DNA from: Pseudomonas poae
Lineage (GTDB): Bacteria; Pseudomonadota; Gammaproteobacteria; Pseudomonadales; Pseudomonadaceae
Assembly (NCBI GenBank): GCA_028869255.1
Contig: CP110972.1
Span: 6,548,001 to 6,612,000, forward strand
Reading direction: 5' to 3'
Length of the DNA stretch: 64,000 nt
Position numbers and translations under genes: made by a program. Below the pieces are notes generated by a model that had not been told where the DNA came from, searched no databases, and saw only the letters and a list, made by a program, of their open reading frames with translations. The stretch's first letter is position 1. Every line of letters starts with the position of its first letter. Of this stretch, positions 1-64,000 are shown in pieces.

Positions 1-1
1 T

Positions 2-271
2 CCGGCCAATATGACCGAGATCGACACTGCGCTGGCCCCGTGCCTGGACCTGACCCTCGAAGAGCTCGACCCGGTTGAACTGGCCGTGCTGCGCCTGTCC
101 ACCTGGGAGCTGCTCAAGCGCGTCGACGTGCCGTACCGCGTGGTGATCAACGAAGGTATCGAGCTGGCAAAAGTCTACGGTTCGACCGACGGCCACAAGT
201 TCGTCAACGGTGTGCTCGACAAGCTGGCCCCGCGCCTGCGCGAAGCCGAAGTGAAGGAACACAAGCGCTAA
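2..271 (+). CDS. nusB: Transcription antitermination factor NusB, C-terminal part (5' end outside window)
   Basis: This is the C-terminal part of a NusB protein; the reading frame is open to the window edge, so the gene starts upstream. Visible family features are the helical segment with [18 protein letters not shown] and the following [15 protein letters not shown] and [12 protein letters not shown], which belong to the NusB helical bundle. NusB binds boxA RNA with NusE (S10) and acts in rRNA antitermination. It sits directly upstream of thiL, the usual Pseudomonas arrangement at the end of the riboflavin gene cluster. Product identity is clear; the missing N-terminus cannot be judged. Confidence 0.93.
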
Positions 272-288
272 GTTGCGCTTGTAGTGCT

Positions 289-1254
289 TTGGGCGAGTTT
301 GAGCTGATCCGCAACTACTTCGCCGCCGCGCCGTGTGCGCAGGGCGGTGAAGGTATTGCGCTGGGGATCGGCGACGACTGCGCCTTGCTGGCGCTCCCCG
401 CCGGGGAGCAGCTGGCGGTCTCTACCGATACATTGGTGGCCGGCGTGCATTTTGCCGACCCCTGTGACCCCTTCCTGCTCGGCCAGCGCTCGCTGGCCGT
501 GGCGGTGAGCGACCTGGCTGCCATGGGCGCCCACCCGCTCGCATTTACCCTTGCCCTTACCACGCCGACAGTTGATGCCGATTGGCTGCAACGCTATGCC
601 CAGGGTTTGAATGCCATGGCGCAGCGCTGCGGCGTCGGGCTGGTGGGCGGCGACACCACACGTGGGCCGCTGAGCCTGACCCTGACCGTGTTTGGCCGTG
701 TACCGGCCGGGCAGGCGTTGACCCGCAGCGGTGCGCAGCCGGGCGACCTGCTGTGTGTGGGCGGCGAGCTGGGCAATGCCGCCGGCGCCTTGCCGCTGGT
801 GTTGGGGCAGCGCAGCGCCGACGCGGCTATCGCCGAGCCGCTGCTGGCGCATTACTGGTCGCCGCAGCCGCAGTTGGCGCTGGGGCTGGCGCTGCGAGGC
901 AAGGCGACGTCGGCGATGGATATTTCCGACGGGCTTCTGGCCGATTGCGGGCATATCGCCAAGGCATCGGCTGTCAGCCTGTTGATCGAGCGCGAGCAGC
1001 TGCCGTTATCCGTGGCGCTGCTGGCGTTTGTCGGCGAAGACGCGGCCCGCGTGGCGGCCCTGAGTGGCGGTGACGACTACGTGCTGGCGTTCACCCTGCC
1101 GCCCGTGGCGCTTGCGCCATTGTTGGCCGACGGCTGGCCGATCCATGTGATCGGCCGGGTCGAGGCGGGGCAGGGCGTGACGTTGCTCGACGCCAATGGG
1201 CAAGACATCACCCCGGCCCTGCGCGGCTATCAGCATTTTGGCGAGACGCCCTGA
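289..1254 (+). CDS. thiL: Thiamine-monophosphate kinase
   Basis: ThiL phosphorylates thiamine monophosphate to thiamine diphosphate with ATP, the last step of thiamine cofactor synthesis. At 321 aa it has the usual length. It shows the N-terminal Mg/nucleotide motif GDDCALL (residues 28-34), STDTLVAGVHF, the central GGDTTRG, and DISDGLLAD near residue 211. The start is TTG at 289, chosen because the family N-terminus (GEFELIRNYF) begins there and no ATG or GTG lies in frame nearby. It follows nusB by 17 bp, so they are probably cotranscribed. In P. aeruginosa the next gene is pgpA; here none is present. Confidence 0.95.
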   Translation: MGEFELIRNYFAAAPCAQGGEGIALGIGDDCALLALPAGEQLAVSTDTLVAGVHFADPCDPFLLGQRSLAVAVSDLAAMGAHPLAFTLALTTPTVDADWLQRYAQGLNAMAQRCGVGLVGGDTTRGPLSLTLTVFGRVPAGQALTRSGAQPGDLLCVGGELGNAAGALPLVLGQRSADAAIAEPLLAHYWSPQPQLALGLALRGKATSAMDISDGLLADCGHIAKASAVSLLIEREQLPLSVALLAFVGEDAARVAALSGGDDYVLAFTLPPVALAPLLADGWPIHVIGRVEAGQGVTLLDANGQDITPALRGYQHFGETP

Positions 1255-1304
1255 ATCGGCGAGCTACGCTACCCTCTATGCAGTCAAATGGACACAAGAC
1301 CTTT

Positions 1305-1311
1305 AGGAGGT
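1305..1311 (+). promoter_or_regulatory. Strong ribosome binding site of the periplasmic binding protein gene
   Basis: AGGAGGT lies 7 bases before the ATG at 1319. It is a near-perfect Shine-Dalgarno and fixes the start of the downstream secreted protein. Confidence 0.7.
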
Positions 1312-1318
1312 CACCTCT

Positions 1319-2035
1319 ATGGATGTGCGCCGCTGGCTGCTGATACTGCTGTGTGCCTTCACGGCTATGGCGCAGGCGCAGGGGCCCGGCAAGGTCCTGC
1401 TGGCCAGCGAAGCCTGGGACGACTACACCAATGCCGACGGCAGCGGCCTGGCCTGGGACGTGCTGCGCCAGGTGTTCGAGCCGGCCGGGATCACCCTGCA
1501 AACCCGCACCGTGCCCTACACCCGTTCGGTCGGCCTGGCCCAGCGGGGCGAGGTGGATGGCTGGGTTGGTGCTTATCGCGATGAAGCCAAGGGCGTGTTG
1601 TACCCGCACTGGAACTACGATTCGGACCACATCTACGCCCTCGGGCTCGCCGGCAAACCGGCGCCCACGCTCGTTACACTGGGCAATTACCGTCTGGCCT
1701 GGGTGCGTGGCTACCAATACGAGGCGTATTTGCCGAATGTGAAGCGCTTCAACCAGATCCAGCGGCGCGACGGCATCCTGCCGATGCTGCAGCATGGTCG
1801 GGTCGATTTCTACATCGATGCGTTGACCGAGGCCAAGTACGTGCTCAGTCAGTCGGATGATCCCACGCAGTTCTCGCTCACCCACCTCGTCGAACTGCCG
1901 CTTTACATAGGCTTTGCCGATAACGAGCGCGGACGCCGGTTGATGGCGGTGTTTGACGGGCGCATGGCGATGCTGGTGAAAAGCGGCGAGCTAAAGCCGA
2001 TTTTCGAACACTGGAAACAGCCTTATCCGTTCTGA
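1319..2035 (+). CDS. Periplasmic amino-acid-type substrate-binding protein (SBP family 3)
   Basis: A 238-aa protein with a Sec signal peptide (residues 1-20, hydrophobic LLILLCAFTAMA, cleavage after AQA) and a bacterial family-3 solute-binding fold. Supporting stretches are the early LASEAWDDYT, the middle GEVDGWVGAYRDEA and LTEAKYVL, and the late GELKPIFEHWK, which is the usual end of these domains. There are no ABC permease or ATPase genes beside it, so it may act as an orphan binding protein or a distant sensor-type relative; the ligand cannot be read from the sequence. It lies where pgpA is found in relatives. Spacing from thiL is 64 bp. Confidence 0.8.
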   Translation: MDVRRWLLILLCAFTAMAQAQGPGKVLLASEAWDDYTNADGSGLAWDVLRQVFEPAGITLQTRTVPYTRSVGLAQRGEVDGWVGAYRDEAKGVLYPHWNYDSDHIYALGLAGKPAPTLVTLGNYRLAWVRGYQYEAYLPNVKRFNQIQRRDGILPMLQHGRVDFYIDALTEAKYVLSQSDDPTQFSLTHLVELPLYIGFADNERGRRLMAVFDGRMAMLVKSGELKPIFEHWKQPYPF

Positions 2036-2164
2036 CTTGCATAGAACCGGGGCGAAGGCCAATCGAACCTATTGATCTTTATCAGCGATAATTCAGCTTA
2101 AGCGTCTGTAGGAACCTACTGTTACAATGGCCGCCTTTGTAAAAACTGAGATCAGGAGCACACG

Positions 2165-2781
2165 GTGCCCGTCGTTTTCGTCGCTGCTTCCAAGCTGCCT
2201 ACCCTTTTGCCACGTTCACCATGAACGGCTTTCTCGAAGAAGCCACCGGGCGCGAGCACGTCGTGCTCAGCCTGGGTGATATCGCTGATGGCGCACCGGT
2301 TTTGGGGCGTGTGCACTCCGAATGCCTGACCGGTGATGCATTGTTCAGCCAGCGCTGTGACTGCGGTTCGCAACTGGAAGCGGCCATGCGCGCCATCGCC
2401 CGTGAAGGCCGTGGCGTATTGCTGTACTTGCGTCAGGAAGGCCGTGGCATTGGCCTGATGAACAAGATCCGCGCCTACGAGCTGCAAGATGGCGGCGCCG
2501 ATACCGTTGAGGCCAACGAGCGCCTGGGCTTTGCCGCCGACCAGCGTGACTACGCGATCTGCCTGCCGATGCTGCAGCATCTGGGCGTGCAGTCCCTGCG
2601 CCTGATGACCAACAACCCGCGCAAGGTCAAAGCCTTGACCGACATGGGCATCACCGTGGCCGAGCGTGTGCCGCTGCACACCGGGCACAACCCGCATAAC
2701 AAGCTCTACCTGGCCACCAAGGCCAGCAAGCTCGACCATATGATGGGCAACGAGCATCAGGGCGAGGTCGACCGCGCGTGA
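2165..2781 (+). CDS. ribA: GTP cyclohydrolase II, with an apparent 1-base deletion near codon 13
   Basis: RibA opens GTP to the pyrimidine precursor of riboflavin, releasing formate and pyrophosphate. Zinc-ligand cysteines are seen in [19 protein letters not shown], and the catalytic segment RQEGRGIGL follows. The family N-terminus [13 protein letters not shown] is encoded from GTG 2165, but the frame then breaks; adding one C in the CCC-TTTT stretch at 2202-2208 restores PFATFT and joins ATG 2221. The corrected product is 205 aa, the expected length. If the break is real, translation could start only at ATG 2221 (186 aa). The stop overlaps the next gene by 4 bases. Confidence 0.9.
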
Positions 2782-3197
2782 CCCGTGGCCAGGTAAAACG
2801 CCGACTGTCCTTCAATTGGTGGCAGTACCTGGCCCTGGCGCTGCTCCCGTTGTTTGTGATCAACCTGGTGTTTGGTCAGGCCCAATCCCTGCTGCCCGTG
2901 TTGGCCATGCCGTTCTTTATCGCCGGCGTGGCCTCGATGTTTCTGAGCCTGCGTTATTTTCACGGCTATAAACACGCACTGATCGCTACCTCCAAAGCCC
3001 TCGATACCCCCGAAGAACCGGCTGCCTGGATCACCTTGGCGGCCCGTCGGCGCACGGCTTTGCTGGTCGCCGCCGTACCGGCCTGGATCGGTGCACTGGC
3101 GGTGTTCGTCGGCCTGGAGGCGGTGCCACTGTTTCTGCTGGCGCTGTCGACCATGGTGCTGTTCTACCTCTACCGCATCCCGCGTCAACTGGGGTGA
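2778..3197 (+). CDS. Small integral membrane protein, function unknown
   Basis: A 139-aa protein with about four hydrophobic segments (near residues 15-32, 38-55, 92-112 and 115-133). No enzyme motif is visible. The start is a GTG that overlaps the ribA stop (GTGA), and its own stop overlaps the GTG of the next gene in the same way, so the three genes look translationally coupled. The partner gene encodes a BtuF-like binding protein, but this protein is too small to be an ABC permease of that class. It is conserved in position in Pseudomonas by my recollection; the role is unknown. Confidence 0.75.
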
Positions 3198-3979
3198 GGC
3201 GTTACTGGCTGGCCGTGCTGCTGCTGTTCAGCGCCCAGGCGCTGGCGGTCGAGCGAGTCGTGAGCCTAGCGCCGTCGCTTTCTGAAATCGTGGTCGAACT
3301 GGGCGCCGCCGATCTGCTGGTGGGCGTGCTCGACGGCGGCGAGCGCCCGGCGGCCTTGGCGCACGTCGCCTCTGTCGGGCATTACGGCCAGTTGAACATG
3401 GAGCGCCTGCTCAGCCTCAAGCCCGACCTGATTTTGCTATGGCCCGGCAGTGTCGGCCCCGCCCAGCGTGAGCAGTTGCAGCGCCTGAACATCCCGGTAT
3501 ACGTCGCCGAACCCCATAGCCTTGAGCAGCTCACCACTCAGGTCCAGGCCATCGCCGAGCAATTGGGTCGTCCTGAAGCTGGACGGCAACTGGCCGCGCA
3601 ATTGCGTCAACGCCTGGCCGAATTGCGCCAGCGCTATCAGCGTGCCGAGCCGTTGCGTGTGTTTTACCAGGTGTGGAATCAGCCGCTGTACACCGTGGGC
3701 GGCGGTCAGATCATCAGTGATGCGCTGACGGTGTGCGGCGCGCGCAATGTGTTCGACGACCTCACGCTGCCTGCGCCGCAAGTCAGCGTTGAGTCGGTGT
3801 TGCAGCGCAATCCCGAGGTGATTCTGGTGGGTGATCAGGCCCAGATGGACGCCTGGAAGGTCTGGCCGGCGATGGCGCCGCTCGTGCGCTTGGTACCCGA
3901 CAAAGGCCTGGAACGGCCCAGTGGGCAGATGTTGGAGGCGATGGCGCGGTTGTGTCAGGTGATTGCTCCGAACCTGTAA
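3194..3979 (+). CDS. Cobalamin-binding-type periplasmic protein (BtuF-like)
   Basis: A 261-aa helical-backbone (class III) periplasmic binding protein. A signal peptide occupies residues 1-18 (YWLAVLLLFSAQALA). The family opening VVSLAPSLSEIVVELGA, the GHYGQLNMERLLSLKPDLIL segment and the C-terminal RNPEVILVGD are typical of BtuF and heme or siderophore relatives. It probably binds a corrinoid in the periplasm and would hand it to an ABC permease encoded elsewhere. It is convergent with the TonB receptor gene, which supports B12-type uptake. The start is GTG 3194, coupled to the upstream gene. The ligand is inferred. Confidence 0.82.
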   Translation: MRRYWLAVLLLFSAQALAVERVVSLAPSLSEIVVELGAADLLVGVLDGGERPAALAHVASVGHYGQLNMERLLSLKPDLILLWPGSVGPAQREQLQRLNIPVYVAEPHSLEQLTTQVQAIAEQLGRPEAGRQLAAQLRQRLAELRQRYQRAEPLRVFYQVWNQPLYTVGGGQIISDALTVCGARNVFDDLTLPAPQVSVESVLQRNPEVILVGDQAQMDAWKVWPAMAPLVRLVPDKGLERPSGQMLEAMARLCQVIAPNL

Positions 3980-3984
3980 GAGTA

Positions 3985-4057
3985 TTCGCGAGCAAGCCCG
4001 CTCCCACATTTGGAAAGTATTCACAATTCAAAATGTGGGAGCGGGCTTGCTCGCGAA
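3985..4057. repeat. REP inverted pair (REPIN) between convergent genes
   Basis: A perfect 27-bp inverted repeat with a 19-bp loop. The arms carry CGAGCAAGCCCGCTCCCACA and its complement. It lies between the 3' ends of the BtuF-like gene and the TonB receptor gene and may also end transcription from both sides. Confidence 0.9.
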
Positions 4058-4077
4058 GAGGCCATCACAGGCGACGA

Positions 4078-5966
4078 TCAAATTCCCGGCGTCCACGTCA
4101 CCCCAAACATCCACACCCGACCCTCTTCGCGATAATCCTGATTGTTCAAGAACCCTGGGTCGTTATAGCTGTACATCGCCCGGGCGTAGGTTTTGTCCAG
4201 CAGGTTATCGACCTTCACCGACAGCATCACTTCGCGGTTCAACGCCCAACTGCTGCGCAGCCCCAGCAAGGCATAACCCCCAGGCGGTGCGTGTTGTCTT
4301 CATCGTCATAGCTGCTGCTGATGGCCTGCCAGCTGGCGCCCAGCCCCAATTTGTCGAACTGCCGATCCAGATCCAGGTTCAACGTGCGCCGCGCCCGGCG
4401 GGCCAGAGTGTGGCCGCTGTCGCGGTCGCGTGGGTCGATGATCGAAACGCCCAGGTTGCCTTGCCAGCCGAACAGCTCCTGCTTGAGCGCCGCCTCAAAA
4501 CCATTGATGCGCGCCGACGCCACGTTCTGCGGCTTGCTGGTGCTGTCGAGAATAATCGCGTCGCTTAAATCGGTGCGGTACAGCGAGGCTTCCAGGCGCG
4601 TGCTGTCGCTCAACTGGCTGCGCCATTGCAGCTCATAACTTTTTGAGGTTTCGGGCTGCAGGTCGGGGTTGCTGTACTTTGTGTCTGGGTAATACAAGTC
4701 ATTGAAGGTCGGCGCACGGAAGCCTTCGCTGTAGGTCAGCAGCAGGTCGTTGTCCGGGTTGATTGGCACTGTAACGGTGCCGCTCCAGCTGTTCTGCCCG
4801 CCGAACTGCTGGTTCTGGTCGCGGCGCAAGCCCAGTTCGGTGGAGAACCATTCACTGTGGAAACGATGCTGCACAAAGGCGGCACGGTTCCAGCGGCTGT
4901 TTTCGGTAAACGTGGTGCTGCCGTGGAAGCGGTCTTCGTACCAGTCGCCGCCGAGGATCAGGCTGTTCTGATCATTCAAGGTCAGGTCGTTCTGCCAGTT
5001 GAGCGAGTCGCGGTAGGTGTTGAACACGCTGAAATCATCGCTGAGGGTGTTGCGCTTGGTATCGCGGTTTTCGCTGTGGCCCAGCTCCAGGCGCGATTGC
5101 CAGCGTTCAGCGAGCTTGGCGTCGACGTAGCCGCTGGCGCTGCTCACGGTGTAGTCGGTGTAGGGCTTTTGCCCCAGTGTCTGGCCGGTGGCGACGTCGT
5201 AGCGGCCAAAGCTGTTGTCGTACTCCGACTTGCCACGGTTATCCAACAGGTTGAAGCCCGCTTCCAGTTCATCGTTGAAAGAATGGCTGAGGTTCAAACT
5301 GACGGATTGATTGCGATAGGCATCATGGTCGCCATCGCTGGGGAACGACGCCTGTGTCGAGTTGATGCCCGCCGTTTCATCCAGGCTCGCCCCCAGGTTG
5401 AAACGCGTGTGTTCATCGCCGCCGGAGAGGCCCAGGCTGCGCTCCCAGGTCTGGTGGCTGCCGAACCCCAGCTTCAAGCGCGGCTGCAAGCCTTGCTCGG
5501 CGTTGCGCCGGGTAAAGAGCTGGATCACCCCGCCAATCGCATCGCTGCCGTAGATCACCGAGCGTGAGCCGCGCAGCACTTCCACGCGCTCAATCTGGTC
5601 GACGTTCAGGTATTGCAGCCCGCTGTCACCCGAGGTGGTATTGGCGATGCGCTGACCGTCCACCAACACCAGGCTTTGCGCGGATTTGGTGCCGCGAATG
5701 TAGACCCCCGGCAAGCTGCCACGGCCGCCAGTGGGCGCTATTTGCACCCCGGGTACGCGGCTGAGCAGGTCGGTCACGCTGGTGGGTTGCAGGCGGTCGA
5801 TGTCGTCGCGGGTGAACACCGTGTTGGCGGCGCTGCTGTCATTACGTGCCTGGACCTGGCGATTGGCGCTGATGACCACGTCGGGGAGTTTGAGGGCGTC
5901 GTCGCGGGTTACAGCGAGCAGTTCCGAGGAAGGTAGAAGCAGCAAGGCAAGGTACAGGTGTTTCAT
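4078..5966 (-). CDS. btuB: TonB-dependent outer-membrane receptor, vitamin B12 type, with a 1-base deletion near codon 562
   Basis: An outer-membrane beta-barrel receptor with a signal peptide (LYLALLLLPSSELLA), TonB-box region (DALKLPDVVISAN), a plug domain (QPTSVTDLLSRVPGVQI, RGTKSAQSLVLVDG, RVEVLRGSRSVIYGSDAIGG) and a 22-strand-type barrel ending YREEGRVWMFGVTWTPGI. The start at 5966 gives this signal peptide. The frame breaks in a C run at 4277-4281 (G5 on the coding strand): adding one G turns GVMPCWG into GGYALLGLRSSW and yields 629 aa. Pairing with a BtuF-like gene suggests cobalamin as ligand. No cobalamin riboswitch fits in the 158-bp upstream gap, which holds a REPIN. Confidence 0.85.
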
Positions 5967-6003
5967 GAACTGTCCATAGCGCTCAAAATTGACACAAAAC
6001 CAA

Positions 6004-6093
6004 TGTGGGAGCGGGCTTGCTCGCGAACGCGGTGTATCAGCCAACACATGCAGTGACTGATCCAGCGCTTTCGCGAGCAAGCCCGCTCCCACA
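6004..6093. repeat. REP inverted pair (REPIN)
   Basis: Arms TGTGGGAGCGGGCTTGCTCG and its complement about 90 bp overall, same family as the copy at 3985. It fills most of the gap between dxs and the TonB receptor gene. Confidence 0.88.
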
Positions 6094-6124
6094 ATTTAGT
6101 CCCTTTTCCTGGCGGGAAATTGGG

Positions 6125-8023
6125 TTACAGGCCCAGCAATGCCAGGCGCTCGCGCACCGACGCCTCGATACCGGCCTCATCCAGCCCGCACTCGGCCAGC
6201 ATCTGCGCCGGCTTGGCGTGCTCCACGTACGCATCCGGCAGGCCCAGGTGCAGTACCGACTTGAGGATATTCTCGCGTGCCAGGAACTCACTCACCGCCG
6301 CACCGGCGCCGCCCATGATGGCGTTTTCCTCGACAGTCACCAGCAGCTCATGGCCAGCGGCAATTTCGCGCACCAAGGCTTCGTCCAGGGGTTTGACGAA
6401 ACGCATGTCGACCACGCTGGCGTCGAGTTTATCGGCGACTTTCAGGGCTTCGGCCAACTGCACGCCAAACACCAGGAACGCGGCCTTGCTGCCTTGGCGA
6501 CGTACGATGCCTTTACCGATCTCAATCGGTTCCAGGTCTTTTTCGATCACGGCATTCGGGCCATTGCCACGCGGATAGCGCACGGCGGCCGGGCCGTTGT
6601 ACAGGTGACCGGTGCTGAGCATCTTGCGCAGTTCGTTTTCGTCGCTCGGCGTCATTACCAGCATGCCGGGGATGCAGCGCAAGTAAGACAAATCGAAACT
6701 GCCGGCGTGGGTCGGGCCGTCTTCGCCGACCAGGCCTGCGCGGTCGATGGCGAACAGCACATCGAGGTTCTGCACCGCCACGTCATGCACCAATTGGTCA
6801 TAAGCGCGCTGCAGGAACGTGGAGTAGATCGCCACCACCGGCTTGGCGCCCTCACAGGCCATGCCAGCAGCGAACGTCACAGCGTGTTGCTCGGCAATCG
6901 CCACGTCGAAGTAGCGCAGCGGGAAACGCTCGCTGAACGCCACCAGGTCGGAGCCTTCCTTCATCGCCGGGGTAATGCCTACCAGGCGCGGGTCTTCGGC
7001 GGCCATGTCGCACAGCCATTCGCCAAACACACCGGAGTACTTCGGCCCGCTGGCTTTTTTCGGCGCGGCGGCGGGAGCGTCCACAGGTTCGAGCTTGGTG
7101 ATTGCGTGGTAACCAATCGGGTCGACTTCCGCCGGGGCGAAGCCCTTGCCTTTTTTGGTGACGATATGCAGGAACTGCGGGCCCTTGAGGTCACGCATAT
7201 TGCGCAGCGTGGCGATCAGGGTTGGCAGGTCATGGCCGTCGATCGGACCGATATAGTTCCAGCCCAGCTCTTCGAACAGGGTGCCAGGCACCAGCATGCC
7301 CTTGGCATATTCTTCGGTGCGCCGGGCAATTTCCCACGCGCCGGGCAGACGCGAGAGTACCTTTTTGCTGCCTTCGCGCATGCTGGCGTAGGTACGGCTG
7401 GAAAGGATTTTTGCCAGGTAATTCGACAGGCCACCCACATTGCGCGAAATCGACATGTCGTTGTCGTTGAGGATCACCAACATGTTGGCGTCCACTTCCG
7501 GCGCGTGGTTCAGTGCCTCGAACGCCATACCGGCGGTCAGCGCGCCATCACCAATCACCGCAATCGCCTTGCGATCGCTGCCCTGCAGGCGGGCGGCAAT
7601 TGCCATGCCCAGCGCTGCACTGATGGAGGTGCTGGAGTGGCCGACGCCAAAGGTGTCGTACTCGCTCTCGGAGCGACGCGGGAAGGCGGCCAGGCCGTCC
7701 TTCTGGCGCAGACTGCCCATGCGCTCGCGACGGCCGGTGAGGATTTTATGCGGATACGCCTGATGGCCCACGTCCCACACCAGCCGGTCGTCCGGGGTGT
7801 CGAACACGTAATGCAGGGCGATGGTCAGCTCGATGACGCCTAAGCCGGCACCGAAATGCCCACCGGTCTGGCCGACCGTGTAGAGCAATTCCAGGCGCAA
7901 CTCATCGGCCAGGGTTTCCAGCTCGGCTTCACCCAGACGACGCAGGCCGTCCGGCGTGGCAGCACGGTCGAGCAGGGGCGTGGACGGGCGCTTGCGGGGA
8001 ATCTCTTGAAACGTCGTGGGCAT
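6125..8023 (-). CDS. dxs: 1-deoxy-D-xylulose-5-phosphate synthase
   Basis: Dxs condenses pyruvate and glyceraldehyde 3-phosphate to DXP, the first step of the methylerythritol route to isoprenoids and a precursor for thiamine and pyridoxal phosphate. The 632-aa length is normal. The N-terminal transketolase half has [13 protein letters not shown] and the thiamine-diphosphate signature [19 protein letters not shown] with a following NDNDMSIS; the pyrimidine-binding half has [17 protein letters not shown] and [15 protein letters not shown]. It follows ispA on the same strand (gap about 110 bp), the usual xseB-ispA-dxs order. Confidence 0.97.
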
Positions 8024-8133
8024 CAGGCGAATCGTTATAGGTATAGAAGAGGCGGCAGTTTACCTCAAGCATCGCAAACTGCCCACGCAGAGCGCCGAAC
8101 TTGGCCGATATGCGGCTGCAATGGCCGCGGTTA

Positions 8134-9021
8134 TCAGTGGCGGCGTTCGACGATATACCGCGCCAGGTCACGCAGTGGCTCGGCCGCCGCGTCGAAAGGT
8201 CGCAGGGCGTCCAACGCTTGATCGCGCAGTTCCAGGGCGTAAGCCTTGGCGGCTTCCAGCCCGAGCAATGCAGGATAGGTCGGTTTACCCCGTGCGATAT
8301 CGGCGCCCTGGCGTTTGCCCAGGGTCGCGGTGTCACTTTCCACGTCGAGAATGTCGTCCTGCACCTGGAACGCCAGGCCGACCGCCCGGGAATAGGTCAG
8401 CAGGGCCGCCAATTGCGCAGGCGTCGCACGGCCACTGGCCAGGGCGCCCAGGTGCACGGCGGCTTCGATCAGCGCGCCGGTCTTGTGGCGATGCATGTGT
8501 TCAAGGGCTGTTTGGTCGAGCTTGAGGCTGACCGAACCCATGTCGATGGCCTGGCCGCCGACCATGCCGGCCGGGCCTGCAGCCTGGGCCAGTGCTGTGA
8601 CCATTCGCAGGCGGATCTCGGCGTTAACGCTGCTCAGTGCCGGGTCCAGCAATGCGCTGAACGCCAGGCTCTGCAGCCCATCGCCGGCCAGGATCGCATA
8701 GGCTTCATCAAAGGCTTTATGGGTGGTGGGCTGGCCGCGACGCAAATCATCGTCGTCCATGGCCGGCAAATCGTCATGCACCAGGGAGTAGGCGTGAATC
8801 AGCTCGACCGCACACGCCGCGCCATTGGCCTCATCGGCAGGCGCGCCCACGGCTTCACACGCCGCATACGCCAACAGCGGGCGCACGCGCTTGCCGCCAT
8901 TCATCACGCTGTAGCGCATGGCTGCATACAGGCGATTCATTTCCGGGCTTGGCGCAACAAACAAGGGCTCGAGCGCCGCATTCACCCGGGCTTGGCTACT
9001 GGCCTGATACGCGTCGATCAT
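8134..9021 (-). CDS. ispA: (2E,6E)-farnesyl diphosphate synthase
   Basis: A trans-prenyltransferase adding IPP to DMAPP and GPP. It has both aspartate-rich motifs: [14 protein letters not shown] near residue 86 and [13 protein letters not shown] near residue 221, plus the family segment [20 protein letters not shown] start it at 9021 ([10 protein letters not shown], 295 aa), because that ATG overlaps the xseB stop (ATGA) and matches the family N-terminus; the longer in-frame extension lies over xseB and is not expected to be translated. Confidence 0.96.
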
Positions 9022-9260
9022 TCCGGCTGTTCCGCATCGAAAGGTTCTTCGGCCAACTCCCCGTCGCGTTCCAGCAGCACCTGCACCTTCTGCTCCGCCT
9101 GCGCCAAGGCGCTCTGGCAGTCGCGGGTCAGGCCGATACCTTGCTCGAACGCCGTCAGCGAGTCCTCCAGCGACAACTCGCCGTTCTCCAGACGCTCGAC
9201 CAGGGTTTGCAGGTCGGCGAGGGATTGTTCGAAATCGAGTGCAACTTTTTTGCGGGCCAT
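9018..9260 (-). CDS. xseB: Exodeoxyribonuclease VII small subunit
   Basis: An 80-aa subunit of exonuclease VII, which degrades single-stranded DNA with XseA. The sequence [20 protein letters not shown] followed by [13 protein letters not shown] is the family hallmark; the rest is a helical, charged tail. It heads the xseB-ispA-dxs group and overlaps ispA by four bases. Confidence 0.96.
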
Positions 9261-9337
9261 GGCGGCTATTCCGGTAGACGGTAAACCGGCGCGACACTAG
9301 CAGACATGGGGATTCTGGGCAAATGAGCGGCGCCTGT

Positions 9338-10477
9338 TCAAGCGCCCCCGCCATTGATCTGATAGCGCGTGCTGCGGCCTGCGCCGGGTAAACGGACCAG
9401 GCAATTTTTTTCCAGCAGATCAGCCAGGTGCCGGGTGGCGGTCGCCTTGGACACTTTCGCTACCGCTTGGTATTGCGCGGCGCTGATGCCGTGCTCGAAG
9501 CCCTTTTCACCGCCGTCGAGCAAATGATTGAGCACCTTGATCTGCTCGGCAGACAAGGCAACGTCACGGTGTTGTTGCCAGAACCGAGTCTTGCCCAATA
9601 CCCGCTCGATCCGCGCCATCGCCTGTTGCAGGCTGCGCAGCAGGGTTTTGAGGAACCAGTCCAGCCAGTCGGTGATATCCAGCGTGGCCTTCTGGCTGGA
9701 TTCCAAAGCGCTGTAGTAACCATTGCGGTCCTCAAGGATGCTGGCTGACATGGCATAAAAGCGGATGGCCTTGTGCTCTCCTTGGGCCAATGCCAAATCT
9801 GTAATGGCGCGTGTCAGGCGCCCATTGCCGTCATCGAATGGGTGCAGCGTCACAAACCAGAAGTGCGCTATGCCGGCGCGTACCAGAGGATCGAGTTCGG
9901 GCTGCCCGCGGCTGGTTTCGAACCATTCAAGGAAATCATCCAGCGCCTGCTCCAGGCTCAGCCGGGGCGGCGCCTCGAAATGCACGGTCGGCCGATCGAG
10001 CCGCCCCGACACCACCTGCATCGGTTCGTCGCCCCGCAACGCCCCGACATTGAGCGCACGCGCAGCAAAACCGGCTTCCGGGGCCGGGAACAGCCAATGG
10101 TGCCAGCTCAATAAACGAGCGAGGGTGAGCGGCTGGGCGAATTGCTCGGTGGCGTCCATCATCAGCTCGGCCAGGCCTTCGCTGCGGCGGCTTACCTGGC
10201 CGCCCTCCATCGCCTCCAGACCCAAGCGTCGCGCCAGGGAGGAGCGCACCGAGCCGACATTCAGCTGTTCGCCCTCAATGGCCGAGGAGGTCAGGACATT
10301 TTGCAGCAACGCATCCAGTTCATTTTGCGCGCTGATCGCCTGGCTAACCGAGCCGAGCATACCCAGCAGCTTGCCCTGTGCTTGCCCGCACTCGCGCAGC
10401 AAGGCTGCCAGGCGTCCGGGCTGCCAGTGGAAGTGGGGCCAATCGGTGTGCTGCCAGATCCAGAGCGGGTGATCCAT
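9338..10477 (-). CDS. Fic-domain protein (DUF4172-Fic-winged helix), probable AMP-transferase
   Basis: About 379 aa from ATG 10477. The N-terminal DUF4172-like part begins WIWQHTDWPHFHW. A self-inhibitory helix motif SSAIEGE (S/TxxxEG/N, residues ~60-66) precedes the Fic core HPFDDGNGRLTR, with catalytic His212. The C-terminus is a winged-helix domain (VSKATATRHLADLLEKNCL). Such proteins transfer AMP or another nucleotide moiety to target hydroxyls and the inhibitory helix keeps them quiet; the target is unknown. An ATG at 10525 is in frame but falls inside the operator repeats, so I prefer 10477, although neither start has a good Shine-Dalgarno. The winged helix plus the repeats upstream suggest autoregulation. 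Confidence 0.88.
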   Translation of the reverse strand: MDHPLWIWQHTDWPHFHWQPGRLAALLRECGQAQGKLLGMLGSVSQAISAQNELDALLQNVLTSSAIEGEQLNVGSVRSSLARRLGLEAMEGGQVSRRSEGLAELMMDATEQFAQPLTLARLLSWHHWLFPAPEAGFAARALNVGALRGDEPMQVVSGRLDRPTVHFEAPPRLSLEQALDDFLEWFETSRGQPELDPLVRAGIAHFWFVTLHPFDDGNGRLTRAITDLALAQGEHKAIRFYAMSASILEDRNGYYSALESSQKATLDITDWLDWFLKTLLRSLQQAMARIERVLGKTRFWQQHRDVALSAEQIKVLNHLLDGGEKGFEHGISAAQYQAVAKVSKATATRHLADLLEKNCLVRLPGAGRSTRYQINGGGA

Positions 10478-10495
10478 GGAGGAATACCTGGGTCG

Positions 10496-10558
10496 TGATC
10501 CGAATAAAAAGGTTATTCGGCTCATTTAGTGAGCCGATTGTGCATTCTATTCGGCTCA
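10496..10558. promoter_or_regulatory. Four-half-site operator upstream of the Fic gene
   Basis: Four copies of a TGAGCCGAATA-like half site: 10496-10507 (TGATCCGAATAA, one mismatch), 10513-10524 (reverse), 10530-10540 (forward) and 10547-10558 (reverse). Copies two and three form CGGCTCA-5 bp-TGAGCCG. Site spacing is about 17 bp, so bound dimers could lie on one face of the helix. Likely reader: the winged helix of the Fic protein itself (inference). Confidence 0.6.
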
Positions 10559-10574
10559 TCGTCCACTTGGGCAC

Positions 10575-10955
10575 TTAGCCAGAGGCCGTATTGGGATGGG
10601 CGCATCGCCCCTGCGCGTCTTTCAACTGAGCCTCGAACTCAACCAGCCCCGTTTGCATCTTTTGCAGCGCGGCAATCTGCACCGCCAATTCCTGCTGCTT
10701 GTTGGCGATGGCTTGGTCTGCCCGGTCCCAAGGCAACGAATCGCCAGAGTGCTCTGCGAGGATCTCCTGCAACTCTTTAAGCTTGAACCCCAACTGCTGC
10801 GCGCACTTGATAAACATCAGCAGCTCAACGCTTTGCTCCGAATAAACCCGGTATTGCCCCTGGCGCTGCGGCGGCGGCATCAGGCCGATCGCCTCATAGT
10901 GACGAATCGCCTTGATGGTGGTGCCCGACAACTGCGCGGCTTTGCCGATGTACAT
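10575..10955 (-). CDS. MerR-family transcriptional regulator
   Basis: A 126-aa MerR protein: N-terminal helix-turn-helix and wing (YIGKAAQLSGTTIKAIRHYE, IGLMPPPQRQGQYRVYS), a second DNA-contact helix (LLMFIKCAQQLGFKLKELQEIL) and a dimerising coiled coil (DQAIANKQQELAVQIAALQKM). No metal-type cysteine pair is evident (one Cys near residue 116), so the signal is unlikely to be a CueR-like metal. Its 5' end overlaps the upstream oxidoreductase gene by 62 bases, so the two share a transcript. Confidence 0.92.
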   Translation of the reverse strand: MYIGKAAQLSGTTIKAIRHYEAIGLMPPPQRQGQYRVYSEQSVELLMFIKCAQQLGFKLKELQEILAEHSGDSLPWDRADQAIANKQQELAVQIAALQKMQTGLVEFEAQLKDAQGRCAHPNTASG

Positions 10956-11538
10956 GAAAACTCCCTTTTCCCAATAGTCCGCCGGCCTGCTTCAGCCATT
11001 TTTCCCGCTGCGCCGCAGTCGACCCCAGCACCGGCCCGAACATCAACGTCTTGATCGGCTTGATGCCACAAAACGCCAGCGTGGTCTTGCGCAGCTGATG
11101 CACGCCCGGCATGCGATAGAGCCAGCGGTAATACCACGGCGGCGTGTCCAGGGTCACCAATAAGTGTGCGGTGCGGCCGCGTAGCAGCTTGTCGGGGAAC
11201 GCTTTGCCCGCACGGTATTTAAAGGCAAAACCGGGGAGGAAGATGCGGTCGATAAAGCCCTTCGTCAACGCCGGGATACCGCCCCACCAGATCGGGAAGA
11301 CGAACGCCAGATGGGTGGCCCAAAGAATGTCGGATTGGGCGCTGAGCAGGTCGGGTTCCAACGGCTGAATCCGGGTGTAGCCGTGGTGAAGGATTGGGTC
11401 GAACGCGAGGTCGCCCAGTTGTAGGACGCGCACCTCATGGCCGGCGATTTTTGCGGCGTGGGTGTAGGCATCGGCGAGGGCTGAGCAAAAGCTCGTGGTG
11501 GACGGATGGCCGAGGATGACCAAGATGCGGTGGGGCAT
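10894..11538 (-). CDS. NAD(P)H-dependent oxidoreductase (KefF/MdaB-like flavodoxin fold)
   Basis: A 214-aa flavodoxin-fold quinone-reductase-type protein. The FMN phosphate-binding opening is RILVILGHPSTTSFCSALADA; the family signature FVFPIWWGGIPALTKGFIDRIF lies mid-protein, followed by GKAFPDKLLRGRTAHLLVTLDTP. It probably reduces quinones or similar electrophiles with NAD(P)H. The C-terminal ~33 residues beyond KWLKQAGGL look unlike the family and run 62 bases into the MerR gene; either a natural overlap or a lost stop. A long-spacer promoter lies upstream (11566-11597), fitting control by the adjacent MerR protein. Confidence 0.87.
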   Translation of the reverse strand: MPHRILVILGHPSTTSFCSALADAYTHAAKIAGHEVRVLQLGDLAFDPILHHGYTRIQPLEPDLLSAQSDILWATHLAFVFPIWWGGIPALTKGFIDRIFLPGFAFKYRAGKAFPDKLLRGRTAHLLVTLDTPPWYYRWLYRMPGVHQLRKTTLAFCGIKPIKTLMFGPVLGSTAAQREKWLKQAGGLLGKGSFHVHRQSRAVVGHHHQGDSSL

Positions 11539-11565
11539 GGGGGCGGTCCTGAAAATGGGGCTTTC

Positions 11566-11597
11566 AGGGTAGGGGGTGCCGTATAGGGGAGAGTCAA
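11566..11597 (-). promoter_or_regulatory. Candidate MerR-type promoter (20-bp spacer)
   Basis: On the minus strand TTGACT is followed after 20 bp by TACCCT, 28 bases before the oxidoreductase ATG. A spacer longer than 17 bp is the hallmark of MerR-activated promoters. I see no clear dyad in the spacer, so this is tentative. Confidence 0.4.
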
Positions 11598-11776
11598 GGG
11601 GAGAGGTCGCAACTTGCCAGCAGGACCTTTCTGCAAGGTGTGCAAGGCCCTTCCTGTTGCGCGCTTGACGCCTTGTGACGTCACCGGGCCCTGACTAGCC
11701 TGCTGAAAACTCAAGAGTGAAACAGGCATGAGCGAAACCTCTATCGGCTTGATCAACCACCCCCGGCAGGTTATAG

Positions 11777-12697
11777 CTCCAGGCTGAGCAGGGTTGGGGG
11801 AGCAAGGTGATTGAGCGTCTTGCTCAGGATCTGCGTGCGGCGTTTCCCAAGATGAAGGGGTTTTCGCCGCGCAACCTCAAGTACATGCGTGCTTTTGCTG
11901 AAGCGTGGCCAGATGCGGAGTTTGTGCAAGGGGTGCTTGCACAATTGCCGTGGTATCACCAATTGGCGTTGCTGGACAAACTCCCCGGCCCGGAAACCCG
12001 TCGCTGGTATGCCACCCAAGCGATCGAGCACAGCTGGTCGCGCAACACACTGGTGATGCAGATCGAAAACCGTCTGCTGGAGCGCAGTGGCAAGGCGGTC
12101 AGCAATTTTGAAAACCACCTGCCCAAGCCGCAATCCGACCTGGCACGCGAATCCCTCAAAGACCCTTACCGCTTTGATTTCCTCAGCCTGGGCCTGGATG
12201 CGCAAGAGCGCGATATCGAAAACGCGTTGATCAAGCATGTCACCGACTTTCTATTGGAGTTGGGCGCCGGCTTCGCCTTTGTCGGCCAGCAGGTGCTACT
12301 GGATGTGGGCGGAGATGAGTTCTTCGTCGACCTGTTGTTCTATCACCTGAAGCTGCGTTGTTACGTCGTGATTGAACTCAAGGCGGGCAAGTTCAAACCC
12401 GAGCACCTTGGCAAATTGAGCTTTTACATGGCGGCTGTGGATGCGCAGCTCAAACATCCGCAGGACGGTCCGACCATTGGCCTGTTGTTGTGCAAAAGTA
12501 GAAATGAAATCGTGGCCGAATACGCATTACGCGACAACAACCGGCCTATCGGCGTGGCCGAGTATCAACTGGTCGAGTCGTTGCCGGCGGAGTTGCAAAC
12601 CAGCTTGCCCAGCATTGAACAGATCGAGCGTGAGTTGGCCGGCGATAATGCTCCCATGCAAAAGAGGGCGTCAGCCACCCACGCCGGGAACGAATAA
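11777..12697 (+). pseudogene. 5'-truncated DUF1016/YhcG-type PDDEXK nuclease gene
   Basis: The reading frame is open from 11777 and encodes the family text QAEQGWG, then GTG 11807 onward (296 aa): IERLAQDLRAAFPKMKGFSPRNLKYM, the WSR segment, and a PDDEXK nuclease fold with FFVDLLFYH and the catalytic-type VIELKAGKF. Homologues carry roughly 50 more N-terminal residues (helices ending LYWxIG) that are not encoded upstream; a TAG at 11774 closes the frame. The nuclease domain itself is intact, so a shorter protein could still be made from GTG 11807. The family is linked to restriction systems and mobile DNA; no partner gene is present here. Confidence 0.65.
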
Positions 12698-12878
12698 TGG
12701 CCTGGTGCTTCTAACCCCCAAGCTTCATACACACCAATCACGGCCAAAACGTCAAAAAAACCACAATCAGTCGCCTAATGTTGCCTAAGAGACGTACGGG
12801 CATAAGGTTTTCTTCATTTATCTTGCTGCGCCGTTCCGCCCCAAGCATCATCATTTTCCCTGGACCCGACCGCGACGT
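12698..12878. other. Intergenic gap before the histidine kinase gene
   Basis: A 181-bp, relatively AT-rich gap. I see no repeat, terminator or convincing promoter in it; it may hold the kinase promoter. Confidence 0.4.
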
Positions 12879-14198
12879 ATGCAGATGCCTCATGTTCCTG
12901 CCCCGTTACCCGCCAATGAGCAAGCGCGCCTCCGGTCCCTGGAACACCTGGGTGTTCTGGACAGCACACCTGAGCCGGGTTTCGATGACATTGTGTTGCT
13001 GGCAACCAGCTTGTGCGACGTGCCTATTGCGCTGGTGTCGCTGGTAGACAAAGAACGCCAATGGTTCAAGGCCTGCATCGGCCTGGACGTGCGTGAGACT
13101 CACCGCGACCTGGCATTTTGCGCGCACGCCATCCTGTCTCCCGATGAGGTGCTGGTGGTCGAAGACGCCACGCTGGATGCGCGTTTCGAGCACAGCGCGC
13201 TGGTGCTGGGCCCGCCGTATATCCGCTTTTACGCGGGCGCGCCGATTCGCGATGATCGTGGGTTTGCGCTGGGCACGGTCTGCGTCATCGACACCCGGGC
13301 CCGCACGCTGACGGTCGCGCAACACAATGCGTTGCTGGCGCTGGCCCGGCAAACCGCCTCGTTGCTGCAATTGCGCTTGCTCAGCGAACAGCGCGAACTG
13401 CGCGCTCGACACCTCGAAAACGAACTCGCCCAGGCCCAGGCGCTGGGGCGTCAGGCCGAACAGTTCATGCACCATGCCAAGCGCGTTTCGTCGCTGGGCA
13501 TGGTTGCGGCCAGCATCGCCCACGACTTCAACAACCTGCTGCAAGCCTTGAGTGCCAGTTTGCAGATGGTGCGATTGCGCGCGCGCCGGCCTGAGGACGT
13601 CGAGCGCTTCAGCGATGCAGGCCTGCAAGCGGTGGATCAAGGCCGCTTGCTGGTCAACCACCTGCTGGCCAGCGTTCGTCACGACAGCCCCAATTTGATG
13701 TGCATCGACGTCAACGAGCGCCTTGAAAGCATGCGTGACGTGCTGCTACGCACCGTCTCGGGCGGCGTCGAACTCTCCCTCGACCTGGCGGCGGCCGGCA
13801 CCGGTGTGCTGTGCGAAGAGGCACAGTTGAGCGCGGCGGTCATCAACTTGCTGGCGAACGCCCGCGACGCCTTGGGCGGCAAGGGCCGCGTGCACATCAG
13901 CTCGCGGCTGGTCAGCGTCGAACAGGACGAAGCGCTGGGCACCGGCAATTACCTGCTGCTGAGCATCACCGACAACGGCCCCGGCATGCCCGAGGCGCTG
14001 GCCGCCAAGGTCTTCGAGCCGTTCTTCACCACCAAATGCGCGGGTAAAGGCACTGGCCTTGGGTTGTCCCAGGTGCTGGAGTTCGCGCAACGCGCAGGCG
14101 GCACAGTCAAAGTGCAAACCGCCCCGGGCGCCGGCACCACCATGAACCTCTACCTGCGTGCCCTCGGCCGCATCGACGCCAATTTGCCTAACGGCTGA
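12879..14198 (+). CDS. Orphan GAF-domain sensor histidine kinase
   Basis: A 439-aa soluble kinase. Residues ~20-165 form a GAF domain (FDDIVLLATSLCDVPIALVSL, FCAHAIL, FYAGAPI, GTVCVID) of the type fused to many cytoplasmic kinases. A linker coiled coil leads to the H box SIAHDFNNLLQ with phospho-acceptor His215, followed by an N box (NLLANARDAL), G1 (DNGPGMP), F (FEPFFTT) and G2 (GKGTGLGLS) boxes. There is no transmembrane segment and no receiver domain, and no response regulator gene lies beside it. The HDFNN-type H box resembles hybrid kinases that often pass phosphate to a separate receiver. Confidence 0.92.
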   Translation: MQMPHVPAPLPANEQARLRSLEHLGVLDSTPEPGFDDIVLLATSLCDVPIALVSLVDKERQWFKACIGLDVRETHRDLAFCAHAILSPDEVLVVEDATLDARFEHSALVLGPPYIRFYAGAPIRDDRGFALGTVCVIDTRARTLTVAQHNALLALARQTASLLQLRLLSEQRELRARHLENELAQAQALGRQAEQFMHHAKRVSSLGMVAASIAHDFNNLLQALSASLQMVRLRARRPEDVERFSDAGLQAVDQGRLLVNHLLASVRHDSPNLMCIDVNERLESMRDVLLRTVSGGVELSLDLAAAGTGVLCEEAQLSAAVINLLANARDALGGKGRVHISSRLVSVEQDEALGTGNYLLLSITDNGPGMPEALAAKVFEPFFTTKCAGKGTGLGLSQVLEFAQRAGGTVKVQTAPGAGTTMNLYLRALGRIDANLPNG

Positions 14199-14206
14199 CA
14201 CGCCGA

Positions 14207-14230
14207 AAGCCTGCTTTTCAGGGCAGGCTT
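14207..14230. terminator. Hairpin between convergent genes
   Basis: AAGCCTGC-8 bases-GCAGGCTT lies between the histidine kinase and YcaC-type genes. The T tract is short on either strand, so termination is plausible but not certain. Confidence 0.4.
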
Positions 14231-14249
14231 GGGGGTAAACAGCGGGTGA

Positions 14250-14882
14250 TTAGTCCTTGCGTGCCGTCAGCGCCGAGTAACCGTTCATCAAGTTGCGATA
14301 GTTGGGGATGCGCTGGGACAACAGATTCCCCAGGCCCTCGATATCGTTGCGCCAGTCGCGATGCAGCTCACAGGCCACCGAAAACCAGTTCATCATCTGT
14401 GCACCGGCCTGCGTCATCCGGCTCCAGGCCGCCTGCTGCACCGTGGTATTGAACGTGCCCGACGCATCGGTGACCACAAACACATCAAACCCCTCCGCCA
14501 GCGCCGACAAGGTCGGGAACGCTACGCACACATCCGTCACCACACCGGCAATGATGATCTGCTTACGGCCAGTGGCCTTGATCGCCTTGACGAAGTCTTC
14601 GTTGTCCCAGGCATTGATCTGGCCAGGGCGAGCGATGTACGGCGCGTCCGGGAACATCTCTTTCAGCTCCGGCACCAGCGGGCCGTTGGGGCCTTGCTCG
14701 AAGCTGGTGGTGAGGATGGTCGGCAAGTTGAAGAACTTGGCCAGGTCAGCCAGGGCCAGCACGTTGTTCTTGAACTCGTTGGGCGAGAAGTCTTGCACCA
14801 GGGAAATCAGGCCGGTCTGGTGGTCGACCAGCAGAACGATGGCGTCGTCTTTGTTCAAACGGTTGTAGGTTGGAGTGCTCAT
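14250..14882 (-). CDS. Isochorismatase-family hydrolase (YcaC-like)
   Basis: A 210-aa cysteine hydrolase of the isochorismatase superfamily. The nucleophile-assisting Asp20 sits in LLVDHQTGL and the catalytic Cys119 in AGVVTDVCV; TSFEQGPNGPLVPEL and the C-terminal SVACELHRDWRNDIEGL are typical of the YcaC subgroup. Natural substrates of this subgroup are not settled. It stands alone, convergent with the kinase gene. Confidence 0.88.
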   Translation of the reverse strand: MSTPTYNRLNKDDAIVLLVDHQTGLISLVQDFSPNEFKNNVLALADLAKFFNLPTILTTSFEQGPNGPLVPELKEMFPDAPYIARPGQINAWDNEDFVKAIKATGRKQIIIAGVVTDVCVAFPTLSALAEGFDVFVVTDASGTFNTTVQQAAWSRMTQAGAQMMNWFSVACELHRDWRNDIEGLGNLLSQRIPNYRNLMNGYSALTARKD

Positions 14883-15099
14883 GGTTGAATCCTTTTTTGT
14901 TTAGGTTGGTTGGGCGTTGCGTTCAACATGGGCACAGATTAATGGGTGGGGCGCGGGGGATAAATCGGGTGGGATAGGTAATACCGTCAACCTGAAGGAG
15001 ACAATGGTTGAAGGGCCAGCAGTACCGGTCCCTTTCATTTGCAGGACGTTTCCTAGAGAATCCCAGCCGCTTGCGCCAGCAAAATCCCGCGACTAGGCT
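14883..15099. other. Intergenic stretch upstream of the C4-like element
   Basis: The first ~200 bp of a 448-bp gap. It should carry the YcaC promoter on the minus strand; I see no defined motif. A hairpin TCACTG-6 bases-CAGTGA follows at 15108-15125. Confidence 0.35.
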
Positions 15100-15129
15100 G
15101 CGGATCGTCACTGCATATTCAGTGATCGG

Positions 15130-15323
15130 GTTTAGTCGCCCGGATTCGATTGGCGCATAAGCAACTCATGAGTCAGGCAGTCCTTCGCCTGCATCTTATG
15201 GTGGCTGTGCGCAGGGCACCTCCGGGTGCGCCGGGTTTCCAATCGACCGGTCGACTAACCTGCGTACAGCTGCCGCCTTTCGTTTAGTCGCGGGAAATGG
15301 CAGCTCCAAATTATCGATTGGAG
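15130..15323 (+). ncRNA. C4-antisense-like structured RNA leader
   Basis: A long stem pairs GGTGGCTGTGCGCAGG (15200-15215) with CCTGCGTACAGCTGCC (15259-15274); inside it GGCACC-TCCG-GGTGCGCC makes a second hairpin. Two short segments in the 3' half, GACTAA (15253-15258) and AGCTGCC (15268-15274), are complementary to TTAGTC (15284-15289) and GGCAGCT (15299-15305) just downstream, in the same order as the a'/b' and a/b pairs of phage P1 C4 antisense RNA. Then CTCCAA (15304-15309) can pair with TTGGAG (15318-15323), hiding the Shine-Dalgarno. Assignment to the C4 family is by resemblance, not by a covariance search. Confidence 0.55.
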
Positions 15324-15330
15324 TTTTGCT

Positions 15331-15567
15331 ATGGATAACGTTGTTTCGAGTTCACCGTCATCGGGTGCAACTAACCCTTTTACCGTCAATGAAGAACTGA
15401 GCTTCGAGGATGCCTGGGTGCGAGTGGCTGAGTTGCTGCAGTGTGCGGTGGCTACGTCGCAGGTGCTCGGTGAGCCGCTGGGTGCGCCGCACAGGGCGGT
15501 GATGCATTTGGTGGAGATGGCGAAGATGGTGGCGGATCGGGCTGTGGAGTGTATGCAACCTGGATAA
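15331..15567 (+). CDS. Small DUF6124/DUF3077-like protein
   Basis: A 78-aa acidic protein: a flexible Ser/Pro-rich start, then helical segments (LSFEDAWVRVAELLQCAVA, AVMHLVEMAKMVADRAVEC). It resembles the small DUF3077/DUF6124 proteins found in several copies in fluorescent pseudomonads; no catalytic motif is seen and the function is unknown. GGAG at 15320-15323 is the ribosome binding site and lies within a hairpin of the C4-like leader, so translation is probably controlled. Confidence 0.75.
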   Translation: MDNVVSSSPSSGATNPFTVNEELSFEDAWVRVAELLQCAVATSQVLGEPLGAPHRAVMHLVEMAKMVADRAVECMQPG

Positions 15568-15633
15568 CGCAACTTGAAGGCGGGCAGGCGAAACGCTGCC
15601 CGCTGTCTATCCGGGCATTGAGATTCAATTATT

Positions 15634-15807
15634 TCAGGCATTAAAAAGCCGGCTTGTGGCCGGCTTCTCGGGGACTGCTTCAGCTTGTTTTTGACAAACC
15701 TCACCAGCCTTCAAATCGCTCAGCCAACTTACCGTCTGGCTGAATAATGGGGGCATCAGCGGGAACTCCTCCGCATCGCCGAGCAGGGTGGATGGCTGCA
15801 ACGCCAT
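15634..15807 (-). CDS. Possible small protein after the phage repressor
   Basis: An uncalled short frame on the minus strand: ATG at 15807, stop at 15634, 57 aa starting MALQPSTLLGDAEEF. The same frame is open back to the repressor stop codon, so it could be longer with a rare start. The terminator hairpin at its end is read as EKPATSRLF. I do not recognise the family; coding status is uncertain. Confidence 0.25.
   Translation of the reverse strand: MALQPSTLLGDAEEFPLMPPLFSQTVSWLSDLKAGEVCQKQAEAVPEKPATSRLFNA
15642..15664 (-). terminator. Rho-independent terminator downstream of the repressor
   Basis: On the minus strand AGCCGGC-CACA-GCCGGCT type stem followed by TTTTT. It would end the repressor transcript and any small gene behind it. 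Confidence 0.6.
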
Positions 15808-15846
15808 ACCCTGCCAAATGTGCGGCGCATGATACCCATATTCACT

Positions 15847-16617
15847 TCAAATGCCCACCTCCGGGTCCGTTTTAGAGCCGTCCCAGCCTAAAAGGTGCTC
15901 GTCCAGCGGCACCGGCCTGCGGTTGTTCAGGGTGGACCACCAGAACACCCAGCCGAGGATCTCGAAGTTTTGTTCAAAGCGTTGCTCGTGCGTGAGGTAT
16001 TCGTCCGGGTGTTCGCCGGCGTTGTGGCTGCGCATGCGCAGGCCGCCGCCCGGGCGGTTGTAGAGGTATTTGATGCGCAGCATGCCGTCGTGTTCGACGG
16101 CGTAGATTTCGCCGTCGATGATTTGGGTGCGGCCTTTGTCGATGGCGAGGGTGGCGCCTTGTTGGATGATGTCGATCATGCTGTTGTCGACCATGTAGGC
16201 GCCCAGTGCGCGGTCGGGGTTTACGTTGAGGGCTTCGAGGGTGTGCAGCGAGATGCGGATGCTTTCGGTGGAGGTGAATGAGGCATGGAGAGGAATCTCC
16301 ACGTCGATTTTTTGTGGGCGGCAGGCGGGGCCTGTGAGGTATTTGCCGGTTTCTTCGCGGGCGAGCAGTCCTTTACGGGCGTCCGGGCCTTCCAGCAGGA
16401 AGTTGGCCGGTGGGTGTTTGGGGCCTTCGCCGGTGCGCAGCCAACGGCTGGAGATGCACAGCAGTTCTGCGATCTCGTTGAGTCGGCCCATGGGTACACC
16501 GCGCTTGAACCAGTTGTTCACGTGTTGAGGCGTGACACCACGGTTCTTGGCGAAGTCGGAGGCGGAAAGATGAACTTCCCGTAGTAGCGCTTTTAAACGA
16601 TCACCTGATGTATTCAT
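15847..16617 (-). CDS. LexA-like phage/pyocin repressor (HTH-XRE plus S24 peptidase)
   Basis: A 256-aa CI-type repressor. The N-terminal helix-turn-helix is SASDFAKNRGVTPQHVNNWF; the C-terminal S24 self-cleaving domain has Ser146 in VDNSMIDIIQQGATLAID and Lys183 in LRIKYLY. Such repressors resemble PrtR and cleave themselves after RecA activation under DNA damage, releasing prophage or pyocin genes. Here no phage structural, integrase or cro-like gene lies nearby: ppa follows on one side and a small unknown gene on the other. It is either a remnant or a regulator acting at a distance. Length matches PrtR-like proteins. Confidence 0.85.
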   Translation of the reverse strand: MNTSGDRLKALLREVHLSASDFAKNRGVTPQHVNNWFKRGVPMGRLNEIAELLCISSRWLRTGEGPKHPPANFLLEGPDARKGLLAREETGKYLTGPACRPQKIDVEIPLHASFTSTESIRISLHTLEALNVNPDRALGAYMVDNSMIDIIQQGATLAIDKGRTQIIDGEIYAVEHDGMLRIKYLYNRPGGGLRMRSHNAGEHPDEYLTHEQRFEQNFEILGWVFWWSTLNNRRPVPLDEHLLGWDGSKTDPEVGI

Positions 16618-16625
16618 AAACGCAG

Positions 16626-16645
16626 AGTTTACTGGCCTGAAAACT
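16626..16645. promoter_or_regulatory. Candidate repressor operator dyad
   Basis: AGTTTACTGGCCTGAAAACT is a 20-bp near-palindrome (16 of 20 positions symmetric) centred about 18 bp before the repressor start. Position and symmetry fit autoregulation; binding is inferred. Confidence 0.5.
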
Positions 16646-16721
16646 ACATCAAATAAACCATGCGTTGAGTTGGGCGTGTAGGTTTTTGCTTAGTTGTAGC
16701 TTGATCTGTCGGCTGTTAAAT

Positions 16722-16767
16722 AAAATTAAACGTCCTCTATAAAGAGTTGAACTTGTCGTTTAATTTT
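16722..16767. repeat. 11-bp inverted repeat in an AT-rich patch
   Basis: AAAATTAAACG and CGTTTAATTTT are exact inverted copies 24 bp apart in the otherwise empty gap between repressor and ppa. They may be paired regulator sites or mark an old insertion. Confidence 0.55.
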
Positions 16768-16773
16768 TCCCAC

Positions 16774-16804
16774 AAAAAAAGCCCCGAATGATCGGGGCTT
16801 TTTT
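16774..16804. terminator. Strong bidirectional terminator after ppa
   Basis: GCCCCGA-ATGA-TCGGGGC flanked by A7 on one side and T7 on the other. On the minus strand it follows the ppa stop by about 28 bases. Confidence 0.9.
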
Positions 16805-16831
16805 GATTGCCTGGGCAATGAGGAGCGGGTA

Positions 16832-17359
16832 TCAGCCTTTGTAGGCAGCGACCGACTTCAGGATCTCGGCGCGGGCGGCGTCTGCGTTGCCCCAACCGTC
16901 GATCTTCACCCATTTGCCTTTTTCGAGGTCTTTGTAGTTCTCGAAGAAGTGCTTGATCTGTTCCAGCAGCAGCGGCGGCAGGTCGGTGTATTCCTTCACG
17001 TCCACGTACAACTGGGACAGCTTGTCGTGTGGAACCGCGATAACTTTGGCATCACCGCCGCCGTCGTCGGTCATGTTCAGGATGCCGACCGGGCGTGCGC
17101 GGATAACCGAGCCTGGTGTCACCGGGTAAGGGGTTACAACCAGTACGTCGAGGGGGTCACCGTCGTCGGCCAGGGTGTTGGGGATAAAACCGTAGTTGGC
17201 CGGGTAGAACATCGGGGTGGCCATGAAACGGTCAACGAACAGGCAGTCGCTGTCTTTGTCGATTTCGTATTTGATCGGCGCGTGGTTGGCCGGAATCTCG
17301 ATGGCGACGTAGATGTCGTTCGGCAGGTCTTTGCCAGCCGGAATCTTGCTGTAGCTCAT
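16832..17359 (-). CDS. ppa: Inorganic pyrophosphatase
   Basis: A 175-aa family I soluble pyrophosphatase that hydrolyses PPi and pulls biosynthetic reactions forward. The signature [10 protein letters not shown] carries the metal-binding aspartates; [25 protein letters not shown] and [11 protein letters not shown] are the expected flanking segments. It stands as a single gene with its own terminator. Confidence 0.97.
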
Positions 17360-17468
17360 TGGGCGTTGCCCCCGTTAATTGGCCAAGAAACTTGGCCGGA
17401 TTGGCCTAAAAGTGGCGGCGATTATAGGCATATTCCGCCGCCGATGCCATGCGCCAGACGTCGTACGG

Positions 17469-18284
17469 TTATTCGCCCTGTGGCTGATAACGCGGGTCGT
17501 GCGCCTGCAGTTGGTGCAGGCGGGCCAGTGGGTCCTGGCGATAAAAGCGGCTCAGTTGCGCGTACACCTGTGGATAACTGTTGACCAGCAAATCCGGGGC
17601 GCTGAAAAAATATTCGCTGGTGACGGCAAAGAATTCCGCCGGGTTTTCGGCGGCGTAGGGGTCGATTTCGGTTTCGATGTCCGGGTCGGCGTCCAGCTGG
17701 CGATTGAGGTCATCAAAGGCGCTTTGCATCACGCTGGCCCATTCTTGCACGCGCATGTCGTGGTGCAGCGGCGGCAGGCCGTTGGCGTCGCCGTTGAGCA
17801 TGTCGAGCTTGTGCGCCAGCTCGTGGATCACCAGGTTGTAGCCTTCCCACTGGCCGCTGGCGAGTACGCCGGGCCAGGCGAGGATCACCGGGCCCTGTTG
17901 CCAGGCTTCGCCGCTGTGTTCGCCGTCCCACTCATGTTCGATGCCGCTGCTGTCGCGATGGCGCTGGGGGCTGACGAAGTCGTCGGGGTACAGCACGATT
18001 TCGTGGAAGCCCTGGTACCAGTCGAGGTCGCCGAGGTGCATCAGCGGCAACTGTGCCTGGGCGGCGAGCAGCAGGCGTTGCTCCTGGTGCAGCTCGACGC
18101 CGGGCAGGGCGGTGAGGTGTTTTTCGGCGAGGAACACCACGCAGGCTTCACGCAGCCACTGGTCCTGCTCGGGGCTGATGCCGTCGAGGAAGGTCAGGTG
18201 GTGGCGCACCCGTTGCCAGGTGTCATCGGCAATCGGGTGCTTGGCCAGCAGGCGCCGGCGACGCCAGGCGCTGAGGGACCACAT
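17469..18284 (-). CDS. mtfA: Zinc-dependent peptidase, MtfA family
   Basis: A 271-aa protein with the gluzincin-type motif HELAHKLD, zinc ligands His154 and His158, and a later conserved segment ENPAEFFAVTSEYFF with a probable third ligand. E. coli MtfA binds the repressor Mlc and has aminopeptidase activity; in Pseudomonas the partner is not established. Its 5' end is 6 bp from the DedA gene stop, so the two are likely one transcript. Confidence 0.9.
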   Translation of the reverse strand: MWSLSAWRRRRLLAKHPIADDTWQRVRHHLTFLDGISPEQDQWLREACVVFLAEKHLTALPGVELHQEQRLLLAAQAQLPLMHLGDLDWYQGFHEIVLYPDDFVSPQRHRDSSGIEHEWDGEHSGEAWQQGPVILAWPGVLASGQWEGYNLVIHELAHKLDMLNGDANGLPPLHHDMRVQEWASVMQSAFDDLNRQLDADPDIETEIDPYAAENPAEFFAVTSEYFFSAPDLLVNSYPQVYAQLSRFYRQDPLARLHQLQAHDPRYQPQGE

Positions 18285-18290
18285 CGTGGG

Positions 18291-18956
18291 TTACTGCGGC
18301 TTGGCTTCGGAGGAGGTGCGGCCAAAGCGGCTGCGGAACACGCCAATGATCATCGGCACCAGCGACAGCAGGATGATGAACACCACCAGCAACGAGAGGT
18401 TTTTCTTGATGAACGGCACGTTACCGAAGAAATAGCCCAGGGTCACCAGGCCGCCGACCCAGAGGATGGTGCCCAGCACGCTGAAACCGAAGAACCGTGG
18501 GTAAGGCATTTTCGCGATGCCGGCGACGAACGGCGCAAAGGTACGCAGGATCGGCAGGAAGCGCGCCAGGGTCACGGTTTTGCCGCCGTGCTTGTCGTAG
18601 AAATCGTGGGTTTTTTGCAGGTAGTCGCGGCGGAAGATTTTCGAGTTCGGGTTGTTGAACAAGCGCTCGCCGACCGTTCGCCCTATCACGTAGTTGGTGC
18701 TGTCGCCGAGGATCGCGGCCAACATCAACAGCCCGCCCAGCAAGACCGGGTCCATGCCGCCGCCGGCGGCCACCGCGCCGGCGATAAACAGCAAGGAATC
18801 ACCCGGCAGGAAGGGCATCACCACCAGGCCGGTTTCACAAAAAATCACCAGGAACAGAATGGCGTAGATCCACGGACCGTAATTGGTTACCAGCAGGTCG
18901 AGGTACACGTCGAGATGCAGGATAAGGTCAAGCGGGTTGAAATCCATGGATGGCAC
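18291..18956 (-). CDS. DedA-family membrane protein
   Basis: A 221-aa polytopic inner-membrane protein of the DedA/VTT (SNARE-associated) family, with members implicated in lipid scrambling and membrane homeostasis. Signatures: GLVVMPFLPGDSLLFIAGA, with the acidic/Pro re-entrant loop, and ARFLPILRTFAPFVAGIAKM. About five hydrophobic segments are seen. A second DedA domain occurs at 34864-36179 in this window. Confidence 0.92.
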   Translation of the reverse strand: MPSMDFNPLDLILHLDVYLDLLVTNYGPWIYAILFLVIFCETGLVVMPFLPGDSLLFIAGAVAAGGGMDPVLLGGLLMLAAILGDSTNYVIGRTVGERLFNNPNSKIFRRDYLQKTHDFYDKHGGKTVTLARFLPILRTFAPFVAGIAKMPYPRFFGFSVLGTILWVGGLVTLGYFFGNVPFIKKNLSLLVVFIILLSLVPMIIGVFRSRFGRTSSEAKPQ

Positions 18957-19051
18957 CTGTGTGAACGGCCCGACTCAGCAGGCCTGTGCGGAAGCTCGGG
19001 TAATAAGGCTACAAGCGTATGCCGCATTTCTTACAACCCTGAAAGGTCCGC

Positions 19052-19057
19052 ATTATA
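19052..19057 (-). promoter_or_regulatory. Possible -10 box for the DedA gene
   Basis: TATAAT on the minus strand about 95 bp before the DedA start, without a good -35. Tentative. Confidence 0.35.
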
Positions 19058-19135
19058 CGGATTGAGAGGTGAAAAGCCTGTTGGTTTTGTAGCGGGGGAT
19101 GTCGCGGTTGGCGGGTCATGGCGAGTCGCCTTCCC

Positions 19136-19267
19136 GTGGCGAGCGAGCTTGCTCGCGTTGGGCTGCGCAGCGGCCCCCAAACCCACGCAACGCTGTTTGC
19201 CTGGAGGCGTGCGGGGGTTTTTAGTGGGGCTGCTGCGCAGCCCAACGCGAGCAAGCTCGCTCGCCAC
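19136..19267. repeat. Long-type REP inverted pair
   Basis: Outer arms GTGGCGAGCGAGCTTGCTCGC and inner arms GGGCTGCGCAGC with complements, 132 bp in all. It belongs to the GTGGCGAGC family, distinct from the GTGGGAGC copies. It fills most of a 356-bp gap between the DedA and GNAT genes. Confidence 0.88.
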
Positions 19268-19312
19268 AAGGGCTTTTTCGTCCCTCCAAAAAAACAGGTT
19301 CGTTAGAAAAGG

Positions 19313-19771
19313 TCAGTCCTCGCTGATCGGCAGCGTGTAGTTCTTGAACTCGGTGTCCTCGCGAAACCCGATCGACTCATAGGTCTTCTGCGCCACTTGA
19401 TTGTCACTGCTGGTCGACACCCGCAGCCGCACCGCGTGAGTCTCCTTGGCCATTTTCTTCGCCGTGCGCATCAGGTTGTCCGCCACCAGTTGGCGCCGCG
19501 CATCTTCGGCCACATAGATGTCGTTTAGAATCCACACCCGCTTAAGCGACAGCGACGAAAAGCTTGGGTACAGCTGGCAAAACCCAAGCACTTTTTTGTC
19601 GTCATCGTCGGCCAGGGCCAGGTAGATCACCGACTCCTTGCGGCGCAGGCGCTTTTCCAGAAAGGCCCGCGATGAGTCCGGGAAGGGCAGGGCCCCGTAG
19701 AACTCGCGGTATTTGACGAACAACGGGGTCAACAGGTCCAGGTGTTCCAGGGTCGCTTGAGTAATCCGCAT
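19313..19771 (-). CDS. GNAT-family N-acetyltransferase
   Basis: A 152-aa acetyl-CoA-dependent acetyltransferase from ATG 19771 (MRITQATLEHLDLL), preferred to an upstream ATG because the fold begins there. The acetyl-CoA motif region is LNDIYVAEDARRQLVADNLM, a variant of the usual R/QxxGxG/A loop, followed by VRLRVSTSSDNQVAQKTYESIGF, the typical C-terminal block. The substrate is unknown. Confidence 0.88.
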   Translation of the reverse strand: MRITQATLEHLDLLTPLFVKYREFYGALPFPDSSRAFLEKRLRRKESVIYLALADDDDKKVLGFCQLYPSFSSLSLKRVWILNDIYVAEDARRQLVADNLMRTAKKMAKETHAVRLRVSTSSDNQVAQKTYESIGFREDTEFKNYTLPISED

Positions 19772-19862
19772 GCCAGGCCTCAACTTCCAAAGGGGTATGA
19801 CCACACAAGCGGCCGTGACTTGATGCTGCCTAAAGGCGCGAAAAAGCGCAATCGTGCGGGTA

Positions 19863-20696
19863 TCAGTCGGTGGGCGGGCTGAGCAGGAAATTGCCCTTCA
19901 TCAAATCCGGGTCGTCGGATTCGAGGGTTTGCACCTGCGCCTCGTCCTTCAGGTTGACCCCCGACAGTTGCCGGCGACACGCCTCTCGCATCAAGTACAG
20001 CAGGCGATGCGCCGCCATGCCATAACTCAAACCCTCCAAACGCACATTGGAGATGCAGTTGCGATAGGCATCGGTAAGGCCGACCTTGGGGTTGTAGGTA
20101 AAATACAGGCCCAGGCTGTCCGGCGAGCTGAGCCCTGGGCGCTCGCCGATCAGGATCACGGTCATCTTGGCCCCAAGCAACTGCCCAACTTCATCAGCCA
20201 CCGCCACGCGGCCTTGTTCCACCAGGATCACCGGCGACAAGGACCAGCCGTCTGCGTTGCTCTGTTCCTCCAAGCGTGTAAGAAACGGCAAGGTATGTTT
20301 ATGCACTGCAAGCGCCGACAGCCCGTCGGCGACCACTACCGCCAGGTCTACCCCGCCAGGGTTGGCCGTTGCATAGTCGCGCAGGCGCTGGGCCGACTCA
20401 TCACTTAAACGCCGCCCCAGGTCCGGGCGTTGCAGATACATATGCCGGTCGGCGGCCGCGCTGTGCAGCAACAGGCTGTCACGCCCGCGCTCAGCCAGTT
20501 GGCTGCTCAGGCCCGCATGGTCGAAGGGCAGGTGCACCGCGTCCCGCGCCTGGGCGTGGGCAAACTGGAAATCCAGCTGTGCGTGAGTCGGAATACTGGT
20601 ACCGGTGCGGCCCAGGGCGATGCGTGCCGGGGTGAGGCGGCGCAGTTCCAGCCACGGGTTGTCAGGCAGGTCGAGTTGCACAGGCGGCTCCTTCAT
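19863..20696 (-). CDS. eutC: Ethanolamine ammonia-lyase light chain
   Basis: A 277-aa small subunit of the adenosylcobalamin-dependent ethanolamine ammonia-lyase, which turns ethanolamine into acetaldehyde and ammonia. Family text: [63 protein letters not shown] and [18 protein letters not shown]. Start at 20696 ([11 protein letters not shown]) because it overlaps the eutB stop as ATGA. Confidence 0.96.
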
Positions 20697-22087
20697 CCCA
20701 ATTGCGCCAAGGCGTGGCGAAACGCCGGTGGCAGGCTGTTGCCGAAATGCACCTTGCCGTCGGCTTGCGTGAAGATGCCCATTTTGGCCAGCCACTGTTC
20801 GAATTCCGGCGCCGGCTTTAAACCCAATGTTTGCCGGGCGTACAAGGCGTCGTGGAACGAGGTGGTCTGGTAGTTGAGCATGATGTCGTCGGAGCCGGGG
20901 ATGCCCATGATGAAGTTGATCCCGGCCACACCCAGCAGGGTCAGCAGGGTGTCCATATCGTCCTGGTCGGCTTCGGCGTGGTTGGTGTAGCAGATGTCGC
21001 AGCCCATCGGCACGCCCAGCAGCTTGCCGCAGAAGTGGTCTTCGAGCCCGGCGCGGATGATCTGCTTGCCGTTGTACAGGTACTCGGGGCCGATAAACCC
21101 TACGACCGTGTTCACCAGAAACGGTTTGAAATGTCGGGCCACGGCGTAGGCACGGGTTTCACAGGTTTGCTGGTCGACGCCAAAATGCGCGTTGGCCGAC
21201 AAGGCGCTGCCCTGGCCGGTTTCGAAATACATCAAGTTCTGCCCCAGAGTGCCACGATTAAGGCTCAAGCCCGCGTCGTAGCCTTCCTGCAACACGCTCA
21301 GGCTGATGCCGAAGCTGGCATTGGCCGCCTCGGTGCCGGCAATCGACTGAAACACCAGGTCCAGCGGTACGCCACGGTTGATGGCTTCGATGGAGGTGGT
21401 GACGTGGGTGAGTACGCAGGCTTGGGTCGGGATTTCGTAACGCTGGATGATTGCGTCGAGCATCTCCAACATGGCGCAGATCGAGGCGATGCTGTCGGTG
21501 GCCGGGTTGATGCCGATCATGGCGTCGCCGTTGCCGTACAGCAGGCCGTCGAGAATGCTCGCGGCAATGCCTGCCGGCTCATCCGTGGGGTGGTTGGGCT
21601 GCAGGCGCGTCGACAGGCGACCGCGCAGGCCCATGGTGCCGCGAAACTGAGTGACCACGCGGATTTTCTGCGCCACCAGCACCAGGTCCTGCACGCGCAT
21701 GATCTTGGACACGGCGGCGGCCATTTCCGGTGTAAGCCCGGGCGCCAATGCGCGTAGGGATTGTTCGTCAGCCGCGTCACTGAGCAGCCAGTCGCGCAGG
21801 CCGCCGACGGTCAGGTGGCTGACCGCGGCAAACGCCTGTTTATCGTGGGTATCGATGATCAGCCGCGTGACTTCATCGCTTTCATAAGGGATCAGCGCTT
21901 CTTGCAGAAAATGCTTGAGCGGAATATTGGCCAAGGCCATTTGCGCCGCGACCCGTTCGCCGTCGTTTTGCGCGGCGACGCCGGCGAGGAAATCCCCGGA
22001 GCGTGCGGGGCTGGCCTTGGCCATCACGTCCTTGAGGCTGTCGAAGCGGTAGGTGTGTGCACCCACCGCGTGGGAAAAGCTTGCCAT
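20693..22087 (-). CDS. eutB: Ethanolamine ammonia-lyase heavy chain
   Basis: The 464-aa large, catalytic subunit, a TIM barrel that binds ethanolamine and the corrinoid together with EutC. Typical segments are [24 protein letters not shown] split over the substrate loop, [18 protein letters not shown], and [18 protein letters not shown]. No microcompartment (eutS/M/N/L/K) genes are nearby, so acetaldehyde is released in the cytoplasm and removed by the adjacent aldehyde dehydrogenase. It needs B12, for which import genes lie earlier in the window. Confidence 0.97.
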
Positions 22088-22139
22088 ACAGTGTCTCCTT
22101 GACGACGCAGGCAGTGGCCTGCGTCGAGGTTTACGGCAG

Positions 22140-23573
22140 TTAGTGCAAGGCGGCCTCTGCGGCCTGGATCGCCGCGAATTCCTCTTCGGGCGTGCCTGCT
22201 ACCAAGTGATGCCGGCTGTAGAAAGCAAAGTAAGCAATTAATACTCCATAGATGATCGCCGCGCCAATTACCACCCGTGGGTCCACCAGAAAGCCCGCCA
22301 CCACGGCCACGCAGGCCAGTACCAGGGCCACGCCTGAGGTGAAGATGCCGCCCGGTGTGCGGTATGGACGGTCCATTTTGGGGCGACGAATGCGCAAGGT
22401 GATGTGCGCGGCCATCATCAGCACGTAGGAAATGGTCGCGCCAAACACCGCCACCAATATCAGCAAGTCACCCTGGCCGGTCAGCGACAGCCCAAACCCG
22501 ATGATGCCGGGAATGACCAAGGCCAGTACGGGCGCCTTGCTTTTGTTGGTCTGCGACAGTTTGCGCGGCAGGTAGCCGGCACGTGACAAGGCAAAGATCT
22601 GCCGTGAATAGGCGTAGATAATCGAGAAAAAGCTGGCGATCAGCCCCGCCAGGCCCACGAGGTTGACGAAGCTGCCCATCCAGGTCGAGCCGCCGTAGGA
22701 CAGCGCCAGCGCTTCCACCAGCGGGTTGCCGGATTTGATCAGCGCGTAGGTGCCGGCGCCGCCGGGGGCGATCACCAGAATCAGCAAGGCAAAACTGGTG
22801 AGCACCACGATGGCGCCGATCAGGCCCCGGGGCAGGTCGCGTTTGGGGTTCTTGGTTTCTTCGGCGGCCAGCGGCACGCCCTCCACGGCGAGGAAAAACC
22901 AGATGGCGTAGGGGATCGCCGCCCAAACGCCGACATAGCCGAAGGGCAGGAAGGTGCTGGCGCCCTTGGCTTCGGTAACCGGGATGTCGAGCAGATTGGC
23001 GACGTTGAAGTGCGGCACCATCGCCACCAGGAATACGCCCAGGGCAATCGCGGCGACGGCGGTGATGATAAACATCAGCTTCAGGGCTTCACCCACACCA
23101 AAAATGTGGATGCCGATAAAGATGATGTAGAACGCCAGGTAGATCATCCAGCCGCCGATGCCGAACAGCGACTCGCAATAAGCGCCGATAAACACCGCAA
23201 TGGCGGCGGGGGCTATGGCGTATTCGATCAGGATGGCGGTGCCGGTGAGGAACCCGCCCCAGGGGCCGAACGCGCTGCGGGCGAAGCCGTAGCCGCCGCC
23301 GGCGGTAGGGATCATGGAAGACAATTCGGCCAGGGAAAAGCACATGCACAGGTACATGGTGGCCATCAGCAATGTGGCGAGGAACATGCCGCCCCAGCCA
23401 CCCTGGGCCAAGCCGAAGTTCCAGCCGGCGTAGTCGCCGGAGATGACATAAGCAACGCCAAGGCCAACTAAGAGTACCCAGCCGGCGGCGCCTTTTTTCA
23501 ATTCGCGTTGTTGGAAGTATTGGGAGTCAACTTTTTCGAAGTCGACGGAAGATCCAGTGGGTTCGCTAGGCAT
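22140..23573 (-). CDS. eat: Ethanolamine permease (APC superfamily)
   Basis: A 477-aa secondary transporter with about 12 membrane segments and the APC hallmarks GVAYVISGDYAGWNFGLAQGG and SLAELSSMIPTAGGGYGFAR. It lies directly upstream of eutB (53-bp gap) on the same strand, which supports ethanolamine as the substrate. Confidence 0.93.
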   Translation of the reverse strand: MPSEPTGSSVDFEKVDSQYFQQRELKKGAAGWVLLVGLGVAYVISGDYAGWNFGLAQGGWGGMFLATLLMATMYLCMCFSLAELSSMIPTAGGGYGFARSAFGPWGGFLTGTAILIEYAIAPAAIAVFIGAYCESLFGIGGWMIYLAFYIIFIGIHIFGVGEALKLMFIITAVAAIALGVFLVAMVPHFNVANLLDIPVTEAKGASTFLPFGYVGVWAAIPYAIWFFLAVEGVPLAAEETKNPKRDLPRGLIGAIVVLTSFALLILVIAPGGAGTYALIKSGNPLVEALALSYGGSTWMGSFVNLVGLAGLIASFFSIIYAYSRQIFALSRAGYLPRKLSQTNKSKAPVLALVIPGIIGFGLSLTGQGDLLILVAVFGATISYVLMMAAHITLRIRRPKMDRPYRTPGGIFTSGVALVLACVAVVAGFLVDPRVVIGAAIIYGVLIAYFAFYSRHHLVAGTPEEEFAAIQAAEAALH

Positions 23574-23654
23574 GGGAAAGTACCTTTCATTGTTATTTTT
23601 TTAACTCGGCCTCTTTGTGCCGGATGAGGTAGCAACTACTTTGCGAAGTTCAAC

Positions 23655-23741
23655 TGTGGGCGCTGGCTTGCCTGCGATGCGGGCAACTCGATGTATCTGG
23701 CTGACCGAGGTGGAGCTATCGCAGGCAAGCCAGCTCCCACA
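23655..23741. repeat. REP inverted pair (REPIN)
   Basis: Arms TGTGGG-GCTGGCTTGCCTGCGAT and complement, GTGGGAGC family, between the aldehyde dehydrogenase and permease genes. It lies inside the presumed operon and could lower downstream expression. Confidence 0.87.
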
Positions 23742-23787
23742 CTTGATTGCATTTCAAGTGGGGAGCCAACTGTCAGTTATGGATGAG

Positions 23788-25308
23788 TTAAAAAAAGCCC
23801 AACGGATTAATGTCGTAGCTCACCAGCAAGTTTTTGGTCTGCTGGTAGTGATCCAACATCATCTTGTGCGTCTCACGGCCCACGCCGGACTTCTTGTAAC
23901 CACCAAACGCGGCATGCGCCGGGTACAGGTGGTAGCAGTTGGTCCACACGCGGCCCGCTTTGATCGCCCGGCCCATGCGGTAGGCGCGATTGATGTCGCG
24001 GGTCCACACGCCAGCGCCCAGGCCGAACTCGGTGTCGTTGGCAATCGCCAGGGCTTCGGCTTCGTCCTTGAAGGTGGTGATGCTCACCACCGGGCCGAAG
24101 ATTTCTTCCTGGAATACGCGCATTTCGTTGGTGCCCTTGAGCAGGGTCGGCTGGATGTAATAACCACCGGCCATGTCGCCGCTGAGCTGTTCGACCTTGC
24201 CGCCGGTGAGCAATTGCGCGCCTTCGCCCTTGGCGATTTCCAGGTACGACAGGATCTTGTCGAACTGCTGCTCGGACGCCTGGGCGCCGACCATGGTGTC
24301 GGTGTCCAGCGGGTCGCCGCGTTTGATCTGCTCGATTTTCTTCATCACCACTTTCATGAAGTCGTCGTAGATCGACTCTTCCACCAGGGCGCGAGACGGG
24401 CAGGTGCACACCTCACCCTGGTTGAAGAACGCCAGCACCAGGCCTTCGGCGGCTTTTTCGATAAACGACGGTTCGGCCTTCATGATGTCGGCGAAGAAGA
24501 TGTTCGGCGACTTGCCGCCCAGCTCCACGGTGGACGGAATAATGTTCTCGGCCGCCGCGTGCATGATGTGCGAGCCCACCGGGGTGGAGCCGGTGAAGGC
24601 GATCTTGGCGATGCGCTTGCTGGTGGCCAGGGCTTCACCGGCTTCTTTGCCGAAACCGTGCACCACATTCAGCACGCCCGGTGGCAGCAGATCGCCGATC
24701 AGTTCCATCAGCACGTTGATGCCCAGCGGCGTTTGCTCGGCAGGCTTGAGCACCACGCAGTTACCGGCGGCCAGGGCCGGCGCGAGCTTCCACGCGGCCA
24801 TCAGGAGCGGGAAGTTCCACGGGATGATCTGGCCGACGACGCCCAGCGGTTCGTGGAAGTGATAGGACGCGGTCAGTTCGTTGATTTCCGCGCTGGTGCC
24901 TTCCTGGGCGCGAATGCAGCCGGCGAAGTAGCGGAAGTGGTCGGCCGCCAGCGGGATGTCGGCGTTGAGGGTTTCACGCACGGCCTTGCCGTTGTCCCAG
25001 GTTTCGGTGATGGCCAGCAGTTCGAGGTTCTGTTCGATGCGGTCGGCGATTTTCAGCAGCACCAGCGAGCGATCCTGGGCCGAGGTTTTGCCCCAGGCGT
25101 CGGCGGCGGCATGGGCGGCGTCGAGCGCTTTGTCGATGTCTTTGGCAGTGGAGCGCGGGAAGTCGGCGATAGGCTTGCCGTTGACCGGCGAGGTGTTGGT
25201 GAAATAGTTGCCGTCGACCGGCGCAACGAATTCGCCACCAATGTAGTTGCCGTACTTGGCCTTGAACGAAACGATCGCGCCTTCAGTACCGGGGTGTGCG
25301 TAACGCAT
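23788..25308 (-). CDS. exaC: NAD-dependent acetaldehyde dehydrogenase, ExaC type
   Basis: A 506-aa aldehyde dehydrogenase. It has the general-base Glu in [11 protein letters not shown], the nucleophile region GEVCTCPSR (Cys301 and Cys303), and NAD-binding [12 protein letters not shown]. The length and the C-terminal [14 protein letters not shown] match ExaC/AcoD-type enzymes that oxidise acetaldehyde to acetate in ethanol and ethanolamine metabolism. It heads the ethanolamine genes behind a sigma-54 promoter. Confidence 0.94.
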
Positions 25309-25375
25309 GGTGGATTCTCCTGGCTTTTATGTTTATTGGAGTGCAGCGCTGTTGCTGCGCTTGATAAAGCGTAGA

Positions 25376-25390
25376 GCAAAGGTTGGGCCA
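25376..25390 (-). promoter_or_regulatory. Sigma-54 (-24/-12) promoter of the ethanolamine operon
   Basis: Minus-strand TGGCCCAACCTTTGC matches the sigma-54 consensus with GG and GC exactly 10 bp apart. It sits about 70 bp before the exaC start and faces the divergent sigma-54 activator gene. Confidence 0.8.
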
Positions 25391-25443
25391 CTGCTTTGCC
25401 GGCCAGCGAAATCAAGGGGTTGGGGAGTGTTGCAGCGCGTTGC

Positions 25444-25494
25444 TGTCACGGCGGCGGCACGCGCGCAGTGACAGTTTGTGCCATAAGCGGTACA
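25444..25494. promoter_or_regulatory. Upstream activator sites for the sigma-54 activator
   Basis: Two dyads: TGTCAC (25444-25449) with GTGACA (25468-25473), and TGTGCC-ATAAGC-GGTACA (25477-25494). The second has the TGT-N12-ACA form of AcoR-type binding sites. They lie 55-115 bp from the -12 element, a normal enhancer distance. Confidence 0.55.
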
Positions 25495-25582
25495 GCCTGT
25501 GACCGGTGGGTCTGCCCGGGATTGCAATGGTCGGATGGCTGGGGGATGCTGGCTGTTCTCACGCAGGGAGAATAATAAGAAC

Positions 25583-27490
<1,908 letters not shown>

Positions 27491-27547
27491 AGAGTGCGAT
27501 TTTCGCCCCCCTGCGCTAACCTGCCTCGATGTTTTACGAGGTCGACT

Positions 27548-28897
27548 ATGCACATTCATATTCTGGGTATCTGCGGTACGTTCATGGGCTCGATGGCGGT
27601 TCTGGCCAAAGAGCTGGGCCATCACGTTACGGGCTCCGATGCCAATGTTTACCCGCCCATGAGCACGCAACTTGAAGCCCAGGGCATTGAGTTGACCCAA
27701 GGCTATGACCCGGCGCAATTCGACCCGGTCCCGGACCTGGTGGTGATCGGCAACGCCATGTCCCGTGGCAACCCGGCGGTCGAATACGTACTCAATAAAG
27801 GTTTGCCGTATGTCTCCGGCCCGCAATGGCTGGCCGACCATGTGCTGCAAGGCCGTTGGGTGTTGGCGGTGGCGGGCACGCATGGCAAGACCACCACCAG
27901 CAGCATGCTGGCCTGGGTGCTGGAGCATGCGGGCATGAGCCCGGGCTTCCTGATCGGCGGCGTGCCACAGAATTTCTCGGTGTCGGCGCGCCTGGGCGAT
28001 ACACCGTTCTTTGTGATTGAGGCCGACGAATACGACAGCGCCTTCTTCGACAAGCGCTCCAAGTTCGTCCACTACCGCCCGCGTACGGCGATCCTCAATA
28101 ACCTCGAGTTCGATCACGCCGACATCTTCCCTGATCTCGCTGCCATCGAGCGCCAGTTCCACCATTTGGTGCGCACTATTCCGAGCGAAGGCCTGGTGAT
28201 TCACCCGACCACCGAGCCCGCTTTGCAGCGTGTAATCCAGATGGGCTGCTGGACCCCGGTGCAAACCACCGGCGCGGGCGGGCAATGGCAGGTCAAGTTG
28301 CTCAGTGACGACGGCTCGCGCTTTGAAGTGCTGTTTGAAGGCGAGGCCCAAGGCATCGTCGACTGGGACATGACCGGCCAGCACAACGTCGCGAATGCCC
28401 TGGTAACCCTGGCGGCGGCGCGCCATGTCGGCGTGGTGCCGTCCATCGGCATTGCCGCGTTGAGCGCGTTCAAAAGCGTGAAGCGCCGCATGGAAAAGGT
28501 CGCCGACGTGAATGGGATTACCATCTACGACGACTTTGCCCACCACCCGACCGCGATTGCCACCACCCTGGATGGCCTGCGCAAGCGCGTCGGCGATGCG
28601 CCGATCATCGCCATTGTGGAGCCGCGCTCCAACTCCATGAAGCTGGGCGCGCACCGCGATGGCTTGCCGCAAAGCGTCAACGACGCCGACCAGGCGGTGT
28701 GGTACGCGCCGGCCAACCTGGGCTGGGACCTGCCCGCGATTGCTGCGCTGTGCACGGTGCCGTCGAAAGTCTGTGATTCGATTGAAGGCATCATTGAGTT
28801 CGTGCAGCAACACGCCAAGCCCGGCACCCATGTGGTGGTCATGAGCAACGGCGGCTTCGGCGGCCTGCATGGCAAGTTGGCCGAGGCGCTCAAATGA
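27548..28897 (+). CDS. mpl: UDP-N-acetylmuramate:L-Ala-gamma-D-Glu-meso-DAP ligase
   Basis: Mpl reattaches the recycled tripeptide to UDP-MurNAc, saving murein peptide. The 449-aa Mur-ligase has the N-terminal [24 protein letters not shown] loop [12 protein letters not shown], and [17 protein letters not shown] plus [14 protein letters not shown] in the later domains. Start at 27548 fits the family; upstream in-frame starts add unrelated residues. Its stop overlaps ubiX by 4 bases (ATGA). Confidence 0.96.
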
Positions 28898-29523
28898 GCG
28901 GCCCGGAACGCGTCACCCTGGCGATGACCGGCGCATCCGGCGCGCCTTATGGCTTGCGCCTGCTCGATTGCCTGGTGCGCGAGGACCGTGAGGTGCACTT
29001 TCTGATCTCCAAGGCCGCGCAGTTGGTGATGGCCACCGAGACCGACGTGGCGCTGCCGCCCAAGGTGCAGATGATGCAAGCCTTCCTCACCGAGTACACC
29101 GGTGCGGCGGCGGGGCAGATCAAGGTTTACGGCAAAGAGGACTGGATGTCGCCGGTGGCTTCCGGCTCCGGCGCGCCGGCCGCGATGGTGGTGGTGCCGT
29201 GTTCCACCGGCACCTTGTCGGCGATTGCCACCGGTGCCTGCAACAACTTGATCGAACGTGCGGCGGACGTGACGCTTAAAGAGCGTCGCCAACTGATCCT
29301 GGTGCCACGTGAGGCGCCGTATTCGAGCATTCACCTGGAGCACATGCTCAAGCTGTCGAATATGGGTGTGACCATCTTGCCGGCGTCGCCCGGCTTCTAT
29401 CACCAGCCACAAACCATCGACGACCTGGTGGACTTTGTGGTGGCGCGGATTCTCAACCTGCTGAATATCCCTCAGGACATGCTGCCGCGTTGGGGCGAGC
29501 ACCATTTGAGCAGCGATGAATAA
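28894..29523 (+). CDS. ubiX: Flavin prenyltransferase
   Basis: UbiX makes prenylated FMN, the cofactor of the UbiD decarboxylase in ubiquinone synthesis. The 209-aa protein has the FMN-site opening [42 protein letters not shown] and [21 protein letters not shown] segments (here [16 protein letters not shown]). It is coupled to mpl and overlaps the next lipoprotein gene by 8 bases. Confidence 0.96.
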
Positions 29524-29800
29524 GGCGCTGCTGCTGATCCTCGCGCTGCAACTGGCCGGTTGCGCCACGGCGCGCACGCTGGACGCTGCCCAGCCCGGCG
29601 CGCCGGTGGTGTATGCCGGCACGCGCCTGGACTTGTATGCGATTAACGGCGGCTGTTGCGCCAAGGACCGGTTCGGCGCCGAAGCGCCGAGCTATCCGCA
29701 CGTGGACCTGCCGGCCAGCGCGCTGCTCGACACCTTGCTGTTGCCGCTCTCGGTGTTGACGGTGCTGGGGGTTGGGTTCAACGCAACGGGCGGGCTTTAG
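29516..29800 (+). CDS. Small YceK/YidQ-family lipoprotein
   Basis: A 94-aa protein with a lipoprotein signal ending LQLAGC (Cys15). Two further cysteines (GGCCAKDRF) and [17 protein letters not shown] are typical of YceK/YidQ lipoproteins, whose function is not known. It starts within the ubiX end. Its last codons were copied in the tandem duplication that follows. Confidence 0.85.
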
Positions 29801-29821
29801 ATAGCGGGTGCCTGTGCTGGC

Positions 29822-29893
29822 CTCATCGCAGGCAAGCCAGCTCCCACCATTGAAATGCACTCCCCTGTGGGAGCCGGGCTTGCCCGCGATGAG
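29822..29893. repeat. REP inverted pair, first duplicate
   Basis: CTCATCGCAGGCAAGCCAGC with its near-complement around a short loop, inside copy one of the tandem duplication. Confidence 0.85.
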
Positions 29894-29980
29894 GCCCGCC
29901 TGGTCAGCGCAGGACTGTTTGCCGAGCTCCATCACGCGCACGCAACGGGCGGGCTTTAGATAGCGGGTGCCTGTGCTGGC

Positions 29981-30052
29981 CTCATCGCAGGCAAGCCAGC
30001 TCCCACCATTGGAATGCATTCCCCTGTGGGAGCCGGGCTTGCCCGCGATGAG
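29981..30052. repeat. REP inverted pair, second duplicate
   Basis: The same element 159 bp further on, differing by two bases in the loop, inside copy two of the tandem duplication. Confidence 0.85.
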
Positions 30053-30073
30053 GCCCGCCCGGCCGGCACAGGA

Positions 30074-30715
30074 CTATTTGCCGAGCTTGCGCAGTTCATC
30101 CGACTCCACCACGCGCACGCCGTCTTGCTCTTCCAGCGCCAGGCGCCACATGGCTCGGGCGAGTTCGCACACTTCAATGCCGTGGTACTTGCCCGGAATC
30201 AAACGTGACAGCGGCCCGGCCAATTGCTCGCTCAGGCGTGGTTCGAGCCGTTCTCCCAGCAACAGCGATGGCCGCACGATGGTCAATTGCGGCCAATCCT
30301 GGGCTTTGAGCGCTTGTTCCATCTCGCCTTTGACGCGGTTGTAGAAGATCGAGGATTTCGGGTCGGCGCCAATTGCGCTGATCACGATCAGGTGCCGCGC
30401 ACCCATTTCCCGTGCGCGTTTGGCGAACGCCACGACCATGTCCAGGTCCACGGCGCGGAAGGCCGCTTCGGAACCTGCCCGTTTGAGGGTGGTGCCCAGG
30501 CAGCAGAAAGCGATGTCCACGCGGCCGCTCAGTTGCGGCAGGAACACGGCCGGGTCGCCTACCGGGTTTTCCAGGTGCGGGTGTTCAGCCAGCGGCTTGC
30601 GGCTGGGTGCCAGCACGCGGGTTACCGTGGGTTCGTTGAGGAGGCGGTCGAGCAGGTGTTCGCCGGTAAGGCCAGAGGCGCCGGCGAGCAAGATATGCTG
30701 CGGTGTCAGGTACAT
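30074..30715 (-). CDS. NAD(P)-binding oxidoreductase, atypical SDR (HTATIP2-like)
   Basis: A 213-aa Rossmann protein. The NAD(P) loop is [40 protein letters not shown] and [25 protein letters not shown] are characteristic of the TIP30/YwnB-like atypical SDRs. The substrate is unknown. Its 3' end ([10 protein letters not shown]) lies in the second duplicate; a shortened copy of the same end is seen in the first. Confidence 0.88.
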
Positions 30716-30744
30716 GGTGTTTCCCCCTTGTTACACGTTACAGC

Positions 30745-32463
30745 TTAGTTGCCTTTGGCTTCCTTGCTATTCATTGAGACGCTTTCGAGCGCCTTTCGTG
30801 CCTGCTGCTTGCGTAATAGTTGCCAGTGGGCGATCACGCCTTTAGGGGCCCAGATCTGCGGCTCGGAGGCTTCGAAGTTGTCCGCCTGTTCGCGTTCGGT
30901 CACATGCAGCTGCGCCAGCTTGAAGGCTTGCTGCAGGTCATCGGTCTGGTTGAAGGCTTGGGCGAAGAGGGCGTCGCCGAAGTAGGTGAAGTCGGCCTCT
31001 TCGGAGCAACCGAAGGACACGCGGTCGGCCCGTGAGGCGGTCATGATCAGCGTGCGCTCGTCTTTGAGCGCGGGGATGAACCCGCCGGAATAGCAGGCGG
31101 AAATCACGATGATCTTGTCGCGGTTTTTCAGTGGCGTAAGCACGGCCGCCAGCTCATCGGCCGGCAGGTCGGCCAGCTCCATGCGCGGCTGGTCCAGCAC
31201 CAGTTCATGCTCGTGGGTGCCGTGGCTGGTCAGGTAGATAAACACCAGGTCTTCCGGCCCCGTGCGTTCGGCCAGGGTTTGCACGGCGCGACGCAGGCTC
31301 TCGCGGGTGGCCATCGGACGGTCGGCGACATGGTCGCGGTGGTTGACCAGGCGAACCTGCCCACGGGCGCCGAAGCGGGTGGCGAGCATATTGCTGACGT
31401 AATCGGCTTCGCGCAGGAACACGCTTTGTTTACCGTCACCGGCCAGCACCAGGGTGTACAGCTCTACGGCGGGGGTGGAAGCGGGCACAGCGGCAAGCGC
31501 GGCATCGAGCAAGCGGCCCTGGGCCAGTACGCCGATTTCCAGCGGGTCGGGCAGCAGCTTGCCGTCGGCGTCACGCACGCGCATGCCGTTGACCCACGTG
31601 CCGGCCTGCACGGTGCCATCGGTGAGCACAAGCGTGCCTTTGCCCTGGTAGCTGTCGCTGTCGAAGCCGCCGATATAGAAGCTGCCGTCGGTGAGGTTCA
31701 GGCGGCCTTCGCCGGTAAAGCGCCAGTCGGCGAACTGGCCGACGTAATGGCTGCCGTCCACGCCGATCAACTCGCCCTTGCCGCTCAGCGCGCCCTCCTT
31801 GAACTGGCCGATCCACACATCGCCGTCAGCGTTTTCGTAGCGGCCCTTGCCGTTGAGCTGGTTCTGTTTGAACTGGCCGACATAGATGTCGCCGTCTGCG
31901 CTGTTGAATGTGCCGTTGCCTTCCAGCTGGCCATCCACGAAGTGGCCGCTGAACTGGTTGCCGCTGTCGTCGTTGCGCTGGCCTTCGCCATTCGGCTTGC
32001 CGTGGGCGAACTGGCCCTGGTACTGGCTGCCGTCGGCCAGTTCGAGGCGGCCGAGGCCGGAGTACTGGTCGTCCTTGAACTCGCCGCGATAGGTCATCTG
32101 CCCCTCTTTGAGGGTGCCTTCGCCGTTGCGCCGACCGTTCTTGAACCCGCCTACATAATGGCTGCCGGCTGTGGTCAGGCTGCCCTGGCCGTCGAACAGG
32201 CCCTGCTGGAACTGGCCTTTATAGACTTCGCCATTGCTGCCATGCCATTCGCCCTGGCCATGCCACTGGCCTTTGTCGAACTGCCCGGCGTACCAGCTGC
32301 CGTTGGGGTAGTCGACGCGGCCCTGGCCTTGCAGCAAGCCATTGACCACATCGCCACGGTAGCGCCCGCCATCGGGCAGGCGCGCATCGGGCGGCAACAG
32401 CGATTCGCCATCTCCGCAAGCGGTGAGCAACAGGGCAAGGGCAAGGGGGGCGAGTGGGCGCAT
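30745..32463 (-). CDS. Lipoprotein with 11 MORN repeats and a C13 (caspase-fold) peptidase domain
   Basis: About 572 aa from ATG 32463, which gives a lipoprotein signal (LALALLLTAC). Residues ~30-290 are about eleven MORN repeats of 23 residues (e.g. YVGQFKQNQLNGKGRYENADG). The C-terminal half is a clan CD cysteine peptidase: His414 in YLTSHGTHEHE and Cys457 in VISACYSGGF, spaced 43 residues, the legumain/caspase dyad. It should be anchored to the outer or inner membrane facing the periplasm. Substrate and role are unknown. It stands alone with MaoC upstream. An ATG at 32514 would hide the signal peptide. Confidence 0.88.
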   Translation of the reverse strand: MRPLAPLALALLLTACGDGESLLPPDARLPDGGRYRGDVVNGLLQGQGRVDYPNGSWYAGQFDKGQWHGQGEWHGSNGEVYKGQFQQGLFDGQGSLTTAGSHYVGGFKNGRRNGEGTLKEGQMTYRGEFKDDQYSGLGRLELADGSQYQGQFAHGKPNGEGQRNDDSGNQFSGHFVDGQLEGNGTFNSADGDIYVGQFKQNQLNGKGRYENADGDVWIGQFKEGALSGKGELIGVDGSHYVGQFADWRFTGEGRLNLTDGSFYIGGFDSDSYQGKGTLVLTDGTVQAGTWVNGMRVRDADGKLLPDPLEIGVLAQGRLLDAALAAVPASTPAVELYTLVLAGDGKQSVFLREADYVSNMLATRFGARGQVRLVNHRDHVADRPMATRESLRRAVQTLAERTGPEDLVFIYLTSHGTHEHELVLDQPRMELADLPADELAAVLTPLKNRDKIIVISACYSGGFIPALKDERTLIMTASRADRVSFGCSEEADFTYFGDALFAQAFNQTDDLQQAFKLAQLHVTEREQADNFEASEPQIWAPKGVIAHWQLLRKQQARKALESVSMNSKEAKGN

Positions 32464-32530
32464 AGCGGGTTCCGGATAATTGAGCGCCGAGTATGCCGCA
32501 GCTGCGAGTTTCATACATAAATTTACATAA

Positions 32531-32561
32531 CCTGTGGTGAGGTTTATGTCCCCACCACAGG
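32531..32561 (-). terminator. Hairpin after the MaoC gene
   Basis: CCTGTGGTG and CACCACAGG form a perfect 9-bp stem with a 13-base loop. On the minus strand an AT-rich stretch follows, without a clean T run. Confidence 0.45.
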
Positions 32562-32568
32562 CATGGGC

Positions 32569-33024
32569 TTACACGAAGTAAAGCGACAGCGACTCAGCCA
32601 CGTAAGCCGGTTTTTCCTGGCCCTCGATTTCCAGGGTGGCAGTGGCCTTGAGCAACCATTGGCCGGGTTTTTTCTCGGTGACGTCGGTCAGGGTCACGTT
32701 CAGGCGCACCTTGGAGTTGACCTTCACCGGCTGGATAAAGCGCACGCTGTCCAAGCCGTAGTTGACGGCCATCTTCAAGCCATCGGGCACGATCAGGATA
32801 TCCTCCATCAGCTTGGGCATCAGCGACAGCGACAGGAACCCGTGGGCGATGGTGCTGCCGAACGGCGTTTGCGCGGCCTTGACCGGGTCGACATGGATGA
32901 ACTGATGATCGCCGGTGGCCTCGGCGAACAGGTTGATACGCGCCTGGTCGATGGTGAGCCATTCGGAACGTCCCAGTTCCTTGCCGACATAGTCTTTGAG
33001 CTGCGCTACGGGTACATAGGGCAT
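32569..33024 (-). CDS. MaoC-family hydratase/dehydratase
   Basis: A 151-aa single hot-dog-fold protein from ATG 33024 (MPYVPVAQLKDYVGKELG). The hydratase-2 motif is clear: FAEATGDHQFIHVDP with the catalytic Asp/His, then PFGSTIAHGFLSLSLMPKL. Members hydrate enoyl-CoA or related thioesters, as in PHA or fatty acid routes; the exact substrate is not known. Confidence 0.92.
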   Translation of the reverse strand: MPYVPVAQLKDYVGKELGRSEWLTIDQARINLFAEATGDHQFIHVDPVKAAQTPFGSTIAHGFLSLSLMPKLMEDILIVPDGLKMAVNYGLDSVRFIQPVKVNSKVRLNVTLTDVTEKKPGQWLLKATATLEIEGQEKPAYVAESLSLYFV

Positions 33025-33154
33025 TGCGTCTCTCCTTGGTTCATCGGTGCTGTTTTTTATGGGTTGCAGAGAACCAATGTAGATCATCATGGGCAACCAG
33101 CTCGGTCAACCCACCATGCTTTTGGCGAATGCCGAAGCATAGGGCGGGCATGCT

Positions 33155-33160
33155 TATAAT
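33155..33160 (+). promoter_or_regulatory. -10 box upstream of the lrgA-like gene
   Basis: TATAAT 29 bp before the ATG at 33189, with no good -35 in place. Confidence 0.4.
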
Positions 33161-33188
33161 GCGGGCGGGCTTTAAGGGGGGAGAACGG

Positions 33189-33542
33189 ATGCTGTTACGC
33201 GGGCTGACATGGCTGGTGTTGTTTCAATTGATCGGCACGGCGATCAACCATTTGCTGCTGCCGGTACTGCCGGGGCCGATCATCGGCCTGCTGCTGATGC
33301 TGGGCTACCTGGTGTGGCGCGGCGAAGTCGGCGAGCCGTTGAGCCTGGCAGCCGGCAGCCTGTTGCGCTACTTGCCGTTGCTGCTGGTGCCGCCGGCGGT
33401 GGGGGTGATGGTGTATGCCAAGGACATTGCCGCCGACTTCTGGGCCATCGTCGGCGCGCTGGTGCTGTCGCTGGTGATCGCCATGGGCTTTGTCGGTGTG
33501 CTGATGCAGCACCTGGTCAAGCGCAAGGAGAAGGATCAATGA
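33189..33542 (+). CDS. CidA/LrgA-family membrane protein
   Basis: A 117-aa protein with four membrane segments and the family signature LPVLPGPIIGLLLML, LLVPPAVGVMVY. CidA/LrgA proteins act with a CidB/LrgB partner in holin-like control of murein hydrolase activity or in transport of small acids. Start ATG 33189 has the purine-rich AAGGGGGGAG in front. The stop overlaps the lrgB-like gene. Confidence 0.9.
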   Translation: MLLRGLTWLVLFQLIGTAINHLLLPVLPGPIIGLLLMLGYLVWRGEVGEPLSLAAGSLLRYLPLLLVPPAVGVMVYAKDIAADFWAIVGALVLSLVIAMGFVGVLMQHLVKRKEKDQ

Positions 33543-34255
33543 TGGTCGACTGGCACGGCGCGTGGGTCGCAGTGATTCATCATCCCCTGTTCGGCATCGG
33601 CATCACCCTCGGTGCCTACCAACTGGTGCTGGCCGGTTTCGAGAAAACCCGCTGGATTTTCCTGCAGCCGGTGCTGGTGTCGATGCTGCTGGTGATCGGC
33701 GTGTTGCTCAGCTGCGGCCTGAGCTACGCCGAATACCGCAAAAGCACCGAGATCATGGGCATCCTGCTCGGCCCCGCGACGGTGGCCCTGGCGGTGCCGC
33801 TATATTTGAACCTGCGGCGGATTCGCCAATTGTTCTGGCCGATTTTTACTACGCTGGTGATAGGCGGCGTACTGGCAACCGGCCTGTGTGTCCTGCTGGG
33901 TTGGTGGTTCGGCGCTGAACACATGATGCTGATGACCATGGCGCCCAAGTCGGTGACCTCGCCGATTGCCATGCTGGTGGCCGAGCAGATAGGCGGCGTG
34001 GCCGCGTTGGCGGCGGTGTTTGTGCTGATCACCGGGGTGGTCGGCGCGATGATCGGTCCGGCGTACCTGTCGCGCCTGGGTGTGCACAGCCCCGAGGCAC
34101 GCGGCATGGCCCTGGGCATGACCGCTCATGCCGTCGGCACCTCGGTGGCCCTGCAGGAAAGCGAAGAGTGCGGCGCCTTTGCAGCGCTGGCCATGAGTCT
34201 GATGGGCGTGGCCACGGCGGTGTCTTTGCCGCTGGCTGTGTCGGTGATTGTTTAA
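33539..34255 (+). CDS. CidB/LrgB-family membrane protein
   Basis: A 238-aa polytopic membrane protein, the partner of the upstream LrgA-like protein. Family blocks: EIMGILLGPATVALAVPLY, MAPKSVTSPIAMLVAEQIGG and GMTAHAVGTSVALQ with conserved Thr/Ser and His. Start at 33539 overlaps the upstream stop (ATGA). Confidence 0.93.
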   Translation: MMVDWHGAWVAVIHHPLFGIGITLGAYQLVLAGFEKTRWIFLQPVLVSMLLVIGVLLSCGLSYAEYRKSTEIMGILLGPATVALAVPLYLNLRRIRQLFWPIFTTLVIGGVLATGLCVLLGWWFGAEHMMLMTMAPKSVTSPIAMLVAEQIGGVAALAAVFVLITGVVGAMIGPAYLSRLGVHSPEARGMALGMTAHAVGTSVALQESEECGAFAALAMSLMGVATAVSLPLAVSVIV

Positions 34256-34276
34256 ACCGGGTTTAAGGAAACCTTT

Positions 34277-34867
34277 ATGAGTCTGGCGCTGTTCCCGCTC
34301 AATACCGTGCTGTTCCCTGGCTGCACCCTCGATTTGCAACTGTTCGAGGCGCGCTACCTGGACATGATCAGCCGCTGCATGAAAAAGGGCGAAAGCTTCG
34401 GCGTGGTGTGCATCCTCGATGGTCAGGAAGTGGGCATGGCCCCGGATGGCTACGCGCTGATCGGTTGCGAAGCGCTGATCCGCGACTTCAAACAGCAGGA
34501 CAACGGCCTGCTGGGGATTCGCGTCGAAGGCGGGCGGCGCTTCCGGGTGCGCGACGCCGGCGTGCAGAAGGACCAACTGCTGGTGGCCGAGGTGCAATGG
34601 CTCGAAGAACTGCCGGACCAGCCGCTGGAAGAAGAGGACGCCGACCTGTTGGCCTTGCTCCAGGCCCTGGCCGAGCACCCGATGGTCGCCTCGCTGGACA
34701 TGGGCGCGCACGCCGACGGCCAGCAAGCCCTGGGCAACCAGTTGGCGTATCTGCTGCCGTTTACCGAGGCCGACAAGATCGACCTGCTGCAACTCGACGA
34801 CCCTCAGCAGCGGCTGGATGCTATCCAGATGCTGCTCGACGAGTTACAGGGCGAACTCTTCACTTAA
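34277..34867 (+). CDS. LON peptidase substrate-binding domain protein
   Basis: A 196-aa stand-alone Lon N-terminal (PUA-like) domain: LALFPLNTVLFPGCTLDL, FEARYLDMISRCM, GRRFRVRD. There is no AAA+ or protease domain. The role is unknown; such proteins are common in Proteobacteria and sit apart from lon itself. It is convergent with, and overlaps by 4 bases, the DedA-PAP2 gene. Confidence 0.9.
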   Translation: MSLALFPLNTVLFPGCTLDLQLFEARYLDMISRCMKKGESFGVVCILDGQEVGMAPDGYALIGCEALIRDFKQQDNGLLGIRVEGGRRFRVRDAGVQKDQLLVAEVQWLEELPDQPLEEEDADLLALLQALAEHPMVASLDMGAHADGQQALGNQLAYLLPFTEADKIDLLQLDDPQQRLDAIQMLLDELQGELFT

Positions 34868-36179
34868 TAGGCATAGCGCAGCAGGGCGTGGGAGGTGCCG
34901 GTGAGGGCGATAAAGCCCAGCACCGCCACCAGCGTCGGAAGCAACAGCCACCACGTCTTTTGCGACATCGCCGGCAACGGGCTTCGATACTGGTTGAGGG
35001 TCAGGCTGAAGGCGCACACGGTCATTGCCAGCAGCGTGCCGGCCAGAATATCCGTAGGCCAATGCGCGCCGAGGTAAACCCGCGACAGCGCAATGAATGC
35101 TGCGGGAATGCAGCCCATCAGCATCCAGGTCAGGCGCAGCCGCGTGGGTTGCCCGCGACCGGCCAACACCGCCAGCGCCAGGAAAAACGCAAACGCCCCG
35201 GAGGCATGGCCGCTGGGCATGCTGAAACTGGTCAGCGGGTCTGTAAGAATTTCCGGGCGGCCCCGTGCGAAAAACAGCTTGGTGCCGGTGTTGATCAGCG
35301 CCGCTCCCGCCAGGGTGACGCCCACAAACACCGCATGCCGCCATTGCCGCGCCAGTAACAGCAGGCCGGTAAACACGGCGCTGGCGACAAACATCTTCTT
35401 GAACTCGCCCAGTTGGGTGATCCGCACCATCACCTCGTCCAGCCACGGGCTGCGATGCTCTTGCACCAGTGCGCTGAGGCCCTGGTCGAAGTCATTGAGG
35501 TGCGGGTAGCCGATAAACAAGGCGATCAAGAGCACCAGGCTGGCGCAACCGATCCACAGCGTGGTGCGGCGATGGCCACGCAGGCTGCTGTTCAAGCTCA
35601 GCCCCACGACCACCGCGAGGCAGGCGGCGACGATCCCCGCTTCCGGCCAGAAGCCTTCCGGCAACGGCAGGCGGAACGCGGCGCCGGTGGCCCAGCCCGG
35701 CAGCAGATAGGCCACCGACCAGCCGGCAGCGGCGAGGACGCTCACGGCGGCGAAACGCGGGAAGGGCATGTCGCACATGCCAGCCACCATCGGCAGCATC
35801 GGGCGCAAGGGGCCGATGAAGCGTCCTACCAGCAGGCTGGCGATCCCGTACTTGTGGAAGTAGGTCTCCGCGCCATTCATCCATTCCGGGTGATGACGCA
35901 GGCCCGGCAGGCGCCGAATGTTCTGATGGAAATGCCTGCCCAGGTAGTAGGAAACCCCGTCGCCCAATAACCCCCGAGGAACCCCAGTAACAGGGTTTCA
36001 CTCAAGGACAGCGCCCCACTGCCGGCCAGCGCCGCAATGGCAAACAGCAATACCGTGCCGGGCACGATCAGCCCGGCAATGGCCAGGCATTCCACGCACG
36101 CGACGATAAATACCGCGACCGCCAGCCATTGCGGGTTCAGGGTCAGCCAGCCGGTGATGCTATCGAGCCATTGGCCCAT
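34864..36179 (-). CDS. DedA-PAP2 bifunctional membrane phosphatase, with a 1-base deletion near codon 68
   Basis: A two-domain membrane protein. The N-terminal DedA/VTT domain has CLAIAGLIVPGTVLLFAIAAL and VGRFIGPLRPMLPMVAGM; the C-terminal PAP2 phosphatase has SFSMPSGHASGAFAF and SRVYLGAHWPTDILAG. Members act on undecaprenyl- or lipid-phosphate-type substrates. The frame breaks in the run at 35971-35975 (CCCCC; G5 on the coding strand); one more G restores GGLLGDGVSYYLG and a 438-aa product. The stop overlaps the LON-domain gene. Confidence 0.87.
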
Positions 36180-36261
36180 AAAACGTCACTCCATCTATGT
36201 AATGCGAATTCTGAGTCAGCGAAGTTCCACTGTGGAATTGCTGTGCTGCCGGTCTCTGTGT

Positions 36262-36948
36262 TCAATCAAATAAAAAATAATCGCGACCTTCGACCTGGCC
36301 TCGGCGCAGCGGGTTCCGCGTGCAATAGGGCGCATAGCCAGCATCGACGAAGCGGTACATCAGATGCTCATCGCGCCCACTGGGAATGCCCAGGCGAGTG
36401 GTCTGAATAATCTGAGTGGGTGCCTGGCCCACGTCTTCGACGTAAAGCAATTTCTGATCGAAACGCTTGGCGTCCCACATCGGCACTTTCAAACCCAGGG
36501 CTTTGCACAGCAGGGTCTGGCCGGCGCAGAGTTTATGCGAGGGGCGCGGGTGGCCATTGGCGTCCGGGTTGTTCAGCAGCATCTGCGCCAGGCTGGCCGG
36601 CCCGGAGATTTCATCGACCCAGGGATAAGCCGATTTGATCAGAACGGCGTTGCCCGGGCCGTGGGCGCTGAAGTTCAGCGAATCACCGCCACGGGCGTAG
36701 TACATGTAGATGTGTCCGCCATCCAGAAACAAAGCCTTACGCTTTTCTGTGTAGCCGAGTGAGGCGTGGCTGCCTTTTTCGGCCACGTAATAGGCTTCGG
36801 TTTCGATAATTCGCGCTGAAAGCCAGATATCGCCGACACGATGGCGTATGACTTTTCCGAGCAATTCGCGCGCGAGTAATTGTGCATCGCGGTCGAAGAA
36901 GCCGTCGGGCAGGGCGCTGGCGGGAAGTTGCGGGGTAAAACCGGACAT
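36262..36948 (-). CDS. mpg: DNA-3-methyladenine glycosylase (Mpg/AAG family)
   Basis: A 228-aa base-excision glycosylase of the mammalian AAG fold. Visible: ELLGKVIRH, IIETEAYYVAEKGSHAS (with the catalytic Glu), IYMYYARGGDSLNFSAHG and GPASLAQMLL. It removes alkylated purines. Start at 36948 (MSGFTPQLPASALPDGFF) is preferred to an ATG 17 codons earlier. Confidence 0.93.
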   Translation of the reverse strand: MSGFTPQLPASALPDGFFDRDAQLLARELLGKVIRHRVGDIWLSARIIETEAYYVAEKGSHASLGYTEKRKALFLDGGHIYMYYARGGDSLNFSAHGPGNAVLIKSAYPWVDEISGPASLAQMLLNNPDANGHPRPSHKLCAGQTLLCKALGLKVPMWDAKRFDQKLLYVEDVGQAPTQIIQTTRLGIPSGRDEHLMYRFVDAGYAPYCTRNPLRRGQVEGRDYFLFD

Positions 36949-37082
36949 GGCGATCAGGGTTATTACGGCTAAATGTGACGGAATAATAACAACTCCCACC
37001 TTAATTACCGCTGAACCCCAGGTTTTTACAGTTCATTTCGACCATCCGCCCCTCACCGCTGTCAGTCGGGCGGCGTCACAGC

Positions 37083-37088
37083 TATAAT
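37083..37088 (+). promoter_or_regulatory. -10 box of the proA promoter
   Basis: TATAAT 34 bp before the proA ATG. The -35 region (TGTCAG at 37060) is weak. Confidence 0.5.
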
Positions 37089-37122
37089 CTGCCGCTTTCC
37101 TCTTTGCCAAGACTCCCTGACC

Positions 37123-38388
37123 ATGACTGAGTCCGTTCTTGACTACATGACCCGCCTGGGTCGCGCTGCCCGTCAGGCCTCGCGGTTGATCGCCCGTGCG
37201 AGCACCGCGCAGAAGAACCGTGCCTTGCTGGCTGCCGCCGACGCTCTGGATGCTTCGCGCTCCGAGTTGACCGCCGCCAACGAACTGGACCTGGCCAACG
37301 GCCGCGCCAATGGCCTGGAACCGGCCTTGCTGGATCGCCTGGCGCTGACTCCGGCGCGTATCGACGACATGATCGAAGGCTTGCGTCAGGTGGCCAAACT
37401 GCCTGACCCCATCGGTGAAATCCGCGACATGCGTTACCTGCCGTCCGGCATCCAGGTCGGCAAGATGCGTGTGCCGCTGGGCGTGATCGGCATCATCTAT
37501 GAGTCGCGCCCGAACGTGACCATCGACGCCGCGAGCCTGTGCCTCAAGTCGGGCAACGCGACCATCCTGCGTGGCGGTTCCGAGGCGATCAATTCCAACC
37601 GTGCCATTGCCGCCTGCATTCAGCAGGGCCTGGCCGTGGCCGAGTTGCCGGCCGAAGTGGTGCAGGTGGTGGAAACCACCGACCGCGCCGCCGTTGGCGC
37701 GCTGATCACCATGCCGGAGTTCGTCGACGTGATCGTGCCGCGTGGTGGCAAGAGCCTGATCGAACGCGTGAGCCGCGATGCCAAGGTCCCGGTGATCAAG
37801 CACCTGGACGGCGTGTGCCACGTGTACATCGACATCGCTGCCGATATCGACAAGGCGATCCGCATCGCCGACAACGCCAAGACCCACCGCTACGCCCCGT
37901 GCAACACCATGGAAACCCTGTTGGTGCACGCCGGCATTGCCGAGCGCGTGCTGCCGCCGCTGGCTGCCATCTACCGTGACAAGGGCGTGGAGCTGCGTGG
38001 TTGCGAGCGTACCCGTGCGCTGCTGGGTGCGGACGTGATCGAGGCGACCGAGCTGGACTGGTACACCGAATACACGGCGCCGATCCTGTCGATCAAGATT
38101 GTCGACGACCTGGACGAAGCCATCGAACACATCAACACCTACGGCTCCAAGCACACCGACGCTATTGTTTCCGAGCATTTCAGCGATGCCCGGCGTTTCC
38201 TCAACGAAGTGGATTCCGCTTCGGTGATGGTCAACGCCTCGACGCGTTTTGCCGACGGCTTCGAGTATGGCCTGGGGGCGGAGATCGGTATTTCCACCGA
38301 CAAGCTCCACGCCCGCGGCCCGGTGGGCCTGGAAGGCCTGACCAGCGAGAAATACGTGGTGTTCGGCGATGGTCATGTGCGCACTTGA
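37123..38388 (+). CDS. proA: Gamma-glutamyl phosphate reductase
   Basis: ProA reduces glutamyl-5-phosphate to the semialdehyde in proline synthesis. The 421-aa protein has the aldehyde-dehydrogenase fold with [31 protein letters not shown] and the catalytic Cys in [17 protein letters not shown]. The stop overlaps nadD by one base. Confidence 0.97.
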
Positions 38389-39032
38389 TGGCTAAACGCA
38401 TCGGGCTGCTCGGCGGTACCTTCGACCCCGTGCACATCGGCCATTTGCGCAGTGCCCTGGAAGTCGCGGATGCCCTCGCGCTGGATGAGTTGCGCCTGAT
38501 CCCCAATTTCCGGCCGCCGCACCGTGATACCCCGCAGGTCTCACCGCAGCAACGCCTGGAAATGGTGCGCCTTGCCGTTACCGGCATACCGCCGCTGGTG
38601 GTGGACGATCGCGAGCTCAAGCGCGATAAACCGTCCTACACTGTGGACACCCTGGAACTGATGCGCGCCGAACTGGCCGCAGATGACCAGTTGTTTTTGC
38701 TTTTGGGCTGGGACGCATTTTGCGGCCTGCCCTCTTGGCATCGCTGGGAGGAACTCCTCCAGCATTGCCACATCCTGGTTTTGCAACGCCCGGATGCCGA
38801 CAGCGAACCGCCGGATGCCTTGCGCAACCTGCTGGCTGCGCGGTCGGTAAGTGACCCCTTGGCCCTGACCGGGCCGAACGGGAATATTGCATTCGTCTGG
38901 CAGACCCCGCTTGCGGTGTCCGCCACCCAGATCCGTCAACTGCTGGCCAGCGGGAAGTCGGTACGTTTCCTGGTGCCTGACGCGGTCCTGGCCTACATCG
39001 ATGCGCACGGGCTTTACCGTGCGTCGAACTGA
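38388..39032 (+). CDS. nadD: Nicotinate-nucleotide adenylyltransferase
   Basis: NadD adenylates nicotinate mononucleotide in NAD synthesis. 214 aa; nucleotidyltransferase motif [17 protein letters not shown] and C-terminal [21 protein letters not shown]. It starts within the proA stop, and rsfS follows after about 70 bp. Confidence 0.96.
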
Positions 39033-39101
39033 AAAGGCGCGCTTGAACGCACGAACACTCGTGCAGCAAGCGCCCGAACATATGAGCAAAACGAGTTTTT
39101 T

Positions 39102-39596
39102 ATGACGAACAAAGACGTAAGCAAAGTTAAACGCAAAGGCACGTTCAAAAGCGCGCCACTGCCGGTCGAAGCCCACGTTGGCCCGGAACTGGCCGGTGAA
39201 GAGCTGGTAAAAGTTGCCGTTGCTGCGCTGGAAGACGTGAAGGCCCAGGACATCCAGGTCCTGGACGTACGCGACAAGCAGAGCATCACCGACTTCATGA
39301 TCATCGCCACCGGTACCTCCAACCGCCAGATCGGCGCGATGCTGGACAAGGTTCGCGAAGCCGTCAAAGCCCAGGGCGTGAAGCCACTGGGTGAAGAAGG
39401 CAAGGGCGACAGCGATTGGGTGCTGCTGGACATGGACGACGTGATCGTTCACATGATGACCTCCAACGCCCGCCAGTTCTACGACCTGGAGCGTCTGTGG
39501 AAAGGCGCCGAGCAGAGCCGTGCCGCTGATGGCAAGCACCACAGCCCGGAAGTGGGCCACGCGCACTTCGACAAGCTGAACAAAGACCAGGAATAA
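39102..39596 (+). CDS. rsfS: Ribosomal silencing factor RsfS
   Basis: RsfS (DUF143) binds L14 and blocks subunit joining in poor conditions. The core has ALEDVKAQDIQVLDV, SITDFMIIATGTSNRQI and GDSDWVLLDMDDVIVHMM; a basic N-terminal extension of about 30 residues precedes it. 164 aa. Confidence 0.96.
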   Translation: MTNKDVSKVKRKGTFKSAPLPVEAHVGPELAGEELVKVAVAALEDVKAQDIQVLDVRDKQSITDFMIIATGTSNRQIGAMLDKVREAVKAQGVKPLGEEGKGDSDWVLLDMDDVIVHMMTSNARQFYDLERLWKGAEQSRAADGKHHSPEVGHAHFDKLNKDQE

Positions 39597-39605
39597 GGAA
39601 CGGCT

Positions 39606-40073
39606 GTGCGCCTGCGTCTGATTGCTGTCGGTTCACGCATGCCCAAGTGGGTGGAAGAAGGCTGGCACGAGTATGCCAAGCGTCTGCCCGCTGAGCTTTC
39701 GCTGGAACTGGTAGAGATACCGCTCAACACCCGGGGCAAGAATGCCGACGTGGCGCGCTTTATCCGTCAGGAAGGCGAAGCCATGCTGGCCAAGGTCGGC
39801 CCCAACGAGCGCATCGTCACCCTGGAAGTGCACGGCAAACCCTGGAGCACCGAGCAGTTGGCGGTGGAACTGGATCGCTGGCGCCTGGATTCGCGTACGG
39901 TCAACTTCATGGTCGGCGGCCCCGAAGGGCTGGCGCCGGAAGTCTGTGCGCGAGCAGATCAGCGTTGGTCGTTGTCGGCGCTGACGTTGCCGCACCCGTT
40001 GGTACGGATTCTGATCGGTGAACAGCTGTATCGCGCCTGGACAGTTCTGTCCGGGCACCCTTACCACAAATAA
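39606..40073 (+). CDS. rlmH: 23S rRNA (pseudouridine1915-N3) methyltransferase
   Basis: A 155-aa SPOUT methyltransferase for helix 69 of 23S rRNA. Typical [27 protein letters not shown] and [19 protein letters not shown]. Start GTG 39606, 9 bp after rsfS. Confidence 0.97.
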
Positions 40074-40088
40074 TCTGCGCCCCTCCCG

Positions 40089-41990
40089 ATGACCCAGCCG
40101 ATCCGCATCAAGGACCACGAGAAAGACGCACGTCTTGTACGCGCTCGCGTGGTATTTGGTGCGTTTCTGGTGGTCGGGTTGATCGGCGTGCTGATTGCGC
40201 GCCTGTATTTCCTGCAGGTGATCCAGTACGACTATCACTCCACACTGTCGGAAAACAACCGGGTGCATGTGCAGCCGATTCCACCGACCCGTGGGCTGAT
40301 TTTCGACCGCAATGGCGTGGTGGTGGCGGATAACCGGCCCAGCTTCAGCCTGAGCATGACCCGCGAGCGTTCCGGCGACTGGCAGCAGATCCTCGATGTG
40401 ATCGTCGAAGTGCTGCAGCTGACCCCTGAAGACCGGGTGATCTTCGAAAAGCGCATGAAGCAGGGGCGCCGGCCCTTCGAGCCGGTGCCCATCCTGTTCG
40501 AGCTGACCGAAGAACAGATCGCGCGGATCGCGGTGAACCAGTTCCGTCTGCCGGGTGTGGAAGTGGTGGCGCAGTTGGTGCGCCATTACCCGCAAGGGCC
40601 GCACTTTGCCCACTCTGTCGGCTATATGGGGCGCATCAACGAGAAAGAGCTGAAAAGCCTCGATCCGGTCAACTACAGCGGCACCCACCATATCGGCAAA
40701 ACCGGGATCGAGCGTTTCTACGAGCCCGAACTCCACGGCCAGGTGGGTTACGAAGAGGTCGAGACCAACGCCCGCGGTCGCGTGTTGCGGGTGCTCAAGC
40801 GGACCGACCCGGTGCCTGGCAAAGACATTGTGCTAAGCCTGGACATCAAGTTGCAGGAAGCGGCCGAGATGGCCCTGGGCGGTCGACGTGGCGCTGTAGT
40901 GGCACTGGACCCGAAAACCGGTGAAGTGCTGGCGATGGTCAGCCAGCCGAGTTTCGACCCCAACCTGTTCGTGACCGGGATCAGCTTCAAGGCTTACGCC
41001 GAGCTGCGTGATTCCATCGACCGGCCGCTGTTCAATCGGGTGCTGCGTGGCCTGTATCCGCCGGGGTCGACCATCAAGCCGGCCGTGGCGATTGCCGGCC
41101 TGGACGCGGGCGTGGTCACGGCCTCCAGCCGTGTGTTCGACCCGGGCTACTACATGCTGCCCAACTACGATCACAAATACCGTAACTGGAACCGCACCGG
41201 TGACGGCTATGTCGATTTGGACACCGCGATCATGCGCTCCAACGACACCTATTTTTACGATCTGGCCCATAAGCTTGGTATCGACCGCTTGTCTGCCTAT
41301 ATGGGCAAGTTCGGCCTGGGGCAGAAAGTCTCCCTGGACATGTTCGAAGAATCCCCTGGCCTGATGCCGTCGCGCGAATGGAAGCGTGCGACCCGCCGGC
41401 AGGCGTGGTTCCCGGGCGAAACCCTGATCCTGGGGATTGGCCAGGGTTATATGCAAGCCACGCCATTGCAACTGGCACAGGCCACGGCGTTGGTGGCCAA
41501 CAAAGGTATCTGGAACCGCCCGCACTTGGCCAAGACCGTCGAAGGCGAGCGGCCTGTGGATGAAAACCCGATTCCTGACATTGTGCTGCGCGACCCGTCC
41601 GACTGGACCAAGGTCAATCACGGCATGCAGCAAGTGATGCATGGTGCCCGGGGTACCGCACGCAAGGCGGCGGTCGGCGCGCAATACCGGATTGCCGGCA
41701 AAAGTGGTACGGCCCAGGTGGTCGCGATCAAGCAGGGCGAAAAATACGACCGCTCCAAGGTTCAGGAGCGCCACCGTGACCACGCCTTGTTTGTCGGCTT
41801 TGCCCCGGCTGATGACCCGAAAATCGTGGTCGCGGTGATGGTCGAAAACGGCGAGTCCGGCTCCGGCGTCGCGGCGCCCGTGGTGCGCCAAGTGATGGAC
41901 GCCTGGCTGTTGGCCGACGACGGCAGGCTCAAGCCCGAATATGGCGGCCCCCCTTCAAGCACCACCGAGGTTACGGCCAGTGAAGAGTAA
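40089..41990 (+). CDS. mrdA: Penicillin-binding protein 2 (elongasome transpeptidase)
   Basis: A 633-aa class B PBP with one membrane segment near the N-terminus (FGAFLVVGLIGVLIARLYFL), a dimerisation domain, and the transpeptidase motifs SxxK (Ser327 in PPGSTIKPA), SxN (SNDTYFYDLAHKLG) and KSGTAQV (Lys538). It crosslinks side-wall murein with RodA. It overlaps rodA by 11 bases. Confidence 0.97.
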   Translation: MTQPIRIKDHEKDARLVRARVVFGAFLVVGLIGVLIARLYFLQVIQYDYHSTLSENNRVHVQPIPPTRGLIFDRNGVVVADNRPSFSLSMTRERSGDWQQILDVIVEVLQLTPEDRVIFEKRMKQGRRPFEPVPILFELTEEQIARIAVNQFRLPGVEVVAQLVRHYPQGPHFAHSVGYMGRINEKELKSLDPVNYSGTHHIGKTGIERFYEPELHGQVGYEEVETNARGRVLRVLKRTDPVPGKDIVLSLDIKLQEAAEMALGGRRGAVVALDPKTGEVLAMVSQPSFDPNLFVTGISFKAYAELRDSIDRPLFNRVLRGLYPPGSTIKPAVAIAGLDAGVVTASSRVFDPGYYMLPNYDHKYRNWNRTGDGYVDLDTAIMRSNDTYFYDLAHKLGIDRLSAYMGKFGLGQKVSLDMFEESPGLMPSREWKRATRRQAWFPGETLILGIGQGYMQATPLQLAQATALVANKGIWNRPHLAKTVEGERPVDENPIPDIVLRDPSDWTKVNHGMQQVMHGARGTARKAAVGAQYRIAGKSGTAQVVAIKQGEKYDRSKVQERHRDHALFVGFAPADDPKIVVAVMVENGESGSGVAAPVVRQVMDAWLLADDGRLKPEYGGPPSSTTEVTASEE

Positions 41991-43125
41991 TTTTGACCGC
42001 ATCCTCTCCAGCGAGGATGTGATGCGTCGCCGCGCGACGTTATTGCAGCGCATGCACATTGATGGCCCGTTGCTGATCCTGCTGCTGACCCTGGCGGCCG
42101 GCAGCCTGTTCGTGCTGTATTCGGCCAGCGGCAAGGACTGGGACCTGCTGATCAAGCAGGCGTCCTCGTTCGGCCTGGGCCTGTTGTCGATGGTGGTGAT
42201 CGCCCAGCTGGAGCCGCGTTTCATGGCGCGCTGGGTGCCGCTCGGGTATGTCGCCGGGGTGTTGCTGCTGGTGGTGGTGGACGTGATGGGCCACAACGCC
42301 ATGGGCGCGACCCGCTGGATCAATATTCCGGGGGTGATTCGCTTCCAGCCGTCGGAATTCATGAAGATCCTGATGCCCGCGACCATCGCCTGGTACCTGT
42401 CCAAACGCACCTTGCCGCCGCAGCTCAAGCACGTTGGGATCAGCCTCATATTGATCGGCGTGCCCTTTATCCTGATCGTGCGCCAGCCCGACCTTGGCAC
42501 CTCGCTGCTGATTCTGGCGGGCGGTGCATTCGTGCTGTTTATGGGTGGTTTGCGCTGGCGCTGGATCCTCAGCGTGCTGGCCGCCGCCGTGCCGGTGGCC
42601 GTGGCCATGTGGTTCTTCTTTATGCACGACTACCAGAAGCAACGGATCCTGACCTTCCTCGACCCCGAGAGCGACCCGCTGGGCACCGGCTGGAACATCA
42701 TCCAGTCCAAGGCCGCCATCGGTTCCGGCGGAGTATTTGGTAAGGGCTGGTTACTGGGCACCCAGTCGCACCTGGACTTTTTGCCCGAGAGCCACACCGA
42801 CTTCATTATTGCGGTAATGGGCGAAGAGTTCGGCCTGGTGGGCATTTGCGCGCTGCTGCTGATCTATTTGCTGTTGATTGGTCGCGGCCTGGTGATCACC
42901 GCGCAGGCACAGACGCTGTTCGGCAAATTGCTCGCCGGCAGCCTGACCATGACTTTTTTTGTTTACGTTTTCGTCAACATCGGTATGGTCAGTGGCCTGC
43001 TGCCGGTGGTTGGGGTGCCGTTGCCGTTCATTAGCTACGGCGGAACTTCGCTGGTGACATTGCTGTCAGCGTTTGGGGTTTTGATGTCGATTCATACGCA
43101 TCGCAAATGGATCGCACAGGTTTGA
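41980..43125 (+). CDS. rodA: Rod-shape SEDS glycosyltransferase RodA
   Basis: A 381-aa SEDS polymerase with about ten membrane segments. Signatures: MGATRWINIPGVIRFQPSEF, RQPDLGTSLLIL, PESHTDFIIAVMGEEFGLVG and PLPFISYGGTSLVTLL. It polymerises lipid II with PBP2. The start GTG 41980 (VKSNFDRIL) matches the family; an ATG at 41941 lies deep in mrdA. Confidence 0.95.
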   Translation: MKSNFDRILSSEDVMRRRATLLQRMHIDGPLLILLLTLAAGSLFVLYSASGKDWDLLIKQASSFGLGLLSMVVIAQLEPRFMARWVPLGYVAGVLLLVVVDVMGHNAMGATRWINIPGVIRFQPSEFMKILMPATIAWYLSKRTLPPQLKHVGISLILIGVPFILIVRQPDLGTSLLILAGGAFVLFMGGLRWRWILSVLAAAVPVAVAMWFFFMHDYQKQRILTFLDPESDPLGTGWNIIQSKAAIGSGGVFGKGWLLGTQSHLDFLPESHTDFIIAVMGEEFGLVGICALLLIYLLLIGRGLVITAQAQTLFGKLLAGSLTMTFFVYVFVNIGMVSGLLPVVGVPLPFISYGGTSLVTLLSAFGVLMSIHTHRKWIAQV

Positions 43126-43136
43126 ATAAGGTGAAG

Positions 43137-44153
43137 ATGTCAATGCAAGTAATGCGCGGCTGGGCGACTCGGCACGCGTCCTGGATGGGCCTGATTGGGC
43201 TGCTGGGCGCGACGCAAGAGGCGCAGGCCGGTGACTACGATGGTTCACCCCAGGTCGCCGAATTTGTCGGTGAAATGACCCGCGACTACGGTTTTGCCGG
43301 TGAACAGCTGATGGGCGTGTTCCGCGAAGCCCAGCGCAAGCAGGCGATCCTCGACGCGATCTCGCGCCCCGCCGAGCGCGTCAAACAGTGGAAAGAATAC
43401 CGCCCGATGTTCCTCACCGATGCCCGCGTGGCCCGGGGTGTGGACTTCTGGCGCCAGCACGAAGCCGTGTTGGCCCGCGCCGAGCAGGAATACGGCGTGC
43501 CGGCCCAGGTTATCGTCGCGATCATCGGCATTGAAACCTTTTACGGGCGCAATACCGGCAGTTACCGGGTGATCGACGCCTTGTCGACCCTGGGCTTCGA
43601 TTACCCGCCGCGTGCCGACTTCTTCCGCAAGGAACTGCGCGAATTCCTGTTGCTGGCCCGCGAAGAGCAGGTCGACCCGCTGACCCTCAAGGGGTCCTAC
43701 GCCGGTGCCATGGGCTTGCCGCAATTCATGCCGAGCAGCTTTCGCGCCTATGCAGTGGATTTCGACGGCGACGGCCATATCAATATCTGGAGCAACCCGG
43801 ATGATGCCATCGGCAGCGTAGCCAGTTACTTCAAGCGCCACGGCTGGGTGGCCGGCGAGCCGGTGGTGATTCGCGCCGACGTGACCGGCGATCGCGCCGA
43901 TGAGGGCCTGACCCAAGGCATCGAGCCGGCCAAGACGGTCGGGGAGTTGCGGGCGCTGGGCTGGTCGAGTCAGAATGCGCCACGCGACGATATGCCGGTG
44001 ACGGCGTTCCGTTTGGAAGGCGAAAATGGCCCTGAATACTGGATGGGCCTGAAGAATTTCTACGCAATCACGCGTTATAACCGCAGTGTGATGTACGCCA
44101 TGGCCGTGCATCAGCTGTCAGACATGCTGGTCCAAGCACGGGGCAACAAGTAA
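43137..44153 (+). CDS. mltB: Membrane-bound lytic transglycosylase B
   Basis: A 338-aa GH103 lytic transglycosylase cutting MurNAc-GlcNAc bonds with anhydro products. Catalytic Glu133 lies in AIIGIETFYGRNTG; GAMGLPQFMPSSFRAYAVDFDG is the family block. It has a Sec signal-like start but no clear lipobox, unlike E. coli MltB. It is followed at once by rlpA. Confidence 0.93.
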   Translation: MSMQVMRGWATRHASWMGLIGLLGATQEAQAGDYDGSPQVAEFVGEMTRDYGFAGEQLMGVFREAQRKQAILDAISRPAERVKQWKEYRPMFLTDARVARGVDFWRQHEAVLARAEQEYGVPAQVIVAIIGIETFYGRNTGSYRVIDALSTLGFDYPPRADFFRKELREFLLLAREEQVDPLTLKGSYAGAMGLPQFMPSSFRAYAVDFDGDGHINIWSNPDDAIGSVASYFKRHGWVAGEPVVIRADVTGDRADEGLTQGIEPAKTVGELRALGWSSQNAPRDDMPVTAFRLEGENGPEYWMGLKNFYAITRYNRSVMYAMAVHQLSDMLVQARGNK

Positions 44154-45152
44154 TGCGGGCATCGCCGTTCAATAAACCGCTCAAGCTGGTGGCGTTTGCC
44201 GCGTTGTCCTTGCTGGTTGTCAGTTGCTCCACCAGCCGGGGGCCGGCGCAGAAGTCCGGCGGCACCGCGGTTCGCTCCCAGCCGGGGCTGGACATCAACC
44301 GTGCGCACAAAGACGGCGCGCCATGGTGGGATGTCGACGTGTCGAAAATCCCGGATGCCACGCCCACCCTGCACACCGGTGCCTACAAGGCCAACCCGTA
44401 CACCGTGTTGGGCAAGACCTACTTCCCGCTGCAGGAATCCAAGACCTACGTGCAATCGGGCACGGCGTCCTGAGTACGGCACCAAGTTCCATGGCCAGAA
44501 CACCGCCAACGGCGAAGTGTATGACCTGTACGGCATGAGCGCGGCCCACAAGACCTTGCCGCTGCCCAGCTATGTGCGCGTGACCAACCTGGACAACAAT
44601 CGCACGGTGATCCTGCGGGTCAATGACCGTGGGCCGTTCTATTCGGATCGCATCATCGACTTGTCCTACGCGGCCGCGAAGAAGCTCGGCTATGCCGAAA
44701 CCGGCACTGCGCGGGTCAAGGTCGAAGGCATCGACCCGGCGCAGTACTGGGCTCAGCGTGGCAAACCGGCGCCGTTGATGCTTAACGAGCCGCAAACACC
44801 GCAGCCGCAAGTGACCGCGTCGGCCGGCAAGATCGAGCAGTGGACGCCACCACCGGCGCAGCACGCACCGGACACCGTGGTGGTGCCGCACGCAGCGCCT
44901 GGCGCCTCTACAGTGGGCGGGCAATACCTGCAGGTGGGCGCTTTCGCCAACCCGGACGCGGCAGAACTGTTAAGGTCCAAGCTCAGCAGCATGGTCAGCG
45001 CGCCGGTCTTCATCAGCTCCATCGTGCGTAACCAGCAAACCCTGCACCGCGTGCGAATGGGCCCGATCGGTTCGCCGAGCGAGGTTGCGCAAGTGCAGAA
45101 CAGCGTGCGCCTGGCCAACCTGGGGCAACCCAGCGTGGTCACCGCCGAATAA
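44153..45152 (+). CDS. rlpA: Septal lytic transglycosylase RlpA, with an apparent 1-base insertion near codon 107
   Basis: A lipoprotein (LLVVSC) that cleaves denuded glycan strands. The double-psi barrel has YGTKFHGQNTANGEVYD and VNDRGPFYSDRIIDLSYAAA; a SPOR domain closes the protein (YLQVGAFANPDAAELL...RVRMGPIGSPSEV). Frame one ends at TGA 44471-44473 after SGTAS; removing the A at 44473 gives SWYGTKFHG and a 332-aa protein of normal build. Unlike most breaks in the window this is an insertion and lies outside a homopolymer. If real, the truncated lipoprotein would lack all catalytic parts. Confidence 0.88.
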
Positions 45153-45171
45153 TAAAGGATTGATGGTTCAG

Positions 45172-45185
45172 GCCCGCATGCGGGC
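45172..45185. repeat. Perfect 14-bp palindrome before dacA
   Basis: GCCCGCATGCGGGC in the 180-bp rlpA-dacA gap, without a T tract, so not an obvious terminator. A second small hairpin, TTGCCC-GCGA-GGGCAA, is at 45290-45305, just before the dacA ribosome binding region. Confidence 0.5.
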
Positions 45186-45332
45186 GTGGGCCGTGGTTGT
45201 TGGCTCGTTGAACAATAAAAACCCAGGGGCAAGGGGTGAGCGGGCAACCGAACACGTGACAGTCTGGTAGCGGGCTGTCTGAATAAGTTTTGCCCGCGAG
45301 GGCAAGTTTCCATAAGCAATTTCGAGAGACGG

Positions 45333-46490
45333 ATGAACATCACCACCTTAGCCAAACGCACGTGCCTGCTTCTTTCGCTGATCATCACCCCGGCCGCCTG
45401 GGCGGTTGAAATGGTGCCGGCTTCCCCGCAACTGGCTGCCAAGGCCTGGGTCCTCATGGATGCCGCCAGCGGCAACGTGCTGGTCGAGAACAACGGTGAC
45501 CAGCGCCTGCCACCGGCCAGCCTGACCAAACTGATGACGGCCTACATCGCGACCCTGGAAATCCGTCGCGGCCAGATCGGCGAAAACGACCCGGTCACCG
45601 TCAGCGAAAACGCCTGGCGTACCGGCGGTTCGCGCATGTTCATCAAGGTCGGTTCGCAAGTGACCGTGAGCGACCTGCTGCACGGCATCATCATCCAGTC
45701 CGGCAACGACGCCAGCGTGGCGCTGTCCGAGCACATCGCCGGCAGCGAAGATGCGTTCGCCGACATGATGAACAAAACCGTTGCCGACCTGGGCATGACC
45801 AACAGCCACTTCATGAACCCGACCGGCCTGCCAAACCCTGAGCACTACTCGTCGGCTCATGACATGGCGATCCTGGCGCGCGCGATCATCCGCGTTGACC
45901 CGGTGCACTACGCGATCTACTCCCAGAAGGAGTTCTTCTGGAACAACATCAAGCAGCCTAACCGTAACCTGTTGCTGTGGCGCGACAAGACCGTCGACGG
46001 TCTGAAAACCGGCCACACCGAAGAAGCCGGCTACTGCATGGTGTCGTCCGCCGTACGTGATGGCCAGCGCCTGATTGCCGTGGTTTTCGGCACCAACAGC
46101 GAGCAGGCCCGTGCGGCCGAGACGCAAAAACTGCTGACCTACGGTTTCCGCTTCTTCGAAACCCAGACCTTCTATCAGAAGGGTGCCGAGCTGGCGACTG
46201 CGCCGGTGTGGAAAGGCGCAACCTCGCAAGTCAAGGCCGGCCTGGCTGAAGACCTGACCCTGACCATGCCTAAAGGCCAGCTGAAAAAGCTCGCTGCCAG
46301 CATGACCATGAACCCGCAACTGGTTGCACCTATCGCCAAGGGCGACGTGATCGGTAAAGTCGAAGTGAAACTGGACGACAAGGTGGTGCACAGCGCCGAC
46401 CTGATCGCGCTGGACGCCGTCGACGAAGGTGGTATCTTCCGCCGCGTGTGGGATAGCATCCGTCTATTCTTCTACAGCTTGTTCAACTGA
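45333..46490 (+). CDS. dacA: D-alanyl-D-alanine carboxypeptidase (PBP5/6 type)
   Basis: A 385-aa low-molecular-weight PBP that trims pentapeptides. A signal peptide precedes the catalytic SLTK (Ser63, Lys66), SGN (QSGNDASVALSEH) and KTG (Lys225, GLKTGHTEEAGYC) motifs; the C-terminal domain ends in an amphipathic anchor FRRVWDSIRLFFYSLF. It lies between rlpA and ybeD-lipB. Confidence 0.97.
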   Translation: MNITTLAKRTCLLLSLIITPAAWAVEMVPASPQLAAKAWVLMDAASGNVLVENNGDQRLPPASLTKLMTAYIATLEIRRGQIGENDPVTVSENAWRTGGSRMFIKVGSQVTVSDLLHGIIIQSGNDASVALSEHIAGSEDAFADMMNKTVADLGMTNSHFMNPTGLPNPEHYSSAHDMAILARAIIRVDPVHYAIYSQKEFFWNNIKQPNRNLLLWRDKTVDGLKTGHTEEAGYCMVSSAVRDGQRLIAVVFGTNSEQARAAETQKLLTYGFRFFETQTFYQKGAELATAPVWKGATSQVKAGLAEDLTLTMPKGQLKKLAASMTMNPQLVAPIAKGDVIGKVEVKLDDKVVHSADLIALDAVDEGGIFRRVWDSIRLFFYSLFN

Positions 46491-46504
46491 TAGTGTGCAC
46501 CTGC

Positions 46505-46535
46505 AAAGCCCCGCGTTGATCCGACGCGGGGCTTT
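46505..46535 (+). terminator. Terminator after dacA
   Basis: AAAGCCCCGCGT and ACGCGGGGCTTT form a 12-bp stem with a 7-base loop, ending in TTT, 15 bp after the dacA stop. Confidence 0.75.
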
Positions 46536-46574
46536 GCCCGTCGCCACGGCTTACGCTTACGAGGCCGTTACGCC

Positions 46575-46856
46575 ATGACCGATAAAGAAGTAGAAGTAAA
46601 GGCGCCAAAGATCGAATTCCCAGTGACGGATTATCCCGTCAAGGTGATCAGCGATACCGGCGTGGGCCGCAAGGACAAGATTCTCGAAATCGTGCGCAAA
46701 TACGCGACGATCAACGACAACCGCGTGGATGAGCGTCAAAGCTCCACCGGCAAATACACCACGATCCAGTTGCACATCGTTGCGACGGATCAGGACCAGC
46801 TCTACAACATCAACAGTGAACTGCGGGCCACCGGCTTCGTGCACATGGTGCTGTGA
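46575..46856 (+). CDS. ybeD: DUF493 protein, YbeD family
   Basis: A 93-aa ACT-like-fold protein ([18 protein letters not shown], then a betaalphabeta pattern to GFVHMVL). It is usually found between dacA and lipB, as here. A regulatory role linked to lipoate genes has been suggested from position only. Confidence 0.93.
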
Positions 46857-47503
46857 TGTCTGAGGTCCTGGGCTTTCGCGAGCTCGGCCAGATGGCCTAT
46901 GAGCCCGTCTGGCATGCCATGCAGCGGTTCACCAATGAACGTGGCAACTCGGCCCCGGATGAAATCTGGCTGGTGGAACACCCGCCGGTCTTCACCCAGG
47001 GCCAGGCCGGCAAGGCTGAACATCTGCTGCTGCCGGGGGATATTCCGGTGGTGCAGGTCGACCGAGGTGGCCAAGTGACTTACCATGGCCCCGGTCAACT
47101 GGTGGCTTACTTGCTGCTGGATGTACGCAAGCTTGGGTTTGGCGTACGCGACCTGGTGAGCCGCATGGAGGCTTGCCTGATCGAGCTGTTGGCCAGTTAC
47201 GGCGTGAGCGCCGCGGCCATGCCCGATGCACCCGGTGTGTATGTGGACGGCGCGAAAATCGCGTCCCTCGGCTTACGGATTCGCCACGGTTGCTCCTTTC
47301 ATGGCCTGGCCTTGAACGTAGACATGGACCTGGCGCCGTTCCGACGGATCAACCCCTGTGGTTACGCCGGGTTGGCGATGACCCAACTGAGCGACCACGC
47401 CACACCGATTAAATTTGCCGAGGTAAGTGCCCGGCTGCGTGCGCAGCTCGTCAAACACCTCGACTATGCTGAGCAGACGACCCTTACGGGCGGAATCGAC
47501 TGA
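46856..47503 (+). CDS. lipB: Octanoyl-[acyl carrier protein]:protein N-octanoyltransferase
   Basis: LipB moves octanoate from ACP to lipoyl domains. 215 aa; [21 protein letters not shown] is the family signature and the acyl-accepting Cys is in [14 protein letters not shown]. Start ATG 46856 overlaps the ybeD stop. Confidence 0.96.
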
Positions 47504-47505
47504 TT

Positions 47506-48531
47506 ATGACTACTGATGCAGTGCAAACCATGATCCCGACGCTGGACATCACCGAGCGTCCGGCCCCGGCCCCGCGTGCCAAGGTGGAAGCCGGCGTCAA
47601 GCTGCGCGGCGCCGAGAAGGTTGCACGCATCCCGGTCAAGATCATCCCGACCACCGAACTGCCGAAAAAGCCTGACTGGATCCGCGTGCGCATTCCGGTT
47701 TCGCCGGAAGTCGACCGTATCAAGGCCCTGCTGCGCAAACACAAGCTGCACAGCGTGTGCGAAGAAGCCTCCTGCCCGAACCTGGGCGAGTGCTTCTCCG
47801 GCGGCACCGCGACCTTCATGATCATGGGTGACATCTGCACCCGTCGTTGCCCATTCTGCGACGTTGGCCACGGCCGGCCGAAGCCACTGGATGTCAACGA
47901 GCCGGAAAGTCTGGCCATCGCCATCGCCGACCTGAAACTCAAATACGTAGTGATTACCTCGGTAGACCGCGACGACCTGCGCGACGGCGGTGCCCAGCAC
48001 TTTGCCGACTGCATCCGCGAGATCCGCAAACTGTCGCCGAATGTGATGCTTGAAACCCTGGTCCCGGACTACCGTGGCCGTATGGACGTGGCGCTGGAAA
48101 TCACCGCCGCCGAGCCGCCGGATGTGTTCAACCACAACCTGGAAACCGTGCCGCGCCTGTACAAGGCGGCGCGCCCGGGTTCGGACTACCAGTGGTCGCT
48201 GACCCTGCTGCAGAAATTCAAGCAGATGATGCCGCACATTCCGACCAAATCCGGCCTGATGCTGGGCTTGGGCGAAACCGACGAAGAAGTGATCGAAGTC
48301 ATGAAGCGCATGCGCGAACACGACATCGACATGCTGACCCTGGGCCAGTACCTGCAGCCGTCCCGCAGCCATTTGCCGGTGCAGCGTTTCGTGCACCCGG
48401 ACACCTTCGCCTGGTTCGCCGAAGAAGGCTACAAGATGGGCTTCAAGAACGTGGCGTCGGGCCCGCTGGTACGTTCTTCGTATCACGCCGACGAACAGGC
48501 CAAGCTGGTCAAGGCAAGCCTGGTTTCGTAA
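47506..48531 (+). CDS. lipA: Lipoyl synthase (radical SAM)
   Basis: LipA inserts two sulfurs into octanoyl domains. The 341-aa protein has the auxiliary cluster motif [12 protein letters not shown] and the radical-SAM motif CTRRCPFC, and [11 protein letters not shown]. It follows lipB by two bases, completing lipoate synthesis. Confidence 0.97.
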
Positions 48532-48558
48532 TAAATCTGCGTAACACTGCAGATCCAA

Positions 48559-48676
48559 TGTGGGAGCTGGCTTGTGTGGGAGCTGGCTTGCCTGCGATGC
48601 AGACGCCTCGGTTTTCAGCCAAACCGAGGTGATGCTATCGCAGGCAAGCCAGCTCCCACAGGGTCCAGCTCCCACA
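48559..48676. repeat. Nested REP inverted pair
   Basis: A full REP pair with an additional outer fragment (TGTGGGAGCTGGCTTG repeated on the left, CCAGCTCCCACA on the right), giving a double-layered palindrome between lipA and ldcA. See findings. Confidence 0.85.
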
Positions 48677-48708
48677 TTTCGTTCCGCGTGATACAGGGAG
48701 ACCCATGG

Positions 48709-49641
48709 ATGACAACTCAACTCGCAGCCGCGGTACCTGCACTTCGCCCCGAAGGCATCATTGGCTTGATCGCCCCTGCCGGCCCTGCCGCGCTGGAGGT
48801 GGAAAAAGCCGGGCAATGGATGCGCGCACGTGGCTACGAGCTACGGATTTTCCCAGGTGTATACGAACGCGACGGCTACCTCGCGGGCAGCGACAAGGTG
48901 CGCCTGCGTGACCTTCACGCCGCCTTTGCCGACCCCGAAATCGATGCCATTTTCTGCCTGCGCGGCGGCTACGGTACGCCACGCCTGCTCGATAGCCTGG
49001 ACTTCGACCTGCTGCGCGCCAACCCCAAGCCGTTCGTAGGCTACAGCGACATCACCGCCTTGCACCTGGCGATCAGCCGCTACGCCGGTTTTGTGACCTT
49101 TCACGGGCCGATGCTGAACGCCGACCTGTTGGGCGACAAGCAGCCGCCTACTGAGTCCGCTTTGTTCAGCCTGCTGCGCGGCCAGCTGGGCGCCGGCAGC
49201 GTGTTGGCGCACCCGGTGGCCTACCCGTTGACCACGATTGAACCTGGCATCGCCTGTGGGCGGTTGCTGGGGGGCAACTTGTCGATGATCGCGGCGGTGA
49301 TGGGCACCGAGTATGAAATCGACGCCGACGGCATCATCCTGTTTATCGAGGACGTCAACGAGCCGATCTACCGGATCGACCGTCTGCTGACCCATTTGCG
49401 TCTGGCGGGCAAGCTGGACCAGGTGGCCGGTGTGTTGGTGGGGGATGTGGCGGGTGTGGATGACGCCGCACTGGAGCGCCTGCTGAAGCAGACGTTTGCG
49501 CCGTTGTGCATTCCGGTGCTGTCCGGCTGGCGCAGTGGGCATTGCGACCCGAACCTGACGCTGCCGATGGGCGCGTTGGTGCGGTTGGATGCGGGGGAGC
49601 AGCGGGTGGTGTTGGAGCAGGATGTGGTGTTCAAATCCTGA
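48709..49641 (+). CDS. ldcA: LD-carboxypeptidase (murein tetrapeptide)
   Basis: A 310-aa S66 peptidase that removes the terminal D-Ala from tetrapeptides in murein recycling. Nucleophile Ser113 is in FVGYSDITALHLAI; LRGGYGTPRLL and GGNLSMIAAVMGTEYE are family blocks. Start at 48709 (MTTQLAAAVPAL) is the ATG with GGGAG in front. Confidence 0.93.
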   Translation: MTTQLAAAVPALRPEGIIGLIAPAGPAALEVEKAGQWMRARGYELRIFPGVYERDGYLAGSDKVRLRDLHAAFADPEIDAIFCLRGGYGTPRLLDSLDFDLLRANPKPFVGYSDITALHLAISRYAGFVTFHGPMLNADLLGDKQPPTESALFSLLRGQLGAGSVLAHPVAYPLTTIEPGIACGRLLGGNLSMIAAVMGTEYEIDADGIILFIEDVNEPIYRIDRLLTHLRLAGKLDQVAGVLVGDVAGVDDAALERLLKQTFAPLCIPVLSGWRSGHCDPNLTLPMGALVRLDAGEQRVVLEQDVVFKS

Positions 49642-49658
49642 AACCAGCGCTGAGTGGC

Positions 49659-49794
49659 TGTGGCGAGCGGGCTTGCCCGCGTTGGGTTGCGAAGCAGCCC
49701 TAAAACCGGACACCGAATTCTTTCAAGAAGGTCGTGTTGGCTCTATTGATTGGGGCCGCTTCGCGGCCCAACGCGGGCAAGCCCGCTCGCCACA
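49659..49794. repeat. Long-type REP inverted pair
   Basis: Outer arms TGTGGCGAGCGGGCTTGCCC and complement, inner arms GGGTTGCGAAGCAGCCC and GGGCCGCTTCGCGGCCC, 136 bp. It separates convergent ldcA and the second MltB-type gene. Confidence 0.88.
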
Positions 49795-49809
49795 ATAGCG
49801 GCCTGCCAA

Positions 49810-51135
49810 TCAGCGGTTCTGCAACGACTCCAGCAACTTCACCGTCGGATACCCATCCGCCGGCCAGCCCAGTGCTTGTTGCGCCGCACGAATCGCCTTG
49901 CGCGTATTGGCGCCGATGATCCCGTCCGGGTTGCCCGCGTCATAGCCATTGGCGCTCAGCGCCGTCTGCAGATCAATGCGCTGGGAGCGACTCAGCGGCA
50001 GCTCATCTTTCGGCCAATCGCCGCGAATGACCCCACCGCCACCAAAGCGTTCCGACAGCAGGCCCACGGCCAATGCATAGGATGACGAGTTGTTGTACTT
50101 GAGGATGGCACGGAAGTTATCCAGCACCAGGAATGCCGGGCCACGGTAGCCGGCCGGCAGCAGCAGGGCGGCGGACAGTTGGTCGACGTTCGGCGGCATG
50201 CTGGCGCCCGGTGGCAGTTGGATGCCGAGTTTCAGCCAGTCGGCCACACTCTTGCGTACGCTGCCATCGGCCAGGGCATAGTCGAAGTTCGCCGGCAATT
50301 GCTTGACCTCAAAGCCCCACGGCTGGCCTTTCTGCCAGCCGGAGCTTTGCAGGTAGTGCGCAGTGGAGGCGAGGGCGTCGGCCGGGCTGTTCCAGATATC
50401 GCGGCGACCGTCGCCATCGAAGTCCACGGCGTGGGTGTTGTAGGTGGTCGGGATGAATTGGGTCTGGCCCATGGCCCCGGCCCAGGAGCCTTTCATCTGG
50501 TCGGCCTGGATATCGCCATGCTGGATGATCTGCAGCGCCGCGAGCAGTTGCGCCTGGGCAAAGGCCGGGCGACGGCCTTCGTAGGCCAGGGTCGCGAGGG
50601 AGCGGATCACCGAGTTATTGCCCTGGAACTGGCCGAAGTTACTCTCCATGCCCCACACCGAGACCAGCGCCTGGCGGTCGACGCCGTAGCGTTGTTCGAT
50701 GCTTTGCAGGATGTCGGCGTACTTGATCAGCAGCGCCTGGCCATTGCGTACGCGCAGCGGCGACAGCGCGCCGTCGAGGTACTCCCACACCGGGCGGGAA
50801 AACTCCGGCTGGCTGCGGTCAGCGCGGATTACCGCCATGTCGGGGGTGACATTGGCGAAGGCGTTATCGAACACCGCCGCGGTGATGCCGGCCTGCAGGG
50901 CTTGCACACGAAAGCCCGCCTGCCATTCGGCAAAGGTCTGGGTCGGTTGGATATCGAGGTTGTCCACGGCCAGCGGGGCCACGACAGCGGGCGCTACCAC
51001 CGGGGCGGTCTGGAGCGTCGGCAAGGGTCGAGCGTCGGCGGCGGTGGGTTTTTCCGCGCAGGCGACTAGCAGAATGAGGCTGGAGGCAGCGATCAGTTGG
51101 CGAAAGTGCCAACGACGGGAAAGACTAGAGGGCAT
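49810..51135 (-). CDS. Second MltB-family lytic transglycosylase with a peptidoglycan-binding domain
   Basis: A 441-aa lipoprotein (LILLVAC) with catalytic Glu164 in VWGMESNFGQFQG and GAMGQTQFIPTTYNTHAVDFDG; a C-terminal PG-binding domain 1 (LSRSQRIDLQTALSANGYDAG, GIIGANTRKAIRAAQ) follows. It is a paralogue of mltB at 43137 with a different domain plan, closest to the SltB-type enzymes of Pseudomonas. Confidence 0.92.
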   Translation of the reverse strand: MPSSLSRRWHFRQLIAASSLILLVACAEKPTAADARPLPTLQTAPVVAPAVVAPLAVDNLDIQPTQTFAEWQAGFRVQALQAGITAAVFDNAFANVTPDMAVIRADRSQPEFSRPVWEYLDGALSPLRVRNGQALLIKYADILQSIEQRYGVDRQALVSVWGMESNFGQFQGNNSVIRSLATLAYEGRRPAFAQAQLLAALQIIQHGDIQADQMKGSWAGAMGQTQFIPTTYNTHAVDFDGDGRRDIWNSPADALASTAHYLQSSGWQKGQPWGFEVKQLPANFDYALADGSVRKSVADWLKLGIQLPPGASMPPNVDQLSAALLLPAGYRGPAFLVLDNFRAILKYNNSSSYALAVGLLSERFGGGGVIRGDWPKDELPLSRSQRIDLQTALSANGYDAGNPDGIIGANTRKAIRAAQQALGWPADGYPTVKLLESLQNR

Positions 51136-51196
51136 GCACAGGTCCAGGGATTACAAATCAGGAACAGACCTTATCATGCCAGAGGGGCGCTTGCCT

Positions 51197-51361
51197 TCAG
51201 GCAGCCAGAAAGTAAGAAGCCTCCCAGCTATTAGACTGGAAGGCTTCGCGGCGGTAGCTGCCTTTGCCCTTGCCGGCGCGTTCCTGACGGCTGCGGAACA
51301 GTGGCTGGGCGATGATGGATTTGGCCTTGTTGGGGCCATGCTTGGATGGCTTTTTGCTCAT
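51197..51361 (-). CDS. arfA: Alternative ribosome-rescue factor A
   Basis: A 54-aa basic protein from ATG 51361 with the ArfA core: KAKSIIAQPLFRSRQERAGKGKGSYRR. ArfA frees ribosomes stalled without a stop codon, recruiting RF2, and backs up tmRNA. A strong hairpin covers codons 39-49, after the core, as in E. coli, where it makes the mRNA non-stop so that tmRNA keeps ArfA low. An upstream in-frame ATG at 51469 gives unrelated residues and is not preferred. Confidence 0.87.
   Translation of the reverse strand: MSKKPSKHGPNKAKSIIAQPLFRSRQERAGKGKGSYRREAFQSNSWEASYFLAA
51216..51247 (-). promoter_or_regulatory. Intragenic hairpin in arfA (non-stop control element)
   Basis: GAAGCCTTCCAG and CTGGGAGGCTTC pair over 12 positions (one G-U) around an 8-base loop, inside the arfA coding region, followed by TTACTTTC. 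It can act as a terminator or RNase III site before the stop codon. Confidence 0.7.
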
Positions 51362-51475
51362 GGTCAATGCTCTCTGAAGGTGGGATGCAGCGGCGCAAAT
51401 CATCTGCCGAAGTTGCGTCGCTGTAAAGCCCGGCGATGTGTAGGCGCTTTCGCAATCTGAAGTGAGCACGGTTAA

Positions 51476-51564
51476 TGTGGGAGCTGGCTTGCCTGCGATA
51501 GCGCAGGGTCAGCTTGCCTCTTTAACACGGATAAAACGCTATCGCAGGCAAGCCAGCTCCCACA
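51476..51564. repeat. REP inverted pair (REPIN)
   Basis: Arms TGTGGGAGCTGGCTTGCCTG and complement in the gap between holA and arfA. Confidence 0.88.
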
Positions 51565-51577
51565 GGGGAATGCGGTG

Positions 51578-52615
51578 TTATTCGGCAGGCAATGTCAGGC
51601 GTTGGCCGGCCATCAAAAGCGACAAACGGCTCAAGCTCATCCACGGTGAGCCGGCCGCCTGGCCTTTGATCTGCGCATCAATACGCTGCGCTTCCAGCAA
51701 CAGTTGCGCCCAGCGTTGCGCCGAGTGCCGTTGCAGGGCTTTGCTCATCAGCGGTTTGCGCTTGTCCCACACGGGTGGCCTGGCCTGGCTGAAGGCTTTA
51801 TCCAGCGGGGTGCCCTGGCTGTATTGCAGGGCAATATTGGCCAGCACCCGCAGCTCCCGGGCCAGGGCCCAGAGAATCACCGGCGGCTCAACGCCTTCGC
51901 CGCGCAGGCCCTCAAGCATGCGCAGGGCGTGAGCCGGTTCGCCATTGAGGATCGCATCCACCAGCCCGAACACGTCAAAACGTGCACTGTCGGCCACGGC
52001 GCTCTGGACGGTCTCGACGGTAATTTGCCCGTCTTCGGCCATCAGCTTGAGCTTTTCGATCTCCTGGGCGGCGGCCAGCAAGTTACCTTCGACCCTGGCG
52101 GCGATCAGCTCCACCGCGTCCTGAGTGGCCGACAGCCCCGCTTGGGACAGGCGCTGGCGAATCCACTGCGGCAATTGGTTGCTGTCCACCGGCCAGATCT
52201 GGATGAACTGGGTGTGTGCCCCTTCCACCAGGGCCTTGCCCCATTTGGTTTTCTGCGCGCTGCCGTCGAGCTTGGGCAGGCTGATCAGCAATACCGTGTC
52301 TTCGGCTGGTCGCGAGCAGTATTCCATCAGGGCCGCGGCGCCTTTGTCACCCGGCTTGCCCGAAGGCAGGCGCAGTTCCAGCAGGCGCTTTTCGGCAAAC
52401 AACGACATGCTCGCGCCGGCTTGCAGCAGCGTACCCCAGTCGAAACTGGCGTCGGCGCTGAACACCTGGCGTTCATCGAAGCCTTGCTGGCGTGCGGCGC
52501 TGCGAATGGCGTCGGCGGCTTCCTGACACAGCAGCGGGTCATCACCGCTGACGATGTAGACAGGCGCGAGGCCACCTTGCAGGTGTTTGGCGAGTTGGGC
52601 GGGGGCGAGTTTCAT
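51578..52615 (-). CDS. holA: DNA polymerase III delta subunit
   Basis: The 345-aa clamp-loader subunit that opens the beta clamp. Family text: APVYIVSGDDPLLCQEAADAIR, FDWGTLLQAGASMSLFAEKRLLEL and the later helical collar (AHALRMLEGLRGEGVEPPVILWAL). It follows lptE and leuS on the same strand, a conserved order. Confidence 0.95.
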   Translation of the reverse strand: MKLAPAQLAKHLQGGLAPVYIVSGDDPLLCQEAADAIRSAARQQGFDERQVFSADASFDWGTLLQAGASMSLFAEKRLLELRLPSGKPGDKGAAALMEYCSRPAEDTVLLISLPKLDGSAQKTKWGKALVEGAHTQFIQIWPVDSNQLPQWIRQRLSQAGLSATQDAVELIAARVEGNLLAAAQEIEKLKLMAEDGQITVETVQSAVADSARFDVFGLVDAILNGEPAHALRMLEGLRGEGVEPPVILWALARELRVLANIALQYSQGTPLDKAFSQARPPVWDKRKPLMSKALQRHSAQRWAQLLLEAQRIDAQIKGQAAGSPWMSLSRLSLLMAGQRLTLPAE

Positions 52616-52653
52616 AGGCAGGGCGAACGGGGCGCCGGGGGCGCCCGTCTGGC

Positions 52654-53260
52654 TTACTCGACAGGTACTTCAACAGGCGACTGTTTCGGCGTGTTGTTTT
52701 CGTATTCCTGTGCGGCTTTCAGCGCGTCGGCATCGGCCTTGGCCTTGGCGTCAGCACGTTGCTGCAAGGTCTCGAGTTGTTCCGGGGTCACCATCGACAG
52801 GCGCAGAACCATGCGCTGTACCAGCTCGCGACGCATTTCCTTGCGGACCTGGGTGATTTCGGAGTCCGAACCCACCAGGTTGTTGCCGTCGTGGCTCACA
52901 ATTTTCTGCACTCTGGATGTGGTCACCCATCAACGGCAGGTGATCGCGGCCCTGAACTTCAAAGCTGAGCACAGTGCTCAGTTCGATATCGGACGCACGG
53001 CCGGCGCTGGCGTAGCTCAGGTTGCGCTGGGTTTCTTTTTCGTCGGCCAGGAACAGCTTGTAGGTCGCGCCGGTGTAGACGTGAACGCCGCTGTTCTGCA
53101 GAACCTGACGCAGCTGGGTCACGGTGTCGCTGTAGGCGTCGCGGGCGCTGACGTCCAGTTCCTTGATCGTCAGGTCGGTGGTGCCGGTACCGCGCAGCTG
53201 GAAGCCGCAAGCGCTCAGCAGCACAGCAAGGCCCATCACCAGCAAATTGCGTTTGATCAT
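52654..53260 (-). CDS. lptE: LPS-assembly lipoprotein LptE, with an apparent 1-base insertion near codon 116
   Basis: LptE plugs LptD in the outer membrane and is essential for LPS export. The lipobox is VLLSAC; the first part reads FQLRGTGTTDLTIKEL to LPLMGDHIQ. The second part, SHDGNNLVGSDSEITQ and EMRRELVQRMVLRLSMVTPEQLE, is in the next frame. Removing the T at 52912 (A on the coding strand) joins them as GDHIQVQKIVSHDGNN and gives 201 aa. As the gene is essential in most relatives, a base-calling error is likely. Confidence 0.88.
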
Positions 53261-53348
53261 TTTGTTGCTCCCCTTGAAACCATGTGGGCCTTATCGAGGC
53301 CCTGAAGGCTTTGTTCGGCGCAGGGCTCAAGCCCTGCACCCGATCCGA

Positions 53349-56200
<2,852 letters not shown>

Positions 56201-56216
56201 TCAATGAGGTGAGGGG

Positions 56217-56534
56217 ATGGTTGAATCGCAGCGAATCGCAACGAAACCGGATATCTACGAAGGACTGATCGACCGATTGGGTCGTGCATTGGATGCAGCG
56301 AGAACCGCGGGCCGATTGTGTGATGAACGGCCTGTGGAGTTGGAACTGCGCGGGTTGAGCTGCGCGGAGCTGGAACTGATCAAGGCTTATCTGCAACAAA
56401 AAGGGCGCAGTGCGCCTCCATGGGTGGCAACCCCGCCAACCAGGGAACCTGCGCACTCAGCCAAGGTGGTGTGGCTCAAGGACTTGTCGGCCGGTCGTGG
56501 CCCGGAAAAGCTCCGGTCCGCCCGCTACAAGTAG
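56217..56534 (+). CDS. Hypothetical helical protein
   Basis: A 105-aa protein I do not recognise. It is mostly helical (PDIYEGLIDRLGRALDAARTAG, SCAELELIKAYLQQKG) with a basic tail. A good ribosome binding site (GAGGTGAGGGG) precedes the ATG. It is divergent from leuS and followed by ydcF. Confidence 0.7.
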   Translation: MVESQRIATKPDIYEGLIDRLGRALDAARTAGRLCDERPVELELRGLSCAELELIKAYLQQKGRSAPPWVATPPTREPAHSAKVVWLKDLSAGRGPEKLRSARYK

Positions 56535-56622
56535 TTCACTGCCCCCCTGAACTGCACCATCGCGCCAAGTCATGCTGACGCACGCTGGAGATTGTCGCTG
56601 AACCCGTTAAACCTTAGGCTTC

Positions 56623-56642
56623 GGGCATCTATGGAGATGCCC
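56623..56642 (+). promoter_or_regulatory. Hairpin over the ydcF ribosome binding site
   Basis: GGGCATCT-ATGG-AGATGCCC, a perfect 8-bp stem that ends one base before the ydcF start codon and includes the GGAGA Shine-Dalgarno. It could limit translation. Confidence 0.55.
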
Positions 56643-56643
56643 G

Positions 56644-57405
56644 ATGCCTATTCGTTATTTCATTAAACAACTGCTCCTGCCGCCCGGCATTCTTTTGCTG
56701 TTGCTGGCTCTTGCCTGGTGGTTTCGGCGCAGCCGCCCACGGCTGGCCGCTTGTTGCTTCGCCCTCGGGCTGGGCGGCATGTGGCTGATCAGCCTGCCGG
56801 TGGCGGTTGAGTGGGGCGCACGAGCCCTGGAGACCGAGCCGCCGCTGGCCCGTGAAGACTGGTCCACCCTGGCGCAGCGCGCCGACGCGATTGTGGTGTT
56901 GGGCTCGGGCAGGGAGCGCGGTGACCCGGCCTGGGGCACTGACCAGCCAACGGGCATCGGCCTGGAGCGCCAGCGCTATGCCGCCCGCCTGGCCAAGGCT
57001 TCCGGGCTGCCGGTGTTGACCACCGGCGGCTTGCATTACGACACGCCGCCCAGTGAGGCGCAGTTGATGGCGGTGTCGATGCAGGACGACTTTGGCGTGG
57101 CGGTACGCTGGAAGGAAGAGCGCAGCCGCACCACCTGGGAAAACGCCCAGATGAGTGCCGAAATATTGCTGCCTGAAGGCATCAAGCGTGTAGTGGTGGT
57201 AACCCATGCCGCGCACATGCCGCGTTCGGTGTGGAGCTTTGAAAAAGCCGGTTTCACCGTGGTGCCCGCGCCGGTGGGGTTCCTGGGCGTGGACAATGCC
57301 CGACCGCTGGGCGGCTGGATGCCGGAGTTCAAGTCGGTGTGGCAAAGCGGGCAGTTGATCAACGAGGCGGTGGGGCAGGTGGGGTATCGGTTGTTCTATA
57401 GGTAA
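56644..57405 (+). CDS. YdcF/ElyC-family (DUF218) membrane protein
   Basis: A 253-aa protein with two N-terminal membrane segments (LLLPPGILLLLLALAWWF, LAACCFALGLGGMWLISLPV) and a periplasmic DUF218 domain: ADAIVVLGSGRERG, LARLAKASGLPVLTTGG-like text and SRTTWENAQMSAEIL, VVVVTHAAHMPRS. ElyC relatives affect murein precursor or enterobacterial antigen metabolism; the role here is not known. Confidence 0.9.
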   Translation: MPIRYFIKQLLLPPGILLLLLALAWWFRRSRPRLAACCFALGLGGMWLISLPVAVEWGARALETEPPLAREDWSTLAQRADAIVVLGSGRERGDPAWGTDQPTGIGLERQRYAARLAKASGLPVLTTGGLHYDTPPSEAQLMAVSMQDDFGVAVRWKEERSRTTWENAQMSAEILLPEGIKRVVVVTHAAHMPRSVWSFEKAGFTVVPAPVGFLGVDNARPLGGWMPEFKSVWQSGQLINEAVGQVGYRLFYR

Positions 57406-57419
57406 CGACGCAAATCAAA

Positions 57420-57509
57420 TGTGGGAGCGGGCTCGCTCGCGAATGCATTGTGTCAGTCGATGCATATACCGACTGATTCACCGCATTCGCGAGCAAGCCC
57501 GCTCCCACA
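57420..57509. repeat. REP inverted pair (REPIN)
   Basis: Arms TGTGGGAGCGGGCTCGCTCG and complement, between convergent ydcF and lnt. Confidence 0.88.
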
Positions 57510-57527
57510 TTGTTTTGTGTTCCGCCT

Positions 57528-59051
57528 TTAGACCGTCTTGGACATCCGCCCAGCCAGCAGCGCCCAGCCGAACAACGCCAGGCACACAATAATCAACGGC
57601 CACGACCGCCATTGCAGGTACGGCGTGAGGTTGTGCATCGGCACCACTTCGCCATACAAAATTCCGCGCTCGAACTGCGGGATCTGCGCGGTGATCTGCC
57701 CGAACGGGTTGATCAGGCCGGTCACGCCGTTGTTGGTGGCGCGGATCATCCAGCGGCCGGCCTCCAGTGCGCGCATCTGGGCCATTTGCAGGTGTTGCAG
57801 GGGCCCGATCGAGCGGCCGAACCAGGTGTCATTGCTGATGGTCAGCAACAAGTCGCTCTGGGCTGACAGGCCAGCGGCGAACTCCGGGTACACCACTTCA
57901 TAGCAAATGAACGGCGCTATCTGATAGCCCTTGGCCTGCAGCATCGACTGGTCGGCGGGGCCGCGGGCGAAGTCCGACATGGGCAGGTCGAAGAAGGCAA
58001 TCAGCCCGCGCAGCATGTCTTGCAGCGGTACGTATTCGCCAAACGGCACCAGTTTCTGCTTCAGGTAGGTGCCGTCGCCTTCACCGACCACGGTGATGCC
58101 GTTGAAGTAGCGCTTCTGGTGATGTACTTCCTGGCGAATCGGTACGCCGGTGATCAGCGCCGTGTGCCGGTCGGCGGCAAACTTGCCCATCATCCCCAGG
58201 TAGCCCTCGACGGACTCCTTGAGCACCGGTACGGCAGTTTCCGGCCACACCAGCAGGTCGACCGGCTTGGAGCTGAAACTCATGTCGCGGTACAGCGCGA
58301 GCTGCGCATTGAGCTGCTCCGGGTCCCACTTCATGCTTTGTTCAACGTTGCCCTGGATCGCGGCCACGGTCAGTGGCGCGCCGGAGGGCGTGGTCCAGGC
58401 GTGATGCTTGAGCGCCAGGCCAATGGCCCACGGGGCAACCAGCAGCACCAGGCCCGCAGCGGTAAACGCGTTGCGTTTGCCGGCCAGCAGGCGCGGCAGG
58501 TTGCACAGCAGGGCCGCCGTGAGGGCCAGGGCAAAGGAAATCAGCCACATGCCACCCACTGGCGCGAGGCCCGTGAGGGGGCCGTCGAGCTGGCTGTAAC
58601 CGGAATACAACCACGGGAAACCCGTGAGGAACCAGCCGCGAAAGGCTTCCTGGCCGACCCACAGCGCAGCAAACGTCAGCGCATCGGCCAATGGCGCTTC
58701 GTTACGGCGCAGCCAGCGCGCCCACAGCCACGCAGGCAGGGCGAAGAACCAGGCAATCGCGGCGGTAAACAGCAGCATCAAAAAGCCAGCCAGCAGCACC
58801 GAGGCGCCACCGAAGTGGTGGATGCTGTAGTAGATCCAGCTGGTGCCGGCGCCAAACAAGCCGAAACCGAAGCACCAGCCACGGCCCAGGGCCTGGCGTG
58901 GTGTCAGTTCCCGCAGGCCGATATAGAACAGTCCGACCGCGACCAGTGCAATCGGCCACAGATCGAACGGCGCCAGCGCCAGGGTAGTGATGGCGCCGGC
59001 CACCACGGCCAGCAGGTTACCGGGCCAGCCGGGTGCGATCAAACGGCGCAT
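57528..59051 (-). CDS. lnt: Apolipoprotein N-acyltransferase
   Basis: Lnt adds the third acyl chain to outer-membrane lipoproteins. The 507-aa protein has about six to seven N-terminal membrane segments and a periplasmic nitrilase domain with the catalytic Glu in VWPETAVPV, Lys in LKQKLVPFGEYVPLQ and Cys in IAPFICYEVVYPE. It is 8 bp from corC in the lnt-corC-ybeY-ybeZ set. Confidence 0.96.
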   Translation of the reverse strand: MRRLIAPGWPGNLLAVVAGAITTLALAPFDLWPIALVAVGLFYIGLRELTPRQALGRGWCFGFGLFGAGTSWIYYSIHHFGGASVLLAGFLMLLFTAAIAWFFALPAWLWARWLRRNEAPLADALTFAALWVGQEAFRGWFLTGFPWLYSGYSQLDGPLTGLAPVGGMWLISFALALTAALLCNLPRLLAGKRNAFTAAGLVLLVAPWAIGLALKHHAWTTPSGAPLTVAAIQGNVEQSMKWDPEQLNAQLALYRDMSFSSKPVDLLVWPETAVPVLKESVEGYLGMMGKFAADRHTALITGVPIRQEVHHQKRYFNGITVVGEGDGTYLKQKLVPFGEYVPLQDMLRGLIAFFDLPMSDFARGPADQSMLQAKGYQIAPFICYEVVYPEFAAGLSAQSDLLLTISNDTWFGRSIGPLQHLQMAQMRALEAGRWMIRATNNGVTGLINPFGQITAQIPQFERGILYGEVVPMHNLTPYLQWRSWPLIIVCLALFGWALLAGRMSKTV

Positions 59052-59059
59052 GTCAGTCC

Positions 59060-59899
59060 TTAGCGGGCAATAGGTGTCAGGCGAATCAGGTGAATACGAC
59101 GGCTATCGGCATTCAGGATGCGGAAGCGGTAAGCGCCGATCTCGGTGGTTTCGTTGCGTTTAGGCAAGTGGCCAAATGCACTCATCACCAGCCCGCCAAC
59201 CGTGTCGAACTCATCGTCGGAGAATTCGCTGTCGAAGAACTCGTTGAAGTTCTCGATCGGCGTCAGCGCCTTGACCAGGAAATCACCGCTGGGCAGCGGC
59301 TTGATGTAGCTGTCTTCTTCGACATCGTGCTCGTCTTCGATGTCGCCGACGATCTGTTCCAGCACGTCTTCGATGGTCACCAGGCCCGCTACGCCGCCGT
59401 ATTCGTCGATCACAATGGCCATGTGATTGTGGTTGGCGCGAAATTCGCGCAGCAGCACATTCAGGCGCTTGGATTCAGGCACGAAGGTGGCCGGGCGCAG
59501 CAGGTCCTTGATGTTGAAGTTGTCGCCGTTCTCCTTGAGGATCAGCGGCAACAGGTCCTTGGCCAGCAGGACACCCATGACGTCGTCATGGCTTTCACCG
59601 ATCACCGGGTAGCGCGAGTGCGCCGAGTCGATCACGGCCGGGAGGAATTCCCGTGGGGTCTGGGTCGCCTTGATGCTGACCATCTGCGAGCGCGGGACCA
59701 TGATGTCGCGAACCTGCAGGTCAGCCACCTGGATGGCGCCTTCGACGATGGCCAGCGCTTCGCTGTCCAGCAACTTGTTCTGATGGGCCTCGCGCAGCAG
59801 CTCCAGCAGCTCCTGGCGGTTTTTCGGCTCGTGGGCAAAAGCCTGGGTCAGTTTACCCAGCCATGACTTTTGCCCGTTGCTCGATCGGTCTTCGCTCAT
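59060..59899 (-). CDS. corC: CorC/HlyC-family CBS-domain protein
   Basis: A 279-aa protein with two CBS domains (QVRDIMVPRSQMVSI, GVLLAKDLLPLIL, VIDEYGGVAGLVTIEDVLEQIVGDIEDE) and a C-terminal CorC/HlyC domain. It lacks the membrane CNNM part, as with E. coli CorC/YbeX. It is linked to magnesium and cobalt resistance and, by context, to ribosome upkeep with ybeY/ybeZ. Confidence 0.94.
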   Translation of the reverse strand: MSEDRSSNGQKSWLGKLTQAFAHEPKNRQELLELLREAHQNKLLDSEALAIVEGAIQVADLQVRDIMVPRSQMVSIKATQTPREFLPAVIDSAHSRYPVIGESHDDVMGVLLAKDLLPLILKENGDNFNIKDLLRPATFVPESKRLNVLLREFRANHNHMAIVIDEYGGVAGLVTIEDVLEQIVGDIEDEHDVEEDSYIKPLPSGDFLVKALTPIENFNEFFDSEFSDDEFDTVGGLVMSAFGHLPKRNETTEIGAYRFRILNADSRRIHLIRLTPIAR

Positions 59900-59941
59900 A
59901 GCGATTACTCTAAATCCTTTGATGTTTCAGTTGAGTGTTGA

Positions 59942-60400
59942 TCAGTTTTCGTCGTCTGCATAAGGGTCGCGATGACCCAATTCTGCAAGCAACGTTTGTT
60001 CCAGGGTTTCCATTTCCTCGGCTTCGTCATCGTCTATATGGTCGTAACCCAAGAGATGCAAGCAGCCGTGGATGACTAGATGGGCCCAGTGGGCCTCAAG
60101 TTCCTTGCCTTGCTCCTTCGCCTCACGCTCGACCACCGCGACGCAGATCACCAGGTCGCCCAACAGCGGGATATCCAGCAGCTCATCCGGTACGTCGGCG
60201 GGGAAGGACAGCACGTTGGTCGCGTAATCCTTTTGGCGCCAGGTGTGGTTCAGTTCGCGGCCTTCGGGCTCGTCCACCAGACGGATGGTCAGCTCCGAGT
60301 CGGCGGTGCGCTGGCGCAGGGCCAGAGCACACCATTGGCGGAACTGTTCTTCGCTGGGGGCGGGCGCTTCGGTGGCCAGCTGCAGGTCAAGCTCAAGCAT
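59942..60400 (-). CDS. ybeY: Endoribonuclease YbeY
   Basis: A 152-aa zinc RNase involved in 16S rRNA 3'-end maturation and ribosome quality control. The signature [11 protein letters not shown] holds the three zinc histidines. Start ATG 60400 ([13 protein letters not shown]) fits the family. It overlaps the ybeZ stop by 8 bases. Confidence 0.95.
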
Positions 60401-61397
60401 CGCGGCGGGCGTCCTTTGACAGTCCGTCGTCGCGGTGTTCGAAGCGCTCATAGGCCTCGACAATGCGTTGCACCAGCGGATGGCGCACTACGTCCTTGGG
60501 CGAGAAGTGCGTGAAACTGATACCCGGCACGTCTTTGAGCACTTCAATCACATGGCTCAAGCCCGACTTGGTGCCCTTGGGCAGGTCAACCTGGGTAATG
60601 TCGCCGGTGATAATGGCCGTGGAGCCAAACCCGATGCGGGTAAGGAACATCTTCATCTGCTCGACTGTGGTGTTCTGACTTTCGTCGAGGATGATGAAAC
60701 TGTTGCTCAAGGTGCGGCCGCGCATGTAAGCCAGCGGGGCGATTTCGATCACCTGGCGTTCGATCAGCTTGGCCACGTACTCGAAGCCGAGCATCTCGTA
60801 CAGCGCGTCGTAGAGCGGGCGCAGGTACGGGTCGATCTTCTGGGCCAGGTCGCCGGGCAGGAAACCGAGCTTCTCGCCGGCTTCAACCGCTGGGCGCACC
60901 AGCAGGATGCGGCGTACTTGCTCGCGTTCCAGGGCGTCGACCGCGCAGGCCACGGCCAGGTAGGTCTTGCCGGTACCGGCCGGGCCGATGCCGAAATTGA
61001 TGTCGTTGCCGAGGATTGCCTTGACGTACTTCTGCTGATTCAAGCCCTTTGGGCGAATCATGCCTTTTTTGGTACGCAGAGCCACGCTGGCCTCGGCCAC
61101 GGGGTTGTTGGCCAGGTCTTCCACGGCCGATTCCTGCAGGTACAGGTGCACCGTTTCCGGTGACAGCTCACTACCCTTGGTTTCGCGGTAGAGGCGCCGC
61201 AGCAGGTTTTCTGCAGACGTGGTGTGCTGGGGTTCACCAATCAGCTCGAATTGATTGCCGCGGTTGCGGATCTCGATGCTCAGGCGTTGTTCGATCAGGC
61301 GCAGGTGCTCGTCGAACTGTCCGCACAGATTGGCGAAACGGCGAGCCTCAAACGGCTCGAGGAGAAAACGATGGGGTTCTGCTATGGGTGCGTTCAA
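60393..61397 (-). CDS. ybeZ: PhoH-family ATPase YbeZ
   Basis: A 334-aa PhoH-like ATPase that works with YbeY. Walker [14 protein letters not shown], Walker [12 protein letters not shown], and [16 protein letters not shown]. The start is TTG 61397, which gives the family N-terminus [20 protein letters not shown]; the frame is open further upstream but the added residues are unrelated. Confidence 0.94.
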
Positions 61398-61512
61398 GGT
61401 TGCTTTTAGCCGCCCTTTGGCTGTTGAAGTGAAACAGAGGATAACGCCAGCCGCCCGTGCGCGAAAGCACTTAAATGGGCTGCCTTCGATCTCAAGAACT
61501 ATGAAGATCCAC

Positions 61513-61602
61513 TGTGGGAGCTGGCTTGCCTGCGCTGAGGCCGGCACATCCAAAAGAGATGTTGCCTGTTAGCCCGCTATCGCAGGCAAGCCAGCTCCCA
61601 CA
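61513..61602. repeat. REP inverted pair (REPIN)
   Basis: Arms TGTGGGAGCTGGCTTGCCTG and complement, between miaB and ybeZ. Confidence 0.88.
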
Positions 61603-61628
61603 TTTTGCTCTGCATCAGGTCAGAGAGC

Positions 61629-62957
61629 TCAGTTGACCAACGACCCGCGCAACGAGTGAGGTTGCGCCGCATCAATGTGCACATCGGCAAACTGGCCGAT
61701 CAGGGTTGGAGTGTCGCAACGGAAGTTTACGATTCGATTATTCTCGGTGCGGCCTTGCAGTTCGCCCGGGTCTTTTTTCGAGTAATCGGTGACCAGGATG
61801 CGCTGGATCGAACCGACCATTTGTCGGCTGATCTCGAAGCCTTGCTGGTTCAGGCGATGCTGCAGCGCGTTCAGACGCTCCTTTTTCAGCGCTTCCGGCG
61901 TGTCATCCGCCAGATCAGCGGCCGGAGTGCCCGGGCGCTGGCTGTAGACAAACGAGTAGGAAAAGTCGAAACCGACGTCTTCAATCAGCTTCATGGTCTG
62001 CTCGAAATCCTTCTCGGTTTCGCCGGGGAAGCCCACGATAAAGTCCGAGCTGATGCAAATGCCCGGCACCGCCGCACGCAGTTTGCGCAGTTTGGATTTG
62101 TATTCCACGGCGGTGTGGTTGCGCTTCATCGCCGAAAGGATGCGGTCCGAGCCCGATTGCACCGGCAAATGCAGGTGTTTGACCAGCTCCGGCACCTCGG
62201 CGTGTGCCTGGATCAGGCTGTCGGAGAACTCCAGCGGGTGCGAGGTGGTGTAGCGAATACGCTCGATACCGTCCACGGCGGCGACCACGCGGATCAGCTC
62301 CGCCAGGTCGGCCAGGCGCCCGTCGTGGGTCAGGCCGCGATAACCGTTGACGTTCTGGCCCAGCAGGGTCACTTCGCGCACGCCGTTTTCGGCGAGGTGG
62401 ATGATTTCCGACAGCACGTCGTCAAACGGCCGGCTGACTTCTTCGCCACGGGTGTAGGGCACCACGCAGAAGGTGCAGTACTTGCTGCAGCCTTCCATCA
62501 CCGACACATAAGCGCTCGGGCCGTCGATACGCGGCTCGGGCAAATGGTCGAATTTTTCGATTTCGGGGAACGACACGTCCACCTGCGGCAGCTTGGTGAT
62601 GCGCGCAGCGTCGATCATTTCCGGCAGGCGGTGCAGGGTCTGCGGGCCAAAGACCACGTCGACATAGGGGGCGCGGTCGCGGATCGCGGCGCCTTCCTGG
62701 CTGGCCACGCAACCGCCGACGGCGATCACCATCTCCGGGTTGGCCAGTTTCAATTCGCGCCAGCGGCCCAGCTGCGAGTACACGCGGTCCTGGGCCCGCT
62801 CGCGGATCGAGCAGGTATTGAGCAGGATTACGTCGGCATCTTCGGCGCGGGCAGTGACTTCCAGGGCCTGGTGTTCACCCAGCAGGTCGACCATGCGCGA
62901 GCTGTCGTACTCGTTCATCTGGCAACCGTGGGTTTCGATATAAAGCTTCTTGGCCAT
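61629..62957 (-). CDS. miaB: tRNA-2-methylthio-N6-dimethylallyladenosine synthase
   Basis: MiaB adds the methylthio group to i6A37 in tRNA. The 442-aa protein has an N-terminal UPF0004 domain with three cluster cysteines ([24 protein letters not shown]), the radical-SAM motif [16 protein letters not shown], and a C-terminal TRAM domain ([19 protein letters not shown]). Start at 62957 ([11 protein letters not shown]). Confidence 0.97.
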
Positions 62958-63088
62958 GGGAATCGTCAACTGGTGGTAAAGAACCGCGCATTATAGGGGG
63001 CATGTCCATTGGTTCCTAGCGTTGTGCATCGGGTGCCATGCTATAGTTCGCGCCCTCTTTTATATCCCCGATGTGTTATTCGCCCACC

Positions 63089-63415
63089 ATGACCAAACGT
63101 GAAGCTCCAATCTATAAGGTGATTTTCCTTAACCAGGGCCAGGTGTTCGAAATGTACGCCAAGCAGATCTATCAAAGTGATCTGTGGGGCTTCCTGGAAG
63201 TGGAAGAGTTCGTCTTTGGCGAGCGCACCCAATTGGTCGTCGACCCGGGCGAAGAAAAACTCAAGGCGCAGTTCGAAGGCGTGGTGCGCAGCTTTGTGCC
63301 GATGCATTCGATTGTGCGCATCGATGAGGTCGAGCGCCTGGGTACGCCGAAGATCAGCGAGGCGCGGGGCACCAGCAATGTGATGCCGTTTCCGATGCCG
63401 ATGCCAGAGAAGTAA
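63089..63415 (+). CDS. DUF1820 protein
   Basis: A 108-aa protein from ATG 63089 (MTKREAPIYKVIFLNQGQVFEMYAK), with GFLEVEEFVFGERTQLVVDP and VPMHSIVRIDEVE, the DUF1820 family. Function unknown; usually next to miaB, as here. The sequence TATAGT at 63042 may be its -10 box. Confidence 0.9.
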   Translation: MTKREAPIYKVIFLNQGQVFEMYAKQIYQSDLWGFLEVEEFVFGERTQLVVDPGEEKLKAQFEGVVRSFVPMHSIVRIDEVERLGTPKISEARGTSNVMPFPMPMPEK

Positions 63416-63438
63416 TACGTTCCACCTGTGTCTGTGCC

Positions 63439-63570
63439 TGTGGCGAGCGGGCTTGCCCGCGTTGGGCTGCGAAGCGGCCCTTGAGGCTGCAACTGCGGTC
63501 TGCCTGAAAGAACTCTATTGCCTTACTAGGGCTGCTGCGCAGCCCAACGCGGGCAAGCCCGCTCGCCACA
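63439..63570. repeat. Long-type REP inverted pair
   Basis: Outer arms TGTGGCGAGCGGGCTTGCCC and complement, inner arms GGGCTGCGAAGC and complement, between the DUF1820 and Sel1 genes. Confidence 0.88.
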
Positions 63571-63571
63571 T

Positions 63572-63615
63572 AAGCCCGCCGGGCACATAAGTCCGCTGGG
63601 CACACAGGCGGGCTT
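63572..63615 (-). terminator. Possible terminator stem after the Sel1 gene
   Basis: AAGCCCGCC and GGCGGGCTT can pair across a 26-base loop that contains a short degenerate repeat. The T tract is poor. Confidence 0.35.
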
Positions 63616-63625
63616 TACAGAAGGA

Positions 63626-64000
63626 TCAGGGCAGGGGCGAGAACGGTGAGCGCCCATCCGCACTCTGCAATTCCTGCAGGTAATTGCGGAAAATCTGGCC
63701 CAGCACCTGGGTGGCTACTTCCAACTCATCGCGCTGCATGTGCTCGGCGACTTCGTCGGCAGTGTCCAGTGCGTCTTCGGCGCCGTTGACCGCCGCCATT
63801 TTCAGCACGATATACGCCTGCACGTTATTGGCCGGCACGCCTTCGCCCTTGAAGAACATGGTGCCCAGCTGGAATTGCGCCTGCGCATGGCCCTGCAACG
63901 AGGCTTTCTCGAAGTAGCTCAAGGCTTTGTTGAGGTCGCGGGCGGGGTTTTTGCTGTCGTGGTAGTACTCGCCCAACTCGTATTGCGCCTGCGCATCCCC
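63626..64000 (-). CDS. Sel1/TPR-like repeat protein, C-terminal part (5' end outside window)
   Basis: At least 125 codons; the frame is open to the window edge. Sel1-type repeats are seen (AQAQYELGEYYHD..., ALSYFEKASLQGHAQAQFQLGTMFFKGEGV), with a C-terminal helical tail (QVLGQIFRNYLQELQ). Such proteins are adaptors; a signal peptide or full length cannot be judged. Confidence 0.85.
   Translation of the reverse strand, partial: GDAQAQYELGEYYHDSKNPARDLNKALSYFEKASLQGHAQAQFQLGTMFFKGEGVPANNVQAYIVLKMAAVNGAEDALDTADEVAEHMQRDELEVATQVLGQIFRNYLQELQSADGRSPFSPLP

Follow-up and report, generated by a model that had tools for sequence, protein, structure and literature searches.

The 64-kb stretch of Pseudomonas poae DNA analysed here (the window) contains a single Rfam match above the cut-off. 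This match is to the C4 antisense RNA family (RF01695; E 5.4e-13, gathering score 45) and lies on the forward strand upstream of a gene encoding a 78-aa DUF6124 protein (Table 1). The corresponding 87 nt are predicted to adopt the C4 fold with -48 kcal/mol, and none of 200 shuffled sequences was equally stable. Both the fold and covariation indicate that the C4 basal stem and the two inner hairpins are present. The initial annotation of this region had described the leader as a long stem with an inner hairpin, as the fold confirms, and had proposed a search with the Rfam C4 covariance model and a test for covariation across homologous leaders. The search returned 75.7 bits, and covariation was found in the stem as well as in the antisense pairs. 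In a sample of 66 distinct 87-nt C4s, which leans towards structure because the sequences are covariance-model hits, 99.1% of the stem pairs are standard, with 139 double-change cells, versus a mean of 91.3% and a maximum of 92.1% in shuffles. The dinucleotide GG at positions 7-8 of the C4 model is found in all 122 distinct C4s. Judged from its sequence, the locus is a genuine C4 antisense RNA.

Table 1. Features of the C4-DUF6124 locus (positions in the window).
Feature	Positions	Strand	Description
Probable sigma70-type promoter	15071-15099	+	-35 TTGCGC 15071-15076, 17-nt spacer, -10 TAGGCT 15094-15099
c4-a1b1-like target structure	15093-15146	+	a1 in hairpin loop; RF03163 42.2 bits, below gathering score 46.7
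a1 target	15132-15138	+	TTAGTCG; complementary to 15252-15258
b1 target	15146-15153	+	TCGATTGG; complementary to hairpin-2 loop 15239-15246; b1 and loop altered together in close relatives
C4 antisense RNA	15194-15280	+	RF01695 75.7 bits; fold z -5.5
GGU, 5' end of basal stem	15200-15202	+	resembles the RNase P cleavage site reported for phage C4 (PMC5320573)
b' element, hairpin-2 loop	15237-15246	+	TTCCAATCGA; pairs with b1 and b2
a' element, junction strand	15252-15258	+	CGACTAA; pairs with a1 and a2
C4 3' basal stem strand	15268-15275	+	AGCTGCCG; also complementary to 15298-15305
a2 target	15284-15290	+	TTAGTCG; complementary to junction strand 15252-15258
Stem-mimic, a2-b2 spacer	15298-15305	+	TGGCAGCT; complementary to C4 3' stem strand; permutation tests
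Hairpin enclosing Shine-Dalgarno	15304-15323	+	CTCCAA 15304-15309 / TTGGAG 15318-15323; fold
b2 target	15314-15323	+	TCGATTGGAG; complementary to hairpin-2 loop; includes Shine-Dalgarno GGAG
78-aa DUF6124 protein, putative controlled gene	15331-15567	+	PF19619 27.4 bits, cut-off 27 (marginal)

All four pairings of the P1 type are present at this locus, namely those of the junction strand with a1 and a2 and those of the hairpin-2 loop with b1 and b2. The b2 target covers the Shine-Dalgarno of the DUF6124 gene. The elements are named by position, and other papers may label the C4 loops differently; the names a' and b' are used because the scoring recovers the a1, b1, a2 and b2 sites annotated in the P1 record. 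The a-pair had already been recognised correctly in the initial annotation (15253-15258 with 15284-15289) and is seen here one nucleotide longer on each strand. A second pair given there, 15268-15274 with 15299-15305, is indeed complementary, but it is not the b'/b2 pair of P1, which is formed by 15237-15246 and 15314-15323. The pairing of b' and b2, the upstream a1 and b1 targets and the probable promoter (upstream features spanning 15071-15153) had been missed. The hairpin proposed to hide the Shine-Dalgarno of the 78-aa protein was also recovered. This hairpin is a conserved tendency over 84 loci, with a score of 14.8 for self, 13.4 for non-self and 11.5 for shuffled sequences.

The pattern TTG[TC][GA]C-16..18-TA[AGT]NNT, which describes the probable promoter, occurs upstream of 28 of 90 C4 loci (those of 91 with sufficient upstream sequence), against a mean of 0.55 and a maximum of 2 in 20 base shuffles; it was drawn by eye from some of the same loci as were counted. 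A general scan for consensus promoters and terminators found none. The structure carrying a1 has the same place upstream of C4 and the same fold as c4-a1b1 (RF03163), but differs in staying under the cut-off of this model. In the same genome, 9 of 21 RF03163 matches are above it. The conserved 5' end of the Rfam c4-a1b1 model (CUAguCU) coincides with the -10 of the proposed promoter, and part of the RF03163 model may therefore be promoter DNA and not RNA. An orphan c4-a1b1 match of 34.9 bits without C4 (L221, at C1:589208-589257 of this genome, minus strand) precedes an ORF resembling, by eye, a family of about 100 aa located behind other C4s. A weak resemblance to IsrK of Gifsy-1 (RF01394) over 15107-15197 was rejected as an identity, its 26.5 bits being far under the cut-off of 50.

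The window protein could be aligned with other DUF6124 members. Two members from the same genome, L012 and L021, were excluded from this alignment because their start and body are in different frames or the ORF is short. Over 325 pairs from 26 of the 29 close-relative sequences described below (those of equal length) dN/dS is 0.18, and by this measure the DUF6124 gene is under purifying selection. The predicted structure is a two-helix hairpin (mean pLDDT 79, with an N-terminus of low confidence), and a fold search with this model gave no PDB match at E of 0.001 or less. DUF6124 has no PADLOC or NCBIfam match, and toxin and defence families found no support. In tblastn searches of the phage, plasmid and viral collections, no relative of the window protein was found. 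One phage record, EU982300, matches a paralogue at positions 58-282 of its 22.7 kb, which is perhaps flanking chromosome. The DUF3077 protein and, weakly, one DUF6124 paralogue are similar to PHROGs of unknown function, so that a phage link is possible. Homology of DUF6124 to P1 Icd was considered and rejected, no similarity being found. A DUF6124/DUF3077 gene is mutated in evolved P. putida (PMC9630843).

The initial annotation had singled out this leader as the best candidate in the window for an under-described regulatory system. Both the Rfam match and the covariation in stem and antisense pairs support its central claim of a chromosomal DUF6124 gene behind a C4-type antisense leader, but the locus is not a lone case. 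The 6.8-Mb genome harbours 21 C4 RNAs and 21 DUF6124 matches, and for 17 of these C4s a DUF6124 match follows on the same strand at no more than 250 nt. Downstream of the remaining four are one DUF3077 gene, one ORF of 60 aa and two others of 97 and 107 aa. Four DUF6124 genes of this genome are without a C4 match, two of which keep a c4-a1b1 match. C4 was found in 110 genomes from a draw of 119 of the genus, with up to at least 33 per genome, and DUF6124 in 95. Among 274 genomes drawn from the class, the P. poae genome alone has DUF6124, and 18 have C4, this one included.

To describe the downstream genes, 145 C4 loci were compiled, 91 from Rfam searches and 54 from a DUF6124-based search, the latter being biased by the way they were found. 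Among the 76 loci named by that search, 54 passed a C4 score of 40, three more scored 37.8-38.4 and 19 had none within 500 nt. The 70 genus loci outside the P. poae genome are the best-scoring C4s and not a random draw. Clustering of the downstream ORFs, with one member of each cluster identified, gave 105 DUF6124/DUF3077, 18 of a family of about 60 aa, 8 of the family of about 100 aa, 8 Bro-N antirepressor-like and 6 singletons. The ORF chosen starts 43-60 nt after C4 in 136 of the 145 loci; the chooser is automatic, favours 38-70 nt and picked an unlikely start for L012. Several side observations were made in this collection. Some DUF6124 copies behind a C4 look broken (L012 and L021 of this genome, and L034), with a frame split between start and domain body or a short ORF directly after C4. 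In eight Pseudomonas loci (L038, L040-L042, L044, L045, L048 and L077) the C4 precedes a Bro-N antirepressor-like gene of about 175 aa; L040-L042 and L044 share one C4 sequence, and L045 and L048 another. A genome of another family (G379; L108, L117 and L122) has six C4 matches, four of which are clustered in 1.4 kb of one contig, and L108 and L122 precede nearly identical small ORFs.

The hairpin-2 loops of all 21 C4s in the P. poae genome differ from one another. When the four pairings were summed and all C4s were scored against all targets, the mean was 75.3 for self and 50.3 for non-self combinations, and none of 20,000 permutations reached the self mean. The own target was strictly best for 20 of the 21 C4s, and the own C4 for all 21 targets. 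With a2 and b2 alone, these numbers were 19 and 20 of 21, respectively. Two of the C4s then score a foreign target higher, and some cross-talk is therefore possible. At the genus level, with the 64 loci left from 91 after removal of identical loops, each pairing was self-matched (0 of 10,000 permutations), and single pairings ranked first less often, e.g. loop/b2 in 40 of 64 loci. Because the copies are related, fewer of the changes are independent, but relatedness by itself does not create matched differences. These values are ungapped scores on bare loops. Duplex free energies with loop segments that include stem bases were tried and set aside; they gave weaker self-specificity (junction/a2, 540 of 10,000 permutations within this genome) because CCGG stems dominate. 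Possible control in trans of the C4-less genes of the genome by other C4s was examined at three orphan c4-a1b1 sites, of which two precede DUF6124 genes; the best sums there, 31, 35 and 35, lie within a non-self range of up to 39. From the self and non-self scores the 21 copies, the window locus among them, have matched specificities that are largely private.

A change of specificity was found among close relatives of the window gene. This set consists of 29 sequences, the window and 28 fetched loci with at least 81% identity, 24 of the 28 having at least one flanking marker gene of the site. Fifteen are of the window type, nine have another hairpin-2 loop (CCTAGC core) with matching b1 and b2, and in five no C4 was found. 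A flanking marker gene is carried by seven of the nine loci with the CCTAGC core. The loops of the two types score 21.9 and 19.0 on the b2 of their own type versus 10.8 and 12.1 on that of the other type, and 20.0 and 26.0 versus 11.3 and 13.4 on b1. The junction/a2 pairing is 17.0 throughout both types. By these scores, the close relatives with a C4 fall into two specificity types that differ jointly in loop, b1 and b2. In four of the five leaders without C4, an a1b1 is retained and fused almost directly to the ribosome-binding site, and the fifth has a different upstream sequence. All five loci retain an intact ORF. A search of the genomes of the four with the fused a1b1 found no C4 with the specificity of the window at up to two mismatches, so C4 is not always needed; a control genome gave the exact match, and a reversed control pattern gave one chance match in that genome.

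The gene for an S24-type repressor adjoins the window locus, as the initial annotation had pointed out in describing a neighbouring phage repressor. A tblastn match to it was found in 21 of the 28 fetched loci, some of which are truncated. The link with C4 looks incidental, since the 20 remaining C4 loci of this genome have no such match within 1.5 kb. In some species, extra sequence is located between DUF6124 and the S24-type repressor gene (tblastn positions; L128, L130, L141, L145 and L154, and window 15850-16617).

C4 RNA, the P1/P7 specificity types and multi-copy chromosomal C4s, the last in Acinetobacter, are already known. C4 RNA and c4-a1b1 have been described (Weinberg 2010, PMC2864571; review PMC12197685). 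The locus resembles the immI region (c4-icd-ant) of P1 and P7 in the fold of the RNA, the order and spacing a1-b1-C4-a2-b2-ORF, the position of b2 at the ribosome-binding site and the start of the ORF about 50 nt after C4. The loop and targets of P1 are not those of P7 (PMC5320573, PMC12197685), which makes two specificity types, as among the close relatives here. In contrast to immI, the copies described here are chromosomal, about 20 per genome, and have different loops. In P1 and P7, C4 controls the icd-ant operon, whereas the gene behind the window C4 is DUF6124 and not an antirepressor gene; no ant gene follows, and the next recognised gene is on the other strand. In seven C4 loci with a distant main ORF, a short ORF begins at +47 to +55. 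In six of them it has 24-36 codons and runs into the main start, with an overlap of 4 nt in five and 8 nt in one, like the 4-nt overlap of icd and ant1 in P1; in L034 it ends 10 nt before the main start. Acinetobacter baumannii AB5075 also has 21 C4-like RNAs (Group 1 sRNAs), with reads consistent with processing at a GGW motif (PMC5320573), and the same paper notes Pseudomonadales among the predicted C4 carriers. The available text of PMC5320573 does not identify targets for these sRNAs, whereas here the adjacent gene is a matched target. A connection of DUF6124 or DUF3077 with C4 RNA was not found in the literature searched.

We propose that one promoter (around 15071-15099) would give a transcript carrying a1b1, the C4 RNA, a2b2 and the DUF6124 gene. 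The C4 RNA would fold and, as in P1, would probably be released from this transcript by RNase P cleavage at the basal stem. Pairing of its junction strand with a2 and of its hairpin-2 loop with b2 would then cover the Shine-Dalgarno at b2 and keep translation of DUF6124 low. A further pairing, at a1b1, would dampen the transcript as a whole. In P1, repression by C4 is a translational block that leads to termination of the transcript. The 20 or so cassettes of one genome would be insulated from one another in the cell, because each locus has a loop and targets that are mostly its own, and repression may be relieved. It is very probable, in our view, that the C4 cassette is a self-contained, chromosome-resident unit on a conserved gene.

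Besides this antisense role, the second pair of the initial annotation raises another reading. The C4 3' basal stem strand is complementary to the a2-b2 spacer (the stem-mimic), and over 91 deduplicated loci of the 145 this pairing scores 18.9 for self, 17.5 for non-self and 12.5 for shuffled spacers (maximum 13.0), with 0 of 5000 permutations. Within the P. poae genome alone (n=21) the self-specificity is modest (105 of 5000 permutations). The pairing is stronger in 22 loci from 14 genomes outside the genus (of 26 loci, four being truncated), with 22.2, 17.9 and 13.4 for self, non-self and shuffled and 0 of 5000 permutations. For P1 taken singly the pairing lacks significance, being reached in 77 and 78 of 1000 shuffles. 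A control with the C4 5' strand did not score above shuffles, yet gave 49 of 5000 permutations over the 91 loci. The spacer also tends to pair with the Shine-Dalgarno region, with the self and shuffled scores already given and 0 of 5000 permutations in Pseudomonas, and 15.6 for self, 11.8 for shuffled and 2 of 5000 permutations in the other loci. In 54 of 55 and 19 of 19 loci holding both (73 of 74), the stem-mimic overlaps the anti-Shine-Dalgarno segment, where random placement expects a fraction of about 0.61; the cut-offs for holding both were chosen by the analyst. On these statistics the stem-mimic is a conserved further element over the C4 loci tested.

These data could mean that the spacer copies the C4 5' basal stem strand, so that the C4 3' strand pairs either with the 5' strand or with the spacer, which itself pairs with the Shine-Dalgarno. 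The Shine-Dalgarno would be closed when C4 is formed and freed when C4 is opened, in about 20 insulated copies per Pseudomonas chromosome. As part of this reading, it is conceivable that the cis element is common to C4 loci generally while being absent from the Rfam models and the P1 annotation. Folding without the C4 5' part raised the mean unpaired probability of the Shine-Dalgarno from 0.16 to 0.27 in the 84 Pseudomonas loci whose ORF starts 38-70 nt after C4 (of 91; higher in 72 of 84, p 1e-10), and from 0.19 to 0.27 in the 22 others (16 of 22 higher, p 0.085). In the window it only rose from 0.0005 to 0.026. Since the Shine-Dalgarno stays mostly paired and the window value is nearly unchanged, we regard such a cis switch as rather unlikely and did not adopt it as the main reading. 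The Shine-Dalgarno is predicted to be paired even without C4, and C4 may thus be only one of two locks.

Other explanations of the C4 cassette concern its function and origin. The resident C4s could serve mainly as an immunity store against incoming phages with matching antirepressor mRNA targets, the adjacent gene being secondary. This has been proposed for the Acinetobacter C4-like sRNAs (PMC5320573), and the 21 different hairpin-2 loops in one genome would fit. However, no target has a better match than its own C4, and in 17 of the 21 loci of this genome the neighbour belongs to a conserved protein family and not to the antirepressors, which makes a store of this kind improbable. A type I toxin-antitoxin system, with DUF6124 as the toxin held down by C4, is suggested by the small size of the protein, the antisense RNA over the ribosome-binding site and the many paralogues, and P1 C4 also controls icd, a division inhibitor. 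Against it, the C4-less relatives keep the intact ORF in genomes where, in the four searched, no C4 of the window's specificity was found, no hydrophobic segment was seen by eye in the predicted two-helix hairpin, and neither PADLOC and NCBIfam nor the comparison with P1 Icd gave a match; we judge it distinctly improbable. That the locus is a relic of a P1-like prophage immunity region, in which C4 happens to precede a small chromosomal gene, is very improbable and already disfavoured: C4 is a phage RNA, an S24-type repressor adjoins and C4 outside the genus often precedes genes resembling, by eye, antirepressors, but the pairings are kept and change together at the site across species, the protein is apparently under purifying selection and lacks tblastn relatives in the mobile-element collections, and 17 of 21 copies stand before the same gene family.

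With C4-controlled DUF6124 cassettes as the preferred reading, a multi-copy chromosomal C4 family gains target genes, and the orphan families DUF6124 and DUF3077 are linked to a regulator. The approximately 20 matched antisense pairs per genome are a natural series, in which specificity was changed coordinately at one site, and the evolution of RNA-RNA specificity thereby becomes directly testable. Removal of C4 offers a route to the role of the DUF6124 protein. This gene family is apparently under private RNA locks, which can now be put to the test.
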